A stretch of 42,606 nt of DNA from an uncultured Ruminiclostridium sp. (lineage in GTDB: Bacteria; Bacillota; Clostridia; Oscillospirales; Ruminococcaceae). The stretch spans positions 1 through 42,606 of the forward strand of contig CANQIB010000020.1 in assembly GCA_947623915.1 (NCBI GenBank), given 5' to 3'. A program made the position numbers and the translations under genes. The notes under the pieces were generated by a model, which made no database searches, had not been told where the DNA came from, and was given only the letters and a program-made list of their open reading frames with translations. Below are positions 1 to 42,606 of the stretch, piece by piece (position 1 is the stretch's first letter; the number at the start of each line of letters is the position of its first letter).

Positions 1-355
1 GGTCTGCGAGGTCTTTCGCCGCTAGGAGCTGTACCCTCCGGACGGGGTCTGCGAGGTCTTTCGCCGCTAGGAGCTGTGCCCTCGGGGCGGGGTCTGCGCG
101 GGTGTTCGCCGTTCGGGGCTGTACCCTCCGGACGGGGTCTGCGCGGTCTTTCGCCGCTCGGAGCTGTGCCCTCGGGGCGGGGTCTGCGCGGTCTTTCGCC
201 GTTCGGAGCTGCACCCTCCGGACGGGGTCTGCGCGGTCTTTCTCCGTTCGGAGCTGTACCTTCCGGGCGGGGTCTGCGCGGTCTTTCGCCGTTCGGAGCT
301 GCACCCTCCGGACGGGGTCTGCGCGGTCTTTCGCCGCTAGGCGCGGCAGGGCGCG
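1..355 (-). repeat. 45-bp tandem repeat array inside the edge CDS
   Basis: About eight copies of a 45-bp unit lie head to tail, each coding for 15 residues. Copies differ by a few bases (for example GCA versus ACA giving Ala or Thr, AGC versus AAC giving Ser or Asn), so the array keeps frame and composition while drifting. The array continues beyond position 1. Confidence 0.9.
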
Positions 356-584
356 GCTGATTTGCAGGGCGCTGTGCCGTCGGCGCGGCAGGCTTTTTTT
401 CGGCGGCAGCCTTGTCCGCCTCTTTTTTTCTGTCCAAAGAATAAAGTATGGAAGTAGGACTTATGCCCTGCGACTTTGGCGCAGGGGCGCTCTTTTTCTC
501 CGGCGGTTTGCTCGGAGCGTCGCTTTTGTTTTTACCGCCCGCGTACTCCGCAAGTATATCATCTATATTAAAGTTATCCGCCAT
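1..584 (-). CDS. Arg/Pro-rich repeat protein, partial (runs off left edge)
   Basis: The reading frame opens with ATG at 584-582, 8 nt after an AGGAG that lies in the last codons of the upstream gene, and stays open to the window edge (at least 194 codons). The first ~75 residues begin MADNFNIDDILAEY, are rich in Lys/Ala/Pro and look disordered. From about residue 77 onward the protein is a tandem array of a 15-residue unit of the form APSGERPRRPRPEGA, strongly basic and proline-rich. No signal peptide or catalytic motif is visible in this part. It is the last visible gene of the polysaccharide operon, only 4 bp after the HAD-fusion gene, so it is probably co-translated with it. Inference: a cytoplasmic or membrane-anchored assembly protein that binds acidic polymer or membrane; the C-terminus outside the window would decide. 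I do not recognise the family. Confidence 0.8.
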   Translation of the reverse strand, partial: MADNFNIDDILAEYAGGKNKSDAPSKPPEKKSAPAPKSQGISPTSILYSLDRKKEADKAAAEKKPAAPTAQRPANQPRPAAPSGERPRRPRPEGAAPNGERPRRPRPEGTAPNGERPRRPRPEGAAPNGERPRRPRPEGTAPSGERPRRPRPEGTAPNGEHPRRPRPEGTAPSGERPRRPRPEGTAPSGERPRR

Positions 585-588
585 TTTG

Positions 589-2565
589 TCATCTCCTCTT
601 CATTGTAAGCTCCTCGAACCGATATTCGCCGTAACGTTCAAACAGACCGTTTTCCGCCGCGCTTTTAAAGGGTGCATATGCGTCGCGTCCGCTGACGTTT
701 TTTAAAAATTCCGTGCCCGTCGCGGAATAATCGGCGGCAAACCGCCTTATTCCGTCATGTATCAGGCGAACGTATTCTTTATTCGGGTTATCGCTCAATA
801 TCGGGACAGGTCCGTTGTCGGACATATCAAAGCGCAGCAGCGACCCCTCCTCGCTGCTGAACAGCATTTCAAAATACAAATTGTGGCGCAGGCTCGGAGA
901 ATGGAACTCGAACAGATCGCGGTCGTGCGACGATGAGAAACAATACGCTCTGAGGCTGTCGTCGGTAAGGAACGCGTCGGACACGTCGGGATAAATATGA
1001 AAAGCGTTGTTCGTCCCGCAAAGCGCGCCGTATGTCTTTGACAGAGGAGCTATCTCCTTTATCAGCTCGCTTACCGAAAAATGCCCGCTGCCCGCCCAGC
1101 CGCAGTCTACCGTCAGGATACGCTCGGCGTCGCCCAGCTTTTCGGCGATGTACTGCTTAGCGGCGGCTTTTTCCGACGAAAGTGCGGCCGCAACTTTAGC
1201 CTTGTTGGCGTACACCCATTCGGCAAGTCTGCCCGCCGCGGCATTGTCAAACCTCGCGTCAAGCCGCTCGCCTATCTCGTCAGAAAGCGCCGATAATCCG
1301 CACTCTTCCACAATATCTTTTATTATAGCACACGTCGATACTTTTTGCAATATATATTTTTCAACAAAATCAAACGGAAAACCGTCAAAAGATGTGACAG
1401 AACCCACAGCACGCGACCAGTAGACGTATTCCGACTGGAACTCCCCGAAATACCCGTCATATATCTCTTTTACGATATATCCGTCACGCGAAAGAAAAAA
1501 AATCCTGTCGATGTTTTTCTCTTTTGCGTAATTATTGATGAAATTGCAGTAGCCGTATATCAACAGCCCGCCGTAAACATATCCCAGCTCGTAATATTTG
1601 TCGTACACCTTTTCGCCGCTGTGCAGACGGGCGTTTACCGTACCCGCCCAAACCGAGCCTGTGACGGGCGACATATCCGAGGTGCGGTATTTTCCCGAAC
1701 CGCCGTTCGGATCGACGCTTAAAACCGCCTCTATCCCCTCTTTACGGGCTTTCTCCACGTCCGAGATCCTATTGTCCCCGACATGGATATAGCTGTCGGC
1801 GGGGTGTTTTTCTTTCAGTAGCCGATATGTTCCCCCGTCATATTTGGAGCGTCCGCTTTCGCAGGATACCGACAGCTCCCCCCAGCCGGAATATCCGCAG
1901 GATACCAACAGCTTTTCAAGCATATCTGCGGGCAGGTACATATCGCTAAGTATGACCGGCTTTATACCTCTTTCGGTAAGTATCTCCCACACCCGTTTCA
2001 TATACGGATTTGCAAAGCAGAAAGCCTGTTCCGTTTCCAACTCCGTTTGTATCAGCTTTTCTTCCGATATTCCCGTGACCACGGACAGCCTGCGCGCAAT
2101 ATCGTAAATATCGACCTCATAGCTGCCGGTCTGTTTATGCTTTATCTCCCGCGCCTTTTTTTCCGCCTCTATCCTCAAACGGCGAAAATCGAGCCTACCC
2201 AGCTTTTCCCCGACGAAGTAGAAAACGTCGGTCGGCTTGGCGGTACGGCGAAACACAAGGGTATCGAATATATCAAAGGACACGCAGCCGTATCCCGACA
2301 GCCGCTCGGCAAGCTCCTCGGCGGGGCATATCTTTTCGGAAAAAAACGCGCTCTCGCTCGGCAGGAGCGTCAGCTTTTGCTTGGGTCTTTTTATCTCGCA
2401 GCCGCGTTCATGCAATATATAATATCCGAAATTCAGGCGCAAAAGATACATCCACGCCTTTATGCCGCCTTTTCCTCCCGACATGGCGATGTAAGCCTCA
2501 TATTTATATTTTATCGTCCTGTGACGGTTCACAAGAACATTGTATATTTTCAGCTTTAATCCCAT
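589..2565 (-). CDS. HAD-superfamily protein with C-terminal 'SRDGY' domain (COG5610-like), polysaccharide cluster
   Basis: 658 residues. Residues 97-103 FDIFDTL match HAD motif I, SDMYLP near 207-212 fits motif II and GDNRISD at 263-269 is motif IV, so the first half is a HAD phosphatase/transferase-like fold. After it comes a second domain with IFFLSRDGY (355-363), YWSR, DCGWAGS (487-493) and a Phe/Glu-rich block; these same motifs occur in order in the separate protein encoded at 3355-4698. Proteins of this two-domain kind are known from capsule and exopolysaccharide clusters of Firmicutes, where they are annotated as predicted HAD hydrolases; their exact reaction is not established. Start ATG at 2565 follows AGGGG. 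It lies 13 bp after the GT2 gene. Likely role: modification or transfer step on a lipid-linked or nucleotide-linked sugar, in the cytoplasm. Confidence 0.82.
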   Translation of the reverse strand: MGLKLKIYNVLVNRHRTIKYKYEAYIAMSGGKGGIKAWMYLLRLNFGYYILHERGCEIKRPKQKLTLLPSESAFFSEKICPAEELAERLSGYGCVSFDIFDTLVFRRTAKPTDVFYFVGEKLGRLDFRRLRIEAEKKAREIKHKQTGSYEVDIYDIARRLSVVTGISEEKLIQTELETEQAFCFANPYMKRVWEILTERGIKPVILSDMYLPADMLEKLLVSCGYSGWGELSVSCESGRSKYDGGTYRLLKEKHPADSYIHVGDNRISDVEKARKEGIEAVLSVDPNGGSGKYRTSDMSPVTGSVWAGTVNARLHSGEKVYDKYYELGYVYGGLLIYGYCNFINNYAKEKNIDRIFFLSRDGYIVKEIYDGYFGEFQSEYVYWSRAVGSVTSFDGFPFDFVEKYILQKVSTCAIIKDIVEECGLSALSDEIGERLDARFDNAAAGRLAEWVYANKAKVAAALSSEKAAAKQYIAEKLGDAERILTVDCGWAGSGHFSVSELIKEIAPLSKTYGALCGTNNAFHIYPDVSDAFLTDDSLRAYCFSSSHDRDLFEFHSPSLRHNLYFEMLFSSEEGSLLRFDMSDNGPVPILSDNPNKEYVRLIHDGIRRFAADYSATGTEFLKNVSGRDAYAPFKSAAENGLFERYGEYRFEELTMKRR

Positions 2566-2578
2566 TTTGACCCCTGCT

Positions 2579-3364
2579 TTAAACCTTGTTGAACGTCTTT
2601 TTCAATCTCATTTGCAGCCTGTCCGGCATCAATCCCAGCACCAACGGCTTTAAGGCGTGAAAATAGCCTTTGGGCAGCAGCCCCAGCTTTTTAAAGCCGT
2701 TCATGCGTACCTTGTACTCGTCCACTCTCATGCTGAAAGAAACGGAGCGCAGCTTGGTATCGTAATAGAAATAATACAGCGGTTCGTTTATATTCGCCGC
2801 CTTAAAGCCCGCCGCGTACAGCCTCATGAACAGGTCGTAATCCTCGTATTTTTTGGTTTTTCCTATCGTGCGGTATCTGCACCTGTCGAATACCTCCCGA
2901 CGGAACATCACGCTGCCGTGTATAAACGGAGAATTGAACAGAAAATCGTTTTTATTTACCTCGGCGGGCATTTTCCTTTCTCCGTGTACCTCTCCGCCGC
3001 TGTCGAACAAAGCGCAGTCGCTGCCGACAAACGCTATGTCCTTTCTCTCGCTGAGAAACGCCGCCTGCTTTTCAAAGCGGTCGGGAGCGGACCAGTCGTC
3101 GTCGTCCTGCCGCGCTATATACTTTCCGCTCGCCGCCTCGATACAAAGATTAAGGCTGCGCGCAAGCCCTTTGTTTTTGCCGGAGGAAAGCAGCTTTATC
3201 CTTTCGTCCTTCGGAAGAAAATCCAGCTTGCCGCTTTCGCTGTTGTCGTCGCATATGATAAGCTCAAAATCTCCCAGCGTCTGTTGCAGCACCGAATTTA
3301 CCGATTTTTTCAGCATCTCCGGATCGCTGTTGTACACCCCCATTATCACCGAGATCAGCGGCAT
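2579..3364 (-). CDS. Glycosyltransferase family 2 (GT-A fold)
   Basis: 261 residues with the start MPLISVIMGVYN, the usual first beta strand of GT2 enzymes, followed by VLQQTLGDFELIICDD and the metal/nucleotide-sugar site ARQDDDDW (DDDD at residues 87-90). A longer reading to 3406 exists but adds 14 residues before the conserved first strand; ATG at 3364 is preceded by AAGAGG and overlaps the upstream stop by 10 bp, so I take it. No membrane segment is visible. It should transfer a sugar from a nucleotide donor to a growing polysaccharide unit on the inner membrane face. Neighbours are a GT4 enzyme and two related 'RDGY' proteins, so it belongs to the same surface-glycan operon. Donor and linkage cannot be read from the sequence. 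Confidence 0.9.
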   Translation of the reverse strand: MPLISVIMGVYNSDPEMLKKSVNSVLQQTLGDFELIICDDNSESGKLDFLPKDERIKLLSSGKNKGLARSLNLCIEAASGKYIARQDDDDWSAPDRFEKQAAFLSERKDIAFVGSDCALFDSGGEVHGERKMPAEVNKNDFLFNSPFIHGSVMFRREVFDRCRYRTIGKTKKYEDYDLFMRLYAAGFKAANINEPLYYFYYDTKLRSVSFSMRVDEYKVRMNGFKKLGLLPKGYFHALKPLVLGLMPDRLQMRLKKTFNKV

Positions 3365-4698
3365 ATCGTCCTCTTTTCCCGCAAAAGCCGCAGCTTTTCC
3401 CAACACCTGACGCTGAGCCGATAAACGCCCTTAAATCTTACGTCCGACAGCTCTATCGTACCGTAAAGCCAGTACAGCCCCTTATCGGGGTATATCTGCC
3501 TGCCCCGTATGCGGTTGATAATTCTGCGCCAGATAAGCAGGCTTTTTAGGCTGTCCTTTTCGCATTTTTCCGCAAGCGGCTCCAGTATCTTTTCGGTGGA
3601 ATCGTCGCAGAACATAAATTCCGACAACGCCTTTACCTCATCGGCGGCAGGCTTGTACATAAGGGCGAAAAGCAGCTTTTTGCAGACGACGCGTGCTCTG
3701 TCTGTATCAATTTTGCCTGCATGGACAGCGCAATTCACGGCAAAATCCCGCGCCACGGCGCATTGTATCTCGGCAAGCTCGACGGAGCGTTCTTTTACCT
3801 TGCCGGTCACCGGCAATATCCTGCCGTCCTCTCTTTTATATCCTACCGTCATTCCGTGCGGAGCGGAGCAAAAGCACTCAAACAGATTGTTGCAAAACCT
3901 CGGCACTACCTTATGCGCGTCCTCTCCCGAAAAGAGAAAAGAACGGTATCTTCCTTTCTCCAGCCTGCGGAAAAGGCCGAAGTAAAAGCCCTGCACCCTG
4001 TCCGTCGCTCTCCTGTCCTCGGTAAGCCGCTCAAAAGCGCTTTGTATCGAGCCGAGCCAGCCGCTGTCCGCCAGCGCATACGGCAGGTCCTCAAACAGCC
4101 CCTCCTGTCGGAAATATTCCTGTATCACTTCGTATTTTTCCGCCGAATTTTCCCGCAGCAGCCGAAAAAACACCTCGCTTTTTTTAAGTCTGCCGCAAAA
4201 ATCGTAATGCTCGGCGTCGGTCATTTGCTTTTCCTCGCTGCCCTCAAACCCTATATCGCGGTATATCTCTTTTCTTTGCTCCTTGTCAAAACCTCCGCGC
4301 AGCAGCGTATTTGACGCCGACTGCCTCGCGCACCTGCCGAATATCCCACTCTCCTCCGCTTTTTCGGGAGTATCGCAAAGATAATACAGCGCGTTTTTAA
4401 GAGAATAGCGCGAGCAGTACAGATACCGGCAGTCTATATCGTAACCGCCGTGTAAGCACATTTCCCGCGCTATGATATTCATGATATAACCGTCTCTTGC
4501 AAGAAAATAAATTCTCTTTATTCCCTGCTTTTTCGCCTCGGACAGAATAAAATCGACATAGCAAAAAAGCACAGGCGCGACAACATACGCCGCAGTCCGT
4601 GTAAAGGTATCGTTCTTTTCCGCCCGACCGAGCGCGTATTCCGCCGCCGTTCTCAGTTCGGGTATTCGGTCCAGTACAGCCTCGTATTTCCTGTTCAA
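3355..4698 (-). CDS. Stand-alone 'ARDGY' domain protein, paralogue of the C-terminal half of the HAD fusion
   Basis: 447 residues, starting at TTG (4698) behind ACGGGGAT; there is no early ATG. Motifs IYFLARDGY (63-71), YCSRYSL, DSGWLGS (211-217) and NLFECFCSAPHG match, in the same order, IFFLSRDGY, YWSR, DCGWAGS and the Phe/Glu block of the 658-residue protein two genes downstream. Unlike that protein it has no HAD domain in front. The domain is seen in polysaccharide loci of Firmicutes but I know of no demonstrated activity. Conserved Arg-Asp, Cys-Ser-Arg and Asp/Cys-Gly-Trp suggest an enzyme. It lies 15 bp after the GT4 gene and overlaps the GT2 start. The non-ATG start is unusual here and could lower its expression. 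Confidence 0.8.
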   Translation of the reverse strand: MNRKYEAVLDRIPELRTAAEYALGRAEKNDTFTRTAAYVVAPVLFCYVDFILSEAKKQGIKRIYFLARDGYIMNIIAREMCLHGGYDIDCRYLYCSRYSLKNALYYLCDTPEKAEESGIFGRCARQSASNTLLRGGFDKEQRKEIYRDIGFEGSEEKQMTDAEHYDFCGRLKKSEVFFRLLRENSAEKYEVIQEYFRQEGLFEDLPYALADSGWLGSIQSAFERLTEDRRATDRVQGFYFGLFRRLEKGRYRSFLFSGEDAHKVVPRFCNNLFECFCSAPHGMTVGYKREDGRILPVTGKVKERSVELAEIQCAVARDFAVNCAVHAGKIDTDRARVVCKKLLFALMYKPAADEVKALSEFMFCDDSTEKILEPLAEKCEKDSLKSLLIWRRIINRIRGRQIYPDKGLYWLYGTIELSDVRFKGVYRLSVRCWEKLRLLREKRTICR

Positions 4699-4713
4699 TC
4701 TATCCCCGTCCGA

Positions 4714-5868
4714 TCAGCAGACCTCAGTCTGTTTTTCTCCTTCATGCTCCGTGAGCATAGTTTCATAAATCGCCGTCATGGAAGAAACGGCGTGTTTCAG
4801 GTCATATCTCGCGGCGGTGCGCCTGCCGTTCTCACCCATGATACGGCACAGCTCCCTGTCGTCGCTCAGCTTGCGTATAGCGCCGCAAAAGCCCATATAG
4901 TCTTCCGGGTCGTAAAGCAGCGCGTTTACGCCGTCCACGGAATATTCCAGCGTGCCGCGGTTTGCGGCGGCTATCAGCGGCAGTCCCGCCGCCATCGCCT
5001 CTATCGCGGCAAGTCCCAGTCCCTCTCTGTGACTGGGAAAGATAAACGCGTCCGCCGCCGAAAGCAGCTTTTTAGCGTCGTATCTGTACCCCGCGAATAT
5101 TATGCGGTCCGCCGCTCCCAACTCGTCAGCTAAAGCCTTGCAGCTTTCCAGCTTGCTGCCGTTGCCGCACACCAAAAGGTATACGCCTTTTATCTCGGCT
5201 GCGGCGCGTACCGAAAGCTCGACGTTCTTATTTGCGTTTATCTCGGAATTTGACATCAGCAAAAACACGTCGGACGGTATGCCGAACTCCGCGCGTATCG
5301 CTTCACGGTCGCCTCCCGCTACCTGTTCGAGCTGCGCTCCGATACCCGGTATCAAAAACGGTCGGCAGCCTTTCCCCTTGCATATATCGCACGCGACCGC
5401 GTGATCCTCGGAATTTATGGTTATCAGCGCGTCGGTATGACGCACCATGTATTTTTCCACAAAGTAATACAGCTTATTTACCTTGGGCGCGCCCTTGTAA
5501 AAATGAAAGCCGTGGGCGGTATACATCACCGTCGTGCCCGCCTTGTGTTTTTTCTTCACCGCCAGCCTGCCGATAGCGGCGGCAACCGGCGTGTGAAAAT
5601 GGATAAGCTCGTAATCGTTCTTCTCCACGAGCCGCTTTACCGCCTTGTAGGAGGAAAGGTTTTTTACCGCGAACGGAGAGCGGTAAAACGGCACCGCATA
5701 ATACTTGTCGCAATACGGTATCGCTATCTTCTCGCCTCGGTCGAAATCGTTCCCCGCGCATACCTCGACGGTGTAGCCGTTATCCTTGAACCACTTTAAA
5801 TACGGGATATGAAATTGCAAAATATGCTTTTTTACAACAGACGCTACAAACAAAACACGCTTGCTCAT
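4714..5868 (-). CDS. Glycosyltransferase family 4 (EpsD-like)
   Basis: 384 residues. The start MSKRVLFVASVVKKHIL with FHIPYLKWFKDNGY is typical of EpsD-like GT4 enzymes, and the C-terminal donor site is seen in FPSHREGLGLAAIEAMAAG and GLPLIAA. The N-terminal half carries HFHTPVAAAIGR and TAHGFHF, which form the acceptor side of the GT-B fold. An in-frame ATG at 5883 is possible, but GAGGGG lies between it and the ATG at 5868 at a good distance, so I choose 5868. This is the first gene of the minus-strand glycan operon, 42 bp from the -10 at 5910-5915. It should add a sugar to a lipid-linked intermediate at the cytoplasmic face of the membrane. Confidence 0.92.
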   Translation of the reverse strand: MSKRVLFVASVVKKHILQFHIPYLKWFKDNGYTVEVCAGNDFDRGEKIAIPYCDKYYAVPFYRSPFAVKNLSSYKAVKRLVEKNDYELIHFHTPVAAAIGRLAVKKKHKAGTTVMYTAHGFHFYKGAPKVNKLYYFVEKYMVRHTDALITINSEDHAVACDICKGKGCRPFLIPGIGAQLEQVAGGDREAIRAEFGIPSDVFLLMSNSEINANKNVELSVRAAAEIKGVYLLVCGNGSKLESCKALADELGAADRIIFAGYRYDAKKLLSAADAFIFPSHREGLGLAAIEAMAAGLPLIAAANRGTLEYSVDGVNALLYDPEDYMGFCGAIRKLSDDRELCRIMGENGRRTAARYDLKHAVSSMTAIYETMLTEHEGEKQTEVC

Positions 5869-5909
5869 TCCTATCCCCCTCAAACATAGATATATACCTA
5901 TTCATTATA

Positions 5910-5938
5910 AGTATACTATATCGTTAAAAAAAAGTCAA
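5910..5938 (-). promoter_or_regulatory. Sigma-A promoter of the polysaccharide operon
   Basis: On the minus strand TTGACT (5938-5933), a 17-bp spacer and TATACT (5915-5910) stand about 45 bp upstream of the GT4 start. No operator-like palindrome is evident. Confidence 0.75.
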
Positions 5939-5959
5939 TAGCTTAAACATTATGCCCGA

Positions 5960-5988
5960 TTGACTTTTTATCGGGTTTGTGGTAAAAT
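5960..5988 (+). promoter_or_regulatory. Sigma-A promoter of bioY
   Basis: TTGACT at 5960-5965, 17-bp spacer, TAAAAT at 5983-5988, 40 bp before the start codon. I looked for a BirA-type operator around it and saw none. Confidence 0.78.
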
Positions 5989-6030
5989 TTAAAAGGCGCA
6001 GTGATATGCGCAAAACAAGGAGGAGATATG

Positions 6031-6579
6031 ATGAAAACAAACAAAGAAAAAATAAACGCAATGGTGCTTTGCGCCATGTTTGCGGCGATAACGGCGATAT
6101 TGTCGCAGATCTCCGTGCCTACTCCCGCAGGAGTGCCTATAACGCTGCAAACGTTCGCCGCGGCGCTGTGCGGTTACTTCCTCGGCTCGGCTAAAGGAGC
6201 GGCGTCGGTAACGGTTTATATCGCGATAGGCGCTGTCGGCGTGCCGGTATTTGCCGGATTTAAAGGCGGGATAGCTTCGCTGATAGGTCCTACCGGCGGC
6301 TTTATCTTTGGATTTATCGTCATGGCGGCGCTTTGCGGAGCGGCGGTAAAAAATCCCGTGCTGAAAATCGCCTGCGGTATCGCGGGGCTGGCAGTCTGCC
6401 ATGTGCTGGGAGCGGCGCAGTTCATCTTAGTGACGGGAGCAGACCCGATACAGGGTATTCTTACGGCGTCCGTGCCTTACCTTATAAAGGACGCGGTGAG
6501 CGTCGTGCTGGCATACCTCGCGGCAACGGCGGCAAAAAAGGCTTTGAAAATGTTTACAAAGCAAAAACCCGCTCAATAA
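6031..6579 (+). CDS. bioY: Biotin transporter substrate-binding protein BioY (ECF S component)
   Basis: 182 residues of mostly hydrophobic sequence with five to six membrane helices. The BioY signature is visible: ISVPTPAGVPITLQTF near the start, then GYFLGSAKGA, GVPVFAGFKGGIASLIGPTG and a helix ending in PYLIKDAVS. BioY binds biotin at the membrane and works alone or with the ECF energising module (EcfT plus two ATPases), none of which is in the window. Two ATGs stand side by side (6028 and 6031) after AAGGAGGAG; 6031 gives the better 7-nt spacing. It is a single gene with its own promoter and a strong terminator shared with the convergent gene. No biotin synthesis genes lie nearby, so import from the surroundings is the likely role. 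Confidence 0.95.
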   Translation: MKTNKEKINAMVLCAMFAAITAILSQISVPTPAGVPITLQTFAAALCGYFLGSAKGAASVTVYIAIGAVGVPVFAGFKGGIASLIGPTGGFIFGFIVMAALCGAAVKNPVLKIACGIAGLAVCHVLGAAQFILVTGADPIQGILTASVPYLIKDAVSVVLAYLAATAAKKALKMFTKQKPAQ

Positions 6580-6614
6580 AAACGAAACCCCGTTCGGCGG
6601 GCAAAGCGTTAAAT

Positions 6615-6656
6615 AACTATCCTCCCTCTCGGCTTACGCCGAGAGGGAGGATAGTT
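6615..6656. terminator. Bidirectional intrinsic terminator between convergent genes
   Basis: A perfect 19-bp stem (6615-6633 with 6638-6656) closes a TTAC loop and is flanked by A- and T-rich bases on both sides. It stands 36 bp after the bioY stop and 26 bp after the stop of the convergent membrane-protein gene. Confidence 0.9.
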
Positions 6657-6682
6657 TATAATATTGAATGTATAGCCGCTTA

Positions 6683-9100
6683 TCAGGCGTTTGTCAAGCT
6701 GAAAGACTCGGTGTAAACTTTTTCGTCGGTTCCTACTGCAACACCGTTGATAACGCCCACGCTATCTTGCTCCCAAGCGGTGATAGGAGCGGTCATATTT
6801 TTAACGGTATTTGCATCGGAGCACCAGATAGCCTGTACAATGTTTTTGCCCTGAATAAATATCAAACCGTACCCGCCGTCAAGGCTTTGGAAATTGGTAT
6901 CCAGACATTTCCTGAACTCCTCGATAACGGCTTTATTGTTGTCCGCGCTCCACTCGCCGCCGCTGGGATTTTTACCCGTAACGGTGATGTTGGACAAAGT
7001 GATAGAACCGTTGCCCTCCGAGCCGTACTTGTTTTCTGTACCGTCTCCGATAGCAATACCTATAATGCCATAGGTCGTACCGCCCTCGGCAGGACCGGAC
7101 ACTTCGCCACCCTGTGTTTCAATATCGGAAAAAGCAACGTTTGTCGCCAGCTTGAGCATTGACGCGTCATAGTCGGCGTAGGTGACTTCTTCCTGCTGTT
7201 CATAGTCCGAATCGTAATCAGAGTCGAAGTCATAATCATAATCCGAATCGTAATCAGAGTCGTAATCGTAATCGTAATCCGTATCATAGCCGCCCATGCC
7301 GGATAACGAATAATATATCATCGTTCCGAAAACGTCCGCTTTGGGAAGACCGGATATTTTATCGCGCAGCTTGGAAAGGCTGTTCGCAATATCCTGCACA
7401 TACTGCTGATAAGCGTCGGAGTAAGGCTCTTTCGTGCTTACCGTGTTGGAAGCGTCGTTTTGCGGCATTACGATTTCTTTAAATTCGGTCGGTTCGCAAT
7501 CCATGGAAAGAGCGCCCGCCTTTTGACCGTTTAAGCTGAATTCGGCGTTTACAGTCATCTTGTCGTTCTCGTTAAGGCTGTCTAACGTAACGGTATACGT
7601 TCCGCTTGACGGTATGTCAAGGTCGAACGAGCCGGAGAACGCGGTATCGCTGTACTTAAAGCTGCCCTTGCCGGTGAACACCGCGGAGCCGTCGCGGGTC
7701 GCTCCGGCGGTAACGTCGTACATTTCGCCGTTCTTTTTGCCGGTAAAATAAGCCTCCGCGCCGCCCGCGCTAAGCGCAAGGTTTATCTGCTCGTCGTTTA
7801 TCTGATGTACTAACTTTATGGACTCCTGTCCGTTCATGTTTATCGCTCTGCCTATGACCTCGTTGTTGTCATAGTAAACCACCATGTTGAGCAGCTCCGT
7901 AGCGAGCGTGTCGCTGTCAAGCTGGTTGATAACGTCGTCAAAACGGCTCTTGGTGTCAATAACGGTATCAAGAACGCCCGCGTCTTGCAGCAAGCCCTTT
8001 ATCACGCTGTCGTTGGACAGTTTATCAAGTAAGGAAGACAGAAATTTAAATAACTTCTCATAGGTGAATTTCACCGTTATCGACTTGCAATGTATGACGT
8101 TCTCACCTACAGTCAAATCAGCGCTCTTTTCGTCCTCGCCGGTAAATATTTCAAAGTAGGAATCCAAAAGGATATTTGTTATTCTTTCGAGCGTTTCATT
8201 GTCAATTTCGCCCAAAAGATTTTGCATCATCGTTAAAATAAGATTGTATGAGTTGGAACCATAGCTGCCGAAAGATGCCGTATCGAACATCAGCGGCTCG
8301 GTAACGTAACCGTCAAGCCCCGTCGCAAGCTGAGAACCCGTCGCGCCCGACTCGGAATTTGTGATGTACATATCGGACAGCTCGGGTATCTGCATGATGA
8401 ACTTGCCGTCTTTCTGCCATGCGTAAATGCTCAGATATTCGTCATCGTTCGCTTTCAGCTTTGCCTCAAAATGCACATTGCCCTGCTCGTCATAGTAAAG
8501 CTCGCCGTCAAGCACGGTATTTGCATAATTCTCGCCCGCATCAAGCGCAGCGTTGAATTTCCAGCCGCCCTTGCCGGACGAAACAGCGCTTTCCGCCGAC
8601 TCCATGGCAGTCCCTACCTTATCGCCGACTCCGGCAAAAAAGCCTCTCTCCATCTTCTCGTATCCGCCGTCGCCGCGGAAAAAGTGGAAGAACAGGAATA
8701 TTCCGCCCGCAATAAGCGCCGCCGCCAAGATTATTATAAGTACAATAAGCGGAGCTTTGCTCTTTTTCTTTATCGGAACTACCGTAAAAGACGACGCGTT
8801 ATACTGCGGCACGCCCATAGGCTGCTGAGCGTACTGATACTGCTGCTGTGCATACTGCTGCGGCTGTTGAGCATACTGCTGCGGCTGCTGAGCGTACTGC
8901 TGCGGCTGTTGCGCGTACTGCTGCGGCTGCTGAGCATACTGCTGCGGCTGTTGAGCATACTGCTGCGGCTGCTGAGCGTACTGCTGCGGCTGCTGTGCGT
9001 ACTGCTGCGGCTGCTGTGCGTTCGGCTGCTGCGGCTCATCGGCGAACTCCTGCATTACCTGCTGCCAGTTTTCCTGTATCGGAGTATCTTTATTTTCCAT
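6683..9100 (-). CDS. Gln-repeat membrane protein with C-terminal pilin-head-like domain (chimera)
   Basis: 805 residues from ATG 9100 (AAAGGAAAA upstream). Order of parts: acidic lead; eight QPQQYAQ repeats (about residues 28-84); a single membrane helix at about 113-136 after a KKKSK stop; a large outer region (about 140-600) rich in beta-type sequence such as DGELYYDEQG and FTGKGSFKYSD; an Asp/Tyr linker of (DYDSDYDS) type at about 603-635; and a last ~165 residues that align with the mature part of the pilin encoded at 10503-11141. Shared strings include GKNPSGGEWSAD, NKAVIEEFR, VQAIWCSD and MTAPITAWE; by hand about 76 of 115 residues are identical. It lacks the pilin N-terminal helix. Inference: a cell-surface protein that displays or docks with a pilin head. 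It has its own promoter and lies downstream of the pilin pair in the same direction. I know no named family for the whole protein. Confidence 0.9.
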   Translation of the reverse strand: MENKDTPIQENWQQVMQEFADEPQQPNAQQPQQYAQQPQQYAQQPQQYAQQPQQYAQQPQQYAQQPQQYAQQPQQYAQQPQQYAQQQYQYAQQPMGVPQYNASSFTVVPIKKKSKAPLIVLIIILAAALIAGGIFLFFHFFRGDGGYEKMERGFFAGVGDKVGTAMESAESAVSSGKGGWKFNAALDAGENYANTVLDGELYYDEQGNVHFEAKLKANDDEYLSIYAWQKDGKFIMQIPELSDMYITNSESGATGSQLATGLDGYVTEPLMFDTASFGSYGSNSYNLILTMMQNLLGEIDNETLERITNILLDSYFEIFTGEDEKSADLTVGENVIHCKSITVKFTYEKLFKFLSSLLDKLSNDSVIKGLLQDAGVLDTVIDTKSRFDDVINQLDSDTLATELLNMVVYYDNNEVIGRAINMNGQESIKLVHQINDEQINLALSAGGAEAYFTGKKNGEMYDVTAGATRDGSAVFTGKGSFKYSDTAFSGSFDLDIPSSGTYTVTLDSLNENDKMTVNAEFSLNGQKAGALSMDCEPTEFKEIVMPQNDASNTVSTKEPYSDAYQQYVQDIANSLSKLRDKISGLPKADVFGTMIYYSLSGMGGYDTDYDYDYDSDYDSDYDYDFDSDYDSDYEQQEEVTYADYDASMLKLATNVAFSDIETQGGEVSGPAEGGTTYGIIGIAIGDGTENKYGSEGNGSITLSNITVTGKNPSGGEWSADNNKAVIEEFRKCLDTNFQSLDGGYGLIFIQGKNIVQAIWCSDANTVKNMTAPITAWEQDSVGVINGVAVGTDEKVYTESFSLTNA
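8850..9017 (-). repeat. 21-bp tandem repeat (QPQQYAQ x 8)
   Basis: Eight 21-bp units in a row code for QPQQYAQ, followed by a degenerate QQYQYAQ. Synonymous differences (GTA/GCA/GCG positions) alternate between units, so the array seems to have grown by duplication of two-unit blocks. Confidence 0.92.
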
Positions 9101-9129
9101 AATATTTTCCTTTCTCGCAAAAATGCGAA

Positions 9130-9184
9130 GTACACGGTGTACACAGTTTAGAAATATTATAGCACACTTGGAGAAAAAAAGCAA
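9130..9184 (-). promoter_or_regulatory. Promoter of the membrane-chimera gene with an operator-like palindrome
   Basis: Minus-strand TTGCTT (9184-9179), 17-bp spacer, TATAAT (9161-9156). Downstream of the -10, within the first ~25 transcribed bases, lies a perfect 13-bp palindrome GTACACGGTGTAC (9130-9142), a plausible repressor site. No regulator in the window can be tied to it. Confidence 0.65.
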
Positions 9185-9223
9185 CAGATTTATTAAAAAT
9201 CCTTAAATTTCCTATCCTTTTTT

Positions 9224-9600
9224 GGGGACTTCGTCCCCGCTCTATTTTTTAGTATTATCAGAGCTTTTACAAGTGCGATTGATGGACCTTATTCCAATTT
9301 TGACCCTCCGTTAGCTCCTCCGAACGGACACCCTGGGAAGGGAAAGGCGACCTGCGGTTCCTTTCCCTCCCCACGGTTTCCTTTCGGACTTTCCTTCCCG
9401 CCCCCACCTTTTCCGTCCCTTTTCCATCCGTAAAAGGGCTACGCTATTCCTCTTATAATTCGCTTTGGGAACACTCACTTTGCTATTTTTTCGCCTTGTC
9501 CCTTATTTTCTTTGATATTCCTGTCAAAAGGCGCAGCGGTCGCTTGCCATGCTTAGGTTTGAACGGCTAAACGGTAGTGCTTTTTGTTGGTTCCGTTCCT
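9224..9600 (+). repeat. Intergenic repeat copy A (inverted relative to copy B)
   Basis: Non-coding block starting with a GGGGAC-TTC-GTCCCC hairpin and ending with GGTTCCGTTCCT. Most of it recurs as the reverse complement at 11413-11815: two conserved blocks flank a middle part that differs in sequence and length (about 41 bp here, about 69 bp in copy B). Every frame carries stops, so I do not call a gene. The stretch 9185-9797 holds only this repeat, a terminator and a G-rich hairpin cluster. Confidence 0.85.
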
Positions 9601-9644
9601 AAATCTCCGCTATGGGTGATATTCTCCATATTCCGTAGGAATAT

Positions 9645-9683
9645 ACAAACCCTCCGATACCTTTACGGTATCGGAGGGTTTGT
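9645..9683. terminator. Terminator hairpin after the pilin genes
   Basis: Perfect 17-bp stem (9645-9661 with 9667-9683), loop TTTAC. It stands about 115 bp beyond the stop of the pilin gene at 9798 and separates it from repeat copy A. The T-run on the minus strand is weak. Confidence 0.7.
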
Positions 9684-9690
9684 TATCTTA

Positions 9691-9797
9691 GGGGGGTCTG
9701 GGGGAAAATATTTCCCCCAGCAGGGGTGATGATTTGGTGACTTCGTCACAAAATCGGGGCAGAGCCCCCATAAACGGGCGGAGCCCCCAAAAAATCA
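9691..9797. repeat. G-rich palindrome cluster 3' of the pilin gene
   Basis: A string of short inverted repeats: CTGGGGGAAA/TTTCCCCCAG (9698-9707 with 9711-9720), GTGAC/GTCAC, and GGGGC/GCCCC pairs, closed by GATGATTT with AAATCATC at the ends. The same kind of cluster follows ilvC (11984-12062). Confidence 0.75.
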
Positions 9798-10418
9798 TCA
9801 ACCATCCTTTGCCACGGTTTGAACTTTGTTGTTTGTGCCGAGGATAGCGCCGCTTGCGGTGACGCCCTTTGTATTCGGGAACGCCGTGCCGTCTACCGGC
9901 GAGGCATACGCGGTGACCGCGCTTTCCTCGGAGGAGTATATCGCTTGCAGAGCCTCCTGCCCCTCCAGATAGATTCGGGAATGTCCCGCCGCTATATCCT
10001 TGAGATTCGTCTCAAATTCACGGTCCAGCACTTCGACAAGATCCGACTTCTCCCAGTCGCCGCCCTCCGGCTTTATGCCTTTCGGCTCGATACCGCTGAG
10101 CGTGACGGTAAACTTATCGTCCCCGCTGCCTATCGCCACGTCGATATACGATGCGGTGACCGTGCTGCCGTTTACCGTCGCCGTGTCGGTGGTAGTCACC
10201 GTGCAGCCCTTTGCCTGCACCTGGGCTATCACCACACCGACGGTGTTGCGTATGGCGGAGGCGTTCTGGTCGGCGGAGGTCACATTCGCGGACTGAATAT
10301 ACCCCATCATAAGCGGGATAAGTATCGCCGCAAGTATACCGATAATGGCGATGACCACTACCAGCTCGATCAGTGTAAAGCCCCTTTCGCGCCTTATCGC
10401 CCGTACCGTTTTTATCAT
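9798..10418 (-). CDS. Type IV pilin-like protein (minor pilin / divergent paralogue)
   Basis: 206 residues. The class III signal RRERG|FTLIELVVVIAIIG has the prepilin peptidase cleavage after Gly13 and the essential Glu5 of the mature chain, followed by the long hydrophobic helix ILAAILIPLMMGYIQSAN. The head resembles that of the next pilin only in parts: GGDWEKSD, EFETNLKD, LEGQEALQAI and SSEESAVTAY versus GGEWSAD, FDTNLKD, MEGNAPVQAI and SDESTISSM. One of the two head cysteines is lost (WC became YS), so the presumed disulphide is absent. Start ATG 10418 follows TAGGAGATGAC. It is the second gene of the pilin pair, 84 bp after the first, with a hairpin between them. No pilus assembly ATPase, platform protein or prepilin peptidase is in the window. 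Confidence 0.93.
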   Translation of the reverse strand: MIKTVRAIRRERGFTLIELVVVIAIIGILAAILIPLMMGYIQSANVTSADQNASAIRNTVGVVIAQVQAKGCTVTTTDTATVNGSTVTASYIDVAIGSGDDKFTVTLSGIEPKGIKPEGGDWEKSDLVEVLDREFETNLKDIAAGHSRIYLEGQEALQAIYSSEESAVTAYASPVDGTAFPNTKGVTASGAILGTNNKVQTVAKDG

Positions 10419-10439
10419 GTCATCTCCTATACCGCATAA

Positions 10440-10463
10440 CGCCCCCGACTTGCGCCGGGGGCG
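10440..10463 (-). other. Intercistronic hairpin between the two pilin genes
   Basis: Perfect 8-bp GC stem CGCCCCCG/CGGGGGCG (10440-10447 with 10456-10463) in the 84-bp gap. On the minus strand no T-run follows, so it is more likely a processing or mRNA-stabilising stem that sets unequal levels of the two pilins than a full terminator. Confidence 0.6.
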
Positions 10464-10502
10464 AATACGCTTGATTAAATTTTTTAGGATTTAACAGGTT
10501 TA

Positions 10503-11141
10503 TCAGCCGTTGCTTACGCTGGAGCCCTCAGCCTGAACCTTGTCGTTAGTACCAACTACGATACCGCCGATAACGCCTATGTTGCCCTTTTCCCAAGCGG
10601 TGATAGGAGCGGTCATAGAAGAAATCGTGCTTTCATCGGAGCACCAGATAGCCTGTACGGGAGCATTACCTTCCATGAATACCATGCCGTAGCCGCCTGC
10701 CATATCCTTGAGGTTGGTGTCAAATACGGTTCTGAACTCTTCGATAACGGCTTTGTTGCTATCTGCGCTCCACTCGCCGCCGCTGGGATTTTTACCTGCA
10801 ATCGTGAGACCGGTAAGAGTGATCGTGCCGGCACCTTCTGCGCCAAACTTATTTTCTGTGCCGGCTCCGATAGTAATACCTATAACGCCGTATGTTTTAG
10901 CGCCGGTAGTAGGACCAAGCACGGTGCAGTTCTTGGTTTCGAGAGTAGCAAGAACGTTATTTACCTCACGCTTGAGCGCTGCTGCGTTCTGGTCAGCGGA
11001 GGTGATGTTTGCCTGCTGTACATAACCCATCATCATAGGAATAAGTATAGCGGCAAGGATACCGATGATAGCGATAACTACGATCAGTTCGACGAGCGTA
11101 AAGCCCTTCTTAGCTCTGAGAGCCTGTAATTTCTTAATCAT
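10503..11141 (-). CDS. Type IV major pilin-like protein
   Basis: 212 residues. RAKKG|FTLVELIVVIAIIG gives a prepilin peptidase site after Gly13 with Glu5 of the mature chain, then ILAAILIPMMMGYVQQAN. The globular head starts near residue 45 (TSADQNAAALKREV) and has two cysteines (NCTVL and IWCSD) that could form the usual pilin disulphide. The head, but not the helix, is copied in the C-terminal domain of the 805-residue membrane protein encoded at 6683-9100. Strong ribosome site AAGGAGG, 9 nt before ATG 11141, and a good promoter suggest high expression, fitting a major subunit. The 5' untranslated region is ~90 nt with a CCGCCG/CGGCGG stem (11175-11192). Confidence 0.95.
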   Translation of the reverse strand: MIKKLQALRAKKGFTLVELIVVIAIIGILAAILIPMMMGYVQQANITSADQNAAALKREVNNVLATLETKNCTVLGPTTGAKTYGVIGITIGAGTENKFGAEGAGTITLTGLTIAGKNPSGGEWSADSNKAVIEEFRTVFDTNLKDMAGGYGMVFMEGNAPVQAIWCSDESTISSMTAPITAWEKGNIGVIGGIVVGTNDKVQAEGSSVSNG

Positions 11142-11239
11142 GAGAAATTACCTCCTTAAAAATTTTATTTCCGTCCGCCGTCTGCGCGGCGGTTGCGTTT
11201 TTCAGAGATCCGAACTGCGTCGGATTATTCTGTAAATAT

Positions 11240-11268
11240 AGGATATCACACCAAGCCGTAAAAATCAA
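11240..11268 (-). promoter_or_regulatory. Promoter of the pilin pair
   Basis: Minus-strand TTGATT (11268-11263), 17-bp spacer, TATCCT (11245-11240), ~100 bp upstream of the major pilin start. The rest of 11269-11412 is AT-rich with no recognisable feature. Confidence 0.6.
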
Positions 11269-11412
11269 CCCCAAATTTGAAGAAAATTCATAAAATCCGT
11301 AAAATTTATGGAAAATTTCTATATAGACATGGATGTAAATGTGCAAGGTGTACAATTTTATGTAACGGATTACATACCATATTATAAAAGAGCGGAGAGA
11401 AAACGTCCCAAA

Positions 11413-11815
11413 AGGAACGAAACCCACAAATCGAACTACCGTCCAGCCGGTCAAACCTCGGCATGGCAGACTAACGCCGCGCCTTTTGACGGGAATATCA
11501 GAAAAAACAAGGGACAAGGCACAAAAACATCAAAGTGAGTGTTCCCAAAACGAATTATAAGAGGTAGCGCGTGTCCCTTTTACGGTCGGAAAAGGGACGG
11601 AAAAGGGGTTAGGTAGGAGGGTTTGAGAAGGCATTAAGTGCCGCCTAACGGCGGAACTTATACCTAGGGAAGGGGGAAAGGAACCGCAGGTCGCCTTTCC
11701 CTTCCCAGGGTGTCCGTTCGGAGGAGCCAACGGAGGGTCAAAATTAGAATAAGGTCCATCAATCGCAGATGTAAAAGCTCTGATAATACTAAAAATAGAG
11801 CGGGGACTTCGCCCC
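11413..11815 (-). repeat. Intergenic repeat copy B
   Basis: Reverse-complement relative of copy A (9224-9600). Conserved stretches include the GGGGC-GAA-GTCCCC end, the block around GACCCTCCGTTGGCTCC, and the block around TATAATTCGTTTTGGGAAC. Together with copy A it brackets the two pilin genes and their promoter. It contains a short open frame (11530-11730, minus) with no ribosome site. Confidence 0.85.
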
Positions 11816-11817
11816 GC

Positions 11818-11875
11818 TTGCTATGCTTAAGTTTGAACGGCTAAACGATTGTGCTTTTTGTCGGTTTCGTTCCTT
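11818..11875 (+). repeat. Partial repeat copy C
   Basis: Only the last ~58 bp of the repeat (from TTGCTATGCTTAAGTTTGAA to TTCGTTCCT) in the same orientation as copy A, directly abutting copy B head to head. The remaining sequence to 11934 shows nothing I can name. Confidence 0.75.
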
Positions 11876-11934
11876 TTTGGGCGTTCCGTTCCATATCTCT
11901 GTTGAGGGCATATTGTTTCCAGTCCTTATATTTT

Positions 11935-11977
11935 AATAAACTAAAGGAGCCTCTTTACGGGGCTCCTTTAGTTTATT
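11935..11977. terminator. Terminator hairpin 3' of ilvC
   Basis: Perfect 17-bp stem (11935-11951 with 11961-11977) with a 9-nt loop containing TTTACGG. It stops transcripts of the ilv operon about 90 bp after the ilvC stop. Confidence 0.8.
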
Positions 11978-11983
11978 ATTCTG

Positions 11984-12062
11984 TCAGGGGTCTGGGGAGC
12001 GACCCGCTCCCCAGCAGAGGTTTGGGGACGGAGTCCCCAAAAACAGAACTCTGCCCCCAAAA
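11984..12062. repeat. G-rich palindrome cluster 3' of ilvC
   Basis: CTGGGGAGC/GCTCCCCAG (11992-12000 with 12006-12014) and TTTGGGGAC/GTCCCCAAA (12021-12029 with 12033-12041) nested between GCAGAG and CTCTGC. Same position and style as the cluster after the pilin gene. Confidence 0.75.
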
Positions 12063-12068
12063 AAGAAC

Positions 12069-13151
<1,083 letters not shown>

Positions 13152-13164
13152 TTAAGCCGGGGTT

Positions 13165-13656
13165 CTAAAGTTTCATAGAAACTCCGCCTTTTTGCATAGC
13201 TATCGAGCCGGTGCGCACTACCTCTTTTATACCGTACGGGCGCAGCAGCTCCTCAAAATTCTTTATCTTGTCCACCGAATCGGAAAGCTCCAGCGTCATG
13301 GTATTGACGGTGATGTCGGAAATTTTCGCCTTGACTATCTCCGCAAGCGCGATGACCTCCGCCCGCTGCGACGGCTGACAGGCTATCTTGATAAGCACCA
13401 GTTCCCGCGTAAGCAGTTCTCGGCTGTCGAAGTGTCTGACCTTGATAACGTCTATCAGCTTGTTTAGCTGTTTTTCTATCTGCTCAAGCGTATAGTCTGT
13501 TCCGTCCGCGATTATGGTTATTCGGGATATCTTCTCGTCGTCGGTCACGCCCACCGCAAGGCTGTCTATATTGAACCCCCTGCGTGCGAACAGTCCCGCG
13601 ACCCTTGCGAGTACGCCCGCGTGATTTTCTACAAGCACCGAAATCGTATGTTTCAT
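13165..13656 (-). CDS. ilvN: Acetolactate synthase small (regulatory) subunit
   Basis: 163 residues. An N-terminal ACT domain is clear in HTISVLVENHAGVLARVAGL and RRGFNIDSLAVG, the valine-sensing part, followed by the ALS small-subunit C-terminal domain (LVLIKIACQP, VRTGSIAMQKG). It binds the large subunit, raises its activity and gives feedback inhibition by valine. The start is ATG 13656 (MKHTISVLVEN) behind AAAGGAACGCTT; an upstream in-frame start at 13701 would lie inside ilvB and lacks a site. The gene begins 13 bp after the ilvB stop. Confidence 0.97.
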   Translation of the reverse strand: MKHTISVLVENHAGVLARVAGLFARRGFNIDSLAVGVTDDEKISRITIIADGTDYTLEQIEKQLNKLIDVIKVRHFDSRELLTRELVLIKIACQPSQRAEVIALAEIVKAKISDITVNTMTLELSDSVDKIKNFEELLRPYGIKEVVRTGSIAMQKGGVSMKL

Positions 13657-13669
13657 AAGCGTTCCTTTA

Positions 13670-15301
13670 TTACAATATGGTTTTTTCGTTCTCGTCAACA
13701 ACGACCTCTATGAGATAGCTTTCCTTTGTGGCAAGCAGCGCGTCTATCGCGCTTTGCGCCTGCGAAATATCCGTCACTCTCGCGGCGGGTATGCCGTAAG
13801 CGTCCGCCAGCTTGATAAGGTCGGGACTTCCGTCCAGCGCCACCGCCGTCTGACGGTCGCCGTATGCGTTGGTCTGCACCTCGCGCACCATTCCGAGCCG
13901 ATTGTTGACCATAACTATCACCTTGGCGAATATCCCGTGCTGCCGCATGGTCGCAAGCTCCATGAACTGCATTTGAAAGCTGCCGTCGCCGCATATCGCG
14001 ATGACCTCTTTTTCGGGAGCGGCCGCCTTTGCTCCGAGCGCCGCCGGTACGGAATATCCCATTGTACCCATTCCGCCCGAGGTGAGAAGTCTGCCGTTTT
14101 CAAGATTTATATTCGCGCAGGTCCATATCTGATTTTGACCCACGTCGGCGCATATGACCGAATTATCCGGCAGGCTTTTGCCGAGCATGGTGATAAACTC
14201 CTTGGGATTTACACAGCCGTCTTTCGGCTTTTGCAGGGGCTTTTCGGCGGAAGCCTTTTCCCCGTTCAGCCGCTGTATCCAGTCGTAATGGTCGTAATTT
14301 TCCGCCTGCTGCAAAAGCTGGGTAAGTATCCTTTTAAGATCTCCCACCACGGGTATGGTCACCGGCAGATTTTTGCCTATCTCGGCGGGGTCTACGTCGA
14401 TGTGTATGACCGTCGCGCCCTCCAGCCTGTTTATCGCGGTAACGGCGCGGTCGCCCACTCTCGCTCCGAGCAGTATCAGCAGATCGCAGTTGTTTATCGC
14501 ATAGTTTGCCGCTCTGCACCCGTGCATACCTATCATGCCGAAAAACAGCGGGTGCGACGCGGGTATCGAGCTTAACCCCATCATGGTATTTACTACAGGT
14601 ATATTCGCGCGCTCGGCAAGCTCCCGCATAAGTCCCGCGGCGTTCGCGGTAAACAGTCCGCCTCCCGCGCAGATGAGCGGGCGCTCGCTCGCGGCTATCG
14701 CTGCGGCGGCGCGCTTTATCTGGAGCTTGTTGCCGTCAAGATTGGGCTTGTAGGAGCGTATATTAACACTGTCGGGATATTCAAATTCTATCTGCGCCTT
14801 TTGTATGTCCATAGGCATATCTATAAGCACAGGGCCGGGTCTGCCGCTGCCCGCGATGTAAAACGCGTTTTTAAACACCGTCGCGGTCTCTTCGGGGTCT
14901 TTTACAAGATAGCTGTGCTTTACGAATGGCTCCGCCGCGCCGGTTATATCCGCCTCTTGGAAAACGTCCCTGCCTATCATGTCGCTGCTTACCTGTCCCG
15001 TTATAAGCACCATGGGTATGCTGTCCATATGCGCGGTAGCTATCGCGGTTATCAGATTGGTCGCGCCCGGTCCCGAAGTCGCGACCGCTACGGCGGGTCT
15101 GCCTGTCATTCTGGCGTATCCGCTGGCGGAATGTCCCGCGTTTACCTCGTGGCGCACCAGAATATGGCGTATCCCCTCTTTGTACAGCTCATCGTAAAAC
15201 GGGCAGATAGCCGCGCCCGGATACCCGAACACCGTCGTGATGCCCTCCGCTTTAAGAGCCTTTGCCATAGCCCTTGCGACCGTCATCTTTTCAGCCGCCA
15301 T
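13670..15301 (-). CDS. ilvB: Acetolactate synthase large (catalytic) subunit
   Basis: 543 residues. The catalytic Glu lies in LVRHEVNAGHSASGYAR and the thiamine-diphosphate site GDGSFQMQ...VNN is in the C-terminal third; FAD-site strings SGPGATNLITAIATAH and QEADITGA are present. The Val-Asn after the catalytic Glu, where the common form is Gln-Gly/Ala-Ala, is a clostridial-type variant. The enzyme condenses two pyruvates to 2-acetolactate, or pyruvate with 2-oxobutanoate, the first common step for valine, leucine and isoleucine. ATG 15301 follows GAAAGGGTGAG. First gene of the operon, from a consensus promoter with a leader of only ~40 nt, so no T-box or peptide attenuator fits. Confidence 0.97.
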   Translation of the reverse strand: MAAEKMTVARAMAKALKAEGITTVFGYPGAAICPFYDELYKEGIRHILVRHEVNAGHSASGYARMTGRPAVAVATSGPGATNLITAIATAHMDSIPMVLITGQVSSDMIGRDVFQEADITGAAEPFVKHSYLVKDPEETATVFKNAFYIAGSGRPGPVLIDMPMDIQKAQIEFEYPDSVNIRSYKPNLDGNKLQIKRAAAAIAASERPLICAGGGLFTANAAGLMRELAERANIPVVNTMMGLSSIPASHPLFFGMIGMHGCRAANYAINNCDLLILLGARVGDRAVTAINRLEGATVIHIDVDPAEIGKNLPVTIPVVGDLKRILTQLLQQAENYDHYDWIQRLNGEKASAEKPLQKPKDGCVNPKEFITMLGKSLPDNSVICADVGQNQIWTCANINLENGRLLTSGGMGTMGYSVPAALGAKAAAPEKEVIAICGDGSFQMQFMELATMRQHGIFAKVIVMVNNRLGMVREVQTNAYGDRQTAVALDGSPDLIKLADAYGIPAARVTDISQAQSAIDALLATKESYLIEVVVDENEKTIL

Positions 15302-15348
15302 ATTCTCACCCTTTCCGCTGCTTTCTCTTTAAATCGCTATTAAGAACT

Positions 15349-15377
15349 ATTATAACTCTATCTTGTAAAAATGTCAA
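15349..15377 (-). promoter_or_regulatory. Consensus promoter of ilvBNC
   Basis: Minus-strand TTGACA (15377-15372), 17-bp spacer, TATAAT (15354-15349): a perfect consensus match. The transcript would start near 15342, about 40 nt before ilvB. Confidence 0.85.
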
Positions 15378-15421
15378 GCACCGACAGGAAGTTATTGCCT
15401 GCCTAAAATTTAAAAGAGCTA

Positions 15422-15450
15422 TTGAAAATCCGCCGCAAATGTGGTATTAT
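15422..15450 (+). promoter_or_regulatory. Promoter of the GH26 gene
   Basis: TTGAAA (15422-15427), 17-bp spacer, TATTAT (15445-15450), about 60 bp before the start codon and divergent from ilvB. Confidence 0.7.
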
Positions 15451-15464
15451 TGACTTAACGATGT

Positions 15465-15490
15465 TCCGCCGACACGGCGGAGGCTTTTTT
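15465..15490 (+). terminator. Leader terminator/attenuator ahead of the GH26 gene
   Basis: TCCGCCG/CGGCGGA stem (15465-15471 with 15475-15481, loop ACA) followed by GGC and a run of six T, placed between the promoter and the ribosome site. It has the form of an intrinsic terminator inside the 5' leader. Confidence 0.65.
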
Positions 15491-15512
15491 AACTTATACG
15501 GAGAGGAAATTT

Positions 15513-16892
15513 ATGAAAAAACTGCGCATACTTTCCGCGCTTATCTGCGCGGCTGTGATAATATCCACGGCGTCGGGCTGTCAGCCCCAAGCCGACGCGC
15601 CGACAACTTCCGTCGGTTTAGAACAATCAGAGCAGTCGGAGCAGTCCGCCGCCGAAAGTTTAAACTCCGAAACGCAGTCCGCTCTCGACGAGAGTTCGGA
15701 CTCTTCCTCAAACGGCGGCACCTCCGTCGTTTCTTCCGAGCCGCCCGAAACCACGACCACGGCGGCGTCCTCCGTCGACAGACCTGCCGACGAAACGTCG
15801 GGCTCGACGCCGTCCTCTACTGCCGAAAAACCGTCTACCACAAAACCCGCGACTACCAAAAAGCCGGCTACAACAAAGCCCGCGACCACCAAAAAGCCGG
15901 CTACAACAAAGCCCGCAACTACCAAAAAACCGACTACCACAAAGCCCGCAACTACCAAAAAGCCGACTACAACAAAGCCCAAACCGACCGTACCGGCGCT
16001 TACGGACTTTGCGCTGTCCAACCCCAACGCGGACGCCAAGACCAAGAAAATATATACCTACCTGTGCGAGAATTTCGGCAAGACGATGCTGAGCTGTCAA
16101 CAGGAATCCACCTGGATGGGCTCGCCGGATTATGAGATGGATTACATAAAGCGCACCACCGGCAAGCTGCCGGCAATGCGCGGTCTGGATTTTATGAACA
16201 ACGATTTCGACGGCGTGGTTTCCCGCGCCATAGAATGGGATAAAAAGGGCGGCCTTGTCACCATATGCTGGCACACGGGAGTTGTAAGCAGCGGCTACAA
16301 CGAATCGCTCAACGACAATCCGAATTTCTCCAAGCTGCTCAAGGAGGGCACCTCCGAATACAATAAGCTGATGGCGAGCTGGGACAAAGCCGCCAAGGCG
16401 CTCCAACAGCTGCAAAGCGCGGGCGTTACCGTGCTTTGGAGACCGTTCCATGAATTTGACGGCGCGTGGTTCTGGTGGGGCAAAGGCGGCGCGGAAAACT
16501 TCAAAAAGCTGTGGCGGCTGATGTACGATAAGTTCACCGACGAATACAAGCTGAACAATCTTATATGGGTGCTGGGATATTCCGGCGAAGTAAAGAACGG
16601 TTGGTATCCCGGCGATGAATACTGCGACGTTATAGGCTCGGACACATACGACAACACCACCAACATAAACGCATGGAAAAAACTGCTCAAAGTGACCGAC
16701 GCGGATAAGCCGCTGACGTTCCACGAATGCGGAAACGTTCCGCCCGTCGCCCGCTTTGAAAACGACGGCGATATTTGGTCATGGTTCATGATATGGCATA
16801 CCGATTACATCGTCAACAACAACAAGGTCAACCTAAAAAACGTTTTCAACAGCGACAAGGTGATCACCCTTGACGAGCTGCCGAAATTCTGA
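15513..16892 (+). CDS. GH26 beta-mannanase-like lipoprotein
   Basis: 459 residues. A lipoprotein signal ends in STASGC with the lipidated Cys at 23. Residues ~25-100 are Ser/Glu/Thr-rich and ~105-150 are a (TTKKPA)-type linker, then a GH26 domain. WRPFHEFDGAWFWWG holds the acid/base Glu314 and TFHECG the nucleophile Glu405, both in the family's standard context. It should cut beta-1,4-mannan or a related beta-glycan outside the cell, tethered to the membrane. ATG 15513 follows GGAGAGGAAA. It is a single gene with its own promoter and a possible attenuator. The nearest genes are biosynthetic, so there is no local utilisation locus; GH27 and SGNH-esterase genes further along may act on related plant glucomannan or galactomannan. 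Confidence 0.93.
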   Translation: MKKLRILSALICAAVIISTASGCQPQADAPTTSVGLEQSEQSEQSAAESLNSETQSALDESSDSSSNGGTSVVSSEPPETTTTAASSVDRPADETSGSTPSSTAEKPSTTKPATTKKPATTKPATTKKPATTKPATTKKPTTTKPATTKKPTTTKPKPTVPALTDFALSNPNADAKTKKIYTYLCENFGKTMLSCQQESTWMGSPDYEMDYIKRTTGKLPAMRGLDFMNNDFDGVVSRAIEWDKKGGLVTICWHTGVVSSGYNESLNDNPNFSKLLKEGTSEYNKLMASWDKAAKALQQLQSAGVTVLWRPFHEFDGAWFWWGKGGAENFKKLWRLMYDKFTDEYKLNNLIWVLGYSGEVKNGWYPGDEYCDVIGSDTYDNTTNINAWKKLLKVTDADKPLTFHECGNVPPVARFENDGDIWSWFMIWHTDYIVNNNKVNLKNVFNSDKVITLDELPKF

Positions 16893-16905
16893 GACAGGGC
16901 TTTGT

Positions 16906-17122
16906 CTGTAGAAAAAGGTCAATATAAAGCGGAAGGAAAAAGGTCAATATAAAGCGGAAGGAAAGAGGAGTTTGAGGGGAAAACCATCAGGGTTTTCACC
17001 CTCAAGTTTGATAAGAGCCGCGCAAAGCGCGGCAAAAATCGAGCAATATCGCTTATGCGGTATTGCCGATTTTTTCAGCTTGTCGGGAAATCCGACCGTA
17101 AGGAGGATTTTTCGACAAGCTG
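16906..17122 (+). repeat. Terminator-flanked intergenic element, family 2 (copy 1)
   Basis: Non-coding, ~217 bp, built of hairpins in a row: a 14-bp stem at 16972-17005 (one A bulge), GCCGCGC/GCGCGGC (17017-17033), an ATCG...CGAT stem with T-run (17034-17075) and CAGCTTGTCG/CGACAAGCTG (17076-17122). Near its start a 25-bp unit is present twice (ggtc at 16917 and 16942). The reverse-complement copy at 30060-30254 keeps the same order. An 11-bp direct repeat CAGGGCTTTGT flanks it (16895-16905 and 17150-17160), the right one being the end of the full terminator. Nothing else is seen in 16893-17198. Confidence 0.85.
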
Positions 17123-17160
17123 AGCCCTGCCCGCCTAACATTAGGCGGGCAGGGCTTTGT
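17123..17160. terminator. Terminator after GH26 / repeat element
   Basis: 16-bp stem AGCCCTGCCCGCCTAA with its complement (17123-17138 and 17141-17156) then TTTGTTTG. Serves both the plus-strand GH26 gene and the convergent zinc-ribbon gene. Confidence 0.85.
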
Positions 17161-17198
17161 TTGTTATACGAAATTACAGGGCTTGCCCTATAATTATA

Positions 17199-17477
17199 TT
17201 ACATTTCCTCGCTTTGTTTTCTCTTTTCAAAGCAAGCGCTGCAATAAACGGGGCGGTCGTCACGCGGCTGGAACGGGATTATCGCTTCCCCTCCGCAATC
17301 CGCACATACCGCGGTGAACTTCTCGCGCTTTCCGCCGTTCTTTCTCGCGTCGCGGCAAGCCTTACATCTCTTTGGCTCGTTAGTAAAGCCGTTCTCTGCG
17401 TAAAACTCCTGCTCGCCTGCGGTGAACACAAAGTCCGCGCCACATTCCTTGCACTTTAATGTCTTGTCCTCGTACAT
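17199..17477 (-). CDS. Double zinc-ribbon small protein (CxxC-x17-CxxC type)
   Basis: 92 residues with four CxxC pairs: CKEC and CKAC in the first half (a treble-clef/ribbon with FVFTAGEQEFYAENGF between them) and CADC...CSAC spaced by 17 residues in the second, the known CxxC-x17-CxxC domain. Four pairs would hold two zinc ions. The frame can be extended to a TTG at 17492, but ATG 17477 has GAGGT at the right distance and starts MYEDKTLKC. Function is not established for this family; the related zf-trcl type domain is often found in small DNA- or RNA-linked proteins. It follows the sigma factor gene by 62 bp and may be co-transcribed; a CACGCG/CGCGTG stem stands before its ribosome site. Confidence 0.9.
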   Translation of the reverse strand: MYEDKTLKCKECGADFVFTAGEQEFYAENGFTNEPKRCKACRDARKNGGKREKFTAVCADCGGEAIIPFQPRDDRPVYCSACFEKRKQSEEM

Positions 17478-17539
17478 TTTGAAATACCTCAATTTTTCTC
17501 ACGCGTTCGCGTGTAATGATTATAATAAAGCAGTCAGCT

Positions 17540-18106
17540 TTATTTCCCCAAATTTCGCTTTATCTTGGCTTTCGCCCTTTGTAAAGCGTTGTCTACCGAC
17601 TTTTCGTCGGTGCCCAGTTTTTCCGCCGCGCTTTTATAGGAATAATGCCTCATATAAAGGCGCAGCACCTCAAATTCTCTCTCGGTGAGCATAGCGGCAA
17701 GCCGCTCGTAAAGGCGGTTGTCAAGCTCCCTGTCGATGACGGTGTCCTCGGTCGAAGCGGTGATATCCACCAGCTTGTCAAAGTCGAAATCGTATTCCTT
17801 AGACATATCGCCGCCGCGCGCCAGTTTGGCTATCGCGGTCTTTATGCTGTTGGAAACGCACACATCGGCAAAGGTCGCAAAGCTCGCTCCCTTGCGCGCG
17901 TCGTAACGGCGTATCGCCTTGAGCAGCCCGATAAGCCCCTCGGAAAACAGATCCTCCGCGTCCGCGTAGGGACAGGATCTCGCCATTCTCTGCGCTTTTA
18001 CCCTGACCGGCGTCATATAACGCCTTACCAGTTCTTTTTCGCTGCCGTCCGTTTCACACAAAGCAAGCTGCTCGTCCGTAAAACCGGAAAAATCCGCGCC
18101 GTACAT
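17540..18106 (-). CDS. sigH: Sigma-70 family factor, SigH (Spo0H)-like
   Basis: 188 residues. Region 2 is seen in AEDLFSEGLIGLLKAIRRYD and FATFADVCVSNSIKTAI, region 4 in LTEREFEVLRLYM followed by KSVDNALQRAKAKIKRNL; the latter is very close to the SigH/Spo0H C-terminus (SIDNALQRVKRKL in Bacillus, from memory). It is about 30 residues shorter than Bacillus SigH. Likely role: directing RNA polymerase in stationary phase, competence or early sporulation. ATG 18106 follows CGGAGGAAAT. It has its own promoter with a perfect palindrome over the -35. The last codons form an AATAAAGC/GCTTTATT stem (17524-17544). Confidence 0.88.
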   Translation of the reverse strand: MYGADFSGFTDEQLALCETDGSEKELVRRYMTPVRVKAQRMARSCPYADAEDLFSEGLIGLLKAIRRYDARKGASFATFADVCVSNSIKTAIAKLARGGDMSKEYDFDFDKLVDITASTEDTVIDRELDNRLYERLAAMLTEREFEVLRLYMRHYSYKSAAEKLGTDEKSVDNALQRAKAKIKRNLGK

Positions 18107-18154
18107 ATTTCCTCCGAAAGAAATCGGCGTACCTGCCGAAATGCCGTATGAATA

Positions 18155-18183
18155 ATTTTATCACTATTTGACAAATTTGTCAA
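18155..18183 (-). promoter_or_regulatory. sigH promoter with a 16-bp perfect palindrome over the -35
   Basis: Minus-strand TTGACA (18183-18178), 17-bp spacer, TAAAAT (18160-18155). The palindrome TTGACAAATTTGTCAA at 18168-18183 contains the -35, so a bound repressor would block polymerase. Confidence 0.75.
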
Positions 18184-18206
18184 TATCAAATATCCCGCGC
18201 CGACGG

Positions 18207-18752
18207 TCAGAGCCTACAGTATTTTGCCCTGCCGGAGCTGAAAATATCGCCGCCGTGACAATCCGACGCGACTATCAGCGGAAAGTTCTTAAACGTCAGT
18301 CTTTTAACGCTTTCGCAGCCCAAGTCCTCGAAAGCTATCACCTCGCACTCGGTAATACATTGGCAGGCAAGCGCTCCCGCGCCGCCTATCGCGCAAAAGT
18401 ACACCGCGCCGTTGCGGACTATCGCGTCCTTTACCGCCTGACTGCGTTCGCCTTTTCCTATCATGGCGGCAAGACCTCTGTCCAGCAGCTCCGGCGCATA
18501 TACGTCCATGCGCCCCGAAGTGGTCGGACCGCAGGAGCCTATGACCATTCCGTCCTTTGCGGCGGTAGGTCCGGCGTAATAGACTGCCGCGCCCTTTAGA
18601 TCAAAGGGAAGCTCCCCGCCGTTTCGGATAATGCTCATTATGCGCTTATGCGCGGCGTCGCGCGCGGTATATACCGTGCCGGAAAGCTCCGCCTTATCGC
18701 CCGCTTTGAGCGTGCGCGCCGCTTGTGCAAGTTCTGCCGTGTTTAACTGCAT
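18207..18752 (-). CDS. Fe-S hydro-lyase beta subunit (class I fumarase / tartrate dehydratase type)
   Basis: 181 residues with the beta-subunit signatures GSCGPTTSGRMDVYAPELLD, MIGKGER, AVYFCAIGGAGALACQCI and EDLGCESVKRL, ending in FPLIVASDCHGGDIF. In the two-subunit enzyme the partner alpha subunit carries the Fe-S cluster cysteines; both are needed to hydrate fumarate to malate or dehydrate tartrate. No alpha subunit lies on either side: the gene is preceded (19 bp) by the coiled-coil repeat protein and followed by the sigH promoter. The partner must be elsewhere, or the subunit is an orphan. ATG 18752 follows GGGGTGAAG. The substrate cannot be told from this subunit. Confidence 0.92.
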   Translation of the reverse strand: MQLNTAELAQAARTLKAGDKAELSGTVYTARDAAHKRIMSIIRNGGELPFDLKGAAVYYAGPTAAKDGMVIGSCGPTTSGRMDVYAPELLDRGLAAMIGKGERSQAVKDAIVRNGAVYFCAIGGAGALACQCITECEVIAFEDLGCESVKRLTFKNFPLIVASDCHGGDIFSSGRAKYCRL

Positions 18753-18771
18753 AGCTTCACCCCGTCAAGCA

Positions 18772-21204
18772 TCAAAGGTCGAAAAATCCGACATTGTCGC
18801 TGCTCATCTCGTCGTTATCGTCGTCGCCCGTGCCCTGCATCAGCTTAAAATCCCACGACGGGTCGTAAGTCGCGGTATTGCCGTTCATTTCGTCGTTGGT
18901 GGACATCATCGGCAAGGTAGGCTCAGGTTCGGGAGCGGGTCTTGACGCCGAGGGCGGCGGATCGAGCTCCACTCCGTTCAACTGCGCCTCAAGCTCTTTC
19001 CACGGGTCGTTCGCCGATTCTTCCTCGGCGTTGCCCATAGGCTCGCTCTCGTTGAGTTTTTCAATGTGTGTGAATATATCGTCGCTTGCCGCCTCCGGCT
19101 TATCATCTGCCGGCGGCTTCTCCGCGAGCAGCGACGCAAAGTCGTTATCCGACATTACGGGCTGCTCCGGCTCTTTGGCTCTTATATTGAAATCCGAAAA
19201 ATCGCTTGCGGTAGCGCCGTAATCCGCTTCGCTCGCCTTAGCGGGCGTTTGCGAAGGTTCATCGACCGTGCTCACTACGGGAGCGGGGTCGGCAAGCAGC
19301 GACGCAAAATCATCGGGTACCGTCGCGGTCTGATTTACGGGATTTTCCTCCTGCTTGGGAACAGGCGCCGCCAACAAGTCAGCAAAGCTGTCATCGACTG
19401 TGACCTCCTGCTTAGCGGCGGGTTCTGCCACAGGTTCTGTTGTAGGTGCTGCCAACAAGTCCGCAAAGCTATCATCAACTGCAACGTCCTGCTTAGCGGC
19501 AGGTTCTGCCACAGATTCTGCCGTGGGTGCTGCCAACAAGTCCGCAAAGCTATCATCAACGGCGGCCTCCGTCTTAGCGGCAGGTTCTGCTACAGATTCT
19601 GCCGTGGGTGCTGCCAACAAGTCCGCAAAGCTGTCATCAACGGCGGCCTCCGTCTTAGCGGCAGGTTCTTCTGCAGGTGCTGCCAACAAGTCCGCAAAGC
19701 TATCATCAACTGCAACGTCCTGCTTAGCGGCAGGTTCTGCCACAGATTCTGCCGTGGGTGCTGCCAACAAGTCCGCAAAGCTATCATCAACTGCAACGTC
19801 CTGCTTAGCGGCGGGTTCTGCTACAGATTCTGCCGTGGGTGCTGCCAACAAATCTTCAAAGCTGTCCGCAACCGCGTTCTCCGTCTTAGCGGCAGGTTCT
19901 TCTGCGGGTACTGCCGTGGATTCCGGCATCTTGACTTCTTCAAAAGGCGCGGGAGCCGCCACCGCTTTGGGAGCGTCGGCGGATATTTCCGCGGTAAGGT
20001 CTATATCGTTTTCAAAGGAAACGCCGGTCGGCTGTTCCGTCGCGTCAAGCTCCAGCTTAAAGGCATAAGGCTCTACCTCCATAGGCTGATAGCCCTCTAT
20101 CTGCGAGGAGTCGAACTCCGCCAGCTCCGCTATGGCGGCTCTTGCGGATGCTACCTCTTCCTGCTCCGCGAGCTTCTTTTCCTTTGCCTCGGTGACCGCC
20201 TGTTCAACGTTAGCGGCCTGCTCAGCCTGCTCCACCGATTCCTTGACCGCCTCGTTCAGCTTAATGGTAAGCTGCTCGGAGAGCGCGGCAAACACCGCGC
20301 TGACGTCTACCGTCGGCGCAACGTTCTCCGATTCCGCCGAAATTTCAGCGGCGCGTTTATCCAACTGCTCCGTCAGCGTATTTTTATAGCTGTCCGCGGC
20401 GCTGACCGCCTGTGCGGCATAAAGCTGCGCGGACTCTATTATCTTCGCGGCTTTCTCGCGAGCGTCCGCTATCACGGCGTCCGCGTCGGAATTTGTCTTG
20501 GCGGTTATCTCCTCAAGACGGCTCTCCCGCACCGAAACGGAGGTCGCCGCCGCGTCGGCTATCCTCTTTTCTACCGAAGCCTTGTACTCCTCGACCGACG
20601 CTTTGTATTTTTCCACGTCGGACTTGTACTCCTCAACGCCCTTTTTGTAATTTTCCTCATCGGCGATGTAACGCTCGGTCTGCTCGCGGTATCTTTCGGA
20701 CTCCTGTCTGTATTTTTCCGCAGCCGCCTTGTAAGCGTCGAACTCGTCGGTCAGACGGTCGCACTCTGCCTTATAGAGCCGGAGATCCTGCTCGCTCTTT
20801 TGCAGCTCCGTCTTGTATTTATCCGCCTCGCCGCTGTCCTGAGGAGCGCTGCGGAGAGTTTCGCACTCTTTTCTCAGCTCCGCGTTATCCTCCCGCACCG
20901 CCGCAAGATCCTTTTCCAGCTGAGCCGCTTTGCGCTCCGCCTCAAATACCTGCTTGCGGTTTTCCGCGATCTGGTTGGTAAGCTCCGCTTTCTTGCTCTC
21001 TATCTCGGCATATAACTCTTCGGGAGGCGCGGTTTCCTTCAGCTTTTGTATCTCCTGCTTTAGGCTCTCGTTTTCTTCCCTCAGAGCTTTGTTGTTCTTG
21101 TTATGGTTGACTATGTACGCCATAACCTCGTTTTTGTCAAAGCCGAACGGCACCGTTTTAAAATCGCCGTTTTCTGACGCTTGTTGTTTCTTAGAGTCAG
21201 CCAT
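18772..21204 (-). CDS. DivIVA-like coiled-coil protein with C-terminal FADLLA repeats
   Basis: 810 residues. The start FKTVPFGFDKNEVMAYI resembles the membrane-curvature segment of DivIVA/GpsB proteins. Residues ~35-330 are coiled coil; at ~160-215 a strict seven-residue period repeats as KYRQESE, RYREQTE, NYKKGVE, EYKSDVE, KYKASVE. A linker is followed by seven copies of a 27-residue unit (one is 23) with the core DDSFADLLAAP, and further degenerate copies (DDFASLLADP, NDFASLLAEK). No membrane helix. Such a layout fits a cell-pole or septum scaffold whose repeated short motif recruits a partner many times; this is inference. ATG 21204 has a GGGGGG site. Followed after 19 bp by the fumarase subunit. 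A weaker alternative is a general cytoskeletal or secretion scaffold. Confidence 0.85.
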   Translation of the reverse strand: MADSKKQQASENGDFKTVPFGFDKNEVMAYIVNHNKNNKALREENESLKQEIQKLKETAPPEELYAEIESKKAELTNQIAENRKQVFEAERKAAQLEKDLAAVREDNAELRKECETLRSAPQDSGEADKYKTELQKSEQDLRLYKAECDRLTDEFDAYKAAAEKYRQESERYREQTERYIADEENYKKGVEEYKSDVEKYKASVEEYKASVEKRIADAAATSVSVRESRLEEITAKTNSDADAVIADAREKAAKIIESAQLYAAQAVSAADSYKNTLTEQLDKRAAEISAESENVAPTVDVSAVFAALSEQLTIKLNEAVKESVEQAEQAANVEQAVTEAKEKKLAEQEEVASARAAIAELAEFDSSQIEGYQPMEVEPYAFKLELDATEQPTGVSFENDIDLTAEISADAPKAVAAPAPFEEVKMPESTAVPAEEPAAKTENAVADSFEDLLAAPTAESVAEPAAKQDVAVDDSFADLLAAPTAESVAEPAAKQDVAVDDSFADLLAAPAEEPAAKTEAAVDDSFADLLAAPTAESVAEPAAKTEAAVDDSFADLLAAPTAESVAEPAAKQDVAVDDSFADLLAAPTTEPVAEPAAKQEVTVDDSFADLLAAPVPKQEENPVNQTATVPDDFASLLADPAPVVSTVDEPSQTPAKASEADYGATASDFSDFNIRAKEPEQPVMSDNDFASLLAEKPPADDKPEAASDDIFTHIEKLNESEPMGNAEEESANDPWKELEAQLNGVELDPPPSASRPAPEPEPTLPMMSTNDEMNGNTATYDPSWDFKLMQGTGDDDNDEMSSDNVGFFDL
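19371..19925 (-). repeat. 81-bp in-frame tandem repeats (DSFADLLAAP units)
   Basis: CCAACAAGTC (or its variant) recurs at 19371, 19452, 19533, 19614, 19683, 19764 and 19845; spacing is 81 bp except one of 69 bp. Two sub-types alternate (AAKQDVAVDD and AAKTEAAVDD), showing block duplication. Confidence 0.92.
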
Positions 21205-21237
21205 GGTAAATACCCCCCGATTTGTGAAATCATATTT

Positions 21238-21266
21238 ATTATAACAAATTTTTTTCCTAAATTCAA
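21238..21266 (-). promoter_or_regulatory. Promoter of the coiled-coil protein operon
   Basis: Minus-strand TTGAAT (21266-21261), 17-bp spacer, TATAAT (21243-21238), 34 bp upstream of the start. Confidence 0.75.
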
Positions 21267-21404
21267 TACTTATTTGAGTATATTTTATAAATTTTATAAA
21301 AAATTATTTCCTGTCGAGGTAAAATGGAGAGAACTGTTTTTAAAGTAAAATTTTTACATTTTAATGCGGCGAAAGAAAAAATGTGATTTTTCCTCTTAAA
21401 AGTA

Positions 21405-21433
21405 TTGTATTTTCCCGAAAAAGAGTGTATAAT
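21405..21433 (+). promoter_or_regulatory. Promoter of ireB
   Basis: TTGTAT (21405-21410), 17-bp spacer, TATAAT (21428-21433), 40 bp upstream of the ireB start. The AT-rich stretch 21267-21404 shows no other feature. Confidence 0.75.
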
Positions 21434-21473
21434 AGTTTCAAGCAACGCTTAACGAACGAAAGGACGATTTCAA

Positions 21474-21719
21474 ATGATCGACAAAACAATGCCGTTTTCG
21501 CTGAAAGACGAACGTGAAAACGAAATGAAAGAAATACTCAGCACAGTTTACGCCGCTTTAAAGGAAAAAGGCTACAATCCCATAAATCAGTTGGTCGGTT
21601 ATATACTTTCGGAGGACCCGACATACATAACCACCTACAACAACGCAAGGAGCCTTATCCGCCATATCGACCGCGACGAGCTGCTCCAGGTCATGGTAAA
21701 GCATTATCTTGATTCCTGA
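21474..21719 (+). CDS. ireB: IreB family regulatory phosphoprotein (UPF0297)
   Basis: 81 residues, full length. The start [10 protein letters not shown] and the body [35 protein letters not shown] and IRHIDRDEL are the family's conserved blocks. IreB is the small partner phosphorylated on Thr by the PASTA kinase IreK in enterococci, where it lowers cephalosporin resistance; Thr5 near the N-terminus is the kind of site involved. In many Firmicutes it lies between alaS and ruvX, but here neither is present. ATG 21474 follows GAAAGGACG. A hairpin ends the transcript or links it to the deacetylase gene. Confidence 0.95.
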
Positions 21720-21753
21720 CCTGTTCTCATTTTTTTCAAAGAATATATAACTG

Positions 21754-21783
21754 CCCCTTTTCAAACACTATGTTGAAAAGGGG
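21754..21783 (+). terminator. Hairpin that hides the ribosome site of the deacetylase gene
   Basis: Perfect 11-bp stem CCCCTTTTCAA/TTGAAAAGGGG (21754-21764 with 21773-21783), 8-nt loop. Its right arm contains the AAAGGGG that would serve the TTG start at 21791. No long T-run follows, so it can act as a weak terminator and as a translation lock. Confidence 0.65.
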
Positions 21784-21790
21784 TGATCTT

Positions 21791-22537
21791 TTGTTTAAAA
21801 ATACAAAGCTGCTCGCGGCGCTGCTTGTGCCGTTATTTGCCGTTTCGGCGGGAGCGTTGTCCGACCAAAAAATCGGTTACGGTCAGGGCGTTATCACCGA
21901 CGGGGCGAACCGTCCTATCGGAGCGGTGCAGGCGCAGGAGCAGTACGGAAAATACGGGGCGGAGTTTATCGGCAGCGCCGATGAAAAGCGCATATACCTC
22001 ACCTTTGACGAGGGTTACGAAAACGGTTGCACGGCGGATATACTGAATATACTGAAAGAAAAAGGCGTGTCCGCGACTTTCTATATAACCTACGATTACG
22101 CGCTGAGAAATCCCGAATTGGTGAAAAGAATGGCGCAGGAGGGACACGGCATAGGAAATCACACCTATTCCCACCCCAGCCTGCCGAGCTGCTCCGACAA
22201 TGAATTTTACGGAGAGGTAGTAAGGCTCGAACAATATGTTCGGGATAATTTCGGGGTGCTGACCCGCACTCTGCGGCCGCCGATGGGCGAATTTTCGGAA
22301 CGCACGCTTTACCTTGCCGACAAGCTGGGCTATAAAACGGTGTTCTGGTCTTTTGCCTACGCCGACTGGCAGACCGACGCGCAGCCCTCGCCGTCAGAGG
22401 CTTACAAACGCATAACCGAAGCCACCCACAACGGCGAGATATGCCTGCTGCACGCCGTCAGCCGCACAAATACCGTAATACTTGCCGACGTGATAGACTA
22501 CTGGCGCGCCGCAGGGTACGAAATTTGCAGTATATAA
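21791..22537 (+). CDS. NodB-domain polysaccharide deacetylase (PdaA-like), secreted
   Basis: 248 residues. After a short signal peptide (FKNTKLLAALLVPLFAVSAGA) comes a NodB domain: YLTFDEGYENG (motif 1, where the second Asp of the usual TFDDG is Glu as in PdaA-type enzymes), HTYSHPSL (the metal His pair), RPPMGEFS, WSFAYADW and the last motif ICLLHAVS. PdaA-type enzymes remove acetyl groups from muramic acid in spore cortex peptidoglycan; a spore or wall role is likely but not certain. I prefer the TTG at 21791: AAAGGGGTGA is 5-7 nt ahead, while the in-frame ATG at 21770 has no site and falls in the loop of the hairpin. Follows ireB by 71 bp. Confidence 0.92.
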   Translation: MFKNTKLLAALLVPLFAVSAGALSDQKIGYGQGVITDGANRPIGAVQAQEQYGKYGAEFIGSADEKRIYLTFDEGYENGCTADILNILKEKGVSATFYITYDYALRNPELVKRMAQEGHGIGNHTYSHPSLPSCSDNEFYGEVVRLEQYVRDNFGVLTRTLRPPMGEFSERTLYLADKLGYKTVFWSFAYADWQTDAQPSPSEAYKRITEATHNGEICLLHAVSRTNTVILADVIDYWRAAGYEICSI

Positions 22538-22541
22538 CAAC

Positions 22542-22569
22542 ACTCCGACGGACATTCGTCCGTCGGTGT
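22542..22569. terminator. Terminator hairpin, first copy
   Basis: 12-bp stem with one T-G pair (22542-22553 with 22558-22569), loop ATTC, directly after the deacetylase stop. A 28-bp copy with one difference is at 23083-23110. Confidence 0.75.
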
Positions 22570-23082
22570 AGACTGTCGATAAACCCACAGCACCATTACG
22601 AACAGCCTGAAAGGCTGTTCGTGTCGGAGTTTTGAATTTGTATAATTCAAAACTCCTGCCCCGCGGCTTAAACTTAACGACAGCACAAATTTTCTTAATG
22701 CGTCAAGAGCCGCTCACAGACGTTGCGGAGTCGGACACAAGCCGCCTCACGCCGATTCTTTTGGGCTATTTTTGTCCCTTGTTCCTCGGCAGGCGCAAGC
22801 CTGCCTGCGTCGCAAGAGCCAAAACTATCTCCAAAATCTCTCGGCGTGAGGTTCGTTTTTACAGAGCAGATTTTCGTCAAGACAAGGCGACCGAACGACG
22901 GCATACTTGCGTATGCCTAGCGAGGTCAACGCAGTATTGGCGGAAATATGCCTGTAAAAACCGACTTGTGTCCGACTCCGCAACGTCTGGTACCCTTGTA
23001 CGCCTATCGCGGCTCTTTCCTTGTCTGCGCGTGTTTCTCGAAGTCTGCCAGCTTGCCGAAAAATAACTTTTTCGACAAGCTG
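22570..23082 (+). repeat. Terminator-flanked intergenic element, family 1 (complete copy)
   Basis: 513 non-coding bp. Perfect stems: 9 bp (22599-22607/22613-22621), 13 bp (22626-22638/22644-22656), a long-range 25-bp pair (22717-22741/22965-22989) enclosing an 11-bp pair (22745-22755/22841-22851), a GGCAGGC-GCAA-GCCTGCC stem (22788-22805) and GGCATAC-TTGC-GTATGCC (22900-22917). It ends in CAGCTTGCCG...CGACAAGCTG like the other elements. The first 209 bp recur at 42398-42606 with four differences. Short open frames inside have no ribosome sites and I call none. Confidence 0.88.
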
Positions 23083-23110
23083 ACACCGACGGACATTCGT
23101 CCGTCGGTGT
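23083..23110. terminator. Terminator hairpin, second copy
   Basis: Perfect 12-bp stem (23083-23094 with 23099-23110), loop ATTC, followed by GTTGTATTTT. It lies 8 bp from the stop of the convergent chemoreceptor gene. Confidence 0.8.
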
Positions 23111-23118
23111 GTTGTATT

Positions 23119-24468
23119 TTACTGCTCCTCGGAGGTCTCCTCCGGCTTGCCTACATAATGCACGCCCTCGCTGTCGATATGCACCTGACCGCTGCGGCGC
23201 AGGTAAAACCGCTTTACCATGCGTTTGAGCTCGCGCGCCTGTTCGGAGGTCAGCGCGCTCGCCGAGGCGCTTTCTTCCGCGGTAGCCGCGTTGTTCTGCA
23301 CAACGGCGGCTATCTGGTCGATAGTTGCCAGCACGGCCTCTATCGTGGAGCTTTGCTCGGCTGAGGATGCGGAAATGCCCATCAACAGTTCGTTCGCGTT
23401 GTCGAATTTTTCCATTATGTTCTGTATCGTCGCCGCCGTGGAATCGGCAAGCGCCGTTCCGTTTGCGACGGCGGCTATTGAGCTGTTGATAAGCTCGTTG
23501 GTGCTGCGCGCCGCCTCCGCGGATTTGCTTGCAAGGTTTCTGACCTCGTCCGCAACCACGGCAAAGCCTTTTCCGGCTTCTCCCGCTCTTGCCGCCTCGA
23601 CTGCGGCGTTGAGCGCGAGTATGTTGGTCTGGAACGCTATATTGTCTATGGTGTTGATTATCTTTTCTATCTCGTTGGATTTTTCCTCTATAAGCTGCAT
23701 AGCGTCGAGCAGGTTTTTCATTTCCTCGTTGCCGCGTCTTAACTCCTCGGTAGCGCTGTCGGATATCGCGCTGGCGCTTTTGGCGTTATCGGCGTTGCGG
23801 CGTACCCTGCGGGAGATATCGTGTATCGAGTCGGAAAGCTCTCTTATCGCCTGTTCCTGGTCGGAAGTGCCTTGTGCCAGCGCCTGTGCGCCCGACGACA
23901 CCTGCTCCGACGCGTCGGACACCATCGTGCCTACCTTTTGTATCGTGCCGAAAAATTCATTCAAATCGTTCAGTATCGCCTCGAACGCCTCTTTTATGGG
24001 GATAAACTCTCCCTTGTACTCGTAATCGAGGTAAAAGCTGACGTTTCCGTATGACATCTGAGTCAGCAGATAGCTAAGCTCGTCGGTCATCTTGCGGATA
24101 TATTCTTTCGTCTTTATAAGCGCGTCGTTAAGCTCGCCTATATCGTCGCTGCCGGTGTTCAGCTCCACCTTTTCCGAAAGATTGCCCTCCGCAAAATTAT
24201 ACAGCTCTCTTGTTATAGTATGTATGGGCGAGGCTATAGCCTTGCGGGTAAATATTATAAGGAAAATCGCGGCTGCCGCTCCTATTAGCGAAAGCGCTCC
24301 GGCAGCTATCGGCAGCGCAAGGCTGCGACCTCCCTGCACTGCGTTGTATATCCCTATCGCGCAAAGTATCGCGCAGGCAAGCGAGGTGACTATGCAGGTA
24401 ATGCACATAAACGCGTTCATGAATGAACGGCTGGTCAGCATATTCTTTATCGTATCCGCTATCTTCAT
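23119..24468 (-). CDS. Methyl-accepting chemotaxis protein with minimal outer part
   Basis: 449 residues from ATG 24468 (GGGGG upstream). Two membrane helices (about residues 17-40 and 52-75) are joined by only ~12 residues, so there is no folded extracellular sensor. A HAMP domain follows ([19 protein letters not shown]), then a linker with [16 protein letters not shown] and the signalling domain with its tip [20 protein letters not shown] and [15 protein letters not shown]. There is no C-terminal CheR-binding pentapeptide; the end is Glu-rich. The tip binds CheA/CheW. Likely cue: membrane state, proton motive force or an intracellular signal rather than an outside ligand. Single gene with its own promoter; no other chemotaxis genes nearby. 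Confidence 0.94.
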
Positions 24469-24562
24469 ATGTATGCCCCCATCGTGAGAAAGTGGCGCGG
24501 CGGTGCTTTGCCCGTAAGCTGTGCGGCCGCCGACACGGCAGAGTAAAGTCCTGTCTGCTATA

Positions 24563-24591
24563 ATTTTACCATAATCAAACGATAAAGTCAA
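24563..24591 (-). promoter_or_regulatory. Promoter of the chemoreceptor gene
   Basis: Minus-strand TTGACT (24591-24586), 17-bp spacer, TAAAAT (24568-24563), ~95 bp before the start codon. It lies directly behind the 3' end of the permease operon. Confidence 0.75.
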
Positions 24592-24617
24592 TCACAATTT
24601 GAATTTTGCCGATGCCG

Positions 24618-26633
24618 TCAGTCGCCGATACATTCCAGCGCGGCAGCTTGATACTCTTCCGGTATATACGCCATACAGATATTGTTTATATATATCCTCG
24701 TGACTTTGTCCTTGTCATGCTCCATCTCCTCGTAAGAGGGATATACCTTGATATAAGAACTCAGCTTTTCGATAAGCTCCGTTTCGTCGGGATAAACGGT
24801 ATCATCATTATAATATACGTCCGTACTGTCCTCGACGGCGGTACTGATAAATCTTATATCCAAGGCGCTTTGATACATCTTTCCCCTATTTGCAAAGTCC
24901 TTTATCATATCAAGCGTTTTTGTGTAGCTTTCCCTTATCACAACGTTAAGCGTCGAACCGGTATCGTAGCCCTCGGTAATATCCCTTTGCAGCGGCAGGA
25001 GCAGTTTATCGGTATAGTAAAAATCCCTCGGCGCGTTGAGCGTAAGTCTGCCGACTATCGGCGTATCGTCGTCAAAATGCCCGTTCGCGTCCTCCCGCAG
25101 CGCCCGTATCAGCTTTATGCTGTCGCCGCCTTCCATGACCGATTGATTTATAATGCCCAGCGTCGGGACGGTCACTCCGCCTATTATGCCGGAAGATTTT
25201 TCCGTGCAGTGCTGCTCCGCCTTATCCAAAAGCGTGTTGAGCACCATTTTTGAGCGCAGCAGCTTTGTTACGTCTATCGCGCTTTTCTTTGCCTGCGCGT
25301 TTCTCCCGTCGACGTAACGGAACACCAGCCCGACGGAGGCGAGCGGCTCCTGCCCGTCGCCGCGATAGGTCAGCATTTTCTCGCCGTAGATGGCGTCCAG
25401 CTGTTCCTTGGTTTCAAATCTCGTGTAAAGGCTGCCCTCGTCGATATAAAACTGCACTTCTATGCCGGATACCGACTGCCTGTCGGGTAGCTCCACCGTC
25501 GCGGGATTAAGCCCCATTTTCCCCGTGTTTATCAAAAGCGCATATATCAAAAACGCTCCGAGCGCCGTGGCGGCGTATTTCACCGCGCTTCTCCACAGCT
25601 TTTTAAAACTGCGGTAGTGGAACATCTCCAAAAACAGCAGCGGTATCGCTGCATACAACAGCGACATCAACGGTGAAATGTAATTCCCCGTTTGAACGGT
25701 GAAGCAAAAGAGGAACACCGCCGACAGCAGCATGACCGTTATCACATGATACACCGAATTGTAAGCGAATTGCTCTCCCACCTTTTCGGCGCTGCGGCGG
25801 GTGGCAAGGAAATAGCTCGCCGCAGTCGCGGCAGCCAGCACCAGCGCAACTATAACGGCGCTGAACGGCTGAGTAAGAGTCGGAGTCAGCGAAGCGAAGT
25901 CCGCGATAACCGTGCCTATCGGCGGTATGAACCGCAGCACGCTTATGATATAATCGTTGCCGTTTGAACCGTCGGTCCCGAAAAGCACGGCTTGAGTCAG
26001 CACCGCCGCCATTATCGGCAGCAGCACTATCGCCAGCAGAGAGAACAGCACCGAGCCGGAAAATCCGCCGCAGCAAACCGTTATCAGCGTCGATAAGATA
26101 TACACCCCCGCGTAAAACACCATCGCGGCTATTATCATTTGCAGCAGTAAAGCTGCCGCCTTGTTCGGGTCGGTCGAAGACGAAGTATAGAACATACTGT
26201 CCTTTGCGAATACGCTGACAAAAGGCATAGAGCCCAACGCGCAGATAACAAACGGCAGCAGCCCAGATACAAGTCCCGCGAAAAAGTCCGCCCAGAACCG
26301 CTGGCAGGCGGTAAGCGGCAAAGCGCCGTACATATCCGCCATGTCCTTGCGGTTGAAGTAGCTGAAGCTCATCGGCGCGAGCAGCAGCATTATAAAAAAC
26401 AGTATACCAAACGATACCGCCGAGATTATCATGCCGAATGCGGCGGTCTGGGAGGCGTTCACATACGCCTGACTGAACGGCTCGTCGTTTAACGTTACCA
26501 GCGGCGCTAACGTCCCCATCAACAGCGGAACGGAAAGCAGACTGAATATTATGCTTAATATAAAAGGAGTGCGCAGCAGCTTCAGCCTGTAGAAAAAGTA
26601 AGCAAAAGTGTAATTTTGTTTTGCAGCAGTCAT
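24618..26633 (-). CDS. ABC transporter permease (ABC-2-like), second of a pair
   Basis: 671 residues. The first ~370 hold eight or so membrane helices, with a cytoplasmic loop YFNRKDMADMYGALPLTACQ that is shared with its neighbour (YYNKTDKTDMYGALPLTRMQ) and probably meets the ATPase. A second common string is FAYNSVYHVITVMLL. The last ~280 residues are soluble and mixed alpha/beta, probably outside. ATG 26633 follows GGAGGG. It is the last gene of the gntR-ATPase-permease-permease operon, 18 bp after its paralogue. With one ATPase gene and two unlike permeases, the complex is probably a heterodimer. Substrate unknown; YtrA-linked ABC systems often respond to cell-wall-active peptides. Confidence 0.88.
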   Translation of the reverse strand: MTAAKQNYTFAYFFYRLKLLRTPFILSIIFSLLSVPLLMGTLAPLVTLNDEPFSQAYVNASQTAAFGMIISAVSFGILFFIMLLLAPMSFSYFNRKDMADMYGALPLTACQRFWADFFAGLVSGLLPFVICALGSMPFVSVFAKDSMFYTSSSTDPNKAAALLLQMIIAAMVFYAGVYILSTLITVCCGGFSGSVLFSLLAIVLLPIMAAVLTQAVLFGTDGSNGNDYIISVLRFIPPIGTVIADFASLTPTLTQPFSAVIVALVLAAATAASYFLATRRSAEKVGEQFAYNSVYHVITVMLLSAVFLFCFTVQTGNYISPLMSLLYAAIPLLFLEMFHYRSFKKLWRSAVKYAATALGAFLIYALLINTGKMGLNPATVELPDRQSVSGIEVQFYIDEGSLYTRFETKEQLDAIYGEKMLTYRGDGQEPLASVGLVFRYVDGRNAQAKKSAIDVTKLLRSKMVLNTLLDKAEQHCTEKSSGIIGGVTVPTLGIINQSVMEGGDSIKLIRALREDANGHFDDDTPIVGRLTLNAPRDFYYTDKLLLPLQRDITEGYDTGSTLNVVIRESYTKTLDMIKDFANRGKMYQSALDIRFISTAVEDSTDVYYNDDTVYPDETELIEKLSSYIKVYPSYEEMEHDKDKVTRIYINNICMAYIPEEYQAAALECIGD

Positions 26634-26651
26634 TTTATCCCTCCGTAGTAA

Positions 26652-28652
26652 TTATTCGCCGTCCGGCTGCGGCAGTTCATACTTTGACGCGAGCAGCTCC
26701 GCCGCTTTCTGTTGGTAACGCGGCTTTATCGACAGCATAGGACCGTACCCGCCGAAATATCTTATGCGTATTCCCGTATGGTCTTCGCTTTGCGCGTCGG
26801 GATCGGCGTACATATATCCCGCCAACTCCTCCACCAGCTTACAATGGTTTTGGTCGCCGCTCACAAGGATATATTGCTGCCGTCCGTTTTCACCGTCGGG
26901 CACTTCCAATTCCATCTCCGTCCAGTCGGCAAGCGGGTCTGTCGGGTGTCCCTCCTCGCCCAGCCTCTCCAAGACCTTTAGGGTCTCGGTATAGTTATCC
27001 TTTATGATCACGTTCCCGTCAAAGACGAAATAATCGGAGACTCGCTCGTCATGTTCGGTCGTTATCCCCACATAGCCTATCATCTCGCCCGTGCCGTCGT
27101 CCTTTGCCGTATCCGCCGCCAACGCTTCGAGCAGCTCCCGCCTGTCCTTTTCGTTGTACAGCTTTGCAAACGGCAGTTCCATCGACGGTACGACGACATG
27201 ATCGCAATCCGGCTGAACGTCTTTTTGCGTAAAGGACAGTGTCTTTCCAAATCCGCCCGCGTCGTCGAACATATCCGTCACCGTGGGAAGATCGCTTTCT
27301 TCTACATAATACTGACGGCTCACGACCGTCCCGTCATACATGAGATATGCGAAAGATATTTCGGACGGGCTGTACGAGATCTGCCGCGTCGCTTCGGGTA
27401 TCACCCGACGGTGGCAGTCGGCGGCAAGCTGCACACATTCGCGGTCGTCCGTATTCATTTCAAAAGAAAAGTCCTTCTCAACATTTTGGAAATACACCGT
27501 TACCCGTTCTACATCCGACGCCTCCGGCACATAATATGCCGCTCCGAAGCCGCCGCCCATAAGCAGCAGAATATATATCAGCACCGACGCTCCGGCACAG
27601 GCGACGTATTTCACCAGACCTATCCACAGCTTTTTAAAAGAGCGGTAATGTAACAGCTCCAAAAACAGCAGCGGCAAAACGGTGAACACCAATGCCACCG
27701 CCGCTATCACTCCCGCCAACACGCCGGACGCGTAGCTGTTCGACAGCATTATCACCGCCTCAAACACCGCGATAAGCAGGATAACGGTGATGATATGATA
27801 TGCCGCGTTGTAGGCAAACTGCCGTCCCGTGCGCTCCGCACGGCGGTGCTTTGCCAACAAACAGCTCCCCACGGTAAACGCCGCGAGTATCAGTACCGCC
27901 GTAAGGAACGCCAACGGGCGGTCGACTATCCCCACGCCGGAGTTTGCCAAAAAGCTGACAGCCGTTCCCACGGGAGGGATGGCTCTCAACACCTCCTGCA
28001 CCATCTCGTAAATATCAACGCCCTGACAGCGCGAATAAGTGATGGCGGCGGACATTCCGACTATGGCGGGCAGCGCTCCCATTACAAAGACCGAAAACAC
28101 CACCGAGCTGGACGCCTTGCCGCAGCATACCGCCACGAACACCGAAATTATATATATCGCCGCAAGGCACAGCAGCACCATGAAAAACAGCTTTAACGTT
28201 TTTCCCCAGTCGTCCCAGGAGAAAACATCGCTGAATATCGCGTGCGCCGCCATTACGGAGGGCACGCCGAAGACCGTGACGGGTATCAGACAGACGGAAA
28301 GTCCCGCCAGCCAGTCGCCCCAGAAACGCTGCATTCGCGTAAGCGGCAGAGCGCCATACATATCCGTTTTGTCGGTCTTGTTGTAATAGCTGTATACAAA
28401 AGACGGCGTAACAAGGCACAGCGCGCTAAGCACCAGCAGCGACAATATCATAAGCATATAAGCAAAGCTGACCACCTGATAAGACGAGCCGCTGTTCAGC
28501 ATACGGCGCGCCGTTCCGAGCAGCATAACGGGAGCAGGCAGAAAAAGTACGCTGAATATCACGGAGAACACGGTATGAGCCTTTAACACGCCCAGCTTAT
28601 ACAGATAATATTTCAGAAAAAAGCCTTTATCTGTCGATACCGTCGAAGTCAT
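26652..28652 (-). CDS. ABC transporter permease (ABC-2-like), first of a pair
   Basis: 666 residues, same layout as the next gene: ~8 membrane helices with the YYNKTDKTDMYGALPLTRMQ loop, FAYNAAYHIITVILL, then a soluble C-terminal part of ~280 residues. The frame is open to 28691, but ATG 28652 has GGAGGT 8 nt upstream and starts MTSTVSTDKGFF; it overlaps the ATPase end by 26 bp, so translation is likely coupled. Similarity to the second permease is clear in the helical part and weak in the tail, so the pair is an old duplication. Confidence 0.88.
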   Translation of the reverse strand: MTSTVSTDKGFFLKYYLYKLGVLKAHTVFSVIFSVLFLPAPVMLLGTARRMLNSGSSYQVVSFAYMLMILSLLVLSALCLVTPSFVYSYYNKTDKTDMYGALPLTRMQRFWGDWLAGLSVCLIPVTVFGVPSVMAAHAIFSDVFSWDDWGKTLKLFFMVLLCLAAIYIISVFVAVCCGKASSSVVFSVFVMGALPAIVGMSAAITYSRCQGVDIYEMVQEVLRAIPPVGTAVSFLANSGVGIVDRPLAFLTAVLILAAFTVGSCLLAKHRRAERTGRQFAYNAAYHIITVILLIAVFEAVIMLSNSYASGVLAGVIAAVALVFTVLPLLFLELLHYRSFKKLWIGLVKYVACAGASVLIYILLLMGGGFGAAYYVPEASDVERVTVYFQNVEKDFSFEMNTDDRECVQLAADCHRRVIPEATRQISYSPSEISFAYLMYDGTVVSRQYYVEESDLPTVTDMFDDAGGFGKTLSFTQKDVQPDCDHVVVPSMELPFAKLYNEKDRRELLEALAADTAKDDGTGEMIGYVGITTEHDERVSDYFVFDGNVIIKDNYTETLKVLERLGEEGHPTDPLADWTEMELEVPDGENGRQQYILVSGDQNHCKLVEELAGYMYADPDAQSEDHTGIRIRYFGGYGPMLSIKPRYQQKAAELLASKYELPQPDGE

Positions 28653-29526
28653 AGCCGCGTACCTCCATTTCGTAGATAAATACCTCCTCAAGGCTAAGCG
28701 GCATCACATCGCAGAAAAGCGCCCCGCGGCCGTTTATCTCGGCGGCGGCCTGTTCGCTGTCGCCTCTTACGATAAGGTTCACCACGCTGCCCGTCTGCTG
28801 GATATGCAAAATATCCAGTCGGGGAAATTTTTCCTTGTCAAATTCTCCCTCGAACGAGGTCTGTATCTTGCAGATGTCGCCCCGCAGGCTGTCCAGTTCG
28901 CGGTTAAATATGAGCTTGCCCTTGTGCAGCAGTCCCGCCGTATCGCAAAATTCCTCTATCTCCTTGAGATTGTGGGAGGAGATGACCACCGTCGTGCCGT
29001 TTTCCACCATTGCGTCTATCATCATGCGCTTTACGATTATGCGCATGGTGGGGTCAAGCCCGTCGAACGCCTCGTCAAACAGCAGATAGCGGCAGCCGCT
29101 GGACAGCGCGCACACCATCGCCGCCTGACGGCGCATACCCTTTGAGAATGTGGACAGCTTTTTGTCCGCCGGCAAATTCAGCACTTTGAGCAGCTTTTGG
29201 AATTTTTCTTCGCTGTAGCTCGGATAAAATGTTTTTACGAAAGTTTTCATGTTGTTGATAGTCATATTATTGAACTGTGAAGTTTCATCGTTTACAAAAT
29301 AGATGTTTTGTTTTATGCTCACATTGTCGTAAACAGGATCTCCGTCTACCGTCACCCGTCCCTTATCCTGACGATAGATACCCGCTATCAGCCGCAGCAG
29401 CGTGGATTTGCCCGCGCCGTTAGAGCCGAGCAGCCCGAACGCCGAGCCGTCCTTTATCTCCAAAGAAAAATCATCCAGCGCATTAAATCCGTCAAAGCTT
29501 TTGCTTACATTTTCGATTTGGATCAT
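28627..29526 (-). CDS. ABC transporter ATP-binding protein
   Basis: 299 residues. Walker A GSNGAGKST, Q-loop region with NDETSQFNN, signature FSKGMRRQ in place of LSGGQ, Walker B YLLFDEAFDGLDP and the H-loop SSHNLKEIE. The C-terminal ~90 residues form an extra domain as in drug-export-type ATPases. It powers the two permeases encoded next. ATG 29526 follows GGAAGAGATT, 46 bp after gntR. The altered signature (SKGMRRQ) is usual in the YtrB/BcrA-like group. Confidence 0.95.
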   Translation of the reverse strand: MIQIENVSKSFDGFNALDDFSLEIKDGSAFGLLGSNGAGKSTLLRLIAGIYRQDKGRVTVDGDPVYDNVSIKQNIYFVNDETSQFNNMTINNMKTFVKTFYPSYSEEKFQKLLKVLNLPADKKLSTFSKGMRRQAAMVCALSSGCRYLLFDEAFDGLDPTMRIIVKRMMIDAMVENGTTVVISSHNLKEIEEFCDTAGLLHKGKLIFNRELDSLRGDICKIQTSFEGEFDKEKFPRLDILHIQQTGSVVNLIVRGDSEQAAAEINGRGALFCDVMPLSLEEVFIYEMEVRGYDFDGIDR

Positions 29527-29572
29527 TGTTAAATCTCTTCCTTCCTTGTTTTACCGCCTACCGACGGACGGA

Positions 29573-29941
29573 TCATTTTCCCTCGGTGCAGACCCTTTTG
29601 ACTATTCCGATAAGCTCTTCCTGTCCGAGCCCGCGCTTTGCCGCGTCGCTCACCGCCTCGGTGAAATTCTTTTCCGCCAGCGCCTTGCTGCTTTCGATGT
29701 AGTTCTCCCTCGGAGAAACATAACTCCCCTTGGACGGTATCGAATAAATGAGCCCGCGCTGCTCCAAAAGCTGATATGTCTTTTGTACCGTGTTCGGGTT
29801 AAGCGCAAACTGCTTTGCCACCTCTCGGACGGTGGGCAGCCGCTCGTCGGTCTGCATCTCGCCGCTTATTATAAGCTCGGTGATACGCGCCTCCAGCTGC
29901 TCGTATATAGGCACTCCGCCTTTTATCCTCATAGAAAACAC
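29573..29941 (-). CDS. GntR family regulator, YtrA subfamily
   Basis: 122 residues: a winged helix (PIYEQLEARITELIISGEM, LPTVREVAKQFALNPNTVQKTYQLLEQRGLI) with a short tail and no ligand domain, the mark of the YtrA subfamily, whose genes usually precede ABC operons. I take GTG at 29941: AAAGGAGGT lies 7 nt ahead, while ATG 29932 is too far from it. A 7-7-7 inverted repeat sits on its own transcription start, so it probably represses the operon until a signal, often a wall-targeting compound, relieves it. First gene of the operon. Confidence 0.94.
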   Translation of the reverse strand: MFSMRIKGGVPIYEQLEARITELIISGEMQTDERLPTVREVAKQFALNPNTVQKTYQLLEQRGLIYSIPSKGSYVSPRENYIESSKALAEKNFTEAVSDAAKRGLGQEELIGIVKRVCTEGK

Positions 29942-29967
29942 CTTATCGACCTCCTTTCCCGCGTAAC

Positions 29968-30017
29968 TGTATTACTATGACTAATACAATTATAGCGCCA
30001 TTAAAATCATTTGTCAA
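29968..30017 (-). promoter_or_regulatory. Consensus promoter and operator of the gntR-ABC operon
   Basis: Minus-strand TTGACA (30017-30012), 17-bp spacer, TATAAT (29994-29989). Next to the -10 lies the inverted repeat TGTATTA-7 nt-TAATACA (29968-29988), centred near the expected +1, a fitting site for the GntR dimer. Confidence 0.82.
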
Positions 30018-30029
30018 TAGGTAAAACAA

Positions 30030-30059
30030 AAAAATCTGCGGAAAAGTCCGCAGATTTTT
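30030..30059. terminator. Terminator hairpin, outer copy, htrA side
   Basis: 13-bp stem AAAAATCTGCGGA with its complement (30030-30042, 30047-30059), loop AAAG. A near copy lies at 30255-30285 next to the protease gene; the repeat element lies between. Confidence 0.8.
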
Positions 30060-30254
30060 CACCTTGTCGAAAACTCCTCCTTACAGTCGGATTTTCCGAC
30101 AAGCTGCCTAAAAATCATCAATACCGTTTATGCGGTATTGATGATTTTTTCCGCGCTTTGCGCGGCTCTTATCAAACTTGAGGGTGAAAACCCTGATGGT
30201 TTTCCCCTCAAACACCTCTTTCCTTCCGCTTCATATTGACCTTTTTCTATAGAC
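30060..30254 (-). repeat. Terminator-flanked intergenic element, family 2 (copy 2, inverted)
   Basis: Reverse-complement relative of 16906-17122: same blocks (AAAAAGGTCAATATGAAGCGG once only, the TTGAGGGGAAAACC stem, CCGCGC/GCGCGG, a stem, then CTTGTCG...CGACAAG). The fourth stem differs in sequence yet still pairs: ATCATCAATACCG with CGGTATTGATGAT here, ATCG.GCAATA with TATTGC.CGAT in copy 1. Confidence 0.85.
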
Positions 30255-30285
30255 AAAAATCTGCGGTTTTCACCGCAGACTTTTT
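30255..30285 (-). terminator. Terminator hairpin of htrA, inner copy
   Basis: AAAAATCTGCGG paired with CCGCAGA-C-TTTTT (one bulge), 19 bp beyond the protease stop, with T-runs on both strands. Confidence 0.8.
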
Positions 30286-30303
30286 ACACATTATGGTTTG
30301 CGT

Positions 30304-32118
30304 TCAGGCGTCCAGCTTCAGCTCCGCAAGCTCGACCGTAACCTTTTGCTCCTTGATGTTTCCTATCTCGTTCGCTCTTAGCACGGTAAGCTCAACGGTA
30401 TCGCCTATGCTGTGGTTGGATATTTCGTTTTGTATATCCGACATGGAGGTGACCTCCACATCGTTTATTTTGGTGATAACGTCCCCCACTTTAAGTCCGC
30501 TCTTGGATACCGGCATGGATTCGTCAATATAAGTCACACGCAGACCGTTGGACGGATAGCCGTACATATAAGCCATATAATCGCCGAGCATCTCTCCGTT
30601 TATGCCCAGACCGGGACGGTTGGAAACATAACCGAGCGTCATAAGATCCTCTATTATCGGCTTAGCCTCGTTTATCGTTATCGCAAAGCCTATGTTTTCA
30701 ACGACCGAGCCGTCAAGGGTATAGGTTATCTTATAGTCGATTATACCGACAACGTTGCCGTACATATCGAAAAGTCCGCCGCCGCTGTTGCCGCCGTTTA
30801 CCGCCGCGTCTATCTGTATGGATTTGCAGCTGTAGGCGCTGCCGGTGAGCGAGCCGCGCTCAAGTCCCGACACTATGCCCTTTGTCAGCGTGCTGGCAAG
30901 CGTGTTGTTTACGGGGTTGCCTATAACGCATACGTCCTGACCCACTCTCAGCGCGTCGGAATTTCCGAGCTTTGCGTAATCAAACGGCTCGTCGCGGGTG
31001 ATCTTTATCACCGCAAGGTCGCTTGCTTCATCCGCGCCAAGTATCTCGGCCTCATATTCATGCGAGGAGTCGGAATCATAGGAGTCGAATATCACCACCG
31101 TCAGCTTGGCGGCGCCGTCCACAACATGGGCGTTGGTAATGACATATCCGTCCGAGGTAAATACCACGCCGCTTGCAAGTCCCGTCTTGACCGGCTCGTC
31201 ATAGCCGCGCACATTGGTGTATTTATACACTACCGCCACGCTGGTCCTTACCTTGGCGTAAAGCTCCGAGGCGCTGAGGAGCTGCTGATTTTCGGTGTCC
31301 TCTATTTTATCCTTATCCAACGGCGTTGCCGTCGCGGGAGAGCTTTCCAAAGAGGGAACGTTGTTGATGGGTCTGCTTTCGGAAGAGGTAGGCGCTAAGG
31401 TGGACGAACCGTCGCCGCTTCCTATGCTCAGCCTGTTTGCAAGCATAGAGCCCGCCATGCCGGAGCCCAGCCCCACGATCAACGCCGCCGCTATAATGCC
31501 TGCCGCAAAGCCTGCGCGTCCCTTGCTCTTCTTTTCCTTGGGCTTTTTCTCCGCCTTTATCTTTTTGGTCTTTTTATGTTTTCCGTCGTCTGCCGCCGCG
31601 TTATCGAACGGGCGGTTCTGCCAACTGCTGTACCCCGTCTGAGCCTCCGTACGGTAATATCCCGAACCGTAATAGCCCTCCGTGCGGTACGGCGAGGAAT
31701 AATATCCTCCGTTCACGTTTCCCGCCTGCGTGCTTTGAGCTTGCGGCGACGTTCCAGCCATTCGGGGAGCTGCCGTTTCATTCAAAACAGCGGTCTGTGC
31801 GCTTGCGGCGGGTGTCTGCGCGCTTGCTGCGGGCTCGCTTACGGCGGGCGTCGGCTCGCTCACAACGGGCGCAGCGGCAGTCATCGGCGCGCTTGCGGCG
31901 GGTGCTGCGGGTTCGCTTACGGCGGGTGTCGGCTCGCTCATAACGGGCTCGGCAGCGGCAGCCATCGGCGCACTTACGGAGGGCGCTGTCGGTGCGTTTG
32001 CAGCGGGATCTGTCGGCTCGCTCATAACGGGCGCGGCAGCGTTTACCTCCTGCGGATATTCTTCACGCGATCCGTCAATATTTTGCTCATTAAAATTTTT
32101 GAAGTCATTTTCAGACAT
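30304..32118 (-). CDS. HtrA/DegP-type membrane-anchored serine protease with PDZ domain
   Basis: 604 residues. N-terminal cytoplasmic ~150 residues with Ala/Pro/Ser repeats (SEPTPAVSEPAA), a basic Lys-rich patch (KKTKKIKAEKKPKEKKSKG), one membrane helix (GFAAGIIAAALIVGLGSG), then a trypsin-like domain: His331 in TNAHVVDG, Asp367 in SDLAVIKI, Ser445 in GNSGGGLF. A PDZ domain closes the protein (GLKVGDVITKINDVEV). It degrades or repairs misfolded proteins at the outer membrane face. ATG 32118 is preferred over ATG 32124 because AAGGA stands 8 nt ahead. It has a longer cytoplasmic part than usual; the promoter is not clear (only a TATACT at about 32180). Confidence 0.95.
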   Translation of the reverse strand: MSENDFKNFNEQNIDGSREEYPQEVNAAAPVMSEPTDPAANAPTAPSVSAPMAAAAEPVMSEPTPAVSEPAAPAASAPMTAAAPVVSEPTPAVSEPAASAQTPAASAQTAVLNETAAPRMAGTSPQAQSTQAGNVNGGYYSSPYRTEGYYGSGYYRTEAQTGYSSWQNRPFDNAAADDGKHKKTKKIKAEKKPKEKKSKGRAGFAAGIIAAALIVGLGSGMAGSMLANRLSIGSGDGSSTLAPTSSESRPINNVPSLESSPATATPLDKDKIEDTENQQLLSASELYAKVRTSVAVVYKYTNVRGYDEPVKTGLASGVVFTSDGYVITNAHVVDGAAKLTVVIFDSYDSDSSHEYEAEILGADEASDLAVIKITRDEPFDYAKLGNSDALRVGQDVCVIGNPVNNTLASTLTKGIVSGLERGSLTGSAYSCKSIQIDAAVNGGNSGGGLFDMYGNVVGIIDYKITYTLDGSVVENIGFAITINEAKPIIEDLMTLGYVSNRPGLGINGEMLGDYMAYMYGYPSNGLRVTYIDESMPVSKSGLKVGDVITKINDVEVTSMSDIQNEISNHSIGDTVELTVLRANEIGNIKEQKVTVELAELKLDA

Positions 32119-32222
32119 ATCCATCGTCCTTTCAAATAACAGAAACTTTCCTGCGGTTTTTCACCGTCTGATAAAGAGTATAACCGCATAATGTGAAAAT
32201 ATCGTGACATTGCGTTGTTTTT

Positions 32223-33458
32223 TCAGGAAAAAACAGTTGAACGTGCTGCAAATTTTCCCGCCGCGCGCGCGGTGGAAAACGCTATCTGGAGGTTATACCC
32301 TCCCGTATATGCCGCGCAGTCTATTATCTCGCCCGCAAAGTACAGCCCTTTTACCAGCTTTGACTGCATCGTCTTGGGGTCTATCTGCTTTACCGATATT
32401 CCGCCGTCGGTTATCACCGCCTCCTCTATCGGACGCAGCGCCTTTACCGACAGCTCAAAACGCTTTACCGCCGCAAGCAGCCCTCGCCGCTGTTCTCTGG
32501 TGACGGAATTTGCCTTTATATCTCCGTTTATCCCCGCGCGGGAAAGTATTTCGTGTATCATCGCCTGCGGCAGCAGTTTTTTAAGCACGTTTGAAAGCGC
32601 GCGGTTCGGCTCTGCCGAAAAGTCGCGGAGTATCCTAGCGTCAAGCGTTTTTTCGTCCAGCGCGGGCTTCATATCCACCGACAGCTTGCAGCCCTCCTCC
32701 CTGATAAACGCCGAGGCGGAAAGCACCAGCGGTCCGCTTGCCCCGAAATGGGTGAACAGCATTTCCCCCTGCTCGCAAAACAGCGTTTTGCCGACGGGAG
32801 AAAGCAAGGTCAGCCGAACGTTTTTCAACGTAAGCCCCGCCGTTTTTGAGCAGTCCTCCCGTGTTTCGACCGGCACGAGCATAGGCTTGGGCGGTATTAT
32901 CTCGTGACCCAGCTCCGCCGCCATTCGGTAACCGTCCCCCGTCGAGCCTGTCGCGGGGTAGGACATTCCTCCCGTGGCAAGTATCACCGCAGGCGCGTAA
33001 AAGCTCCCGCCGCCGCCTGTTACCGCCGATACCGCGCCGTTTTTCGCGATGATATGCTCGGCGCGGCATTTTACCGTCCGAACTCCCGCCTCACGCATAT
33101 CCCGACACAGCGCGTCGGTTATGTCCGCCGCTCTGTCCGATACGGGGAAGACCCTGCCGCCCCGCTCCGTCTTTAGCGGAACGCCCAGCGTTTTTTCAAA
33201 ATATTCCATCGTATCACGCGCAGAAAAACCCGCCAACGCCCCGTATAAAAATCTGGCGTTGGTAGGTACATGCTTTATTATATTGTCGTTGTCGCTGTTG
33301 TTTGTAAGGTTGCACCTGCCTTTTCCTGTGATGTTCAGCTTTTTGCCGAATTTGTCGTTTCTTTCAAGGCAGATGACCTTCGCTCCGAGATGTGCGGCAG
33401 TCGCGGCGGCGGTCATGCCCGCCGCTCCTCCGCCGATAACTATTACGTCGGCGTTCAT
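32223..33458 (-). CDS. NAD(P)/FAD-dependent oxidoreductase, HI0933/BaiN family
   Basis: 411 residues. The start DVIVIGGGAAGMTAA is the FAD-binding Rossmann motif, followed by the family string KFGKKLNITGKGRCNLTNN and, near the end, GLYFAGEIIDCAAYTGGYNLQIAFSTA split over two conserved blocks. ATG 33458 overlaps the rpiR stop by 4 bp (ATGA-type), with AAAAAGGAT ahead; longer readings upstream are not supported. Members include BaiN, linked to bile-acid dehydroxylation in Clostridium scindens, but most have unknown substrates, and nothing else here suggests bile-acid chemistry. Coupled to the RpiR regulator. Confidence 0.93.
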   Translation of the reverse strand: MNADVIVIGGGAAGMTAAATAAHLGAKVICLERNDKFGKKLNITGKGRCNLTNNSDNDNIIKHVPTNARFLYGALAGFSARDTMEYFEKTLGVPLKTERGGRVFPVSDRAADITDALCRDMREAGVRTVKCRAEHIIAKNGAVSAVTGGGGSFYAPAVILATGGMSYPATGSTGDGYRMAAELGHEIIPPKPMLVPVETREDCSKTAGLTLKNVRLTLLSPVGKTLFCEQGEMLFTHFGASGPLVLSASAFIREEGCKLSVDMKPALDEKTLDARILRDFSAEPNRALSNVLKKLLPQAMIHEILSRAGINGDIKANSVTREQRRGLLAAVKRFELSVKALRPIEEAVITDGGISVKQIDPKTMQSKLVKGLYFAGEIIDCAAYTGGYNLQIAFSTARAAGKFAARSTVFS

Positions 33459-34315
33459 ATATCCTTTTTGTAGACCTCGTGTTCCTCCCACAGCTTTTCG
33501 AGCTTTGCAAAGCTCTGCTCGATATGCTCTTTCTTCTTTGAGCCGAGCGCGACTATCATAGCGTTGAGCAGGCTCAGCGGCGCTACCAGCGAATCCGCGA
33601 AGCTGGCCATGTCGCTGCGCGCTATGAGCAGCTGATCCGCGTACTGCGCCAGCGGAGACGCCGCGCTGTCGGTTATCGCCACGACGTTCGCCCCACATTC
33701 TTTGGCGTAAGCGGTCGCGCTTATCGTGCTTTGGGAATATCTGGGAAAAGACAGCGCGATAAACACATCGTCCCCCGTCATGTTTATTATCTGCTGATAT
33801 ATACCGCTCTTGTTTATCGCCTGAACGAAATGGATATTATCGAATATCAGCTGAAAGTTATAGTCCAGAAATCTTGCAAGAATATTCGCGCTCATAACTC
33901 CAAGAATATATATCCTCCTAGCGGCACATATCTTTTCTATCGCCTCGTCGAATTTGGCGGTGTCTATCTCCTCCATCGTCCGCTTTATTCGATCTATATC
34001 CTGCGAAAGCGTGTTTTTCAGCACGCTGCCCGTACCTATCCTGTCGTTGGTGATGTTTATCCTCTGTACCGCCGTCAGCCGGTTTTTTATAAGCGCCTGC
34101 AGATTTTTCTGCAAGTCGGGATACCCGTCGAATCCAAGCTCGTCAGCAAAACGCACCACCGTGGATTCGCTGACGTTTACCGCGTTGCCCAATTTCAGCG
34201 CGGTCATATACGCGGCCTTTTCGTAGCTGTTAAGTATAAATTCCGCTATCCTTTTTTGACTTTTTGAAAAGCCGCTCATGCTGCATTCTATTTTTTGCAA
34301 AAGATCTTCCTGCAT
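33455..34315 (-). CDS. RpiR/MurR family regulator (HTH + SIS domain)
   Basis: 286 residues. N-terminal helix-turn-helix (SKSQKRIAEFILNSYEKAAY, VNVSESTVVRFADELGF) and a C-terminal SIS domain from ~125 (RRIYILGVMSANILA, SFPRYSQSTISATAYAKE, VVAITDSAASPLAQYAD) that senses a phosphosugar. Members control use of sugars such as MurNAc, ribose or allose. No sugar uptake genes adjoin; the only gene in its operon is the flavoprotein. ATG 34315 follows GGGGGC. Its effector cannot be read from the sequence. Confidence 0.94.
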   Translation of the reverse strand: MQEDLLQKIECSMSGFSKSQKRIAEFILNSYEKAAYMTALKLGNAVNVSESTVVRFADELGFDGYPDLQKNLQALIKNRLTAVQRINITNDRIGTGSVLKNTLSQDIDRIKRTMEEIDTAKFDEAIEKICAARRIYILGVMSANILARFLDYNFQLIFDNIHFVQAINKSGIYQQIINMTGDDVFIALSFPRYSQSTISATAYAKECGANVVAITDSAASPLAQYADQLLIARSDMASFADSLVAPLSLLNAMIVALGSKKKEHIEQSFAKLEKLWEEHEVYKKDI

Positions 34316-34384
34316 TTTATTTGCCCCCGTTTTTTAGTTTAAAGGCGTTTGCCGCGCGCCGTAAGGCGCGGACGTCTGTATCAT

Positions 34385-34413
34385 ATTTTACAACAAAACG
34401 GAGGATTTTGCAA
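34385..34413 (-). promoter_or_regulatory. Promoter of the rpiR-flavoprotein operon
   Basis: Minus-strand TTGCAA (34413-34408), 17-bp spacer, TAAAAT (34390-34385). The leader contains a GCGCC-TTAC-GGCGC stem around 34360. Confidence 0.72.
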
Positions 34414-34430
34414 TATGTTTTTTGAAACTT

Positions 34431-35345
34431 TCAAAAATTTATTTCGGTCATCAAGTCCGCAAGCGCTTGGGCGGCTCCGATATTTCCCCCGCCGACGACT
34501 CCCGCGGCAGCCGCGTTTGCCCCCACGGCATACCGCGAAAGCTCCACCCGCCCCGCGGTACATTCCGACACCGCGACAAATTTTACGCCTTTTTCCGCCG
34601 CGGCGCGGATATGCTCCAGCACAAAGGACGGTATGCCCCCGCTGCCGTAACATTCCAGCACAATGCCTTGACAGCCCTTTTCGGTAAGCATATCTATTAT
34701 TTGCGGGTCGAACACCGGCGATATTTTCAGCAGCGATACCTTGCGGCACAAGTTTGGCAGATACCTATATTTCCCTTTGACCTTTTGAATAAAGAACTCC
34801 GCCTTGCCGTCCTTTACTCTGCCGAGCTCTCCCCGACGTGAGCGAAATGCGTCAAACGCCTCGCTGTCCGCCTTGTAAAGGTCGCAGCCGAAGAACACCC
34901 TGCCGCAGAACACGGCGGCCACCTCTCTTATCCCGCTTTCGGCAACGCAAAACGCGTCTTTGAGATTTTGCGGCGCGTCGGAGTTTTCGGCAAAAAACGG
35001 CAGCTGAGAGCCGGTAAGCACTACCGGCGCGGGCGGGTCTTTGAGCATTGCGGAAAGTGCCGCAGCCGTATAGCTCAGTGTATCCGTGCCGTGCGTTATC
35101 ACTACCCCGCCGTAAACGCCGAACGCGGCGTTTATCTCCCTTGCCAAGGTTTCCCAGTCCGCGGGGCAAATATTGCTGCTGTCGCGGTTCATTATCACCC
35201 GCACGTCGGCGCGTCCCTCCATGCCGCAAAATTTTAACATTCGCTCCGCCTGAGCGGTCGAGGCGTCGGGCGAAAGCGCTTTTTCTTCCGGCGGACAGGA
35301 GAACGTTCCTCCCGTCATCAGCCAAAGCAGTTTTTTATCCGTCAT
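34431..35345 (-). CDS. ansA: L-asparaginase, type I
   Basis: 304 residues. MTGGTFS holds the first catalytic Thr and THGTDTLSYTAAALS the second with its Asp; LTGSQLPFFAENSD is the next conserved block, and GIVLECYGSGGIPS is typical of the C-terminal domain. There is no signal peptide, so the enzyme is cytoplasmic and turns asparagine into aspartate and ammonia. It is slightly short for the type I group (~320-335). ATG 35345 follows GAGGGG. It has its own promoter and is divergent from the alpha-galactosidase. An AT-rich inverted repeat just beyond the stop (TTTTTGAAA/CTTTCAAAAA) may end the message. Confidence 0.93.
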   Translation of the reverse strand: MTDKKLLWLMTGGTFSCPPEEKALSPDASTAQAERMLKFCGMEGRADVRVIMNRDSSNICPADWETLAREINAAFGVYGGVVITHGTDTLSYTAAALSAMLKDPPAPVVLTGSQLPFFAENSDAPQNLKDAFCVAESGIREVAAVFCGRVFFGCDLYKADSEAFDAFRSRRGELGRVKDGKAEFFIQKVKGKYRYLPNLCRKVSLLKISPVFDPQIIDMLTEKGCQGIVLECYGSGGIPSFVLEHIRAAAEKGVKFVAVSECTAGRVELSRYAVGANAAAAGVVGGGNIGAAQALADLMTEINF

Positions 35346-35368
35346 AAAAACCCCTCGCTTTCAAAATA

Positions 35369-35397
35369 AGTATAACATATTTTGCGCGAACAGTCCA
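35369..35397 (-). promoter_or_regulatory. Promoter of ansA
   Basis: Minus-strand TGGACT (35397-35392), 17-bp spacer, TATACT (35374-35369). Confidence 0.65.
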
Positions 35398-35421
35398 GCG
35401 TATTAAATTTTTCGTTTTTAC

Positions 35422-35450
35422 TTGCAAAAAGCCGTAATATGCGGTATACT
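35422..35450 (+). promoter_or_regulatory. Promoter of the GH27 gene
   Basis: TTGCAA (35422-35427), 17-bp spacer, TATACT (35445-35450), 41 bp before the start and divergent from ansA. Confidence 0.72.
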
Positions 35451-35491
35451 CATATAAGAAAATTTTTTATAAAACCGAAAGGACACAAAAA

Positions 35492-36682
35492 ATGGAAAAA
35501 TATATCGGAATGTTACCGCCCATGGGGTGGAACTCCTGGAACACGTTTACTTGGGAGATAAGCGACGGACTTATCCGTCAGGCGGCGGACGCCATGGTCA
35601 GCGAGGGGCTGAGGGACGCGGGTTACGAATATATAGTGACCGACGACTGCTGGAGCGAAAAGCAGCGTGACTCAAGCGGCAGGCTGGTGCCTGATAAGCG
35701 CAAATTCCCCGACGGCATAAAGGCGGTAGCGGACTATGTACATTCCAAGGGCTTGAAATTCGGGATATATTCCTGCGCCGGCACTCATACCTGCGCGGGA
35801 CACCCCGGCAGCTTCGAGCATGAGTTTACCGACGCCGAGACCTTTGCTCAATGGGGCGTGGACTATCTGAAATACGATTACTGCTACAAGCCTGACGGCA
35901 TACCCGGCGACGTGCTGTACCGCCGTATGTCCGCCGCGTTGCGCGGCAGCGGCAGGGATATACTGTTTTCCGCCTGCAACTGGGGCGCGGACAACGTTTA
36001 TGAATGGATAAAAGGCGCGGGCGCGCATATGTTCCGCTCCACGGGAGATATCCAGGACAGCTGGGCGTCGATAAAGCGCATAGCTCTGTCGCAGACGGAC
36101 AAGCAATGCTTCGGCGGTCCGTTCTGCCATAACGATATGGATATGCTGGTAGTGGGAATGTACGGCGGCAGCAACAACGAATTTATCAACGCGGCTACCG
36201 ACGACCAGTTTGCCAACCGCGAGGGCAAGGGCATAGGAGGCTGCACCGATACGGAGTACCGCACCCACTTCGCTTTGTGGGCGATAATGGGTTCTCCGCT
36301 GATGATAGGCTGCGATATCCGCAAAATGTCCCCCGCCACAAAGGAGATACTGACCAACCGCGACGTTATCTCGATAAATCAGGATATCGAATGTCGCGGC
36401 CCTTACCGCATCAGTCAATGGAACAATCCCGAAAATCTTTTCGCACTGGTAAAGCCGCTGCATGACGGCAGCTTTGGGATAGGGCTGTTCAATCTCGGCG
36501 ACCGTACCGGCGAAATGTCGCTGCAATTCTGGGATCTCGGCATTTCCTCAGCGGCGGGACGCGGGCTGGAGCTATACGACTGCTACAGCCACGAAAAAGC
36601 AGGCGTATTCTCCGAGCGCTTTGCCGCGAATATACCGCCGCATGACAGCATGATGTTAAAAGCAAAGGTAGTACGGCTGTGA
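35492..36682 (+). CDS. GH27 alpha-galactosidase, cytoplasmic
   Basis: 396 residues. The start PPMGWNSWNTF is the GH27 hallmark, followed by YIVTDDCW, GLKFGIYSCAG and the nucleophile Asp in YLKYDYCY; RSTGDIQDSW holds the acid/base Asp. A short beta domain closes the protein. No signal peptide, so it acts on imported alpha-galactosides such as melibiose, raffinose or galactomannan fragments. ATG 35492 follows AAAGGACAC. The next gene overlaps its stop (GTGA). No transporter or regulator adjoins. Confidence 0.95.
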   Translation: MEKYIGMLPPMGWNSWNTFTWEISDGLIRQAADAMVSEGLRDAGYEYIVTDDCWSEKQRDSSGRLVPDKRKFPDGIKAVADYVHSKGLKFGIYSCAGTHTCAGHPGSFEHEFTDAETFAQWGVDYLKYDYCYKPDGIPGDVLYRRMSAALRGSGRDILFSACNWGADNVYEWIKGAGAHMFRSTGDIQDSWASIKRIALSQTDKQCFGGPFCHNDMDMLVVGMYGGSNNEFINAATDDQFANREGKGIGGCTDTEYRTHFALWAIMGSPLMIGCDIRKMSPATKEILTNRDVISINQDIECRGPYRISQWNNPENLFALVKPLHDGSFGIGLFNLGDRTGEMSLQFWDLGISSAAGRGLELYDCYSHEKAGVFSERFAANIPPHDSMMLKAKVVRL

Positions 36683-36882
36683 GCGCGTACGACAACTGCT
36701 TTCAATGCGGGGCGGCGTTAGGCTCGGACGATATCGCGATAAATCAAAAGCTGGTAAGCCGAAACGTAAAGGAATTTATGTGTATCGACTGCCTTGCCGC
36801 CTATTATAACACCACCCGCGCCGCCATAGAGGAGCGGATAGAGTATTACCGCAAAAGCGGAGAATGTACCCTGTTCCGATAA
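36679..36882 (+). CDS. Small Cys-rich protein (two CxxC), unknown function
   Basis: 67 residues starting at GTG 36679, whose bases overlap the TGA of the GH27 gene; AAAGGT stands upstream, so translation is probably coupled. Two pairs, CFQC and CIDC, 29 residues apart, can hold one zinc ion; the rest (INQKLVSRNVKEFMC, CLAAYYNTT, EERIEYYRKSGECTLF) is conserved-looking and I have the impression of similar small proteins in other Clostridia, but I cannot name a family. No membrane helix. It ends 29 bp before the metK promoter. Confidence 0.8.
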   Translation: MSAYDNCFQCGAALGSDDIAINQKLVSRNVKEFMCIDCLAAYYNTTRAAIEERIEYYRKSGECTLFR

Positions 36883-36911
36883 AAAGCGGCGCGGCAGCCG
36901 CATAATACCTA

Positions 36912-36940
36912 TTGACAACCGTACCGTTATATGGTAAAAT
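36912..36940 (+). promoter_or_regulatory. Promoter of the SAM riboswitch-metK unit
   Basis: TTGACA (36912-36917), 17-bp spacer, TAAAAT (36935-36940), just ahead of the riboswitch. Confidence 0.82.
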
Positions 36941-36959
36941 ATTCGTTGAAAAAAGAACC

Positions 36960-37097
36960 CTTATCAAGAGTGACTTGCAGTCTCTGTCGGATTCCGCACG
37001 GGGCAGGAGTAAGGCTCCGCAAGTCCAGCAACCGTTTCCTTAAAGGAAAAATGGTGCTAATTCCTACGGGGCGGCTCGCCGTCACCGAAAGATAAGG
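36960..37097 (+). ncRNA. SAM-I-clan (S-box) riboswitch with an enlarged P2 arm
   Basis: P1 is CTTATC (36960-36965) with GATAAG (37091-37096); the core strings CAGCAACC, GGTGCTAATTCC and CGAAAGATAAG are the S-box marks. P2 is GACTTGC/GCAAGTC and is larger than usual, with an inner stem around CTCTGTC and GGGCAGGAG. GGAGC at the end of P1 (37096-37100) can pair with GCTCC (37117-37121), the left arm of the following terminator, giving a simple SAM-on/terminate, SAM-off/read-through switch. Confidence 0.9.
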
Positions 37098-37115
37098 AGC
37101 AAAGCCGAAACGCTA

Positions 37116-37137
37116 AGCTCCGAACGGGGCTTTTTTT
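37116..37137 (+). terminator. Riboswitch-controlled terminator
   Basis: AGCTCC-GAAC-GGGGCT stem (37116-37131) and a T7 run, between the aptamer and metK. Confidence 0.88.
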
Positions 37138-37158
37138 AATACATTTTTTGGAAAGGAA

Positions 37159-38343
37159 ATGAAAAAAGTGTCAAAATACCTTTTTACCTCGGAAAGCGTT
37201 ACCGAGGGACACCCCGACAAGATATGCGACCAGATATCCGACGGCATACTTGACGCGATACTGGCGGAGGACAAAAACGCAAGAGTTGCGTGCGAGACCT
37301 GCGTTACCACGGGAATGGTACTGGTGATGGGAGAAATAACCACCGCCGCTTATGTGGATATCGCCAAGACGGCGCGGGACGTGATACGCGATATCGGCTA
37401 CGACGACGCACAGTACGGCTTTGACTGCAACACCTGCGCGGTGATAACCACCATAGACGAGCAAAGTCCGGATATAGCCATGGGAGTGGACAGCGCGCTG
37501 GAGGGCAGAGAGCAAAACGTTTGCGATACCGGCGCGGGAGATCAGGGAATGATGTTCGGCTACGCCTGCAACGAAACAAAGGAGCTTATGCCGCTCACCG
37601 CGTCGTTGGCTCACGCGCTTGCAAAAAAGCTCGCCGAGGTGAGAAAATCCGGCGAACTGGGGTATCTTCTGCCGGACGGCAAAACTCAAGTCACGGTGGA
37701 ATACGACGACGGCAAGCCCGTCAGAGTGGATACCGTCGTGGTATCCTCCCAGCACAGAGCCGAGGTCGATGAAAGCACGCTGCGCCGCGACATTATAGAA
37801 AAGGTCATCAAGACCACCGTTCCCTCCGATATGATAGACGAAAACACAAGGTATCTGATAAACCCGACCGGACGTTTCGTGGTGGGAGGCCCGCAGGGCG
37901 ACAGCGGACTTACCGGCCGCAAGATAATAGTCGACACCTACGGAGGCGTGGGACGTCACGGCGGCGGTTCGTTTTCCGGCAAAGACCCGACAAAGGTCGA
38001 CCGTTCCGCGGCTTATGCGGCGCGTTACGCCGCAAAGAACATCGTCGCCGCCGGTATCGCCGACCGCTGCGAGGTACAGCTTGCGTACGCGATAGGAGTA
38101 GCTCACCCCGTTTCGGTATTCGTGGATACCTTCGGCACAGGCAAAAAGCCTGACAGCGAGATAGCCGACGCGGTAAAAGCCGTGTTCGATTTTCGCCCGT
38201 CCGCGATAATCTCTCAGCTTAAACTGAGGGAGATAAAATACCGCCCGCTTGCGTCCTACGGTCATATGGGGCGCGAGGATCTCAACGTCGCATGGGAAAA
38301 GACCGACAAGACAGAAGAGCTTAAAAAAGCGTTAGGAATGTAA
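37159..38343 (+). CDS. metK: S-adenosylmethionine synthase
   Basis: 394 residues, the normal length. [19 protein letters not shown] is the methionine/ATP site, [12 protein letters not shown] the ATP loop, and [19 protein letters not shown] the phosphate-binding P-loop-like stretch. It makes SAM from methionine and ATP. The ATG at 37159 is given, but AAAGGA lies only 1 nt before it; GTG 37168 ([10 protein letters not shown]) has a 10-nt spacing and may be the true start. Controlled by the SAM riboswitch, so product represses its own synthesis. Confidence 0.97.
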
Positions 38344-38346
38344 TAT

Positions 38347-38389
38347 TTGTCGGAAAATCCGACCGTAGAGAGAATTTTTAGACAAGCTG
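38347..38389 (+). repeat. Relic of the intergenic element end stem
   Basis: TTGTCGGAAAATCCGACCGT...TAGACAAGCTG matches the last stem of the elements at 17076-17122 and 30063-30103 and likewise abuts a terminator, but no body is present upstream: the metK stop is 3 bp away. Confidence 0.8.
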
Positions 38390-38422
38390 CGGCGACCGTA
38401 TTTAACGGTCGCCGCTTATTTC
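38389..38422. terminator. Terminator between metK and asnB
   Basis: 11-bp perfect stem GCGGCGACCGT/ACGGTCGCCGC (38389-38399, 38405-38415), then TTATTTCT; serves both convergent genes. Confidence 0.88.
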
Positions 38423-38444
38423 TATAACAGACTTGCCCTCGTCA

Positions 38445-40283
38445 TTATTTTTCCACTATCACGTCATATTTTCTCAGCCATGCCTCAAGCTGTATCAGAT
38501 AGGCGAATACCTGCGGCGCGGTCATGAGCTGACCGTACCAGTTGTTTTTGAACACCGACGGGTCGTCGCAAAGCTCGGCGAGCCTTTTGGCATCAAGTAT
38601 CTCGGTCATGCGGCAGTCCTTGTCGGCAAGCAAAGCGCGGGTGCGTTTTATCACCTCGGCGAGATAATCGGGATTGTGCGTTTTGGGATAGGGGGATTTT
38701 TTGCGCCACAGCACATCGTCAGGCAAAACGCCGGTCATCGCGCTGCGCACCAGCCCTTTTTCCCTGCCGCGTTCCGCTTTCATCTTCCACGGGATATTGT
38801 AAGCGTACCGCGCGATACGGTGGTCGCAAAACGGCACTCTCACCTCAAGCCCCCACGCCATGCTCATTCTATCCTTTCTGTCAAGCAGGGTCTGCATGAA
38901 CCAATGGATATTCAGCATGAACATTTCCCTCATTCGCCGCTCCTCTGGACCGTCGCTGTCAAGATAATCCGTAAGCGCGAGCGTTTCGGCACAGCAGGCG
39001 TCTATATATTCCTGCGGGTCTATCCCGCCCAACGCATCCTTTCTCAGCAGACCCGCGCGGTCGCCTACCGAGCGCGCCCACGGGAAGCCCTTGCGGAACA
39101 GTATCTCCTTGTTATGATACCACGGATAGCCGCCGAATATCTCATCGGCACACTCGCCGCTTACCGCCACGGTGAAATTTTTCTTTATCTCTCGGCAAAA
39201 AAGATACAGCGAGCTGTCCACGTCCGCCATGCCCGGCAGGTCGCGCACCTGCGCCGCGGGAGCAAGCGCGTCGGTCAGCTCCTGCGTGCCGAGTTCTATA
39301 TTAACGTGATTTGAGCCGATATATTCCGCCATTTCCACTATCCACGGCGCGTCCATATCCGGCTGAAAGCTGCTGGCTTTGAAGTTTTTGGCGTTGTCGA
39401 TATAATCTATGGAATAGGTCGTGAGCGTCTTGCCGTGCTTTTTGTATTCCTCGGCGGCTACCGCGCTTATCACGCTGCTGTCCAGTCCGCCGGATAAAAA
39501 AGTACAAAGCGGCACGTCGCTCACAAGCTGCCGTTTTATCGCGTCGGTGAGCAAAAACGCCACGTTTTCCTCCGTTTCTTTAAGCGACTGCTTATGCTCC
39601 GCCGCGCGAAGCTGCCAGTAGCACCGCTTTTTAAGTCCGTATTCGCTGAATACCGCGCACTCCGACAGCTTTAACTCCTTTATCCCCTTAAACACTCCGT
39701 ATCCGGGGCGGCGCGCCGGACCGAGCAGCATGATGTCCGCTATTCCCTGTGCGTCTACCGTCGGTCTTACCTTGGGGGAGGCGAGCAGCGCCTTTATCTC
39801 CGAGGCGAAGAGCAGCCCGCCGGGGTATTCGTAATAAAACAGCGGCTTTACGCCCATACGGTCGCGGGCAAGGAACAGCGTGCGTTCCCGCTCGTTCCAC
39901 ACCGCAAAGGCGAATATCCCGTTCATTCGGTCAAGGCACGCCTCTCCCCAGGCGATATACGCCGTAAGCAATACCTCGGTATCGCTCCGTCCGTTGAAGC
40001 CGTAACCGAGCGACACAAGCTCGGAGCGTATCTCCTCGGTGTTGTAAAGCTCGCCGTTATAAACGATCACGAAACGCTCCTCCCCGCGCCTTGCATACAT
40101 TGGCTGCGCGCCGTTTTCGGGGTCTATCACCGCAAGACGGCGATGGGCAAACGCGCAGATATCCGAAAAGTAAAACCCCTCGGAATCCGGCCCGCGCGGA
40201 GCAAGCGTCTGTGCCATGCCGCGCATTACCCCCTCGCAGTCGCCCAAGCCGCCGTAATCTATCCACCCTGCAATTCCGCACAT
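38445..40283 (-). CDS. asnB: Asparagine synthase (glutamine-hydrolysing)
   Basis: 612 residues. The start MCGIAGW exposes the nucleophile Cys2 after Met removal; RGPDSEGF, HRRLAVID and VYNGELYN are the glutaminase blocks. The synthetase half has the PP-loop FLSGGLDSS and SGECADEIFGGY, RKDRMSMAWGLEVRVPF. It turns aspartate into asparagine with glutamine and ATP. ATG 40283 follows AAAGGAGAT. The protein could instead serve a wall or peptide amidation role, as some AsnB-like proteins do, but all core motifs fit the true enzyme. An asparaginase gene lies 3 kb away. Confidence 0.95.
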   Translation of the reverse strand: MCGIAGWIDYGGLGDCEGVMRGMAQTLAPRGPDSEGFYFSDICAFAHRRLAVIDPENGAQPMYARRGEERFVIVYNGELYNTEEIRSELVSLGYGFNGRSDTEVLLTAYIAWGEACLDRMNGIFAFAVWNERERTLFLARDRMGVKPLFYYEYPGGLLFASEIKALLASPKVRPTVDAQGIADIMLLGPARRPGYGVFKGIKELKLSECAVFSEYGLKKRCYWQLRAAEHKQSLKETEENVAFLLTDAIKRQLVSDVPLCTFLSGGLDSSVISAVAAEEYKKHGKTLTTYSIDYIDNAKNFKASSFQPDMDAPWIVEMAEYIGSNHVNIELGTQELTDALAPAAQVRDLPGMADVDSSLYLFCREIKKNFTVAVSGECADEIFGGYPWYHNKEILFRKGFPWARSVGDRAGLLRKDALGGIDPQEYIDACCAETLALTDYLDSDGPEERRMREMFMLNIHWFMQTLLDRKDRMSMAWGLEVRVPFCDHRIARYAYNIPWKMKAERGREKGLVRSAMTGVLPDDVLWRKKSPYPKTHNPDYLAEVIKRTRALLADKDCRMTEILDAKRLAELCDDPSVFKNNWYGQLMTAPQVFAYLIQLEAWLRKYDVIVEK

Positions 40284-40361
40284 ATATGTATCTCCTTTGC
40301 TGATTTTTTCATTTATTTATATGCGCGGCGCGGCGGATAGGTTACGGGCGCGGCTGGCGTA

Positions 40362-40401
40362 AAATAAAGCCGCCCGCGTCGGAAACGTTCGCGGCGCGGG
40401 C
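40362..40401 (-). terminator. Terminator of mazF
   Basis: Minus strand: GCCCGCG...CGCGGGC (40401-40395 with 40378-40372), then GGCTTTATTTT. No clear promoter for asnB is visible in 40284-40361, so read-through may matter. Confidence 0.65.
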
Positions 40402-40418
40402 ATATGGGACTTTTTGTT

Positions 40419-40763
40419 TCAGCTAAGTCCGAAGCTGACCGATAAGGCGTTGTCCACTCGGCTCATCGAGCCGGTGTCAAGCTCGCCCATACGTTCTTTC
40501 AGCCGCTGTTTATCCAGCGTGCGTACCTGTTCGAGCAAAACTATCGAATCGCGTGCAAGCCCGCAGCTGTCGGCGTTTATGGAAATATGAGTCGGCAGCT
40601 TGGATTTATCTTTCTGACTGGTTATCGCGGCGGCGATAACGGTGGGGCTGTGCCGATTCCCTACGTCATTCTGCACTATAAGTACAGGCCGTAAACCGCC
40701 TTGTTCGCTGCCTACCACGGGACTGAGGTCCGCATAGTAGATCTCTCCTCTTTTGACAAGCAT
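40419..40763 (-). CDS. mazF: MazF/EndoA family endoribonuclease toxin, no adjacent antitoxin
   Basis: 114 residues, very like Bacillus EndoA: VKRGEIYYADLSPVVGSEQG, LRPVLIVQNDVGN, AAITSQ, LPTHISI, ARDSIVLLEQVRTLDK. The conserved Arg (GLRPV) and Thr/Ser (AAITS) of the active site are present. The Bacillus enzyme cuts mRNA at UACAU. In Bacillus the antitoxin gene precedes it; here upstream bases (40764-41040) hold no gene, so the antitoxin, if any, is elsewhere. ATG 40763 follows AAAGGATAACGTT. The leader has a 9-bp hairpin and, just upstream, TACAT. Confidence 0.94.
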   Translation of the reverse strand: MLVKRGEIYYADLSPVVGSEQGGLRPVLIVQNDVGNRHSPTVIAAAITSQKDKSKLPTHISINADSCGLARDSIVLLEQVRTLDKQRLKERMGELDTGSMSRVDNALSVSFGLS

Positions 40764-40777
40764 AACGTTATCCTTTC

Positions 40778-40800
40778 CGAACGGTCGCATTGACCGTTCG
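40778..40800 (-). promoter_or_regulatory. 9-bp perfect inverted repeat in the mazF leader
   Basis: CGAACGGTC/GACCGTTCG (40778-40786 with 40792-40800), 5-nt loop, close to the ribosome site: an operator or a translation-control stem. Confidence 0.6.
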
Positions 40801-40953
40801 CGGTAAATTAAAATGTATAGTTATAGTTTTAACTGTGCTGCGCGGTTTATTCAATATAAGGCAAAAATATCCGCGTATATTTGCGCGTTTTGACCTTTAC
40901 CTCTATATATTCTATTACTCGGCGCGGATTTTGTTGAATGAAGTCGCAGGCAC

Positions 40954-40982
40954 TTGACTGCCGACGCTTTTTGTGCTAAAAT
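40954..40982 (+). promoter_or_regulatory. Promoter of the SGNH lipoprotein gene
   Basis: TTGACT (40954-40959), 17-bp spacer, TAAAAT (40977-40982). A CGGGAAA-GGA-TTTCCCG stem (40995-41011) lies in the leader, with six T 6 nt further on. Confidence 0.75.
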
Positions 40983-41040
40983 ATTTGTAATGTTCGGGAA
41001 AGGATTTCCCGTCGGACTTTTTTGAAAAGAGGAAAACATC

Positions 41041-42351
41041 ATGAAAAAAACAAGGATACTTGCGGCGCTGCTTGCGGCGGCGTGCTGTATATCGCTCGGA
41101 GCCTGCTCGCAGAACACCGACACCTCCTCGGTGCAAAGCGGCGACGCTCAAAGCGGTTCGGACAATGTTGACAGTTCTTCCGCGGCGGAAAGCACGACTT
41201 CAACGGACGGCGAGGAAACCTCCAAGACCGAAGAAGAGATCTACAACGATATGGTGGAGCGTTCGCTTATTTCTACCGGCGACCCCGGAAGAATGGCAAA
41301 GGTCATCTCCAAGCTGGAAAATAAAGAGGAAGTCACCGTCGCGTTCATCGGCGGCTCCATCACCGAGGGCTTGACGGCGGGGCCGGAGCTTTGCTGGGCA
41401 AAGCTGACCTATGATTATCTTTGCGAGAAATATCCCGACACCAAGATAAATTATGTCAACGCCGGAATGAGCGGCACGCCGAGTATCCTCGGCAATATCC
41501 GCCTGAAAAGAGACGTGCTGGATCATGACCCCGATCTGGTATTCGTTGAATTTGCGGTAAACGACGGCATGGAGCAGATATATAAGGACAGCTATGAGGC
41601 GATGGTAAGAGAGATACTGAAACAGGATAATCAGCCTGCGGTAGCGCTTTACTTCACCCTGCTGAAGAGCGGTCACACCTGCCAAACCACCATGGCTCCC
41701 GTCGGGGAGGCGTACGGTCTGCCCATGGTATCGCTTATGGACGCGATAAAGCCGGAATTTGACAGCGGCAGGCTGAAATGGGAGGACTACTCCGACGACG
41801 AGTCGCACCCCAACGTTTGGGGCCACGAGATGACGCGCGACCTTATAGCGAATATGTTTGAAAAGGCGGACGAGGCGGTCAAGGCGGCGACCGACACCGA
41901 GATAAAGCCCGTCCCCGACGAATGGGTATACGACAGCCGCTTTGAGGGTATGCAGCTTACCGACCGCGTATATGACCCCGATCTTATCAACATCACCTCC
42001 ACCGGCTCGTTTGTCGAAAAGCAGACGCTGAACCAGTTCCCCAACGGCTGGGAAGTAAGAGGTACCGTGGAGGAATGTTCCGAGCCGTTTGAATTCACCT
42101 TTACCGGCGACAACCTCTTTATGCTGACGCTCTGCGCAGACAGTCCGGCATACTCCGATATAAAAGTCACCGTGGACGGAAAAGATGCAGGCACTTTCCC
42201 CACCTCCTCTCCCAACGGCTGGGGCAATCCCGAACAAACGCTGATATTCAGCGGTGAAAAGGGCGAACACAAGGTAGTATTGCAGCCCGTGCCCAAGGAC
42301 GGGAAAACCGTGATATTCGTCAACCTGCTGGGCTTCGGCATAACAAACTGA
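41041..42351 (+). CDS. SGNH-hydrolase (GDSL-type esterase) lipoprotein
   Basis: 436 residues. Lipoprotein signal ending in SLGAC (Cys22), a Ser/Asp/Glu-rich linker to ~70, then an SGNH domain: FIGGSITEG (block I Ser), NAGMSGTPS (Gly), FVEFAVNDG (Asn, block III) and DESHPNVWGH (Asp-His, block V). After ~residue 290 a beta-rich domain follows (FEFTFTGDNLFML, IKVTVDGKDAG, HKVVLQPV), like the jelly roll of CE2 esterases but placed after the hydrolase. Likely removes acetyl groups from a plant or surface polysaccharide outside the cell. ATG 41041 follows AAGAGGAAAAC. Single gene. Confidence 0.92.
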   Translation: MKKTRILAALLAAACCISLGACSQNTDTSSVQSGDAQSGSDNVDSSSAAESTTSTDGEETSKTEEEIYNDMVERSLISTGDPGRMAKVISKLENKEEVTVAFIGGSITEGLTAGPELCWAKLTYDYLCEKYPDTKINYVNAGMSGTPSILGNIRLKRDVLDHDPDLVFVEFAVNDGMEQIYKDSYEAMVREILKQDNQPAVALYFTLLKSGHTCQTTMAPVGEAYGLPMVSLMDAIKPEFDSGRLKWEDYSDDESHPNVWGHEMTRDLIANMFEKADEAVKAATDTEIKPVPDEWVYDSRFEGMQLTDRVYDPDLINITSTGSFVEKQTLNQFPNGWEVRGTVEECSEPFEFTFTGDNLFMLTLCADSPAYSDIKVTVDGKDAGTFPTSSPNGWGNPEQTLIFSGEKGEHKVVLQPVPKDGKTVIFVNLLGFGITN

Positions 42352-42369
42352 ATATGACTATACAACAAT

Positions 42370-42396
42370 GCTCCCCGAACATACTGTTCGGGGAGC
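42370..42396 (+). terminator. Terminator of the SGNH lipoprotein gene
   Basis: Perfect 12-bp stem GCTCCCCGAACA/TGTTCGGGGAGC (42370-42381 with 42385-42396), loop TAC, 18 bp after the stop. Confidence 0.8.
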
Positions 42397-42397
42397 C

Positions 42398-42606
42398 AGA
42401 CTGTCGATAAACCCACAGCACCATTACGAACAGCCTGAAAGGCTGTTCGTGTCGGAGTTTTGAATTTATATAATTCAAAACTCCTGCCCTGCGGCTTAAA
42501 CTTAACGACAGCACAAATTTTCTTAATATGTCAAGAGCCGCTCACAGACGTTGCGGAGTCGGACACAAGCCGCCTCACGCCGATTCTTTTGGGCTATTTT
42601 TGTCCC
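42398..42606 (+). repeat. Terminator-flanked intergenic element, family 1 (cut by the right edge)
   Basis: 209 bp, identical to 22570-22778 except at four positions. The 9-bp and 13-bp stems are intact; one change falls in the loop of the 13-bp stem. It begins one base after the terminator, as the other copy does, and continues beyond the window. Confidence 0.93.

Follow-up and report, generated by a model that had tools for sequence, protein, structure and literature searches.

The interval between positions 22570 and 23082 of the window (the whole stretch of DNA that was analysed, 42,606 nucleotides, which is contig C20 of a 2.25-Mb, 25-contig genome assembly) is a gene-less, non-autonomous element of IS1182 type that lies between two copies of a terminator hairpin. 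Very probably it is a miniature element that an IS1182-family DDE transposase of the same genome mobilises in trans, the target being a terminator hairpin that is chosen by its fold and duplicated whole.

The features of the window are collected in Table 1. The left hairpin (ACTCCGACGGACATTCGTCCGTCGGTGT) and the right hairpin (ACACCGACGGACATTCGTCCGTCGGTGT) are identical at 27 of 28 positions, and the 18-nt hairpin core, with up to three mismatches allowed, has only these two sites in the whole window against a shuffle mean of 0.01; the observation in the initial annotation of a 28-bp hairpin on either side, differing by one mismatch, is therefore beyond chance. The same annotation was also right that a perfect 25-bp inverted repeat (22717-22741/22965-22989, which extends to 28 bp at 96%) and no credible gene lie between the hairpins: the longest listed orf, of 144 amino acids (22632-23066), crosses the inverted repeats. 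It did not contain that the large inverted repeat delimits a separate repeat family, nor that the rightmost 34 bp are both a palindrome and an end of the element; an end resembling this palindromic one is also found on one copy of a second family (L038).

Table 1. Coordinates of the element, its flanking hairpins, neighbouring genes and related repeats in the window.
Feature	Position	Strand	Remarks
Copy of the second short element (Family 1)	16903..17121		only the right hairpin is complete; a few bases remain of the left one
Upstream gene, called a deacetylase in the initial annotation only	21770..22537	+	4 nt separate its stop codon from the left hairpin
Left copy of the duplicated terminator hairpin (target duplication)	22542..22569		by sequence comparison
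Non-autonomous IS1182-type element, 513 bp	22570..23082		by repeat matches and ends
One terminal end of the element, AGACTGTCGATAAA	22570..22583	+
Nested second repeat family, palindromic	22717..22989		elsewhere 269-279 bp, with ends TAGGCATACG...CGTATGCCTA
Other terminal end of the element, a 34-bp imperfect palindrome CAGCTTG...CAAGCTG	23049..23082
Right copy of the duplicated terminator hairpin	23083..23110		keeps the plus-strand T-rich tail GTTGTATTTT
Convergent gene, methyl-accepting chemotaxis protein-like (by reading the translation)	23119..24591	-	ends 8 nt after the right hairpin
Further copy of the window element's family, cut by the contig end	42398..42606	+	beside hairpin GCTCCCCGAACATACTGTTCGGGGAGC

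Elsewhere in the window, an 810-aa orf on the minus strand (18772-21204) contains many near-repeats, for example AAPTAESVAEPAAKQ and DDSFADLL, and the sole Rfam match at curated thresholds is a SAM riboswitch (RF00162, 36958-37098, 46.6 bits).

Matches of the window interval to other places in the genome extend over 22570-23082 and stop at the hairpins. Contigs C8, C6 and C17 carry other long copies, and short versions, about 250 bp in length, have their outer parts in common with the window element; the sequence of the flanking hairpin varies by place, yet it stands on both sides. The second short family, Family 1, is more numerous and has similar ends and the same habit of targeting terminators. 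A scan for element ends gave 90 matches in the genome, from which 45 candidate end-pairs were assembled in the retrieved stretches. A flank hairpin is common to both sides in 32 of the 45 pairs and in 10 of 1980 mispaired flanks, with a gapped score of at least 13 as the cut-off, which was set after the control had been seen (99% point of the control, 11.5). In 44 pairs one or both ends have a hairpin within 6 nt, and in 33 both ends do. The repeat is absent from 13 pairs, one of which, at window position 26584, is inside coding sequence and is not a real element. The window element's own family is represented by nine copies with both ends in one contig, eight of them (all but L033) between locus-specific duplicated hairpins, which supports the mobile non-coding element, entering at a terminator hairpin and duplicating it, that the initial annotation had put forward. 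In five of the 32 duplicated pairs (L004, L046, L064, L268, L271), an inverted alignment of the two hairpins scores higher, the loop of one copy being flipped; simple repair does not give such pairs, and they count against the explanation preferred here. These five loci look as if the loop of one hairpin had flipped after insertion. Where the last copy in Table 1 is cut off, contig C23 offers a continuation, as it ends in the other element end and a hairpin matching the one beside 42398-42606; contigs C20 and C23 are probably neighbours.

A longer and apparently autonomous IS is present at the contig ends of this genome. Six of the contig ends break off in a common stretch of 77 bases that comprises an element end and a hairpin as well as a promoter-like sequence and a possible start codon, and four further contig ends stop in a second common end, the other end of the longer IS. 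All ten abut hairpins by eye, and each of the four pairs with exactly one of the six through an exact repeat of 24, 25, 29 or 35 bp, so that two of the six, the ends of C12 and C13, stay unpaired in this assembly. A common terminator offers a means of putting in order contigs that are broken at IS copies. The body of the transposase is absent from the assembly, searches of this genome for two IS1182 Pfam domains having given no match, and an exact-word scan of the genome_contigs collection for the IS end found nothing. Both ends of the window element and one end of the IS fit AGNYTGTCGANAAA, from which the other IS end differs by one base. Because only the ends of the IS are assembled here, its link to the short elements rests on end similarity and the common target mode, from which we infer that this IS1182-type IS moves the short elements. 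The window element has the features of a MITE: it is gene-less, it is multicopy and its ends are in common with those of an autonomous IS.

An intact form was found in a genome of the same family, where the 78-base IS end is matched at 78% identity and runs into an intact gene of 470 codons, between two hairpin copies. Terminal inverted repeats of the type CAGNNTGTCGA flank the 470-aa orf in L088 and L116, the arrangement of a single-gene IS. The transposases of the two relatives tested score 396 and 379 bits against the IS1182 model NF033551, for which the cut-off is 270; the intact relatives encode IS1182-family transposases. A structural model of the transposase, predicted from 20 sequences, was of low quality (mean pLDDT 45) and is left out of account.

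The prevalence of hairpin duplication was assessed by scanning genome contigs with an alignment of 20 relatives as the query and taking the best 80 of 374 loci, of which 67 are flanked by 100 nt or more on either side. Among these 67, a direct repeat of 17-39 bp is present at the element ends (score at least 15) in 45, and its two copies are identical in 42 of the 45. Mispaired flanks reach this score in 12 of 4422 combinations, three of the 12 representing the same site or the same genome; L216 and L218, of one genome, have a 29-bp repeat in common when cross-paired. Most repeats abut the element ends, and some are a few bases off (six in L187). The repeat is lacking in 22 of the 67, of which 15 had both ends recognisable and ten of these bear a different complete hairpin at each end; two different complete hairpins at one copy are provisionally read as the outcome of recombination between copies or of misassembly. 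On the chromosome of Chakrabartyella piscis there are 11 copies, nine of which are also counted among the 45. A duplicated hairpin of about 20-35 bp brackets every one of the 11, and in two of them the hairpin copies differ slightly; L239 and L240 have identical flanks, leaving 10 distinct sites. The IS is 1484 bp long in ten of these copies and 1483 bp in one. Many autonomous relatives, then, are bracketed in the same way as the family of the window element. A phylum sample of 30 loci matching the IS1182 model, which gives no family-wide rate, contains nine with a hairpin repeat, one of them at 24% identity, and ten full-length transposase matches without a repeat, five at 47-51% identity and five at 23-25%; the other 11 matched the protein P0001 over only 137-331 residues, which misplaces their flanks, and were not judged.

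Element-free sites with a single hairpin, by which the initial annotation proposed to check its reading, were also found. In the genome G614, AACTCCTGCGTATGCAGGAGTT stands on both sides of a 1.7-kb IS whose transposase is 35% identical to P0001 and above the IS1182 cut-off, and in G664, of the same genus and with flanks that are 87% identical, there is one such hairpin and the flanks are contiguous. The comparison in this genus covered three genomes; empty sites were sought in the genera of G008 (four genomes) and G304 (two genomes) and none was found. A paralogous empty site exists in the genome of the window: an IS has entered the terminator inside one Family 1 element, where this terminator now stands twice, and the same internal hairpin is single in three other Family 1 copies. 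As for the window site, two genomes (G263 and G259) have the same two convergent genes with one hairpin and no element, and in a third (G230) one hairpin follows the first gene and at least one other lies beyond it, which counts against the explanation preferred here; these are syntenic and not exact empty sites, because their hairpin sequences differ from those of the window.

The inner palindrome of the window element has a distribution of its own. The segment 22727-22979 matches about 20 other places that lack the outer part. Of 21 inner-element copies, 18 were measurable, at 269-279 bp, with TA at both ends in 12 and a mean column identity of 93% when the 18 are aligned. The copy nested in the window element has the outer 10 bp changed on both arms, which are still paired. 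Five of the nine copies of 279 bp sit in continuous gene-like flanks by eye; the genome is gene-dense, and random insertion would give no fewer than five of nine. The inner element is taken to be an ordinary TA-targeting element. In-frame insertion or splicing in the manner of RPE was considered for it and rejected, as a copy of 279 bp minus one TA adds 277 nt and shifts the frame. In L018, L019, L020, L021 and L024, near 1491-1769, a 279-bp TA-flanked palindrome interrupts apparent coding genes as judged from translations, including a receiver-domain gene and a DAHP-synthase-like gene. A T-box leader is near the inner-element copy in L024, and many inner-element ends (L018-L028) read GGGTTCGACTCC, like a tRNA T-arm.

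Two explanations would dispense with insertion at a terminator. The initial annotation had offered as its alternative a large structured RNA, expressed by read-through; the hairpin copies would be part of it. Both strands of 22570-23082 do fold far better than shuffled sequences (z of -14.0 and -15.0), a strength that is due to the nested palindromes, and, of 85 inner pairs, 13 show one or more double changes; nevertheless, in RNA consensus folding of the inner part, covariation in the stems is negligible, contributing -0.81 of -104 kcal/mol, and most of the double changes come from the sequence of the window alone. Moreover, the element and the relatives searched match no Rfam family, the bracketing hairpins vary by site and the inner part stands alone elsewhere, also within gene-like sequence, all of which leaves the RNA alternative without support and highly improbable. 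The other explanation attributes the paired hairpins to tandem duplication at the site or to homologous recombination between repeats, with no transposition. Some copies do have two different hairpins, and therefore exchange between copies probably happens, but at many unrelated sites the repeats that adjoin the element ends are specific to the locus, and the empty site in G664, with its one hairpin and contiguous flanks, speaks against this explanation for an autonomous copy. An origin of the paired hairpins by these routes is scarcely credible.

If the hairpins are duplicated by transposition, what remains to be explained is how the transposase finds and cuts its target. Over 44 distinct repeats from the best 80 of 374 loci, the length ranges from 17 to 39 bp, and in 39 of the 44 the centre coincides with the dyad of the hairpin to within 1 nt, where random sliding gives 3%. 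The hairpin score reaches the 95% point of the same-loci control in only 35 of the 44 targets, and repeat length correlates moderately (r = 0.42) with the hairpin measured in the joined site; A/T pairs often lengthen the stem beyond the repeat. In the proposed mechanism, an IS1182-family DDE transposase encoded by an autonomous IS would move the gene-less element of the same genome in trans and would pick intrinsic terminators by their palindromic fold, not by their sequence. The two element ends would be joined to the two target strands symmetrically about the hairpin dyad, on each strand close to the 5′ foot of the hairpin, and repair would then copy the whole hairpin to both sides. The branch point of an extruded cruciform can migrate and could thereby allow symmetric cuts at variable distances; variable length with a fixed dyad centre fits cutting at the feet of such a cruciform, which we infer to be the target. 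A broader proposal, about as likely as not to be true, is that the transposases of a large IS1182-family branch recognise a terminator extruded as a cruciform by its four-way junction and join DNA at the 5′ feet of this junction. The cruciform may not be needed if a symmetric dimer binds the palindrome as duplex with flexible spacing, or if a paused RNA polymerase guides the transposase, and the cuts are made at the A/T-rich edges. The edges of the repeats do fall at the A-tract and T-tract of terminators, with A as the first base in 28 and T as the last base in 34 of the 44 repeats, and the T-runs that follow the target hairpins (mean 4.6 T of 8) favour duplex or polymerase-guided targeting as well. 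Against it, the length varies from site to site while the centre stays on the dyad, with no fixed stagger, and this reading is on balance doubtful.

Insertion of the kind preferred here, at a terminator hairpin that is then duplicated, leaves both convergent genes of the window with a hairpin a few bases past the stop codon. The T-rich tails are on the outer sides, the plus-strand tail after the right copy and the minus-strand tail with the left copy; therefore, the near copy for each gene has lost its own T-rich tail and may terminate poorly. Hairpins are also present just inside the ends of relatives, where 31 of 37 reach the 95% control level on each side (37 of 44 relatives from the best 80 of 374 loci were long enough for this test), and, judging by sequence, those of the autonomous copies may restore termination. 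With a hairpin kept by both convergent genes and with the autonomous copies carrying their own hairpins near their ends, insertion is presumably neutral for the host. This suggests why such elements can accumulate almost harmlessly at gene ends, and how terminators come to be multiplied and shuffled by them. If the cruciform proposal is true, this would be a DDE transposition without a fixed stagger, in which the target duplication is set by DNA structure and each neighbouring gene is left with a terminator hairpin. With this system it can be tested if a DDE transposase is able to read the shape of DNA instead of its sequence.

RUP, BOX, SPRITE and other bacterial MITEs are short, palindromic and over-represented between convergent genes, and an IS630 element is believed to mobilise RUP (PMC3049150, PMC10969869). 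The window element is likewise short and palindromic, but duplication of a terminator hairpin is undescribed for those MITEs in the available portions of the two papers. Within the IS1182 family, ISPse1, ISCaa15 and ISMac2 MITEs are listed with 4-bp or no direct repeats in the portions available of PMC3281130, PMC3196728 and PMC3852290, unlike the long hairpin repeats found here; ISMac2 resembles the present system in its family assignment and in having gene-less derivatives, of 160 and 169 bp. ISEfa7 of E. faecium and an IS1182-family copy in S. simulans have similar ends, CAGACTGT(A/C)GACAAA. Both ends of the S. simulans copy abut complete but different hairpins, and no repeat is common to the flanks of the plasmid relatives (two copies of ISEfa7, the one in S. 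simulans and a more distant one in S. meliloti). No description of the duplication of a whole terminator was found in the literature searched, which excluded subscription papers and ISfinder. The IS1182 family has a wide range of repeat lengths in ISfinder, and the curated records there may include examples.

Some IS1182 members target palindromes, according to a 2015 review by Siguier and colleagues as cited in PMC4923244 and PMC5678879. The elements described here resemble the staphylococcal IS1272 and TnSha1, which also belong to the IS1182 family and, in the available portions of the same two papers, target hairpins, several of them terminators, with no primary sequence consensus. For IS1272 and TnSha1, the stem-loop is reported to be deleted or replaced with no target duplication (partial loss of the hairpin in PMC4923244, replacement for IS1272 in PMC5678879), whereas here it is not replaced and the whole hairpin is duplicated. 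In the portion available of PMC5678879, duplication of the whole stem-loop is drawn only as hypothetical pathway b of Fig. 13; natural genomes show what had been only a drawn possibility in that published model.
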